Source: Vitis vinifera
Lineage: Eukaryota; Streptophyta; Magnoliopsida; Vitales; Vitaceae
DNA length: 64,000 nt
Assembly (NCBI RefSeq): GCF_030704535.1
Contig: NC_081822.1
Coordinates: forward strand, 2,223,001 to 2,287,000
Direction of reading: 5' to 3'
The notes under the pieces were generated by a model that made no database searches, was not told where the DNA came from, and worked only from the letters and a program-made list of their open reading frames with translations. Below, piece after piece: positions 1 through 64,000 of this stretch. Position 1 is the first letter of the stretch; every line of letters starts with the position of its first letter. Both the position numbers and the translations under genes were made by a program.

Positions 1-880
1 TATTGGCCACCTAAATGAGTTTTGACTTTCAAAGATTTTTTGTTGGCAGTTTTCAGGGAAGTTTCACCTTGTTACTGGGTCGTCTTAAATACCCAACGCT
101 TTCGATATCATTGAATACTATTTTCTCTTATTTACAAAGGAGCTTATATTTTCAAAACACGAGTTCTACATAGAATTCAATCCAACACAAATTACAAGTT
201 CAAAAAAAATAAATAAATAAATAAAATTATTTAGTTGGGTATTTTCTATTTTTCTTTGTTTAAATGTAATTTTAGTTACCAAGGCTTATGATCATGGCTT
301 AGCTTTTTCCCAATCATTGATGCAATGAAATCTTAAAGCATATTTTAACCTTAATCCATGTCTCCATACCACAAGTACGATGTTTATGCATATGCCATTT
401 TGATTTATTATGTTACAAAACATCCAACCTCTGGAATCCAAATACTGCAAGGCAAAAGTAAGTTTGGGCTTTTCCAGAAGTTGCCAGAACCCTCCAAATC
501 CCATCCCGTACTCCCTCTTTATGAAAACCAAAACCAAAAACAAACTGATTCACGTCTTGTCAAAACAACCCAAAATAGAATAAAAATAACCTGATTGTTT
601 AGCTATTTTTTGAAAGCATATTTTTGGTTGAGTTTGTCAAACGAGAACAACATTCAATAATGGAAACTTCTCTGCAATTAATTAATATAAAGATTTATAA
701 TACTAATAATACTAATAATAATAATAATAATATATAGTTTCCGATTCACGAAATTTTACAGTGGATTATTGAGATGATAACAAAAAAATATATATATAGG
801 AACGAAGATTAATGATGGGGTAGTGGTACAAAGATGAAAAGCATGGATGCAGAATCATGATGAAGATGGATGGATGGAGT
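1..880. other. AT-rich intergenic DNA left of the CML gene
   Basis: I see no gene here. The stretch is AT-rich and carries a TAA/TAATAC-type simple repeat at about 696-735. The last one to two hundred bases before 881 would be the 3' untranslated region of the minus-strand calmodulin-like gene. The short open frames between 292 and 594 lie on opposite strands, overlap each other, and show no recognisable domain. Confidence 0.6.
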
Positions 881-1369
881 TCAGATGGTACTGAGGAGCA
901 TCATGTTCTTGAACTCCTCAAAATCAAGAACCCCGTCAGAGTTGGTGTCATACACCTTGATCATGCTCCTGCAATCACCTCCACCATTCTCCTCCCACAT
1001 TCCCAGTCTGGACAGCACGCTCTGAAGCTCATCACATGTGATGAACCCATCTCCGTTCAAGTCAAACACCCTGAAAGCCTTCGCTAGGTCACCCACGTCC
1101 TCCTCCTCCTCCTCCTCCTTCACCTCCTCTTCCTCCACCTCGCTCTCTCCCTTTTTCTCGGTCGAAATGGATTCATAGAACACCAAGAACTCATTAAAAT
1201 CGAGGGTGGTGTTCCCCACGAGGCTCTCCAGCTCATCCAGGCTGTACTGCACACCAACTCTCTCAAGCAGCCAGTTGAGCTCCCCAAGGCTCACCAGGCC
1301 ATCACCATTTCGGTCAAGCTTGTGGAAAATCCTGTGCAGGTCAATGGAGCTCAGGGAAGACGAAGACAT
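881..1369 (-). CDS. CML44: Calmodulin-like Ca2+-binding protein, CML44-like
   Basis: A complete intronless gene of 162 residues. Such proteins act as cytosolic or nuclear Ca2+ sensors that bind Ca2+ through EF-hands and then target proteins. Visible in the sequence are three canonical 12-residue loops: residues 19-30 (DRNGDGLVSLGE), 103-114 (DLNGDGFITCDE) and 141-152 (DTNSDGVLDFEE). The second hand (about 53-64) is degenerate: it keeps an LDFNEF core but lacks the acidic start of the loop. A Glu-rich linker at residues 75-91 is written almost entirely in GAG codons, so it is also a trinucleotide repeat (about 1099-1140). Start, IDLHRIF helix and the terminal EEFKNMML match my memory of Arabidopsis CML44. 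It is a stand-alone gene on the same strand as the next gene to the right. CML43/45 are the alternative names; the exact orthology is inferred. Confidence 0.93.
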   Translation of the reverse strand: MSSSSLSSIDLHRIFHKLDRNGDGLVSLGELNWLLERVGVQYSLDELESLVGNTTLDFNEFLVFYESISTEKKGESEVEEEEVKEEEEEEDVGDLAKAFRVFDLNGDGFITCDELQSVLSRLGMWEENGGGDCRSMIKVYDTNSDGVLDFEEFKNMMLLSTI

Positions 1370-1468
1370 TGTGAATCAGTGATTGTGGGGGGGTCGTTGC
1401 CTAAAACCTTCAACCTTGGGAGGTTACATGTGTTTGTTGAATGATGCCATGCTTGAAGACTCATGTGG

Positions 1469-1476
1469 TATTTATA
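1469..1476 (-). promoter_or_regulatory. Probable TATA box of the CML44-like gene
   Basis: On the minus strand the sequence reads TATAAATA about 100 bases upstream of the start codon at 1369, a usual plant TATA-to-ATG distance when the 5' leader is short. The assignment is positional only. Confidence 0.5.
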
Positions 1477-1599
1477 GAAGTTCAAAGGAAAAATGGAGAT
1501 TGACGTCCTTTAGTACGGCACCGTACTTACCAGAAAAAAAAGAAGAACAGAATAAGTATAAATTGTCGCCGTCAGGCCGGTGGTGATTTTATGATGAAG

Positions 1600-3480
1600 C
1601 TTCGCGGAAGCAGAGCTTGAAAGAAACGTTGATACTTTAGCATGTAGTCTATTTCCCGTTGTTTCAATCATTCAATTCAGTTACAAGCTTAATTACTTTC
1701 TCTTCTATTATACCTGTTTGTCTAAATCATTTCTCAAATGCCCCCCATTTATAATGGTTTGGAAACATCAACAGTTCCAAATCATTTCTCATTTAAAACT
1801 ACATCTTCAAGTTTAGTCTATATTTGAAGTCAAAATAAATAAATAAATAATGAAAAAAAAAAACTATTTATTCACTTGGTCAAGTAAAAGAGGGAAGGTA
1901 ATGATGTTATGGTACTCATGGAGGAGGGCTTAATGCTCAAACACATGGGTGTCCCTCTCTTGTGGGGAAGGACCACCCCTTTTGTATTTTTTTTTGGGGT
2001 ATTTTGATACGTCTTTTTCGCCTGCAAGGCTCTCACGACAATGGGTGGTGGGGTTGGTGGTAGTGGGGGTATGATAGGATCACATCATGAAGTGTATACG
2101 TGTGGTGATCTCGATGCTCTTATCCTCTGCTTGAGCATGTGACACGTCACTCAAGCTGGGCGTTTTGCGGCTAAGCTTGTTGCTGGGTTCACAACTTGAA
2201 AGAAGGGCTCTAGTCTTGAGTGAACAGGCAGATATGTGACGGTAGGTTGCGGCCCTTTTGATTATGAAGGGTTCCATTGTTTTTTTCCTCTTTTATGGTC
2301 TTTTGCAGAAGTTAATAAGGTTATTTCATTTGTACCAGAGATTGTTTGTTGAGTCGTTGACTCGAAGATTCGGTTTGAAGATGTAATCTCCAAAAACATT
2401 GGAAAATATGAAATTAGAGCTCTCGTTCCTATTGAACTTCCCATTTGGACAATTGAATTTGTGTAAGTTGGGGGTACAACCTTGTGTTATAAATTTGGCA
2501 TTTTAACATATAAGATTTCAAGAGATCCCATGATGGGTATGGCTTGAGGTATACGCTCAACCGCACACATGATTTGGTCACATCATATACTAGTTGCGTA
2601 TGCCTTACAATGACCAAAAATAAATGAATAAAGACAGTTTTAAATTTGACTATCTCAGTACTTATACGGCCGTGCCCCCAATTGCTTACCCATGGGACCA
2701 GCCTCAAGACACGACTGGGGAGGTGAGAGTTCTGGAGGATTCTGGAGGGTTCACAAGGGTGGGCGTTTGGTTTGGTGCAGTTTCATATACAGGTAAGAAA
2801 GAGCATCAATAAGGAACTTGGATTGAAGATGATACCATATACGTACGCATCCATAAATGGCATTTTTGATAAATTGTTAAAATATCTTTCAATACCGAAT
2901 ACGTTTGTAAATATTATATTATATTTGAACTTTAAGCATATTTATTTTTTAATCTTTTATTAGAGTTTATTATTTAAAAATAGTTGTTTTTAATTATTGA
3001 GAAATTTCATTCTCAACTGTCTATGATAAATCTTAAAACAGGAATAGGAAATACATCTCACAAAAGTAGGAACAAAATTGAAAAGCTAAGAGGACCACTT
3101 TAAACACAATGAATAAACAAATAGATAAATAACCACTAAAACCCAAATTGAGTTGGATTTAGCCCAGATTAAAGTCATTAGACACATTCTCACCTCTCAA
3201 CAGAACTAAGATAACCATGGAAGCCTCGGCATAGATAGTTTATTGTGGACTCATTTGCCTTCTCAGTCCTTGTCGAGAATTGGAAAGAATTATCAAAACA
3301 GACAAAGAAAAAGGAAAAGGAAACAAAAACGGGGGAACAATCCCACCTGACAGCTTACAATCTCCTCATTATTTCGGTGAACCATCAACTAGTATACAAT
3401 ATTGAGTTACAAAAGGGAGAGATCTTTATTTCTTGAAAAATAAAGAAAGCTTTTATTAGCATCAAATACCTTTTATTTGC
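1600..3480. other. Intergenic region between the CML gene and the pyrophosphorylase
   Basis: No gene is recognised. The left part is the promoter side of the CML gene. The right end (about 3300-3535) should be the 3' untranslated region of the pyrophosphorylase. Short open frames on both strands at 2080-2960 have no domain and no splice partner that I can see. Confidence 0.5.
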
Positions 3481-3535
3481 TCTGAGTAAGTTCCCCTTCC
3501 AAGGCCTGAACTGGAACTTCACTGGGTCATTTAAT

Positions 3536-18031
<14,496 letters not shown>

Positions 18032-18144
18032 TCTGTCCTGTCTCCTGCGAAAACCTGATCCAGAAAGGAAGTGAAGCGAGAGCAGAAAGATTGGAAATGG
18101 AGTTGGCGTTTCGCTCGATTTGGAATTGGAAATAAACCATTGGC

Positions 18145-18150
18145 TTTATA
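18145..18150 (-). promoter_or_regulatory. Probable TATA box of the pyrophosphorylase gene
   Basis: The minus strand reads TATAAA about 115 bases upstream of the start codon at 18031, in a locally less AT-biased stretch (CCGCCTATAAAGCCAATGG). This is a positional inference. Confidence 0.5.
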
Positions 18151-21100
18151 GGCGGTAAATAGTTGGTTCTTGATTCCGTGCGAGATTTGAATTTTTTTAT
18201 TTTTTTAATTAAAAAAAAAATTAAAACCTCTCTATCTGATTTCCAAAAGCGATGAAGTCGTAAAAGTTAAGAATCATTAATATCTTTTTCAATGGTAAAA
18301 TGTTTATAAGGTAAGACTTTTACTTCTTTCCCAAAAATGGTCACGTATATGTTTTTCTAAGGTAATAAAATCATAAAAGTTAGATTATGTTTGACTTTTT
18401 GACTAATATTTAGATTTTAAAAAAAATCTAAAAATATATATATTTTTAATAAAAATTTTAAAAAACAACATCATCTTATATCATTGATATATTTGAAAAC
18501 ATCTAATAAAAAGTCCAACAAAAATAAAATTATAAGCTAAAAACACTTTTACAAATCAAAAGGGCGGGTGTACCAATATGTGGGGGTCCATAAAGAACCA
18601 TATAACATGAATTGATGGCATGATTGACTATCATCACAAAATTGGTTAAACCAAGACAACCAAAACGTCAATTTTGGGTTCACAATGATGTTTTCTTTTT
18701 GTTGGCACCGTTCTTTTACACCTACTCCACATTCATATGATTGGCTCACTGATTCATCAACCAATTTTGAGTACACTCAAAGAATTGCACTTTGGCTGTT
18801 GTTACCTGAAAATCCTTCTCTCCCAATAACCCACCTTCTCAATAATTGAATAACGAGTTAACAGCAAGCTTTTACCACTTGCTGCCCATTATGGGTGGTG
18901 TTCTTTATTAGGTGTCGTTGGATGGGCGGTTGAGTATGTATGGGTCAGTACCTGCCTGCATGCATGATCCATTGAGGACGTGCCTTTTGCCTTCAACGTG
19001 TGTGCAAGCACCGAAGCCACTGTGGAGCAGCTTTTGGCTTTCCAACCGCCAATTGGAGGATCAAATATGGTCAAAGGTTGATGCAAAAATGTGTAATGTC
19101 ATGAATAATTATATAAATATATTAATTTAAATTTTAAAAGTTTTAAGTACTAGTTTAAATTTTTTTAATTAAAGAATTTACTTTCAGGATATTTTTATGT
19201 AAAATATACCATATGGGTTGTGACATCGCCATGTGTTGGCTAAAACATATTTAAATTAATGTAACTTGTTCTTATGCCACTTCTTATAAATGATTCCAAT
19301 ACCCAAGTCAGATGCGCATGAAAAAATGGTTAAATGATATTATGTTGCAAACTAACAGTCTAAATTGGTGCAATTTGCTGGGCAGTGGGGCCTGTTAGGC
19401 GGTACAAAGTAAGGTGCGTTGGAATCGGATGCCCGGAACCCCTAGGGAATATGCTTTACGTTTTGGCTCTTCCTTTTCTATTTTTGCGTCCTTTTAACAT
19501 CTCAAGTGGGTTACGTTCCGACGCTCATCCATTGGGCCCACTTCCCGTGAGGTGTCCAATAGTCGGGTCACCCATTTTAACAAGCAGCCTAACACGCCAA
19601 AAAGGCCAGATTGATACGGTCCAATTATTTTAGCGGGCTCTGGATTAACAGAGTCCATCAACACAAAATGACACGACAGAATTAATCTATAGGCTCATGG
19701 GTCGTATTGAACCACCTATTTGATTTGCATGGGTCGGTTCGACTTGACATGATTTTCAACTCAGGTCGTGTCGACCCAACATGTTGACCCATAATGAGCC
19801 ATTAAACGTTGGATCGTATTGGGACACTTATCAGAATCCCACCCATTTTATTTGATAATGATATACTAGAAATTAAAATTGAAATAAAAATGGGAAATAT
19901 AAATTATAATAATACTAATCCAGGACATGGAATTTGGTTTTTAACTTTTTACAACAACATTTTCTTTTTCTTTCTAACAAGTAATCCAATTGAATTTGAT
20001 TCCCATTTCTTATCCAAATATATATATAAATATTATTTTATTTTCTCCTATCCTTTTATAAACAATTAAATAAAAGAAAATTTTCACAATTTCTTTCCCC
20101 TCATTTTCATCCTTCTTCCTTCTTCATTTTCTTAATGTTATCCTCAAGTTTCCAAAAAAAAAAAAAGGGATGAGAGCAATAAAATAAAGGAAAAAATGTA
20201 AAGAAAAAAAGAAAAAAAAGATTTAAAATAAAAATTTATTTTATATGTTATTTATAACTCATTTCACACATTTTTTTTCCTATTGAGTAAAGATTAAATA
20301 TTTTCTTAAAAATTATAAATTTTTAACTAATGTTAATTATATTATGTTTTCTTCTACATAGAGAAACTAGATATAAAAAATTATTTTTTTTCATTAATAC
20401 TTTCCCTTGAACAAACATACCCTTATTTATTTATTTATTTTTAATTAAATATAACCTAAAGCTATGTTTGGTTAATGGGGTAATATATATATATATATAT
20501 ATCATATGTGACATTGATAGATCTGCATATTTTCAAATATTATTTAAGATAAAATAATGATAAAATAAGGCTAATTTAAAAGGAAAATCACCCACGGGGT
20601 AAATTGGGTTTTTGAAAAAAAAAAAATGTAAGCACAATAATTTTAATCAAAATAAAACATAAATGTAGAGTGATTGAGTTAAATAATGCAAACATAAATT
20701 TTGTAATAGTTTAACACCCTTCCTTATGTCTACTCTCTTCAAACTCTTAATCGAATAAGAGTTTCACTATTCTTAAAACTTGAACCAAACTTCCAATGGT
20801 TTATACTTAAATTTCAACTTTAATAGAATCTTACACAATTCCTTCAAGTATCCACCAACTCGAGCTTTTCCATTCACACAATCTTACTTATCCAACAAAT
20901 AATGGAACTTTCAACCTAATTTAATAAATGCTCAAATATACAAGAAGCTTGTAATGAACGATAAAAGGGGCATAAAATAATATGCAAGTGAATAATTAAT
21001 GCGCTAAAGAGAAAAAAGAAAAAAAAAACTTTTAAGTGAAAACTAAGTAGTTAGACAAATTGAATGTAGATGTTTTCTTATTAATAAATGAAGTGGAGTT

Positions 21101-22600
21101 CTTTATTTATAAGTTTTTAGCCTTTACACCAAAAATACTAAAAAGTGGCATTGTTTGGTCAATTTTTTGTTCAATCAGTTGACTAGCCATTAGGTATTAG
21201 ATACGTTACAGGTGAACATTAAGCCTCAACCAATAAAACTTACCCTTCAATCGGGAGATGTTTCACATCCAACCAATAATACATAGAGTTTTGCATCCCT
21301 CAACCAGTCCTCTACCAAGAAGACTTAATCAACTGATTGATTGGGTAGTATCCTTGATTGGTTCACCTATTTTTGTTTGAAATTATTATTATTATTTAAT
21401 TTATTTCACTTTTAACACTTAGGTAAAAATTTTAAGCATATTAATGTGTCATTTTTAGAACAGTTTGCCTAAGGTTCATATGAGAATACTCAGATTTTAA
21501 TGAAATTTTAACTTTAATATATAAACCAAGTTTTTTTAAATGCATGAATTGTTATGAAAATCCTAAATGCAACTTTACAAATAAATCACAAGTTTGAATG
21601 GTCTTCATATTCTCTTACGCTTGCATCATTTGATTATCCAATGAGTATCTCGTCATTTCAATTTAAATTTATTTATTAAATTTTGAAACTTATTTTGATT
21701 TTGAACTACTTGATTATGGGAACCCTTGACTAACGATTTATAAAAAAAATATGATATCTCAAGACAATATATTTAATGAGACATGTTATAGAACCTGTAA
21801 AATAAATAAAAAATAAATTTATTAACATTTACTAATATTTGCAAATTGTTCAATAGTTTTAAATTTAGTAGACAATTCTATTTATTTATTAATAACATTC
21901 ATTACTAAAATATTTAAAATCTATAAATAAAAATATTATATTATATTTTTGAATATAAAAAAAGTATATACATACACATATATATATAATAATACAAATA
22001 TTAGTACTATTTTACAATACATTTTATAATACTTTTTTTTTTAAGTATAAATTTATTTTTTTAATCAAAATATTTTATTTTGCAAAGTAGACAATATAGA
22101 AAAACAAAAAAATTAAATTTATGATACATGTAAATCACAAATTTTGAATAAAAATATTATGTTACATAATATCATATTCTTTTAATTATTTCATATATAT
22201 TCTTCGTATCTTGATACTTTAATTTTTTTGTTATAATTTTCATATTTTAATTATGTTTTTCGTACTTAAGTTATAATATTTATACTTTAATACCTTAATC
22301 ATATTTTTCATATCATAATATAAATTTTGTATCCTAGTCATATGCGAAGCATGTAAATCATAATAATTTGTATTTTAATACTTTAGTTATGTTTTTCGTA
22401 TCGTAATATCACTTTTATTATTATTATTATTTATTTAATTTTTAACCTTCAAGACATTTTGGCTATATGTTTGTTGGGCCAAGCCCAAACTGACTAAACC
22501 CATCCACTCGAGTCATTTCGGGTAACCCGGGTGGGTTTATGAGATTAAATCAAATAACTTATTAAAACCCGCGCTTCGTGTCCCTTTATAGGGTTTATTA
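18151..22600. other. Long gene-poor AT-rich region
   Basis: No convincing gene. A higher-GC island at about 19380-19800 contains repeated 'gggtcg/gacccaac'-type words and could be a decayed mobile element, but no coding domain is visible. An (AT)n run lies at about 20483-20502. From about 20580 to 22440 the sequence is very AT-rich with many poly-A and poly-T runs and short open frames on both strands. The final 150 bases, again GC-richer, probably belong to the promoter of the plus-strand gene beginning at 22981. Confidence 0.55.
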
Positions 22601-22694
22601 ATTTTTATTTATTAATATCTGACTCGACGGAACGATCGAGGACCCACTGTTCTGCAGTTTGACTACCCTCTTCGCCGGTGGGATCTCCGATTAG

Positions 22695-22947
22695 GTAAAG
22701 CCTCATCTTTTCCATTTCCGTTTTTTTATACCATACGTTTGGTTCGCGGGAAAGTAACGGAAAATTAAAAGGGAAGCGAAAAAAGGGGGAATTTTGGCGC
22801 GTATCTTCGCTGTCAGGGTGTGTTGCATCTTGCATGTAGGTGTTCTGTTTTCCCGGGCTCCAAACAGAGCATGATAAAGAATGTAACTCTTTTTTTATTC
22901 TCTGTTTTATTTTATTTAATTTTTAAATTTTTATTTTATAACAGCAG
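22695..22947 (+). other. Possible 5'-UTR intron of the unassigned gene
   Basis: A donor-like ag|gtaaag at 22694-22695 follows a GC-richer leader, and a T-rich tract ends in cagcag before 22948, 33 bases ahead of the start codon. A leader intron would explain the spacing, but no transcript is available here and the call is weak. Confidence 0.3.
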
Positions 22948-22980
22948 TTCTTGTTACTTGGAAGTTGGAACAAAAGTTAA

Positions 22981-25900
22981 ATGAGTATTCCGAGGGGAAA
23001 AGAGAAAAATTTAAAGATCAGTTCTAGGGTTTCTGCAGCTAAGACGGAACCTTCTTCTGTTGAGAACAAGAATGATTTGGTTGAAGATCCTGACAATGCG
23101 CGTGATATGAGGTTGGAGAGGCGGTTGAAGAGAAGATGTGTTGCAAATCAGAGTTTAAAGATCAATTCTTGTACTAGAGGCACAAAGAGAACACCGCAAG
23201 ATGCTCCAACGAAAGTCATCCTGTTGGATGATGATTACAGGATAAAGAAAACCCCACAAGCCGTTGCAATAAAAGATATACTGTTGGATGACGACTACAA
23301 AGTGTACTTAGATACATTAGGTAACAATCGTTGCAATCCCTCAGTGGGAGACGATGATTTGGATCCTCAATATAAGATGTTCTGGGAAAATGTGAGGGAA
23401 GATGCTACTTCTTTCGTGCTTGAAGTTGCTGTAGACGAAGACATACATATACTTTTGAAGTATGAAGAAGATGATAGGTTGGGTGATGAGGGCAAGCCTG
23501 GAAGTCCAGACAATTTGAGAACTGTGACAAAAAGAGAAAATATGGAAAACCCAGAAATTTCAAAAGATGTTCCAGCCAGAAAAAGGAAGACTTTGATTGA
23601 CAACAAGTTGAGGCCAGATTTGAGTAAGAAAGCTAGTTCAAGGGTTCTTTCTTCATCTGAGCCCAAATGCAAGCATGAAACAGAACCTTGTGATACTGGA
23701 ATAGATGAAAGCTACAAGACATTCCTGGAATGCATCAAAGAAGATGGCAAGTATTTGGTTTTTGTAAATAAACATGGCAAGCGGGTGAAATATGAAGAAG
23801 ACGAGGAAAGTGAATCCGAGTCAGAGATATTAGCAGCAGACAGTGATCCATGCATTACACCAAAACTATTTGATTCTTCTGTATGTATCTTGTTCACCTT
23901 CCACTGTGTTGTGTCTTATTTAAAATTCTGGTATGATCTTTTAGATTACCAATTATTTATGATTTTGTATTTTGACAATTATTCTTATGAACTGCTGATA
24001 TTATCATCTGTTTTGTGTTGGCAGCGTATTAAAAATCGTAATAGAACAGGCCATTCACAGTTTAGGGATAACCTTATGGTTATTCTTAAAAAACCTTATG
24101 ACCAGTTGGAGTATGAAGAACTTTTGCAAGAAATAATTCAGAGGAAACCATTGGAACGCCATAGAGACTTGCGTGGACGGATAAAATCATACTCAGTGGA
24201 GATTTGCAGCAAATCATATCTTGATCACCACACTGGTAAATTAGATATTACCTACTGGTGTGGGTGCAACTGTTTCTGAAACATGGATCTAATTATTATC
24301 CTTGTCTTCTTGTTTGATTATGCAGCTCTGTTATTTTTCTCTGTGTTTCATTGTTGTTCATTGGAGCATGGCTAACTAATTTTTTTTTATTCATTTCTTT
24401 GTGTTGATTTTGTCTTTTTGATAATTGGTAATTTTCCATATTGATTATGTTTTTTGTTATTTATATAATCTCAGTGAAAATTGTTTTGTAATTTTACAGA
24501 TCTTAAAAGAAAGATTGATGCAGTTCAAGGTGATCACTGTAAAATTCTGAATCTCTTGCGTGGATTCTTTTATTGGTTAAAAGTGAGTATTTATTTCTTG
24601 TTTGCACCTTCTCTTGTTTGTTTGAATATGCCTAGTTAAATCTTACACAGCAGCTAGATCTTTTTTTTTTTTTTTTTTAATTTTAAATGATCATTATTAT
24701 TGTAAACAACAAATGTATTAAATTATGGATAAAGAAATGAAAAAAAAGGACAAGAAATCCTCTTAAAAAACACAATGAACTAATTAGAATGTATGTTTGA
24801 AGCCTCCAAAGTTCTAAGTAAATCCATACAACAATGTAGTATTACATGAGAATATACAAAAAATAAAAAAATAAAATAAAACAAAATTCATTGCTCAAAT
24901 ATTAGAATAATTTTCTTCCAAGCAAGACCTATTCAATGCTCTTCCTCCCAACCCAAACCTTTCAATTGACACATCGAAAACCAGTTGAGCTAGGCCACAC
25001 TGGGGGAATGCCCTTAAATGCTATGGTGCAAGAGGCCTGAAAGAAGGCATAGAAATAAATGATATCCCAAAGAATCTTTGGAGTCTTTGCCTTATCCTAA
25101 AAAATCTTAGCATTATCAATTTAATACGCTGGAATGAACAAGCATGCATTATCAATTTAAGTTGGAAGATAGATCATGCCTTTTGCAAAAATAAAGGGCT
25201 TGGTGTGGTGATGGGGAGGTTGTGGATTTGAACTTGTATAATAACACGAAATAAAAATTAAAAAAAGGCAGAATAAAGGGCCTTTAGATTTTAGGTCAGG
25301 GTTCAAAGCATCAGTTAAGTCATATTTGCCTTGGTTCAATACCCAATACATGTTTTTACACTAGCTCGGTTGTAAGTCAGTGCAACTCATTTAACTCAGC
25401 CAAGTTCTTGTGATGCTTCAATTGTATTGTCTGGTTCACTGAAACTTCTTTAAGTTGACTTAGATCCTCAGCTTTAAATTGACAAAAAATCCATGGCTTC
25501 AAACCCCAAAAACAACTTTGAACCAACAAAAATACATGACTTCAACCCACAAAGCAACATAAGATTTCTTCATTGTTGTTGGAATAAACTTTAGGGGTGG
25601 TGAGTAGCACCATGATTGGCTGAGGCAATCATTGAATTAGACTCCGGTGGTAGTGGCCTTCTTTTCAATCTTTAGTACTCCAATTGCCCTTTTTGCCTTC
25701 GTTGAAAGGTGGGGATGTCAAACTAATCACAATTCATTGTCTTTGCTAACGCCCAATGACAAGGTTGGGAGTTCTCAACTTTTCAGTCGTCGTGCTAAGG
25801 AATTGAGAATGAATTTAGGAATGTTACCCTATGTATTTCTGATATATTTGTTATTGTACCCCCTTTATTCCTCCTTTTATGAAATTAATTATATCCATTA

Positions 25901-27642
25901 AATCATGTTATTCCTTTTATGGAATTAATTACATTCATTAATATATGATGTATTCCTAATTTATTATCATTATACTTTTAATATATTTAAGAAATTAATT
26001 ATTTAGGGATCTTCATAATGAATTAAAAACATTAAAAATTGAGTACTTAAGAAAATTATTCCTAATTTATAATATTTTAATTATCATACATTATATATGA
26101 AGATATATGATAAATTAAATACATGATAATTATATATAAATAAAATATGATTATTCATTCATATCTAATTGAACTAATTATAATTTTTAAATTAAGAAAA
26201 ATAAAAAAAACTTATAAAAATTTTCTTTGTGTCATGTGTTTTTGTAAGTATTTAAAATATGTTAGATATGAAAAAAGTTTAATTTGTTAATTTCTTCGAT
26301 CCATCTAATTGTGGTTATTTTTTTGATAATTGTCATAATTTCTTTATAATTTTTCGAGTGTTTTAATTAATAAATTGTGTGTATTGCCCGATATTGATTT
26401 GAGACACCGAGACCATGTGCCCCAAGCTTTCCCAAGTCGATCATTGATGCTATGGCTTTGAACCAAATTTCGGCCTCAAAGTTACACCATTACTAATATA
26501 GTAATATGTTCAATAAATATCTGATGTTGTTGATGTGTAGGAAGAATTGGCCTTAACCTTTTTGTATATGAATTACTAACACTTAGTTTTCTCTAAGAAA
26601 AACATCTCCGTCTCTCTCCTTTCTTATTCTCATGGTGGTAATGCTTGGGTAAGACCTCTAGGAGGCCTCATTCAACATAACATTTGTGCCTGTAGTGAAT
26701 GTAGACATCAACATCCAAGTTTATTTGTATGTTGTGGCCATTAGAGAATCTTGTTTGAGACTTGATCATCTCTTCTATAAGATCATTGGATGATATTTAT
26801 GAAGGATATGGGTAAATTACATGTAGGCAGAGCACTTTATGAAGATCAAGCAATAATCAACTAAAAGTTCCTAGTTGCACTATTATTTATTCATTGTTTT
26901 ACATGGGCGATCACCATGAAAGTTGTTTTTTCAGCTTACATGGCTGATGGAAATGTTCAGATGGAAGAAGAAAAGCTGGATTTTATTTAATTAAAACTCT
27001 CTATTTGACTGTTCAAAAAAGACAGCCTAGTTTATTTGAATTTGTGTATTTAATAATTCAACCAGAGCTATGCATTTTTCTGGGTAACCAGTTCATTGGA
27101 TGGACCAGCCTCTTCTGAAGTATGGCTTGATGTCTAAATCATGTAGGGTAGGGTGATAAACCAAACTGGTGGTGCATGTAAAGTTAAAATCATCTTATAT
27201 GTGCAGCTATGGTGTGATTTATTATTGAGTTCCTTTTCCCAGTGCATGTTTTGATATTTTTGTTTTGCTTTCACTAACTTAATTGACCTTTTGTTTTCTT
27301 TATATTATTAATGTATAAGCAGTACCAAGTTGTATTGCTCATTCAATTCTGTTTGATGCATCAATGCAATTGAACTAGAATGGCTAATTAAAAGTGGTAG
27401 GTCAAGGAACTCTTGGGGGCTTTTCTGGCAGTTGTGATGTTAATTTAACATATTTACATGCAATTATGAAATCTTGTTTACTGTATCTTCAGCATGTATG
27501 TCAATACTTGTCAATTATTTGAAATTATATATCTAGTTTTTGATACATAGAGTTGTACTTCTTGTGTCAGAATTTGTCCCATGAAGGAGCATTTCAGCCT
27601 TGGTCAGATGCATCATGTCTGAAGATGATGCTACAACTGTAA
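22981..27642 (+). CDS. Unassigned plant protein, probably nuclear, four exons
   Basis: I do not recognise the family. The exons 22981-23880, 24025-24235, 24500-24582 and 27571-27642 join in frame to give 421 residues; the last intron is about 3 kb. The amino-terminal 300 residues are charged and low in complexity, with basic clusters (RLERRLKRR near 44-52, ARKRK near 200) that could be nuclear localisation signals. Residues 71-90 and 91-110 are a tandem pair ending in ILLDDDY. Two longer modules, about 126-162 (LDPQYKMFWENV...) and 241-276 (IDESYKTFLECI...), share a D-x2-YK-x-F pattern and a KYEED end. The carboxyl part (YDQLEYEELL, RDLRGRIKSYSVEIC, LNLLRGFFYWLKN) looks like a compact helical domain. 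No catalytic motif is seen. Intron 1 (144 nt) contains no stop in the reading frame. Confidence 0.8.
24583..27570 (+). other. Third intron of the unassigned gene, about 3 kb
   Basis: The intron starts with GTGAGT and ends TTGTGTCAG. It is AT-rich with a long T run at 24661-24678 and no coding domain. Parts may be old mobile elements (for example the GC-richer block around 24900-25800), but I see no termini or protein remnants that identify them. Confidence 0.5.
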
Positions 27643-27896
27643 ATATCTCAAGATTACAAAGCAGGAAAATCTTATAGCTGCAGTTCTATCAGTTCAAGCT
27701 TTATGGTAAAGGCCTTGTGGCAAATACATGTTTTTGCATTTACTGAGGATGAAACTCTTGCTTGTGTTTTGTGCATTCTGAAACTTTTGGATACCTTTTG
27801 TGGCACAAGCCATTTAGACATCTTCTAACTAAAATGTCTTAAACAGTATAATGTCACAACCTGACATACTTGCCTTCTTTCCTAGTCCAAATATCA

Positions 27897-29585
27897 TCAT
27901 TGTACATTTTGGGGAAGGCCATCGTTAAATAGAATGCGTGGCTTCCCCATGCTGAAGTTCAGGACCCTTGCATTCATGTTGTACTTGATTTCCCCATCAT
28001 ATAGCAGCTTCCTTATGTAGTGCTCTATGTCGGAACCAATAAGGCGAAGTGTATATTCTGTCAGAGGGGCACCCTGATTCCACATCACATATCAGTCTCA
28101 GAAAAACTCATGGAACAAAGATTGACATGGAGCAGAACGCATGAAAATGTTCTTTTTCTTCCAACGAAGTTTGAATACCGAAAAACTGAAGATAGCAACT
28201 AGTGTAAACATATCTTGTGTTAAAGCAGAGATCATGAAAGAAGTGCTCAACACTCAGAAAACATTAAAAGACTCACTTCCTACTCAAATGTATAGAGATG
28301 AGGATGGCTGTTTTGGGGATGGGCTTTTTGACCAGGCATACAATGGCATCTGATGCTGCAGCTAGTCTTTTGATGTTTTTCTCTCTAAAGAGAACTTTTT
28401 ATAAGGGGTGGACGATATTCTAGTGAACCCTGATGCAAGTATGTGGTGCTAGGCAATGACCATTTGAAGTAATATGTAGCCCCTATCTGGTGGTTACCCT
28501 CATGGCAACCATTGAGAAGAACAAGTCAATTGATTACTAGGGTTAGATCATCACTTTGCAGACCATCCATGGTGGACGGTGCAATGGATGGGGGAAGAGC
28601 GACAATCATGGTGTGCTACAGCCAAATGGTGTAGGATCAATGAAAGTCAAGGTTACTCTGGTGGCTTCTATAAGGGGTAGCATGTCTCTGCTGTACAAAA
28701 TCACACTGAATACTTCCCTCAGTGCTAAAGAAGCACCATGTCTCATGTGATTGGTGGGCAAAGTAAGAAAACTTGGAATATCTGAGTATAGCCAATCGGA
28801 CAAATGTTGGGCAATCAAAGAATGGAGCCTCAATGTATTCCATCTTACCATCTAATCTTCTAAATTAGTTTGCTAGGGACTTGGGCGTGATCCTGTTTTT
28901 AATTTATCAGTCCTAAAATTTCAACTTATTTTTCTTTTCCCTGATTTTCTTGTTATCAATTGTCAAATCAGAACAAGACTCACCATTTCTTCATCTTGAT
29001 ATTCCGAAGAGAAGAGCTTTGCATTGTTTTACCATGGAGTTAGTGGCAAGAAAGCAAGCTTTCCATCCCATTATTGTATATACAAATCCTGAAAGCAGCA
29101 GTAATGGATGAAAGATGACAATGAAAGGAAGATACCTCATAGTGATCTACAAGCTCCTGAAAGTAGGCATAGACCTTGTTGCAAGTCTCTGATGTCCAAA
29201 CAAACTCATTAGTGGGGTCAAGGATAAGGGTGAGCTTATCCATCTGGGTTTGATCAAATTCACAGGTGACTGGATCGATGTAGGCAGCGTATATCCTGAC
29301 ATGGCGAGTGACACTGCTGAGCCACTGCCCCCCATATTCTCTGCTCATGTTCTTGCTCTTCACGTTAACCTGTGGTTCTACGGGTCTTGGTAACTTTTGC
29401 TTCCCTTGCTGCTTCATCTTCTCTTGCTCTTCTTCTTGCGCATTCACTTGCTGTGATTCTTCTACTTCAGCTTGCTGTTGAGCTGAAATGAAGAATGCCC
29501 TCCTCTTTCTCAGCTCTCTTTTGCCTCCAATCCAACCCAACATGGAGAATTTTGTACAAGCCGTGTAAGACGAAGTCGCAGCCAT
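27897..29585 (-). CDS. ndhM: Chloroplast NDH complex subunit M
   Basis: NdhM is a nuclear-encoded subunit of the chloroplast NADH dehydrogenase-like complex (subcomplex A, on the stromal side), which supports cyclic electron flow around photosystem I. Two exons, 29585-29136 and 28073-27897, give 208 residues. The first 50 or so (MAATSSYTACTKFSMLG...) are Ser/Ala/Thr-rich with basic residues and few acids, as in a transit peptide. A Gln/Glu-rich linker follows. The conserved domain covers about residues 95-208, with IYAAYIDPVTCEFDQTQMDK, LILDPTNEFVW, and, in exon 2, RLIGSDIEHYIRKLLYDGE and NARVLNFSMGKPR. I chose the ATG at 29585 over one four codons earlier because it fits a transit-peptide start. 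The frame is intact. Confidence 0.93.
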
Positions 29586-29599
29586 GAGTGGATGCACTA

Positions 29600-31100
29600 G
29601 TTACTGGCTTTAGGAGTTTTTCAGTTCTCCTTTCAGTTTTGCTTTGGGAAATTGCTCCTAAGCACCGGTAGTTTTAGGAAAATTCTCAAGAGGGCCAGTG
29701 GATTTAGACCCTTTCTTTTGTGGATCAGATTTCTTGTTTTTATTGTGAAGAGAGAGCGAGAGAGAGAGAGTGTGTGGTGAACAAAGATACAAAATGGCTA
29801 CCATCAATTGGCTTGTTACAGTGTTGGCCTAATACATTCAAATTGTTTGTAGAAGTAGACCCCCATTTTTTTTTAAATAACAACCCCTTGATTTCAAGCG
29901 CAAAACATATATCATCGTCCAAAAGATGCGGCTGTTTCCACTTTCATGGCATCTTTCATTTCCTTCAACAAATGGCTCGTTGGATGCCCTGCATTATCCT
30001 ATGCTGGTCCTAACAGACACGATTAACATCCTAATGTTTGTGTCCCATTGAGAATACGAAAGATTCGGCTATAAAAGATTCCTCAGATTGAAAAAACAAA
30101 CAAATAAATAAGCGCATTTGTTGGTATGCATATATATAATTCCTCCTTAATATCCGAACATATTTCCTTATTACAAATTTACTATCTCCCAAATAGTTGT
30201 TACTCATAAGTCAATTAAATTAAAAACGAGAAGTTTTGAGAGCATTTTATGTTTTTAAAATCAGAAAATACTAATTATTTTTGTATAAGATACACAAACT
30301 TTTATAAACTTACATTAAAAAAAAAAAAATTTAAAAATTAGGTAAAAGTTTCTACTGCCTCAAATTTTAAAATTTCTAAAAATCATTTTTAAATACATAT
30401 GATAAATTTGTATATTTTTTTTGTGAAAAATGTTCACTTTATATGTAAACTTCTAATTTTGAAAACAAAAAATAAAAAATATATTTAAACAGAAACTTAT
30501 TATTATTATCATTTTCACATCGAAGGAAGTTAGAAACAACCCAAAAAAGCCAGCCAAGTCAAGCAATCTTTACCACTCAAATGCAGACCTCCATTTTTCC
30601 TATGTTCAAGACTGCCTAGGGCGTCTAAAACCATATTTCCTAGGACATTTAGATGATGTTTGATGAATGTTTGTAGGAAATGTTTTTCCCACGTTCAAGA
30701 CTATCTATATTTTTTAGGGCATTTAGAGTGTATTTGATAGTTATTTTTAAAAAAGTTTTTAATCATTATAACACCTTAATAATAAAAAATTTCAAGTATT
30801 AAAAATATGAGAAATGTTTTATAGAATCACTATCAAACGAGTTTTTAGAATATGTTTGATTAGTGATTCTAGAAAATATTTTTATTCTTTTTAATACTTG
30901 AAAAATGAAAATTTTTAACTGTTAAAAAGCTTAAATATCTTAAAGTGTATTTGACAATAATTTTGAAAATGTTTCTAGTATTTTTAATGCTTGAAAAATA
31001 AATATTTTCAAGTGTTAAAAAAACTAAAAACACTACTCTGAATCGTTGTCAAATGCACTCTTAAACCCCCTCAAAATCTGCTTCTTAATTATCCCATTTG
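29600..31100. other. Intergenic region between NdhM and the CCCH gene
   Basis: The left part is the promoter side of the minus-strand NdhM gene, with a GA-rich run at about 29750-29772. From 30100 on it is AT-rich. It includes the MITE-like element listed separately; about 31100-31419 is probably the 3' untranslated region of the CCCH gene. No gene is seen. Confidence 0.5.
30724..31062. mobile_element. MITE-like inverted-repeat element
   Basis: The left end reads gagtgtatttgatag (about 30726) and the right end reads gttgtcaaatgcactc (about 31045-31060), an imperfect inverted pair. A second inverted pair lies in the middle (agaatcactatcaaac near 30824 against gtttgattagtgattct near 30852). 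The inside is AT-rich and non-coding. It is perhaps a nested or rearranged copy of a short non-autonomous DNA transposon. Confidence 0.5.
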
Positions 31101-31419
31101 TTTAATCTCTTATGTTAAAAAACAAAAACAAATAAAATACGAACTGAACAGAGACTTCAGAAAACACACATCAGAAAATCACAAGACTAACTGCATGGGA
31201 CTCCAGAATTTTTGTGGCTCAATTCATTCCATCAAATTCAATGTTTCTTTAACATCATTTCATTTCTCTATTTCTGTAATGGTCTGTGTACAACAGTTAT
31301 AAATAACAGAAAATGGACAAAAAAAAATCTGCAATAGCAGAAAACAAGAATATAAACTATATTACCTCATTACATCAGACTCCTCCATGGCATACTTAGC
31401 ATGCCAATACAGCAGACAA

Positions 31420-34400
31420 TTATGCTGTCAAATTCTTATTCATTATAAGGACTGGTTTAATCAGCTCATCCAGATCGTCCAAATGCAAATATGATGGTTC
31501 ACTGCCAAACAAGGTTGTTTGCTGGGTCCTTGGACCATTGATACTTCCAATGTCTTCATCACTAACATCCAGGCTGATATAATCAGCAAATCTTCCTTCT
31601 TGAAATGATATGTCATCATTGTTCTTTGCAGTGTCCTTTTCAGACACCACCTTTTCTGGATCACGATTGTTGACATGCCTAAAACCAAAGTACCTTCCTT
31701 GGGCATTTAGCTCTCTTGATTGTTTCTTCTTCTTTCCTTTGCTTCGGTTTTTGGGATGGTGAAGTTTGCATTTGGATCCTAGAGGACAGCTTCCAGTAGC
31801 TTCAAAGATGGGGCAGACATAGCTGTGTTTCTTCCGACACTGCAAGTTCAGAGATTCGGCAATTTAACTTATTACAGCAGTGTTGCAAAGGATTGGGTCA
31901 GTCTACAACTTGACAAGTGAATATATAAAAGTCCAAGCCACCAATATCAAGTTCTTTTACGTTAGGTTTGAACTAGATTCAGTTTTTTCAAGCAGCTTGT
32001 TATTACAACTAGGTCATAAGAGAAACACAATTTCCTCATTCAGCTTATATGAATATTAAAAAAAACCCCTATATCCTGTGTCTTTGTATAACAAGGCATT
32101 ACCTCATTGCCATCAGCACAATAGCCCCTAAGAAAGCCTTCGCAAACAGATGCATTTGGGTTCACATTTACATGCCTATAAGGACAGCTTTCGTTGTTGC
32201 ATAAACCTGCCACAAAATCAGTCAGAATTTTGCATTTTGTTATCATGTTGAGCAAAAGCACAAAGTAGTAAGGCTCACCCTGCAAAAAATAAGAACAGTC
32301 TGGCATTCTTTCTGGAATGACCTGCACAAGATATACAAGGTAACATATTAAGCAAATAATTTTATCAAAAGCACAAGCTGGGAGCCACTTCCAATTGGCA
32401 GCATCAAGTTGTATCAACCAGAACTGAATTACACCTTATGAGTCAATTTGCAATTGGGGTTGGAACATAAACCATTCAGAAACTTTGTGCAGACTGCAAT
32501 TTTAGAGGGATCATGAATATATGGACATTTTCCATCATCCTTGTTGCATTTCCCAAATCTTGTGAAAAACTGACAGTACTTCCACTTCTTAGCCAAGCGC
32601 AGCCTGGCGGTGTGCAAACTCCATCGAACTTTCTCACTTGCCAAGATGCGAGTACGTTTCTTTGGATTTCTGATAAGCTGATTACCATTGCCAATCTGAA
32701 CATATCTGTTGATATTGGAGTGAATTCATGAGCAGATCGTTAGGTATTATATATAAGTGAAACTCAACTTGGAAGGCTTTTTAAATGAAATTATGAGTTT
32801 AGTTATGGCAATCTGATGCAGAAAAGTAGATGGATATACAAGCCACCATACTCATCATTGCCGATCAGCAATCTCCTTGGAATGTAAGGTTTCTTTGCAT
32901 TCTTTTCTGATTGTAGAGCTGCAGAGCATGTTGAATCCCCATCTATACAGAATATAAGGACCAAGTTATGAAGTCAATTCTTGCTAAAAATTGTCACCTT
33001 ACTAACCAAAGAAACAGAGATATTTTCATCAAAGGTGATGAAGCAAGGAAAACAAAAAGTCAAAACTAAGTTCATCAATCATCATGGACCAGTCCCTTAA
33101 TGCTTACCAAGTAGAAATTCAGTCTGACAGTATTAGGCATTATTGTGGTATCTTTAAGTTAGCATTCAGGGGTTCACATGATCTGAGATGATCTCAAAAG
33201 TATGCACCTTTTACAAGCATCCCAATGCCTCCCCAGGTAAGTCCCCCAGAACAAACCCCTCTTCTATTCAAACAGTGTTGAGACTAGCCAGGCTATCAAC
33301 TATTCTTTTACTAATCTATCCACAAAACATGAATACAATTCCAACAATCAAAACAATTAACTAATTGTCTAAATTTTCCAGCAACCTCCCTCACTTTCTA
33401 TAGAGTATTATCCAGCCAACACAGAACATCCTCTAGCATTCTAAGAATCAGTAACCACAATAACATTCCTCAGACTCTCCCAATTTTTGCTCCAACAAAA
33501 ATAGCATCAACCTGTATGACCAGAAGGTTCCAGTCTACAGAATACCAAGCATCATCCTAGTTAATTCAAATTTGCCAAAAAGAATATAAAAGTAGAACCT
33601 TCTCTAACTAGGCAATATTAATAGCTCCTCCTGAATGGAAGTGCAGGCATTCCACTCAGAAGGTCAATTTGATGACCTCAAAATCAAGTCATAGTTCTTC
33701 AAGAGGTTGAATTCCAATACCTGCCTCCTAAAGAAAATGGAAAGAGGAGCAATGCTCATCATACAGGTGACATTTATCTTGTTCATCCTAGTTAACATCA
33801 GTATTAACATAAAATTTACAGGAAAATTGTTCAGAAGGACATGGCAACACACTGCAGTCTTCCAATCAGTAAAACTTTATCCTATGACCGAACTTTCATT
33901 GCAAGCCTGCATTTCCTGCAATGTGCAATCTCTAATTCATCGTTGCAATACCAAATCTCCACAATACATCCTAAGTCAACAAGGGGAGATTAGGAAACAA
34001 TAATCAAAGAAAAAAAGAAGAAGCCATGGCACTATCTTAGCTAGATTCTGCCAGAGAGCTTCTCTTAGGCTGCATGGTAAAAGAATGCAATTGTGCAACA
34101 TGGCACCCCCCTTTTTTTTTTTTTTGATGCATATGAAGGAATTGAACAGCAGAATTTTCAGGGAAGAGGAACATCCACATCAAGCATTGAAAGACCTTCC
34201 CTGAAAACAAATTTTGACTTATCTAGGATCCCTTGGGTGTGACTTCTCCTCGATGGAATTCATTGAGAGGTTGGGTCAAGGATAGATTTCATAGGATTTC
34301 ACATTTTGGATTTTCTGTTTCTTTGTTTTGTTGTTTGTTTTAAAATTCTGTATATTCCCAATTTACTGGGGTTGTGCCCCCTATTTCTGTTTGGTGCTCT

Positions 34401-34499
34401 TAATCAATATTTCTGTTTGCATATTAAAAAAATGGGGATTGTCTCATCCAGAAAACAGGTTCATCTGTTTAACAAGCCTTACCCCAGTCAAATAAGAAA

Positions 34500-34532
<33 letters not shown>

Positions 34533-37500
34533 TTCATAAGCAAATAAGTACATATCCAATAAGAAAATATTTCTTTTGATCAGAAACCCAATAGATCTTT
34601 TCTATTAATTAAAAAGATCAAGAAGGACGAGACATCCTTCCACAAAGTACAAAATCAAATAAGAAAATTATTGGTCATCTCTGTCACCCAGTTTTTGAGT
34701 CAGATATCAGCATCTAATCATTTGGTAAAATAAGCAAGACAAGACGCATGTACCAGCAGAATCAAGACTAAGATAAAACTACATTATTAGGAGCTTTTTC
34801 AGTAACTTATATCCATTGCCCAAAAACATGCACATTCAAGCTCCATCAGGGCAACATTTAGACAAACAATGTAGTCAGAAAAGCTTGAAAGGCATAGAAA
34901 GATACAAAAACAGTTTTATATCAGAGAACATTTAAGGAATCTGGAGCTCACCTGAAATCCTCTGAAGTGTCCGTCTTGAAGAATCCATTTTGTAGCGGAC
35001 TGAACCAACACGAAATATACGCTCACCTGAGATATGTTCAGATACTTCACAAGTCATTGATTAATACTTGTTACTTAAGAATCAAAACAACATCCTTGTA
35101 CAAACCACACTCTAAAGATGCAAATCAGAAGCCCTACACAAAAATGTTAACTGAAACAGTTATTCACAATAATTTGTGTCTGCCACACCAGGACGTTTCA
35201 TTGACCTACCTGGGTGCAGCATTATATTATGAACTGACTTACGGGAAGAATGATTTCTACTTTCTGTCTCAGAAATAACAGAAGCAGCACCATTCTGTTC
35301 TCTTTTTTTCCTTTCGACTGCAGCAACTGCTAGTGTAGCTTCCTATAAAACACAAACAAATTAGTAAGTACGATCTTCAAGCAGAGACTTCAATTTTGAA
35401 ATCAATAATTATTTGACTTAAGATAACTGCAAAGCAAAATAAAAACATTGTTTATATGCAGTAGACCCAACCAACCTCATTAGCTTTTTTGGATTGTCTT
35501 TCAATGGATTTTGACCATTTCAGACTAGACCCACCGACACCTAATACCTTGGATTTTCGGAGGGAAAATCCTCCAGTTGACCTCGTGTAAACTGTATCTC
35601 TCTTTCTCAAGAGTAGCAATTTCCTACTGAAAGAAAATAGTAATCCATCATTTTCTTTGTGAATGTACATATATGACAAACAGAAAACAGCAGCAGAAGC
35701 AGACAAAGAAAAAGCCTGCATGCCAATGTACCTGATCATTGATAACGAAGTACTGTTGGGAATCGAAGCTGGATTATGCATAAAACTTCTCCAGTATGTT
35801 GCTCTTTTCCATGGAAATAGAGAAGGCAATACCCCTTGACTATGAACTGAATTACCATCTTTTTCTGATGACTGTGCACCTCTTAGTGTCCAAACTAAAG
35901 AGAATTTTGAAGGTTCACGTGTCTTTGATAAAACTGCAAATAGAAACCTCACTTAGATCTAGTCAGACAACCAATCATATCAAATCAAACTAATGCATCT
36001 TTTTACTATTTAAGGAAATTGATGTATCCTACTAATTACTTCCAGAGATATCAAGATATTCCTCCACTGAAGCTACTTAAGAAAATATGATGGTAAAGAG
36101 CAGAGAACTTTAAAAATGCAAGGATATTTAAAAGTGATTTCCAAATTGATAAACAGTTGGTGCCCAATAAAGCTGTTTTTTTATTTTTTTACACTGAGAT
36201 GTAAAAGAAAATTTGAGCTTCATGATTAGCATAATCTTATAGGATAAATCAAATTTCATAGCGTTGTCAGGTTAGACAGATTAGCTTTTCATGCACTTCT
36301 ACTGAGGTGCTATTAGAAAATAAACAAAAATACTGAATACTGCTTGAAGGTAGATTAAGAACTGAAACATCAAATACTCATCTATCTCTTTCCTTTAAAT
36401 GCATCTAAAAAAAAATTGTAAGCTACAGCTATCCTCCAAACCTTGTCACTCTTATCCACAAGTTGCCAAGCCAACAAACCAAGTGACAGTTAATTTAAGA
36501 GGCAAAGAGAATGCTGAGGGGCCATAGTTTTAAAAGGCTCAAGGCGCACCAAGGTGCAAAGTCCTCCTGGAGCCTGAGGCGCAAGGCACACTTAAGGCAT
36601 GGGCTTTAGTGAAGTGAGGCACATCCTATTTTACATATATAATTTTATATAATACAATTAAATTTAATAACTGTTTATTTATCCTAAGTGCATATATCAT
36701 CAAATATCATCTAAAATTTCAATCTAATCAACAAAAAACATAAAACAAATAGCTCTAAGCATAAAAACTAAGCATCATGATTGTTTCATTTATCATAAAA
36801 TGTATTCATTTCATAACCATAATAAATTGATAATTCATTATAAATAAATAAATAAATTTAAAAAAAAAATAACAATTAGATAAATAAGTAGTTTTTGTCT
36901 TTCACAATTTCATTATTATAATAAATAAATAATAGATAAATTAATTAATTAAATAAAAATATAAAAATACATAAAAAAAAAGAAAATAACAATTATATAA
37001 ATAAGTAGTTTCCATGTTTCACAATTTCATTATCATAATAAATAAATAATAGATAAATAAATTAATTAAATAAAAATATAAAATACATAAAAAAAAAAAT
37101 AACAATTAGATAAATAAGTAGTTTTAACTTTTCTTTGACAATTTCATTATCATAATAAATAAATAATAGATAAATAGAAATATAAAAATACAAATTTAAA
37201 TGCCTAGAAGAGACTTAGTGACAGATCGAAGTTGAGCCAACGCCAACCACCAGGTACGCACCTCTCTTTTTCTTTCTGTCCTCTTCTTTCTTGATTCTTC
37301 TTTCTGTCCTCTTCTCAATCTCTACTCTCTATTGAGCCTTAATTTTGGGCCTTTTGTGTTTTTTTTAAAGCTCATTTTGGGCTATTAAAAAGAAAAAATG
37401 CTTCTGCTTCTTCTCACGATCTCACGATCAACTTCCAGCCCTAATCTAGGCGTTTTCTTTTGTTTTTATTCCACCAACAAAATGCAGCGTTTTGCTGGTG

Positions 37501-40500
37501 AAATAATAACAAAAAAAAATGCCCAAATTAGGGCTGGAAGTGGATCGTGACTGAGAAAAAGAAGAAGAAATAGAGAAGCGTGCCTTTCTAGAGCTTTGCG
37601 CCTGGCCGAAGGCACTCACCTTCCACACCTAGGCAGTGCCTTCTTCAACAGGTTGCGCCTTGAGTAAGGCGAGGTGCTGGAGCTCCGCGTCACGCCGCCT
37701 TGCTCCTAGGCGCGCCTAAAGCGCCCCTTTTAAAACTATACTGAGGCCACACCTCTGTGACAACACATATTGAAGGGGGATATGATTATCCAACTATGCA
37801 TCCTTAAAGCATAAACAACTCCTTGTCACAAGGACACAACCCTTAAGTCATGGCTGGTCAATACCAAGGAGTTTTCTCCCACACAATCTCCCATGAAAAA
37901 GAGCCCCACAAAGCCCAAGCTAGAAACCTGAGATTAGGTCAGGATGAGAGCTCCTTGAAAATTTTTTACCAAGAAATTCTTTGGGGAGCTCAAAACTAAA
38001 ATACTGTTGCTTGGAACCCTAATACTCTGAATACAAACAAACAAAAAAGCTCCCAACAACTCTACCTCCAATCATTATAAGTTTCTGATCAACCCAGGAC
38101 TCCAATTACAATAGGCACCCTCCACCAAACACCAATAATCAGCAACCAAAGCTACTCCATCAACTGCCAACTCAAAAAAGTTATGGAAAGCAAAATTGCA
38201 AGCTCCCCTCCCCATACCAAACATCACACTAGAACATTATCCTGACAGCCAAAATACGATTCAAACCATGGAATAGGCCCCAACTTTTCCTCATAGGTTT
38301 CCATAGGATCCAGCCATCACTCCCCAACAATCCATGACCAATCCACTTCAGTTCTCCAAACTTGGCCCCCACAACATTCGCCAAGCCTATCTCTGTACTT
38401 CTCAAACCTCCAACCCTATTTGACAGGCAAAGTTTTATTGAGAACAAAATCAAGTTTCTAAACCCCATCCCGCCTTACTTCTTTGAAATACTCAGTCACC
38501 CATTTAGCCAAACAAATGTAGTCTGTAATTCTACGAAAAATGTTCTTCACAATGCATATACAAGTAACCAGGGCAAGATGGTAAACAGTCACCCACTCAA
38601 CCAAATGAGCCTGTAAATCTGTTGCCTCATGCACAATGTACTTCAACACAGCAGACACGACAAACAAGGGCAAGCAGTAGATCATAAAGAGATGAAAGAA
38701 AAATTTCTGTACTTAAAAAATTAACATTACCAGAAAAAAGACTTGGTGAAAGCTATTTGGCAGTTGAATGCATATTTTTGTGAGTCAACATGTCAGATGC
38801 TAATTTCATCCAGCAACATGAAACATGATGATGCACAATGATTGCATAGAAGAGTATCTAGAATCTTTTAACGGCACCAAACAGAATGTTATGAAATTAA
38901 GCATTTTTAAAAACTTCAGTGGCATCAACCTCTCCATAAACCCTCTTTAGGTCTCCATGATGGAGTTGGTTGGTGCTACACTCCTTAAACTATGCTGGAT
39001 TTTGGGGGGTGTCTACGCAAACCCCTTAGGGAGTAGGCTGATTTTAGGTTCTGAACTTTTCTTTTGGTCTTAGCCAGGGTGACTGTGGGGTGACCTAGAT
39101 TTTTCTGTTTTAGCTTGAAGGATATCCCTTCCTCAACTGTACTTGGTTTTTACTTTTTTTTTTTTTTTGAAAGATTGGTTTTTACTTGATAAATTTCTGC
39201 ATTTCCTTTCTCTTTTTTCTTTTATTTACTTTTCTTTTCTTTTTTTCCCTAAGAAAAAACCTAAATGAATAGAAGATGTCAGATTACAAGTTTACTTCTT
39301 ACTAAATGTTCCAAGTGATTATAGTTAGCATAAACAGCCATGCTGATTGGTTCACAAAGTTGCCTCTTGAAAGGATAAATTAAACAAACCTAAAGAACGA
39401 GTTCTTCATACACACCTTTATCAGATGGCCTCTTGCTAGAACTTTTGCTTGAAACAAGCTTGGGGGGCCTTTGCCCCTCAGAGTTTGAACCGTCATCTGG
39501 AATGGCAACTGTCTGCTTGATGTGACTTTCCAACGACGTTCTAATGAGCTGATTTTTCCTCCTCTTGTAGTAACCATCAGAGGATAATGCTGGGGTTTTA
39601 TCCGCATTTTGAACAGACATGTCATGTGGATTTGAAGCAGCAACTAACTGGTTTGACTTGCGCTTCACATATGTTACCCTCTTCAATTTTGAAGACTCTG
39701 AATTTCCATCATTTAAGACACTCTGGCTTTCCAAATTATTGATCAAACCAGTTTGATTTTCTGTACTTCCAGAAGACTTTGCTCCATCCTCAGAAGACAT
39801 TGGCACTTTGATATTCTCTGCAGGGTCTGGCATATTTCCTGAACAACCATTTAGGAGAGGATCCACCAATGGGGAAGTTGTGCAATCACCTGAAGAGATG
39901 GTAGTGCATTTTGGTAATTTGGTGGAATAGGGTAATGGAGGTGTTTGAGGCCTCTCAGAAGGAGCATCTGTTGCTCCTGTGCTTGAGCGATTAGATGGGT
40001 CAATAACATCAGTTCTGCTTTCAGATCCTGTTCTCTTTCTCATTTCATCTACACCAGAAGGATTCAATCGGTAAACAGAGGAACTCAAACCATGTGAACC
40101 CTGGGGAATAACAGCAACTGGAGCAGGTTTTCTTACAAGGCTGTTGCCTTTACGAATGTAAGAAGTACCTTGTACCTTTCCAATTTTTTTCAACTGCCTT
40201 TGTGGAGGAAATGCAATCGAGAGAGGCTTCTTTAATGATGAAGACGAAGCCCCAGTTCGATACCATGTTCGGGGTTTTGCAATGTGAGTTGAAGAAGCTG
40301 TCTTCTTTGAATTGGCAAGGAAAAAGGATGAAGGAGCTGGAAAAACCCTAGGAACCAAATTATTTAGATGGTTTTTGCTCCCATTCAACTCTCCACTAAT
40401 AAGATTTACACTGTGTGTTGTTCTTTTGGTATCCTGTGATGATGGTTGTACTGTTTTCCCATTGATTGAATTATCACTTCCTATTGCATCATCTAATTTA

Positions 40501-43500
40501 AAATTACTTTCGGAACTCTGTGAACATGAATTATGGGCAAATAAAACAGAACCACAATCAACCATAGGCTTTTCATCTGATTTTCTGTCATCTCCACAAC
40601 CCTTTTGATCTGAAATTTGCTCAACTGATAGTTCAGTATCCAACGTGTGTAGACCAGGAATAAGGGGCAAGGTTTCAGGAGAGGCCATGTTGGAAAGTGT
40701 ATCAGGCAGAGATTGCATCAGTTCATCATTGGAGTTAGTAGGAGAGACTCCATTGCCATCAGCAGCTATAGACAGATAGTTTGATACGGTAGGTTGTTTA
40801 TCATCCTTCATAAGAGTATGAGTATCACATTCCATACCTGTACTGAGTTGTCTACGATTCAAGTCCAGAGTCTCAAGGGCTGCAGTACTTTTGCAGTCAG
40901 CAGTCCCCCTGCGAAGCATACCCGGCTCTTCCAGACCATGTACACTGATTCTTTCTCTAATTCCACTTTCCAGGCCCATAATCTCATTTTGATGATCAAC
41001 AGAAGACATACCTGGAGTTTCTATCAGCTCAACCCTCAATCCTGATGGACAAGAAGATTGCAAACTTGGAATGGCTAACTCCTCAACAATAACACTTGGT
41101 TGCAGAAATTTCATATCATTGGCACTCGAATCATCTCCTACTGAACTCATGGCCTCAAAATTTCCTCTTGTTGTTCTGTTCTCAGGCAATACAGTGTTTC
41201 CCTCCAGACAAGGCTGCAAACCAGTAGCAGACATAGTAATGCCAGAGACTGGAACTTGCTCTTCTGATTGTGTAAGACAATCATTAGAATTTGAAGGCAC
41301 TTCAGGACCAATCGTTGAGGCATCTGGAATTAGAGATTCCTTGTGGATCTCAGGCCCCATTGGGCTAGAAAAACCTGGATCAGGAACAAAGCCTTTCCTC
41401 CTCTTTTTGAGCTTAGGAGAAGTCCCATTTTGACCAACATCAACATCTCTAAAAGAAACCTTAGCCTCAGAAAGGTCTTTCATTGAACTGTTCCCATGCA
41501 AAACACTGACCCTATCTTCACAAGCTTCTGAGCCAACCTTCAAACTCCCAACATAAGAATTTGCAAGGCTAGGATCCTTCATAGAACAACTTAAGGTTGC
41601 ATCCACATCATGCCTAGAGGTGATTACATTTAGAGGTTTCACATGCACTTTTGCTGAATGAGACAAATCTGACTGAGAGGTTCTAATTTTTCTCTTTTTC
41701 TTACCCTTGGGTGTATAATCCTTACCAGAATCAACATTAAGATTGCCTCCCATTGAAGCCATATCTTTTGCAGGTCTCTCTATGGCACCATTCTCAACTG
41801 ACATGATGACCCCATCTTGAGACAGCTGCTTGCCAGCATCATCCACAATACCAGTGTTAGAAGCAGTAATTTTCACTTGTGATTTAGTAAGACCGTGGTC
41901 AGAAGTCAAGGCAGTCCCTGTCCTGTTACTGGAGCCATCCACGTTTAAGGGACCCTCATGAGTTTTGTTTTCCTTAGAACATAGAACAGGAACACTCGCA
42001 TTCCCTCCTAAAGAAAAAGGCCTTGGATTCTCAAGCAGTACACTGACGTGGTTAGAACAAGGATGCCTGCTCACAGCACCCACAGTGCCAATATCAGAGG
42101 TGGAAATTTTCTCTTGTGTCTTAATTAAATCACAATCAGAACTAGATCCAATATTCAAATCATGGACGGAATTATTTGTATTGGCAAGACCCTCATGAAT
42201 CTTTGTTTCCTCTAAACTTGACAAACAAACATTAACATTGCCTCCTACTGAAAGCATAGTCTCTGAAGACCCTTTTAAAACATCATTCTCAAGTGACACA
42301 CTCGGACCATTTTGACAAATCTGCATGCTAACGTCACTTATACCATCAATGTCAATATAAGTTGTTTCATTTGGAGATCTAGTTAGACCCTTTTCAGAAT
42401 TTGAGATGACATTCAAATCATGTATGGATCCTTCAGTATTTATGGGACCCTCATGAAAGTTGGTTTCCTTCTGACTGGAAAACCCTGAAGGAGGACTTAA
42501 TCTGTTCCTCTTTTCTGTAAGCTCAGCTACACATGCCTGACCAGAAACAGTGTCAGTGACACTTTTCTCTGAAATATTTGACAGCAGAGACTCATTCACT
42601 TTGTTATTCTTAGACAATGCAGTTACTTCATTAACACCAGTGACTGAAATTAAACCAGCAGAAGTTATTTTCTCTTTTGGATGTGCTGCATTATTGGAGC
42701 TAGAGGCTGCAGATGGCCTAAGGGTGGAACTACCTGGAGCTTCTCCTGGTTTCTTTGTTAATTGTGAATTTGATGCACGAGAAATAGGAATCGATACTTT
42801 CCTTATGACTTTCTTCTTCTTTGTGACCTTGGGTGAAGACATTCCACCAGAACCAATGCTGGCAGCAACCTTTTCTGAAACCATACTGTTAAGAGATCCT
42901 TCCACTCTATTGTTTTCCAGTGAAATATTGGTCCCACTGGAACAAGGCTTTGAACTAAAAGTTTGCACAGTTTCAAGACCAGAAGCTGTCACTTTCTCCT
43001 TCAACTGTTTTGGATCTTTATGACACAAGGATGGGTCGGCCACAACACTTGGCAAGCAATCCCGTTTTACAGGTTCCTCATTGAGTTTATTCAGCTGTGA
43101 ACTTGAATTATCCATATTAGGCAGTGTAATTTTCCTAAGCTCTCTGTTCCTAGGTATCAAACACAAATTTCTATCAGAAACAACCGTGGGGCTTGAAGGG
43201 GCCATAATTGCCTTGGCTACTAGTGAATTGGATTTGAAAGAAACATCAAGCTCTACTGGACTCCTTTCTCTCTTGTCTGCCATTCCATGATCCAAATATT
43301 CAAGGGGCTCTTTACCTCTATATTGACTAGAGGTGGACTCATCATAATAAAACTGCCCATCATCTCTCTTTCTAGGACTAGGCTTCTGCAGTTGAATCCT
43401 GAGAAGGGCACTCTTCTTCTGTATTTTCTTTCTGGGGGAGCGAGTGAATTCATGACTACCCTCCCTGCTCCCCCTATTAGTAAATTTTCCCAACTCCAGG

Positions 43501-44471
43501 GCATTGGGGCCTCGTTTGAAGGAGAAAACCTGAACCCCACCGCCATCATCAATCTCATTGTTTTCCAGACCAATTAAATAGTTGGCCGCGTCTCTTTGGG
43601 GTTGTCTACTATGAGCCCACCTCTGATTTTCACTCACTCCATCACCTCTGCCATTCCTAATGAACTCCTCATCACGTGACGAGCCGTATCTTGAGTCATA
43701 ATTCCCCAAACTTGAGGAGTCGGGTTCCACAACAAAATGAGAATCACCAAAACCAATATTCCTCAAAGATTTGTTAGCATTCTGTACCAAATGGCTGTGG
43801 CGATCAAAATCATCATGGCTACGACCCTCACCTCGACCCCACACCAACTCCTCGACCCGTTTATGTTCAAATCCACCATTCAATTCATCCCTAAACCTAG
43901 AACTACCCTCCGGATCATGCCTAAACTCACCGATTGCACGGAACGGTGAAACGGGATTGTGATTAAATGATCGGTTATGACTGGTCTCGTGATCCGATCG
44001 GATGACATGGTACAGCCTCGGCGGCCGGTTCTCGGTCGAAACCCTGGAAGGGTCCCAAAACTCGGGACGTGAATTATCAAAGTGGTGCACGCGAAGACGG
44101 TGACGATCATCGTCCAAAAGGGTCCGATTAGAAACCCTATGTGGTGACCGACGCACATCAAGATGGCGGTGGTGGTGGTGATGGAGAGATCCGGGTTCGT
44201 CATCAATCAGACGAATAGGGTTAGGGCTAGGGTTAGCGCTACGAAAAGTGAATTGAGATTGGTGGGGGCTGAAGGGCGGCGGCGGTGGAGGAACGGTGAG
44301 AGGACGGTACGATGGTGGCGGAGGTGGCGGAGGGAGTGCCGGCGAAAGTTGCAGAAGATGGTGGTGGTGGCGGTGATTACCATAGAAATTAGGATCATCG
44401 GGCAATTGAGAAGGGATATGAGCATACCTTGAAGAATTGGGGTGGTGATGAATTAACGGCGGGAGATCCAT
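31420..44471 (-). CDS. C3H7: CCCH zinc-finger protein with five tandem fingers, C3H7-like
   Basis: Ten exons: 44471-39416, 35933-35732, 35626-35476, 35342-35243, 35026-34952, 32942-32852, 32705-32435, 32321-32279, 32206-32103, 31839-31420. They total 6513 nt, or 2170 residues, in one frame. The first 1685 residues, all in exon 1, are low-complexity: His- and Pro-rich at the start, then Ser-rich with basic patches such as KKKRKIR. Conserved basic segments (FPWKRATYWR, WSLHTARLRLAKKWKYC) precede five CCCH fingers at about 1936-2060: C-x8-C-x6-C-x3-H, C-x7-C-x4-C-x3-H twice, C-x7-C-x5-C-x3-H and C-x8-C-x5-C-x3-H. This arrangement matches the ZC3H3/C3H7 type, RNA-binding proteins linked in animals to mRNA 3'-end processing and export; the plant role is inferred. 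I chose the MDLPPL start at 44471; the frame stays open to an ATG at 44570, but that segment looks like a GA-rich leader. Confidence 0.92.
34190..34434 (+). mobile_element. LINE 3'-end remnant in CCCH-gene intron 5
   Basis: The T/G-rich tail, 'cccaatttactggggttgtgccccc', 'ggtgctcttaatcaatatt' and a terminal A run at 34428-34434 match the usual 3' untranslated end of plant L1-type LINEs. No coding part is recognisable. It is antisense to the host gene. Confidence 0.5.
34501..34532. repeat. (TTA)n microsatellite
   Basis: Roughly eleven uninterrupted TTA units lie in intron 5 of the CCCH gene, near the LINE tail. Confidence 0.95.
36871..37200. repeat. Three tandem copies of a 113-117 bp AT-rich unit
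   Basis: Units start with aacaatta(g/t)ataaataag at 36871, 36988 and 37101. Each continues through 'agtagtttt', 'acaatttcattat(t/c)ata', and 'aataataaataaataatag'. They lie inside the inverted-repeat element of the CCCH gene. Confidence 0.85.
37422..37550. repeat. Near-perfect palindrome (foldback), arms about 64 bases
   Basis: Bases 37422-37429 (tcacgatc) pair with 37543-37550, and pairing continues inward through cttccagccctaat against attagggctggaag to a centre at 37486 with practically no loop. Only a few mismatches and small bulges occur. A transcript through it would fold into one long hairpin. Confidence 0.85.
37741..39390. other. Left-over part of CCCH-gene intron 1 without recognised features
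   Basis: About 37760-38690 has average GC and open frames on both strands (for example minus-strand frames between 38229 and 38685). They share no domain I recognise and may be from an old mobile element. A poly-T/CT-rich stretch runs from 39150 to 39250. Confidence 0.4.
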
Positions 44472-45652
44472 TTGCCGATTTCTCTCTCTCTTTCTCTCTC
44501 TTGATGGACTTGCGCTACTGTTTTTCCTCTTCCCTTCTCTAATACCATCGTTTGGTGTTGGACTCCACATTCAACTCCCATCAATATATTTCCTTTTCTC
44601 TCTCAGAATTCCTCTCCAATCAACATTATCTTTATGGTGGGTGGGTTTATATTTCACTATCAATCCTTAATTCCACCAATATATATTTCTTTTTTTTTAT
44701 AAGCTCCTACTTTGTTACAGATTTATTAATAATTTTTTTCTCTGAAGAAATAATTAATAGTATTTTATTATTCTTCAAAGATATTTATTTTTAAGTTGTC
44801 CCTTTTAAGAAAGACTATATTCGTAATTTAATTTATAAATTTAAATCTTCATTTCTCTCCGATTCCTCGTTCTAGGGTTATAAAAATAAAAAGTGATTTT
44901 ATGAGGTTTTTTTTAAAATATTAAATATTTAATAATTTATTTTTAAAAATATTTAATAGATGATTCTTTTAAAAATATGAATAATATTTTTTTATCTATA
45001 AAAAAATTTAGTAGTATTTCATTAATTTGAAGCATTCTTTAAAGATATTTATTTTTAAATCACTTTTTTCTTTTCTTGGTTGGGAGGGTTTTGGAGGCTA
45101 CCCATCCATGTCCCCTTTTGTAAATTTAATTTTCCTTCCCATCCGGGCCATCTCATTGCAAGGATGAGAAATCTCTATTATTGTTTATAATTTTATATCT
45201 AATTTTAATTTTTTAAAATATAAATTTATTAATTTATTATATTTAACATAAATATATAAAATTTTATATACTAGTAATAATAATATAATTGGACAGGGAA
45301 TTGTGGGATGATCCATTAGAGCAACTGGATTTAGACATATTATTTACTTTGGTCTTCAGAGTCAAAAAGTCTTTCTTAGCTTCTTGTTCAAGTTCAAAAT
45401 TTTTCCTTTCTCTCCCGGAAATTCATGACAACCAAACAAATTTCCTCCACACACCATGTATTTCCAAAATAACGTTAAAAAAAAAAAAAACCTTTCAAAT
45501 TTTTTTCTCATCAAATTTACTACATAACATCTAATATTATAGCCTATTTTCTCTCTCTAGAACAATGTTCCATTAACATATCATTCTCAGCCCTTTTCTC
45601 TTAAACCATCCATAAGCACCAAAGTAAAGATGTTAATATTCAGTGTTCAAAG

Positions 45653-45757
45653 ATGTTGTGTAGGACTGCTGAACAGTTGACAATGTTCAAAGATGTAAAA
45701 CCATCCATACAATTCCTAAGAAACATGTTGTGTACGACTGCTGAACAGTTGACAATG
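45653..45757. repeat. 33-bp direct repeat, one mismatch
   Basis: 45653-45685 and 45725-45757 are the same 33 bases except for one G/C change, starting atgttgtgta and ending cagttgacaatg. The word gttcaaagatgt also occurs twice next to them. The spacing is 72 bases. Confidence 0.9.
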
Positions 45758-46241
45758 CAAGTATCCGTGGATATGGACACTGCTTGTAAATGGACACATA
45801 CAGAGAATATAGGTGGGGTGTCGGTGGTGATGGTGGCTAAGTGGAGGAGACCACCTAACTTGTTATGGCTACAACTTTCAATATGGGGATCCAAATTTGA
45901 GCATGTTAATGGGAAAGGAATCTAAAAAAGTGACAGCACCAAGTTGCAGGGCCACATACACGAGAAATTTGTATCACAAACACATGGGCTAGAAGAGTTG
46001 CAGATGCTTCAAATGCTGCAAGGAAATCAAGCCTCAAAAGTAAAATTGCTCTTATTAGATACACTTGGAAATGGAGCAGCAGTTACTTGTGCCCACTTCT
46101 TGATCAACATGTAATGATCCATAGTTTGAACATATCCACATTCCACCATAACAAATCACTCTCAGCTCTCTTATCTTTTCTAGATTGGGGAAGAGGGCTG
46201 ACACAATTTTCCACAAAACCACAAGGGAAAGTCATGACTGC

Positions 46242-46276
46242 TAAGGTAAGGTAAGGCAAGGTAAGGTAAGGTGAGG
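46242..46276. repeat. Short TAAGG pentanucleotide repeat
   Basis: Seven units of taagg with two single-base variants (caagg, tgagg). It is a simple repeat; the unit differs from plant telomere sequence. Confidence 0.9.
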
Positions 46277-46439
46277 CGGAGGGTACTCCAGCAAACAACC
46301 TCTCATCCAAGACCTATCTATAAGCAAACACAAAAATGCAACGAAAGCCGAAAGGGGGGAAAGCCCAACAGAATATACAAAAGAATAGCACAAATGGAGG
46401 GTGAGATGGTGCATTAATGCATTTTGCTAGCAACACTGG

Positions 46440-49400
46440 TTAGTCGAAGCTTGATGAGCGGCTCCACCTGCCTTGCAAGTAGTCCTCTAACGAGACACTT
46501 TGCTCAATGCTACTCATGGAGAGTGAATCTTCCTCAACATCAAGTAAAGCAAGGTTAAGATGGGACTGGAGATTTGAATGGGGAAAAGCTTCATCATCTG
46601 GCGTGTCAGACCCTTCACAAGCGTTGACTTGCAACCTTGCCCATTTGGTTGCCTCCGCGTCACCTTGGAGGAGCTTTAAGACCTGTTCTCAGAACAAGGG
46701 TCTGTTAGGAGTGTTTCATATATTAATTGTGGGCTCATGCTAGTATTATTAGGTACTCATGGATAGTTGATTACAGAACAAAATTGAAGGAAATACATTC
46801 AACATCGATGGGATTCATTTTCTTTCCATTACTTGTTTGTAATAAAATTCTGAAAAAATTTGAAGGAAAATGCAAGGGAAAGAATACAAAAAAAAAAAAA
46901 AAGTAGAAGAAAAATAAAAAATAGATTAAAAGTAAATAAATTATTTTAACTTGCTACTTCAAATTTATTTTATTTATTTTAATTCATTGATATAAATATT
47001 AAATAATTTTAAAATACATAAATTCTTAATTAGTTTTAATTTTGATTTTCTTTGATATTTTTCATAGAAATTGAGAAAATCATAACCAAACATAACCTAA
47101 AATAAATTAGAGGAGACTTACAAGGCTCATTTGTGGCCGAGCTCTTGGCGCACGTCTGATACAGAGAATAGCAGCCCATACCATCCTCTCCATCTGGCTG
47201 GAGTCATAGTTACTGCCCAAGCTTGGGTCCAATAATTCAGAAACCTTCCCACCATATAGAATTGGCTTTGCCTGGAAATTAATTTCCTTTTATGAAACTA
47301 GATCAAGAGGTAAATTCAGTACTGAATAAATTGTATGAGTTCCATGGACATACCCACATAACCAGGCTCTCTTGACCTTTTGGATAATCACTGCTGATCG
47401 GTTTTCTTCCCGAAAGAAGCTCAAGGAGGACAACACCAAATGCGTAGACATCTATCTTCTCATTTACTTTGCCATACATGAAGTATTCAGGAGCCATGTA
47501 ACTGCAGAGAAAATAAATGTTCTGAACTTTCTCAATGACAAGTAATAACTTTTTTACTCAAGATTTTAAAGCCATAATTCAAAATAGTGGGGTTTATTGA
47601 TCTTCTGAAAAATGACAAGAATGTGGGACATAGAAGTTATAGCTACTAGAGAAGAAGCACAAACCCGAAGGTGCCAGCAACATCAGAGCAGGTTATATGT
47701 GATGAGGAAGTTGAGGCCCATTTAGCTAGTCCAAAATCAGAGAGCTGAAAAGAAAAAGAAAGGATATTGGTATATTACAGAGTCAGTGAAGACTTCAAGA
47801 AAGAAAAAAAAAATCATCAGATCCAATAAACTATATGGTAAAAATACAGTACCTGTGGCTCAAAATCATCTGCTAATAGTATATTTGATGATTTTACATC
47901 CCCGTGGATCACGGCTTGAGCGCTGCCACAGTGCAGATAATCCAGTGCCTCAGCTACACCCACAGCAACCTTGTATCTCTCACTCCAACCAAATGCAAAA
48001 AGATCCTTTTTATTACCTGATTCAATAAAGAACCAACAAGAAACATATCGCTAATTAAGAACACAACTGTCTTCAATTTCAATTTAATATCTAAAAAAAG
48101 AAAAGTTTTTGTGTAACTCTGGTACCATAAAGGTTCTCCTCCAGGCTTCCTCTTGATAAGAAATCATAAACCAGGAGAAGATTATTGTTCTCAAAACAGA
48201 AGCCCAAAAGGGAAATGATGTTCTTGTGATGCAAGGTAGAAATAATCTCAATTTCCAAGAGGAACTCTTTCAATATATCATCAGATTGCTTCAAGATTTT
48301 CACTGCCAATTCCTTGCCATCAGAAAGACAACCTCTATATACCCGACTGCTTCCACCTTTTCCAATCAAATTCTCTGAAATGACAGAAAACTGATTATTT
48401 TAACTAACATTCTATGAGGACTTAATGGTGTAATTGATTAGACACCACAGTTAGTGGAAGAAAACAAACCAGGCATGAAATTTGATGTTGCCGAGAAGAG
48501 TTCTTGAAACTTGAACAGTCTACAAGTTGCTGAGTACTTCTCATGAAGACCCTCCAATTCTTTAGCCAGCTTTGTTGAACTGCGGCTGGGAGAAGGTGGA
48601 GCAGATGCATTCACAGTTCCTACTGGAACAATTGCACCACTTTCACCATCTAAATTGGTAGATAGGTCTTCATCCCCATCACAACTACTTTCTATATTAT
48701 CCAAACTGGCTGCAGATGGAAAGTTCCTACTGGGCAACCTCATTGCCCACTGAACCACAGAGATCTGCCGCACTGAGGATTTGGTAGAAGTTTGCCGGTC
48801 TGGTAAAATGGCCCGGCGGAGGAGCGGCCAACCAGGTCTCAGTTCAGGCAATTCTCTGATCAACAGAGAGATTGAACTCGATGATGCCTCTAGCTTCTGA
48901 ACAGGCACAATAGCCAGTGAATCATCTTCATGATGGCTGTCACCAGAAGATCCTTCTATGGATTGACTACATGAATTCTCAGGCATAGCAGAGAGTGGGG
49001 CACAAATGGAACAAATTTGTTTTGGCTCACTCTCCTTACAATCTGTACCACCATTAACCAGCCCCAACTCCAAACTCTGGCAAGCACTTGGATCACAGAT
49101 GGTTGATGGCTCCTCATTTACCTTGCCATGATTTAATGCCTTTGATTTCTTACTCACTGACTGCTGAATTCCACCGAGCAAACCATTCCGGCGATGTTCC
49201 TCTTTTTCTGCAACAAGTATACAAGCAATATTAGAATTTGACTACAAGTATAAACTATTCATGCACAAAACTCCAACCTAAGAACTGACACCTTGTGAAT
49301 CAACAGTAGTTCTCATAGAAGCTTCTCTCTGGAACACAACTTTCCCATTGTTCACAGCAAGAACTGAACAATCCTTTGGTAGTTTCTTTGCACAGTACTT

Positions 49401-50273
49401 TGCAACCGCGGCGGATGACCTGATTGCATGATGGTTCCGAGCTGTTCCTACTATAACCTTACTAGCAACATAAGATTTCACCTCCCTGACCAGAATTTTC
49501 CCGATAGATGAACCTCTGCAGATCTTTAGCTTGAGATCCACCTGCAACAATTCCACCAAAAAGACTCAATTCTTTCAGCTCTCTGTTTGTTTCCGAGAAA
49601 TGTTGGGAAAATGGGAAAAAAACTTTAAACCTTTGAATCTAAATTCAACAAAAACTTCCACTGGCTGAACCTAATTCAACCAGTTGGTCCAATTTAGTTT
49701 AATTTGTTCATTTTAAAGAAACCATGACAACAAACGAAAAAACTCAAAATTCCATTTCTCTTCATTCTCTCTGTTTTCTCTGCTACCAAACAGAGTACAG
49801 ATGCTGAATAAGAAAAAAAACAAATAAAAACCCGAGGAAAGAGAATCAAAGAACAGAAAAACAGAAAACAAGCAGAAACACCGACCTGTTTCAAGTTGCA
49901 GAAACCTTCATATACAGCGAAAGAAGCGACGATTTCCCATCTCGATCCACAATTTCTACATACACCCATTTCTCCAAATCAGACAAACTTCACTTCAACC
50001 CATCAAAACCTCCCAAAAGAACAGAAAGCAAGAACACCCACAAAATGAAACACAAAAAAAATAAAAATAAATAAATAAATTCGTACTCAAACCATACTTA
50101 CCATTGTGACCAAGAACATGCAGAGCAATCACACGGTCACCCGGCTGAGCCACTTTCACCAGAGCCCAAGTCAGCAACTCTCTACTCTGCGAGTCCAACT
50201 TCACTCCGACCACCACCGTCCCACCGCCGGACTTCTCCACTTCTCCGGAAGACCCACCTGGTATCATCTTCAT
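46440..50273 (-). CDS. Universal-stress-domain protein kinase (RLCK), frame broken in exon 2
   Basis: Cytoplasmic Ser/Thr kinase with an amino-terminal adenine nucleotide alpha hydrolase-like (universal stress) domain, like Arabidopsis At1g21590/At1g77280. Exons: 50273-50102, 49955-49886, 49541-49292, 49207-48470, 48374-48126, 48016-47853, 47744-47665, 47501-47354, 47271-47122, 46682-46440. Exons 1-3 carry the stress domain ([29 protein letters not shown]); exon 4 is a Ser-rich linker; exons 5-9 carry the kinase: [27 protein letters not shown] (HGD, so non-RD), [15 protein letters not shown]. Exon 2 starts in one frame ([14 protein letters not shown]) and ends in another ([10 protein letters not shown]); the sum, 2264 nt, is not a multiple of three, while 28 more would give 764 codons. 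As written, translation stops after 78 residues at 49893-49891. It is a null allele, a pseudogene in the making, or an assembly error. Confidence 0.88.
49915..49920 (-). other. Probable 28-bp deletion junction in kinase exon 2
   Basis: On the minus strand TCGCTG is read as Ser-Leu in the upstream frame and its GCTG also serves as the start of Ala-Val in the downstream frame. Related proteins, from memory, have about nine more residues between SLL-SL and VYEGF. Loss of 28 bases between two short GCTG copies would give exactly this sequence. An AG at 49906-49908, if used as acceptor, would give a seven-codon exon 2 and restore the frame. Confidence 0.7.
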
Positions 50274-50345
50274 CTTCCTGGTCAGTTTCCAGCGCTGCTT
50301 CCCTCTGATTCCTGCTACCTCACAGTGCTCCGGCCGGTCATCCGT

Positions 50346-50354
50346 TAATATATA
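50346..50354 (-). promoter_or_regulatory. Probable TATA box of the kinase gene
   Basis: The minus strand reads TATATATTA about 75 bases before the start codon at 50273, next to a GC-richer leader. This is a positional inference. Confidence 0.45.
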
Positions 50355-53300
50355 GCTAATCTTAGAGATCAGCTTTAACCGTCGTTGGTTTGCTTTTCAA
50401 GTCGCACACCAGACCAGAAAGTGAAGTGCGGCGTGTTACCCTACGGGCGGTCCTACTTTACTTGATATGACCCATCACAAAAGGTCAGTGATGCCATAAT
50501 GTGAAATATGAACGGTGATGAATGAGGTCACAAGGGCCCACAGTCGAGCGACATCAGACCTAAAATCACGATCAAAGACGTCGTTGAGGAAATCAGGTGA
50601 TCACCATATCACCGTACAGTAGAACTCCATTTATCGAATCACCTACGAGTCATCGAATATCACATACCATGGAGCGTGTCATGCACGCAGTAAGATAAAA
50701 CTTTAGAACCTTTAAGTTGAAAAACTCTCCCACATCAAAACATTTTCCCTCTCGCCAACCCTTTAATTCCAATGGTCTTCGCTTTTGGTAAGAAATATTT
50801 TTTTAGCGATTTGACTACTAATATTTGTTTATTTATTTATTAATCTGAATGCTTTGGAGAGAATAAGGTACAAAAGTTTGATTCATCGGAAAAAAAGTTA
50901 TGGCCTTTATTCTTTAATTAATCACATTAAGATGATTGCCCCAAATTGGTGTACTTTTTTCTCACTTGGCCCAATTCAATAATGGGGGAGTTGGGTTAAT
51001 GTTAAATTAATTTTATTGTTCAAAATTAATGTGCTTTTTGGGTTTTTTTTAGTAAAAATGTCCCATTTTAAACCACATTTATAAAATTAAGAAAAGTTCG
51101 TGTATATATATATATATAGAGTATAAAAAACTTTATCTCATATAGGATATTAAAAAATTAATGGATAAATCTCTCATCTTATGGATAAGTCTCTCCCATC
51201 TCCAACTATAAAAATAATAATGATAATGAGAAAATTATTATTATTATTATTATCTTGTTGGTAAAACCTCTCGATAAATTTTTTTTTGCTAAAATTAAGG
51301 AACTAAATCCCTTAAATTAAGCAACTAAAATTGAGAAATTTGAAATTTGAAATTCAAATTCCCTATCTTTATTTATAAATAAAAAGAAAATTCAAGGCAA
51401 AAGAACTAATACACTTAAGGAATAAACTCCTTGTAACTCTCGAAATCAATAAAATGTCATCATCGTCTTCCAAAGTGTGATCAAGATAAAAGAATCAAAG
51501 GGAAAATATTATTTATTAGAAAGAATATTATTTCTAATATTTTACCCGTGATATTCTTAAATTTAATAAATCATTTGTTTGCGTTATTTTTCCTATTTTA
51601 TTTTGCTAATTTTTGTAGGATAAAATTTTATGAAATTTGTACGTACACTCCTCGTGCAAATACAATATAAAATATTTGTTTTGTTTCATAAGAGATATTT
51701 ATTTGTTTGATGTCGTAATATTGTGAAACATAATGATGTTATATTTATATGAAAGGGGTGATATCTCATTTTAGATAAATGAAAAAGTTTATGATATTAT
51801 ATATAAGTATGAATTATTTTCAATCATATAAACATATTTTAAAACTGTGAGAGAATTTTTTGATTCAAAACAAACAATAAGTAAACCGTTTAATACGAAT
51901 TATTACAAACTTAAATTTATTAATCATAATTGATAATGTTCTATGAAATCCATTAAATCATACCATGGAAAACATATATTTGGTTTTAATGTAGATGTAA
52001 AAATAGTAGGAGTCATTGAAGAGGAGGGTGGTGGACCGTGGAGGGCACCGACCCAATACTCGTGACTGCGCTCAACTCTAAGCTACCACGCTCCGCCAGC
52101 ATGTACACCATCTCACGTGACTCTCAACCCACTGTACGACACGTGGCACCATTATTTTTTATGACGGCTACTGAACACGTGCTTGACAAGCTGACGTCCA
52201 CGTGCCCACTAAGGAAGTGGAGACCCCCATTTTGCTAATTCCACTGAAAGCAGCACCCAAGGGCCAAGACTGTACACAGTCTTTAGCTGCTATGGAAATA
52301 GAGTATTCGGAGCAGAGTAAAAACAAACAAGAGGAACCGCAAAATTACGGGAGGGTAGGGCCATTGATCTTTGATGGGTGACTTTGCATGTGATGAGTTA
52401 GACACGAGTGGGCCCCAACGCTGGTCCACTGTGGTCCACCACTTTCCCGTTGTAGCTGATCCCACCACCACCACCTCCTCCGTTATAATTTAAAATAAAA
52501 TAAATAAATTTTTTATGATTTGTCGGTCAGTCAAAAGCACGGCGTTTTCACGTGTCCAGAAGCCAATATCTACACAGAAATAAAGGAGCGTCCACATCTC
52601 CACGCGCCTTTAGCGCGTGCTACACACGTGAATTGGATTTGAGATGCCATTCATATTATTAAATTAGAAATGAACTTGAGTGGTAAAGTGGTTTAGAGCT
52701 TATTATTTTATTATTTAGGGAATCATTTGAATAAATTGTTGGTTTTATTATTTTTTTATATATTATTATATTTTAAAAAATAATGGGTTTTGAATAAAAA
52801 TATATCATAATTAGTCATTGATAAAAACTTCCCCAGTTGATTATTCTTTTATTTGTTTCATCATTTGTTGGTTTTATTTTAAGAATAATTTAGAAAAAAA
52901 ATCAATATAATATACAAGATTTCATCATCAATTTTTGAAACATTCATAAAATTTTTATTAATTTTCCTTTTTCAAATGTGAAAAAAAAATCCTCAAACTT
53001 AGGATAGCATAAACAAAAGTGTACCAAGCAATGAAGCAATGTTTGGCCAGCTATTCGCAAGGGGGGTATGCATTTGTGTACGGATGACCCACAAACACAC
53101 AACCATCTTCATCTAAGATATTTGTGGATCGCATCCCCCACTACAACTACTTCCATGCTATATGGGGGATGTGTACAAAGCATATGCACATAAAAATAAC
53201 AATAATAATAATAATGTTTTGATTTAATTATTAAAAAAACAAATATAAAAAAGTGTATGGAAAATGTTAAATATATGGTTGTTGCAATTGAGTAGGTCAT

Positions 53301-55100
53301 GGTGGGACTACTATAAACTTACACTTTACAAGTGTGCCATGTGGGTGGGGAAATTAGTTTACCCCAAATGGTGGAATCCCACTGCCAATGGTGGGTTTTT
53401 TTTTTTTTTTTTAAAAAAAATTGATTTTAATTATGGGTGACAAAAATAAAATAAAAATAAAGGGAATTGAATAAGTGAAGGATTTAATAAATGGTCCAAA
53501 AACAAATGGTGTATAAAATACTTTTGGAACCCATTAAAAATCTATCAAAAGTTTATGCTTTTTTGTATTTTACCTTCAACTGTTATAATTTCTATCACAA
53601 TTTCATCAAAGCTGAATGGTCCCCACCAGCTCTATTTTCTTGTTGTTTCCCGGGAAAAGTTGAGAGTTTGGGAAACATTGATTAAAAATAAAGCGAAATC
53701 ACATGAATGATCCCCTAAAACAAGCCTCAGAACATGTCAAAGATACAGCTCTCTCACTGCTCCCAATAAATATGATTTCTATCCTCATATTTCTCCCAAG
53801 AAAGGGAAGGAAAGGAAAGGAAAAAAAAAAAGTTAGTTATTTGAGCGGTTGGGTGTAATAATAATTGCTTAGATTTCCGAGTTAAGAGTTGAAAACTTGG
53901 AAGATGGTGTTTGGGGGCCAGAAAAAACGACACATTAACCAAGAAAAACAACAGTGGCGGCAATGACAAACCAAACTCCTCACCTTTTCCCGCCATTCCT
54001 TCAACTAACTCTCAAGCAATTTAACTGACAGAAAAGGATACACTAACCCATCGGTTTGGTCGGCTAACTTTAAATTACCACCCACTTCTCAACCTAAGTT
54101 TGTTGCTTGATTATATTATTTTTTAAAGATTTTCATATGATATGAAAATGAATTGTTGTTAGTAATTGAAAAAAAATTGGTTCAATTCAAAATATTTTTA
54201 ATAAAAATATTTTATTTTAAAACGTTTTTTTATTTTATATAATCACTTATCAAGTGTTTTTTTCAATTTTTTAAAAATACTTTCTAAATTTTGTTAAACA
54301 TTTTTCAAAGATATTTTTAATACTAAAATTATTTTCTAAAAGTATTATCAAGTTTGACTTTTATTTCATTTATTTCGATCCAAATCCTAAATTTGATACG
54401 AGTGTTGTAATTTCATAAATTATTTAAATTTTCAATAAAGAATGCGATACGCAACCATAATTAGTAAATTTAATAATGCGAGTTTGAACTAAATCATTAT
54501 TCTTGTCAAATATGCCTCATAAAATTCAATAATTAATGAAGCAACCATGGCGGGGTTAATATACGAGACCCATGACCTATCAAAATGCCAAAATTGATAC
54601 AAAATCAATACATTGGTCGACACGTGCAATCGAATCAAAGATAAGAAGGTGACAATGCATTGGTTAGTTGAAGGTCACATTTAAATCCATTATTGGCCCA
54701 CATAAGTACCTACCTTCTCTTTCTCCATACATGTGAATTATATGGATATTCCTAATGAAGTAGGTCACTCCATTAATGGTTTCAATGAAGGAGCCATTAT
54801 TTGGGGTCAGGGGTCATGGTTGGGGGCCTACGAAGAGGTGGGCTGTAATGGGCTTGAGGCATAAGGGCTATGTGAAATTAAGTGGGTTGCATGGGCTTGA
54901 GACATGAGGCCCAAATGATTTGGGAGGATTCAATAGACAATAATCACCACAAATTTTTGGAGTAAATTACAGAAGTAGCCATGGACAAGTGTTGCATGGT
55001 TAGAGCGAGTGTATCCCTGTCAACGGTACTCGAAGGACAAGGAATGGCCTTTTCATTAGGCAACCTTTTTCTATGAATTCTCCCTTTTCAATTTTCAATG
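50355..55100. other. Gene-free region between kinase and GST genes
   Basis: No gene is recognised in these 4.7 kb. 50355-50750 is the kinase promoter side. AT-rich DNA with TA and ATT simple repeats (about 51100-51120 and 51236-51256) follows. 52010-52640 is clearly GC-richer and holds the G-box cluster listed separately. 52640-54600 is again AT-rich with a T run at 53397-53412. The last 500 bases probably include the promoter of the plus-strand GST gene. Confidence 0.55.
52114..52630. promoter_or_regulatory. Cluster of six CACGTG G-boxes
   Basis: Perfect CACGTG palindromes begin at 52114, 52140, 52176, 52199, 52549 and 52625, plus a GACGTC at 52193. Several have ABRE-type flanks (ACACGTGGCA, CCACGTGCCC). 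Such sites bind bZIP (ABF) and bHLH factors in abscisic-acid, light and stress responses. The cluster is about 1.8 kb upstream of the kinase gene and 2.5 kb before the GST leader, in a GC-richer island with no open frame I can assign. Confidence 0.6.
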
Positions 55101-55190
55101 CCTTTTTCGTTTTTTAATGCTAATCCACGAAAAGGGTTCTTTCTTTTCCCGACTCCAATCCCCAAACCCTGACTCCATCATCCTTTCTGG

Positions 55191-56655
55191 GTAAGTTCCA
55201 CGCATAATTTTCTTGAAATGATCCTGTTGAAAAGGAGATTTGTTTTCATGGTTGATGCTTGGGGTTGTTGTTTAATCCTGTTCGTGATGTTTGCTTTCTA
55301 AATTTTAGTTGAATTCTGGTTTTGGTTTCATCTAAGATTGGATCTTGGATTTGCTGTGATTGCTTTAGGAGATTTTGTTGTAATTCTTGAGAGGATCTCA
55401 GTGTGATATGGTGCTGAATTCTAATTTAAATTCAATGGGGATTTGAGAATTTGCATGTTCTTGGTATAAGATGAAGAAAAGGATTAGCATATCGATGGTA
55501 ACAAACTGGATGAACATATTAGGTTTCTTGGTGAAGGAATGCCATATTGTTCATTCCTAAACTAACCCAGAGTCATATGCATATCTTCCTCCATAAGGTT
55601 TTGAAGATATCCTCTGAATTCAAGGAGCATTAAAAGATATATCCTCCTTCCTGGGTTTTCAATTGAAAGAGCTCTTAAATGATCAAATATCTTTTAATCC
55701 CATATTCTCTCCTTTTTTTTTCCTCCTCCTTGGGCTGCTAGGAAGCCTTTGTTCTTTTGCTTCATGTGGTATTCTAATATTGCTTATGTCAGTTTATTTC
55801 CAAAAACCAACAGGAAATCAGTTCCAGTGTTGTCAAGGGGAAGAGGATCCATTCTCTTACTTGAATTAAAGATATCATATGAAAAAATATAAAAATATTT
55901 ACAACTTTGCATCATTGCAAACATTATAATTCCTCTTGGTTGATTTGGAATTTTGATCTCTTCACAATGAGCAGCCGCCCTTTCTGCATTCCATATTGTA
56001 TCTTTGGTGAGGTCTGGCAATCATCATAGTTTTCTCATCCAACGGTGTTGTTGTTAATTTTGATATAAGTTGATTTCAAGACATCATTAAATCATGAACA
56101 TCCCAGTTGATAATTTTTTTATTATTTTATCTTATTTTATTTTATTTACAGACACTACAAATATCTTCTTCTTCTCATCTTTCCCTTTTATTTTATTTTA
56201 TTTTTCTTTTCTGTTTTTAATATTAAAAACATTCAATTCTTTGATTCTGTTTGAAAGAACTGTATTCTCAACTAATATGAGACAGTGGGTGGGAAAGGTG
56301 GTTGTAAACATCAATTAATTGCAGCATCATTCTACTATACAATATTCTGATGCTGAGTTTTTGATGGTCATAAGGGAAGATACATAGTAATAACAGCTTC
56401 TGAAACCACTCATTGTAGACACCTTATTTTCGAAGCTATTAGCTATGCATCTTTTCGTCTTCTGCATCTGTTCTTACACTGGAATGCCGCCCCTTCAGCC
56501 CCTATATTTGTAGCATGATATTTCATCACTATATTTCACCATCCATTCATGGCTTTTTCCATCAACCTCTTATTGAATATATGTGGGGAATCTTTTTCTC
56601 TTTTGCTGTGGTTTGGAGGGTTGTGAAAACGCTTGATGTTACCATTCTATTGCAG
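55191..56655 (+). other. Possible 5'-UTR intron of the GST gene
   Basis: A strong donor (ctgg|gtaagt) at 55190-55191 follows a CT-rich leader, and 'attctattgcag' ends at 56655, 115 bases before the start codon. The T-rich DNA between has no coding domain. A leader intron of about 1.5 kb is plausible but unproven. Confidence 0.45.
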
Positions 56656-56770
56656 ATACTGACATACCCTGTTGTTCTTCAATATCGTGGTGTATGATAT
56701 TCAAATTAATCAGGAGCTTTCAAGTTTTCATAGTATCAGTGTCATCCTAAAAACAGATGTTGATAAAATC

Positions 56771-57936
56771 ATGCAACTTTATCATCATCCCTACTCATTG
56801 GACAGCCAGAAAGTGAGGCTTACTTTGGAAGAAAATGGCATTGATTACACATCATACCGTGTCAATCCTATCACGGGCAAGAACATGGAACCTTCATTCT
56901 TCAGGCTGAATCCAAGTGCCAAACTTCCTGTTTTTCAGAATGGTTCCCATATCATCTTCGACACGATTGACATAATGCAGTACGTCTCATCCTTTACTAA
57001 TCATTTTTCTATGCTAATTCTGGAAGATTTGAGGGGTGTTTGGAAACAATTTAAAATTTGAATATTCATGATGGCTAAAGAAATTTTAAAGATAACCGGT
57101 AAATGAATAAATAAACAAATAAAGATGAATGCCTTGAGTACCTTCAACTGATATCTCCCTGTCTTTTGATCTCTTTTAACCTATCCGTCACAAACCAATC
57201 TGAAAGGAAGGAGAAAAACAATTCCCATTTTTGAAAGGGATTTGTTGGTTGTGACAGAAGGCATTCATCCTTGAATTGTTTTCCAAATACACCCATATTG
57301 AATATGAGAGAAAACTTTAAGATAGTGTACAAAAATTACAGGTACATAGAGAGAATCGCAGTTTTCACTTTGGGCAGTGAAAATGTCACCCTTAGCAGCC
57401 AAGAAGTTATTGAATGGATGCAGAGGATACAAGCATGGGATCCCAAGTATTTTACTCTCTTCCACATCCCTGAAAAATACCGGTTCACCGTTTCAAAATT
57501 CATAAGGCGGGTTGTGATTGCTAGGATGGCCGAGTCTCCTGATCTGGCAGGTTCCTACCATCTTAAGCTAGATGAGGTATATGAGACAGAAGACAAGTTG
57601 AGAGACCCGGATGTTTTGAAACAGAGCAAGGAACAACTAGCTGAAATTCTTGATGAAGTGGAAAGAAAGCTGAATGAATCAACATACCTAGCAGGGGATG
57701 AATTTACCATGGCAGATGTTATGCTCATTCCAGTGCTGGCCCGAATAGTGCTCTTGGATTTAGAAGAAGAGTATATTTGTAGCAGGCCAAATATTGCTGA
57801 ATACTGGAATCTGGTGCAGCAGAGGCCTAGTTATAAGAAGGTGATTGGTAACTACTTCAGCGGCTGGAGAAAGTACAAAACACTGCTAAAAACCTGGTGT
57901 TTTGTTCGTGTAAGAAGTATGCTGAAGAGATATTGA
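56771..57936 (+). CDS. TCHQD: Glutathione S-transferase, TCHQD class
   Basis: Plant TCHQD proteins resemble bacterial tetrachlorohydroquinone dehalogenases; they are single-copy glutathione transferases whose natural substrate is unknown to me. Two exons, 56771-56979 and 57342-57936, join CA|G to give 267 residues, the expected length. The amino-terminal thioredoxin-like domain (1 to about 75) shows MQLYHHPYSLDSQKVRLTLE with serines at 9 and 12 in the catalytic region, LNPSAKLPVF with the cis-proline, and a DTIDIMQYI helix. The all-helical domain (about 95-267) includes YLAGDEFTMADVMLIPVL, the GST N-capping box region. The tail is basic (KYKTLLKTWCFVRVRSMLKR), fitting reported membrane association of the class. 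The ATG at 56771 is chosen by homology; an in-frame ATG at 56672 lies before the leader. The frame is intact. Confidence 0.94.
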
Positions 57937-60561
57937 TGAAGAACCCAGCAAAGTTGGTTGGAAATTGGGAAAGGCCGAATAACTGTAGATCAAATAAGTT
58001 TATGAGTTCCATGGTGTATATTATCGTGCTGTAAAAGAAACTTTTCATTTCTTCCTCTATTTTTGATTGAGGAGAGGGTTTGAAAATGTATTCAGATTGG
58101 TTACTATTTTGAAAATAGAAAAAGGCACATTCTTGAGGATTTTAGGGTGTAATTGGAACTAAATATGTGCAGGGACACCAACAACAAAAAGTTAGTGAAG
58201 ATTTTTCTGTGCTATGATTTTGAACTGTAAACTTCTCTCCAAAACATATGCCCTCATGATTATTCTGTGAATTGAGGAATTATGTGAACTGGGTTCTTAA
58301 CCTCAATGTAAGAATTATGTGAACTAGGTTATTAACCTGCTAATCCGGGAAGGCCAGACACTACTTTGCCAAGGTCCCAAAATTCACAGAAATGAAGGGT
58401 TATTTTGCCACTGTTGTGTCTTCCTTAAATGTGATGAGGAGAGATGGAATGGTGGCTCTAGGAACAATTTCCACACCTAATAGTAGAATGGTATCCGCAT
58501 TTGCTGCAAAATGTGTGGAGGGCAAAATTCTACAGATTGATGATTGAGAACTTGAAACCTGAAAAAATGTAAATGCTGATACAAGATGTTCTGAAATTCT
58601 CCCATGTAAGCAGGCTGTTTGGATGATTGGTAATATATGAACTATATCTGAATGACATGTACTGATATGCCATTTTACAACCGCTTTTAATATATTCTCC
58701 TTTTTACTTATCAAATAAATTGTACAGACATTCCACATACAAGTAAATACTACTACGCATTTCCAATCAAAATTAAAACATTGATCATCTAATGTTGCAA
58801 CCCGTTGCATGTGATACTGATCAGAATCGACCAAAATACATAATAAGCCAAAATGCTTAGTTGAACACCCAAATCTGTTTTCTTGATGTAGAGTTAGTTG
58901 ACGGGCCAGCCTATGCTGGTGAAAAATGCTCTTGCAGGCCTAACAGGAGATCAAAATATCAAAATACCAATACCAAGATGGTCTAAGGTGATGTTTGTTT
59001 TTTTTGTTGAATAAAAAAAAACCAAAATATTTGGCTTTTGCCATATCAATCAATAAAACTAAATCGAACCTATTGATAACAAGTTCACTTTAGTTATGTT
59101 GATTGATATAACAGATTATTTTTCATGGAATATAAAAAATAAAACATTTTAATTTTTTCTATTCAAACAAAAAACAAACATCACTTAAATATTATGATAT
59201 TGTTGCATGGTCTTTTAATGTAATGTTTACACATCACAAATGTAGAGCCAAATTTGGTCAAAACCAGTCTTTAACTTCAAAAGCCTTTTGTGTCATAAGT
59301 GCATACCATGGAGTAATTGTTACTTGGATCAGGATTCCACACTAGCCATTAAGCCCAATGCATCTTATACACAACAAAGCATTATCAAGATGCTCTTACA
59401 CTGTTTTATGAGAACGTTGGAGATCACTAACATTATAAAGTTCAGTGTCTTATAAATATAAATGAGGAAATCCCTTTTGTGACAGTACGTAGAATACGGA
59501 ATTTTCCTTCTGTTTCTCGTTTGCATCTTCCTTAGTCATCCCTATAAGAAACCTATAACCATGCCATGCTGTATTTCATTTTGTTCAAATTTCACCCTAC
59601 AACGGGGGGAAGCCAGGGGAAAAAAATGAAAAAGAAAAAGGAAAATAATCTGTTCAATTCAGGAAACAATTCATTATGTAAATGATATCTTCTTACCTAC
59701 AGACCAGGGCAGCAGTCCAAAACCCTAAAAATAGCAGCTGATAACTTATGAACTACTGAATTTGCAAGACAATCTTGAAAATTTTTCATCTTTTTAAGCG
59801 GTGTAATTAAAGCACTTGCACAAGGAAATGGCAAGTCAACGTTTCTCTCTTTCTTGAATTGGGAATATAAATTTGTTGATAAGTAGAGATTTTCCACAAT
59901 TTTTCAGGCATCTAGGTTTCCGAAATAATAAATGTAGCCTGTACCGGAAGGATGAGAAAATAACTCAGATTTCCCAAAATTCAGAACTTTGCTACAACTT
60001 GAGAGTTTCTAACATCCCATCAGACAATAAAGAAGAATGATTGCACAGTAGTTTAATTTTGTGGGTTCATCACAGACAAACTCTTATTTCCATGACAATA
60101 AGTTACAGGAAGAAAATATATCACTGGAAATCTAAACATGTAAATCAGTTTTCCAATATCATTGAATAAATCACAATTCATCAAGAACAATGCCCATCGA
60201 ATAAAGAATTAACACATGCACTCAATCTAGTAAAACTGTAAAACATCAAGAAAAATTGGCTCATGTCTTATTCAAACTTGAAACATGTGTTAGCCTTTTA
60301 ACTTTCTGTTAGAAATTAACAATAGACAAGAAAACCTACCTCTTGAGGTGAGGCCGAATGGATCAATATCCCAGTGAGCATACTGCCAGTGGAAGTAACT
60401 CTTGGCCCCACCTATTAGTATGGACTTGAGTACGAGGGCCGAAAATCTGGAATTGAATGAAATTTTCATTGAGAATGGAACCGGGGAAACAAAAGAATTG
60501 GAAGTACATTGAAGTAGGTATAGAAGAAAATCCAGTCGCTTGTAAGATAATTTCCTATGAA
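57937..60561. other. Intergenic region between converging GST and SDG8 genes
   Basis: The two flanking genes point toward each other, so both ends are 3' untranslated regions. The inside has no recognised gene; it includes the MITE-like element at 58987-59184. Minus-strand open frames at 58400-58834 and 60290-60565 have no domain. Confidence 0.55.
58987..59184. mobile_element. MITE-like element, about 200 bp
   Basis: The left end ggtgatgtttgttttttttg pairs with the right end caaaaaacaaacatcac, and the pairing goes on for about 25 bases (gttgaata against tattcaaac). The inside is AT-rich. The termini resemble those of the element at 4890-5160, differing mainly in gatg for ggtg, so both may belong to one family. 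Confidence 0.65.
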
Positions 60562-61893
60562 TCAATGCTGATTTTGATGTTGTGGATGCTGATAAGAAGT
60601 ATTGCCAGCATTCTCCACTCTATTGCTAACATCCTCTGAACAATATGGACCCTTGGGCTCATTTGCTAAATTCCCTATGCCTATACTGCACACCCCATTT
60701 CTTGCATTGTTCGCCATGAATCCCCAACTATTCCATTTCCGATGCCATGGGGATCTTACTTTTGAATTATTCCATTTCTGCTGACGGAAGTACTTCCTTC
60801 CCAAATCATATGAATTGTTCTTCACTCGTTTAAACACATGTTGGTTGTTTGCACAAGGAACATTCACATCAGGTGGACTGGCACCAGATGTGCTTGGAGT
60901 GCTTTGATCTGTATGACAAGATGCAGAACCATGGCAGTTTTGTTGCTCTTCTCCTGGTTGATTTCTGGTTATGGGATTAACAGTCCGGGATGGAGGATCT
61001 CTCCTGTCCCGGGGATATGGGGGCAATGGTGGAAAAGGATGGAAAGGCATGCCTGGAGCAACAACCCAACTTTGCATAGTTTCTCCCTGGGGAGTCCCAA
61101 ACTGTTGAACAATGGACAATGGAATTCCATAGGAAACAGGCAAGCAAGAATTGAATCTCTTCTGTGGATGCCCCCCAGCCACTTCAAAAGTGCTGTTTGA
61201 ATGGCTGACAGTTTGCTGGGCCAGATCAGCAGAGGCTGAAGAAGCATTAGATGAAAACAGAGGAGTGTTGAGAGGGTACGCAAACCCAGGAGGAACATCC
61301 TCATGCAAGTTCTGCCGTTCATCCTCCTCCTCCTCTGCTTGATCTTGCTGAGGGTGATTGTGAACAAAGCCAGGGCAATCTTTGTCCATCCTGCTTATGC
61401 CATTTGTATGATCTAGAACCATTTCACTTATCCCAGGTTGTGGAATCGATCCAAAACTTTGTAGCAAATTAGGCTGAACTTTTTGCTCCTTGTGCGGATG
61501 GAATCTTGGATCTGGGTGTGCCTCTATTGGCTGATCCCATCGGCTTTTACGTTTCCTTGTGTTTGTCCCATTCGTTGCACTACCACCAAAACCAGGTGCA
61601 GAGCTTTCCTCCTGGACACAAGCATCAACAGGAGTTGTTACAAGCATTGACTGCTTCACACAATCTATTGCTTCTGTAGGTCTCCCAACCTGCTCACGCC
61701 AATAATTGTGTTGTGATGAAAACCGGCTGCAGTTTGAACCCCTGTGGAATTCCATCCTGCCATCATCCCTATCCATGCAGCTAATTTTTCTGACAGGTCT
61801 AGGAATCCACCGATCCCGGAAGCTTCGTGCAATTTGATGGACCTGTGCATGCACCTCAAGCCAATTAAACTCAAAATCTTTCTCAGCTACTTC
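60562..61893 (-). CDS. ASHH2: Histone-lysine N-methyltransferase ASHH2/SDG8, last exon (partial gene)
   Basis: Only the carboxyl-terminal exon is in the window: 443 residues from an acceptor before 61893 (EVAEKDFEFNWLEVHAQVHQ...) to the stop at 60562. The full protein methylates histone H3 at Lys36 in the nucleus and controls flowering time, branching and defence genes; its SET and CW domains must lie to the right of the window. The segment is Pro-, Gln- and His-rich, with RKRKSRWDQP, DVPPGFAYPLN and a Pro-rich tract (PFHPFPPLPPYPRD). These elements, and the position next to a TCHQD gene as recalled for Arabidopsis At1g77290-At1g77300, support the call. The name rests on the recalled tail and context, since the catalytic domain cannot be seen. 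The next exon is beyond the LINE described separately. Confidence 0.82.
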   Translation of the reverse strand, partial: EVAEKDFEFNWLEVHAQVHQIARSFRDRWIPRPVRKISCMDRDDGRMEFHRGSNCSRFSSQHNYWREQVGRPTEAIDCVKQSMLVTTPVDACVQEESSAPGFGGSATNGTNTRKRKSRWDQPIEAHPDPRFHPHKEQKVQPNLLQSFGSIPQPGISEMVLDHTNGISRMDKDCPGFVHNHPQQDQAEEEEDERQNLHEDVPPGFAYPLNTPLFSSNASSASADLAQQTVSHSNSTFEVAGGHPQKRFNSCLPVSYGIPLSIVQQFGTPQGETMQSWVVAPGMPFHPFPPLPPYPRDRRDPPSRTVNPITRNQPGEEQQNCHGSASCHTDQSTPSTSGASPPDVNVPCANNQHVFKRVKNNSYDLGRKYFRQQKWNNSKVRSPWHRKWNSWGFMANNARNGVCSIGIGNLANEPKGPYCSEDVSNRVENAGNTSYQHPQHQNQH

Positions 61894-62109
61894 CTCAAAT
61901 ATAAAAAATAAAACACATCATAGAACTCAAAAAAAATTAAGTTGGAAGCAATGCATATGACCTATAACATCATGAAATCATAAACTGATGGTTTGAATGA
62001 CAATGTAACAGTCACAAGAAAATGAAGCAAAGAAAATCAAGATGCTAAGTAGAGACAATAGTAAGGTGATAACGAATCTATGATTACAGTATACATGTCT
62101 TCTTTTCTT

Positions 62110-64000
62110 TTCCTTTTTTTTGGGGGGGGTAGGGGTATAGGTAATATTATATCAAGTGCCAAAAAACAGTGCATCAAGGTAAACAAGACATATACAAAGA
62201 GCGCTAAAGTATCAGAAAGAACTTTCTCCCTTAGCAAGAACCCAACCAACCAACAAAATCTAATAAATAAGTGTTCATCCATGTACATTCTACTCACAAT
62301 AAAAGGTTACAAAGGAATAGACCCTTTAAGAGCATGGGTCTTCAAGTCCTCCCTTTACAAGCTGTCCAAAGAATGCATAACAGAGCAGGACTCCAAATCA
62401 ACCTCCTTCTCATGAAGGAGTCATCCCAAACTAAAAGAATCTCTTTGACTATAGCAAACAGAATCCAAGTAATGTCAAACAAAGAGAAGAGCAACTGCTA
62501 AAGAAAAACTTATCTTGGCACAGTGTAGCATAATGCGATCAATTAATTCTTGTCTGATTTTACAAAGGAAAATCAGAAGCCCACTTTAGATGGAAACCCT
62601 GGATTCCAATTACCCTCATTGAGAAAGTGATTGAATTCAAGGACTCCAACGCAACACAAAGACTTAATGAAGAAAAAATAATTCCTCGAATCCATCCTCA
62701 ATACTAGGTCCCCCCTCATCCATATCAAATAAAAGGCTTGTAACAGTTGTTGCCACCCGTTTTCTTATCTCATTATCTTGAGAAAACAAATTTTAACCCT
62801 GGAGAAAAAATTCCTTCTTCTATGAGCATTGGCCATTTTGTGGAAGAATTTAGTGTTACTATCACCCTCCTTTCATCAAATTTCCTTAGATTTCTGTCTC
62901 TAACGAAGTTTCTTGGAAAAGAGGCCACTTGCGAAATTCCTCCCTAGCTATCGTCCTAGTTTTCTCTTCCTCTTAAGAAAGGGGGGTCCCTCCATCTCCT
63001 TTGAATCCCAAAATCCCATCTGATGTAAGTTCATCTCCTCCTTGATGGAAACATTGTCCAACACCTCTTTATTCCAAATTTTAAGTCTTATTTCAAAGCT
63101 TTCAACTTTGAAGCCAAAATGAAAGGGCCTAGAAATAAAGTCCTTGAAATCCTTCTCTTTTAAACACATTTTAAAATCTAAAAAGCGTCACTTCCTTTCT
63201 TAATCCACCCTCATCTAGAAGAATTGGTGCATAATCTGAAACAGGCTTTGGCAAAGTTCTTTGAACCACCCCATTAAAATGACTCCCCCAATCCTCAAAC
63301 ACCAAAAAATGATCTAATCTTGATAAGGACTGATTATTCAGCCCTTTACACCACGTAAATGGACCCCCTCAGCAGTAGAAGATCCCACAACTCCTGCTCT
63401 TCAAAAGTCTCTGAGAACCTTCTCATGGCTGGAAATAGTCTATTTCCTTTGTTACATTCTCCTGGGAATCATACCACATTAATGTCTCCCCCCCACACCT
63501 GGGTTGGGTGGGAAAGGATGTGGGGGATGAGGTTGGGTTATCCCACAAGCCCTTGATGGTCAAACCCTGCCTAGAAATCCTCCTTTTCTCTCCTTAAGAT
63601 GAGCCCCTATATCCCTGAAAAAACCCAAACAAAGTCATTCTCCCAATTTTAGAATTGACAAGAAACTGAGAATTCTCCCACTTCCATACCCACAAGCTCC
63701 CTAACACCTTATTACCTCAGAACATCGGCATCCCACCAGAGGCTCCCTTTGCACCCACAACTCCCCATTCCAAAAATCTCCCACCCTTAAACTCCTCACT
63801 AACTCCCTCAACATCTTCTGAATTTTTGTTTCTTGAAGGTAAATTAAATCAGCTTTCTGCGTACTAATCAAATACTTAATTGCATTTCTCTTATCACTAT
63901 CATTAGCCCCTTTCACATTCCAAGAAATAATTCTTAACTTCATCTGCAAACTGATGCAAGATTGCAACCTTCCTTGCAACTACCCTCCCTACCACTTGTT
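62110..64000 (-). mobile_element. Internally deleted L1-type LINE in an SDG8 intron
   Basis: The minus strand begins the ORF2 endonuclease at about 63943 (MKLRIISWNVKGANDSDKRN, then KADLIYLQETKIQ). Further endonuclease pieces follow in shifting frames (GGDINVVWFPGECN near 63490; NQSLSRLDHFLVFEDW near 63320; PVSDYAPILLDEGG near 63220; IWNKEV near 63080). The reverse transcriptase domain is missing: within a few hundred bases comes the zinc-binding end (IDRIMLHCAKI near 62530), then the 3' tail 'ataatattacctata' near 62140 and an A-rich end. Stops and frameshifts are many. The element may continue past the right edge. Confidence 0.8.

Follow-up and report, generated by a model that had tools for sequence, protein, structure and literature searches.

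A Kinase Gene with a Broken Second Exon

We analyzed a window of 64,000 nucleotides (G000:C18:2223001-2287000), taken from a genome assembly whose 21 contigs total 495.6 Mb. On its minus strand, from position 50273 to 46440, the window carries a gene of ten exons with sequences for a universal-stress (USP) domain followed by a kinase domain (Table 1): All nine introns are of the GT-AG type, and the exon lengths add up to 2264 nt. The neighbors of this gene in the window are an EF-hand protein (884-1375), an NdhM-like piece (29043-29600), a CCCH zinc-finger piece (31423-31863), and a GST (56663-57933). The resulting order, i.e., EF-hand, NdhM-like, CCCH zinc finger, kinase, and GST, may resemble that of the blocks in which At1g21590 and At1g77280 lie in Arabidopsis.

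As written, the kinase gene is a damaged copy of a USP-kinase gene and does not encode the full protein. With the given splice sites, exon 2 disrupts the frame: translation ends at the TGA at 49893-49891 with a product of 78 residues, and a single open frame through the USP and kinase domains is absent. The upstream part of exon 2 encodes 14 residues in one frame, the downstream part encodes 10 residues in another, and it is the latter frame that runs into exon 3. Exons 3-10 comprise 673 open codons, and there is no other frame damage in the gene. An additional intron within exon 2 was ruled out, as zero bases lie between its halves. An initial annotation of this DNA had already described the exon bounds, the 70-nt exon 2 with its two frames, the 2264-nt sum, and the 78-residue product, all of which we re-derived as stated; its claim that every other exon is open likewise agrees with the 673 codons of exons 3-10.

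Downstream of the break, the kinase part scores 144.2 bits with the Pfam model Pkinase. Its lysine, catalytic aspartate, asparagine, and DFG motif are kept, and a stretch of 14 residues as well as the APE motif were found. The arginine of the HRD catalytic-loop motif is present in both sister genes described below and is replaced by glycine in the window gene. This arginine is not required in all kinases, as is evident from the non-RD kinases.

Table 1. Features of the kinase gene in the window. Sister genes are denoted C4 and C3.
Feature	Position	Strand	Remarks
Exon 1 (172 nt)	50102..50273	-	Start codon; USP domain, first portion
Candidate donor GT	50096..50097	-	Four bases into intron 1; open frame with the normal acceptor
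Candidate acceptor AG	49972..49973	-	86-nt exon 2, frame restored; GAG
Exon 2 (70 nt)	49886..49955	-	Two halves in different frames; C4 sister 28 nt longer between common flanks
Site of the missing 28 nt	49914..49923	-	From the gap-placement scan against C4 exon 2
Candidate acceptor AG	49906..49907	-	20-nt exon 2, frame restored; upstream pyrimidine fraction 0.71, but AAG
Premature TGA	49891..49893	-	5 nt upstream of the exon 2/3 junction; eight exon junctions downstream of the TGA
Exon 3 (250 nt)	49292..49541	-	Second half of the USP domain
Exon 4 (738 nt)	48470..49207	-	Linker
Exons 5-10	46440..48374	-	Kinase domain and tail, all open; 48374-48126, 48016-47853, 47744-47665, 47501-47354, 47271-47122, 46682-46440
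GGG codon	47901..47903	-	Gly in the HRD catalytic-loop motif; Arg in C4 (AGG) and C3 (AGA)

Sister Genes Point to 28 Missing Nucleotides

Searching the genome DNA with the window segment 49500-50345 yielded eight matches: the gene itself, five short matches to its 5′-end, and a sister gene on C4 (L017), which was hit in two pieces. Among the best-scoring candidates of this search, a second copy of the kinase gene was not found. A further sister on C3 (L022) was added by a protein search of the genome. Both sisters were compared as matched pieces; as far as matched, their domain and exon order is like that of the window gene, and the identity of the C4 sister amounts to 51-69% in the tblastn pieces that cover exons 1 and 3-10, with intron residues included in the count. 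In an independent observation, two USP-family matches (L006 and L007, G000:C14:1102314-1102436 and 1110949-1111071) lie 8.6 kb apart and look like tandem duplicates, as their surroundings are 95% alike over 2.8 kb.

Unlike in the window gene, exon 2 of the C4 sister (C4:25214223-25214141) is in frame, reading as 27 residues, and is 28 nt longer. The distance from the GKSS codons to the end of exon 2 amounts to 81 nt in C4 versus 53 nt here, a difference of exactly 28, and the alignment of the two exons contains 48 identical bases out of 53 and one gap, again of 28 nt. The conserved exon thus carries a frame-breaking lesion relative to C4. At the protein level, exon 2 of C4 encodes nine more residues than that of the window gene: From LSL to the end of exon 2 there are 21 residues in C3, 19 in C4, and 10 here. 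The initial annotation had proposed a frame-breaking deletion of 28 nt in this exon and about nine additional residues at this position in relatives; both proposals are supported by the C4 sister, whose exon is longer by exactly this length between the same flanks and by exactly this number of residues.

The Pfam model Usp provides a further, weak witness. The 78-residue product scores 21.7 bits over residues 19-57, which is below the cut-off of 24, whereas a direct joining of the two exon 2 halves scores 28.1 bits. Insertion of 3, 5, 7, and 9 unknown residues between the halves gives 30.9, 31.1, 30.4, and 32.0 bits, and insertion of 11, 13, 16, and 20 gives 32.9, 33.1, 31.6, and 30.9 bits. 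The N-terminal USP domain is consequently recognizable in the DNA when its pieces are joined (28.1-33.1 bits) but not in the 78-residue product. This generic profile indicates that residues are missing between the halves without fixing their number (11-13 are slightly favored over nine), and its weight as a witness is low because three frame-restored splice variants with quite different residues at this position score 29.5, 30.0, and 27.7 bits, close to the direct join.

On these grounds, we consider it likely that a real deletion of 28 nt has occurred in exon 2 of the USP-domain kinase gene, the sole copy found in the assembly. The polarity of the change, namely that the bases were lost here and not gained in C4, appears the better reading of the sequences, and it is deduced from two diverged sisters (dS ≈1.3 to C4, saturated to C3). 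A six-frame search of the window for the lost segment with one short motif, which is a weak test, produced two hits, both in unrelated contexts. Further scans for relatives in public collections were negative: a pattern scan gave 0 matches in viral_contigs and 0 in genome_contigs, the protein scans left none of their candidate stretches confirmed (genome_contigs, 0 of 121; viral_contigs, 0 of 6), and a sequence search of the PDB returned just two weak, unrelated hits (E 0.24 and 0.55). Literature searches, judged by titles and the beginnings of abstracts, revealed no published report of this allele.

Junction and Possible Origin of the Probable Deletion

When the 28-nt gap is moved along the alignment with exon 2 of C4, five adjacent placements tie at 48 out of 53 identical bases, from 49923/49922 to 49919/49918. 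In C4, the tetranucleotide TCTC occurs at each end of the extra segment with a spacing of 28 nt and is the only match of at least four bases at this offset; this repeat is the reason for the five tied placements. The initial annotation had placed the meeting point of the two halves at GCTG, which corresponds to placements 49919/49918 to 49915/49914 with scores of 48, 47, 47, 47, and 46. Only the first edge of this tetranucleotide ties with the best placements; the other four score lower. Its related suggestion of a microhomology-mediated event is plausible in altered form: A short repeat does exist in C4, but it is TCTC, and GCTG is found only at the right-hand end. The TCTC pair in C4 makes a deletion between short repeats of this type plausible, with the repeat read from a diverged sister. 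The general class of frameshift alleles that arise by loss of DNA between short direct repeats offers a comparison: The present case shares with it the small deletion, the broken frame, and, in the sister, a 4-nt repeat at either end; it differs in that the repeat is known from a sister gene and would have to be assumed for the parent allele.

Age of the Break and Constraint on the Remaining Gene

We then compared the open remainder of the gene with its sisters, using tblastn pieces from which gap and stop columns had been removed; 553 of the 673 residues were aligned in all three copies and 597 with C4, with misalignment of a few residues being possible at the exon boundaries. Over the 553 residues, 37 changes are unique to the window gene versus 49 in C4 (chi-square 1.67), and in the kinase part the unique changes number 18 and 14, respectively. 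The dN/dS ratio relative to C4 is 0.164 over 597 codons at a dS of 1.34. Relaxed constraint is hence not apparent in the rest of the gene. As there is no overall speed-up and dN/dS is low, either the frame break is young or the remainder of the gene is still used. We regard the loss of the 28 nt as probably young. This accords with the initial annotation, which had called the change recent and whose claim is indirectly favored by the missing excess of changes and the low dN/dS, yet the same data fit a gene that is still in use.

Copia-Like Elements Carrying a Piece of the 5′-End of the Gene

Five other loci (L010, L011, L012, L013, and L014) contain a copy, with an identity of 83-96%, of a 121-nt piece from the 5′-end of the gene (50243-50363) that comprises the leader, the start codon, and the first codons. 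These loci are copia-like elements that are 93-96% alike, and the gene piece lies in antisense orientation in the leader of the element, ahead of a gag-like frame. An exact primer-binding-like string occurs in four of the five loci, the exception being L011, and in three of these four, the exception being L012, the exact search string for the fragment is located 57 nt behind it. A search with the leader and the start of gag produced 43 matches, and among the best 12 of these 43, five carry the fragment. In L034 and L038 the flanking leader pieces occur together without the fragment, directly abutting in the former and 17 bases apart in the latter. L035, L036, L037, L039, and L040 contain nothing that matches the fragment, but their leaders align poorly. 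Because related elements have the leader pieces together without the fragment, it is most likely that a copia-like element took up the gene piece, and not the reverse. A review (PMC13317346) deals with plant transposable elements that capture host genes.

Expected Consequences and Alternative Explanations

The loss of 28 nt would shift the frame inside the USP domain, presumably within a helix of the USP fold, and would end translation after 78 residues; with the given splice sites, the kinase would then not be made from the normal start. Because the stop in exon 2 precedes eight exon junctions, the message would be expected to undergo nonsense-mediated decay. The plain expectation is that this is a null or near-null allele.

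This expectation depends on the splicing of intron 1. While the initial annotation considered the splice sites of exon 2 to be good, its acceptor turned out to be the poorest of the nine: The pyrimidine fraction over the 17 upstream bases is 0.24, compared to 0.35-1.0 for the other eight, and the acceptor is TAG, compared to CAG at the remaining eight. A further AG at 49942-49941, 15 nt inside exon 2 and in the same frame, could be the normal acceptor, which makes the true start of exon 2 uncertain; as this AG shares the frame, the break stands with either acceptor. The GT four bases behind the donor of exon 1 creates a GYNNGY form, and the usual donor GTAAGT contains such a GT by nature. In human and mouse data, splicing at GYNNGY donors is described as primarily noise (PMC4267661).

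A shifted acceptor or donor might nevertheless restore the frame, so that the deletion is real and splicing bypasses it, yielding a kinase whose USP helix is altered or shortened; we assign this possibility a small but appreciable chance. Among 41 GT and 25 AG around intron 1 (pairs less than 60 bases apart were skipped), 47 pairs give an open frame into exon 3, but chance alone would leave about half of all frames of ≈13 codons open. One candidate is the AG at 49907-49906: The initial annotation had pointed to it (as 49906-49908), rightly in that it restores the frame, but had omitted the other frame-restoring pairs. This site is preceded by a pyrimidine-rich stretch and scores 5.4 versus -5.7 for the normal acceptor with a matrix that was built from only eight sites of the same gene, all CAG, and that is thus too small to trust and over-penalizes TAG. 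Use of this site would moreover leave an exon of 20 nt, and AAG and GAG acceptors are rare in plants. In favor of a bypass, the weakness of the normal acceptor would permit a different splice pattern, the shifted-site variants remain above the Usp cut-off (27.7-30.0 vs 24 bits), and the gene shows no overall acceleration. A kinase could also still be made without its USP part, either from a downstream start, with the first in-frame methionine of exons 3-10 being residue 76 of exon 3 (49316-49314), or from an alternative transcript start. This would be compatible with the open exons 3-10, the strong Pkinase match, and a dN/dS of 0.12 versus C4 in the kinase part; however, a dN/dS average reflects a long past, and the HRD arginine has been replaced by glycine, which leaves this explanation quite unlikely.

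The deletion itself might be questioned as well. The initial annotation had allowed for a change in only one haplotype or for an assembly error; the genome search found a single copy. An assembly or collapse error, with the 28 bases being present in the plant, is conceivable in that one haplotype is represented, but we judge it unlikely: The junction lies outside homopolymers and tandem repeats, the combination of a 28-nt loss here and a short repeat at either end in the sister looks biological, and a 1726-residue open reading frame next door is open throughout, which argues against a generally error-ridden assembly. An ancestral short exon, combined with a gain of 28 nt in the C4 sister, appears extremely improbable. 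Although the polarity is deduced only from sister genes, the long spacing is present in the C3 sister, too; moreover, the window gene loses its frame through the short exon, and the 10 residues of the downstream half follow a frame that requires the additional bases. It is only marginally more credible, and still highly improbable, that the break was tolerated as the gene had already been silenced by antisense or small RNA from the copia-like elements, followed by decay of the coding sequence in the form of the 28-nt loss and the exchange of the HRD arginine for glycine. A genuine deletion of 28 nt that most simply leads to a null or near-null allele therefore remains our preferred reading.

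Relation to Known USP Kinases and Implications

We assume group B of the RLCK VI family to include USP kinases of this type and STUNTED to be a further name for those of the AtUK type. In Arabidopsis, the RLCK VI family consists of groups A and B with seven members each (PMC7582978). Table 1 of PMC10003552 lists AtUK1 (At1g21590) with 756 residues and AtUK2 (At1g77280) with 753 residues as proteins that combine USP and kinase domains; the CDS length of 2385 given there for At1g77280 does not fit 753 residues. Compared by these listed domains and lengths, the window gene resembles AtUK1 and AtUK2 in its N-terminal USP domain and C-terminal kinase domain and would encode 763 residues if 28 nt were added, but it differs from them in the broken frame of exon 2 and the exchange of the HRD arginine for glycine.

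The loss of 28 nt is an ordinary kind of gene damage. Annotation software may produce truncated or oddly spliced gene models at this site. Should the allele segregate within the species, it would provide a natural knock-out in a class of kinases that has been little studied and could help to address the function of the USP domain; if not, this is a routine damaged allele that has related sisters on C4 and C3.
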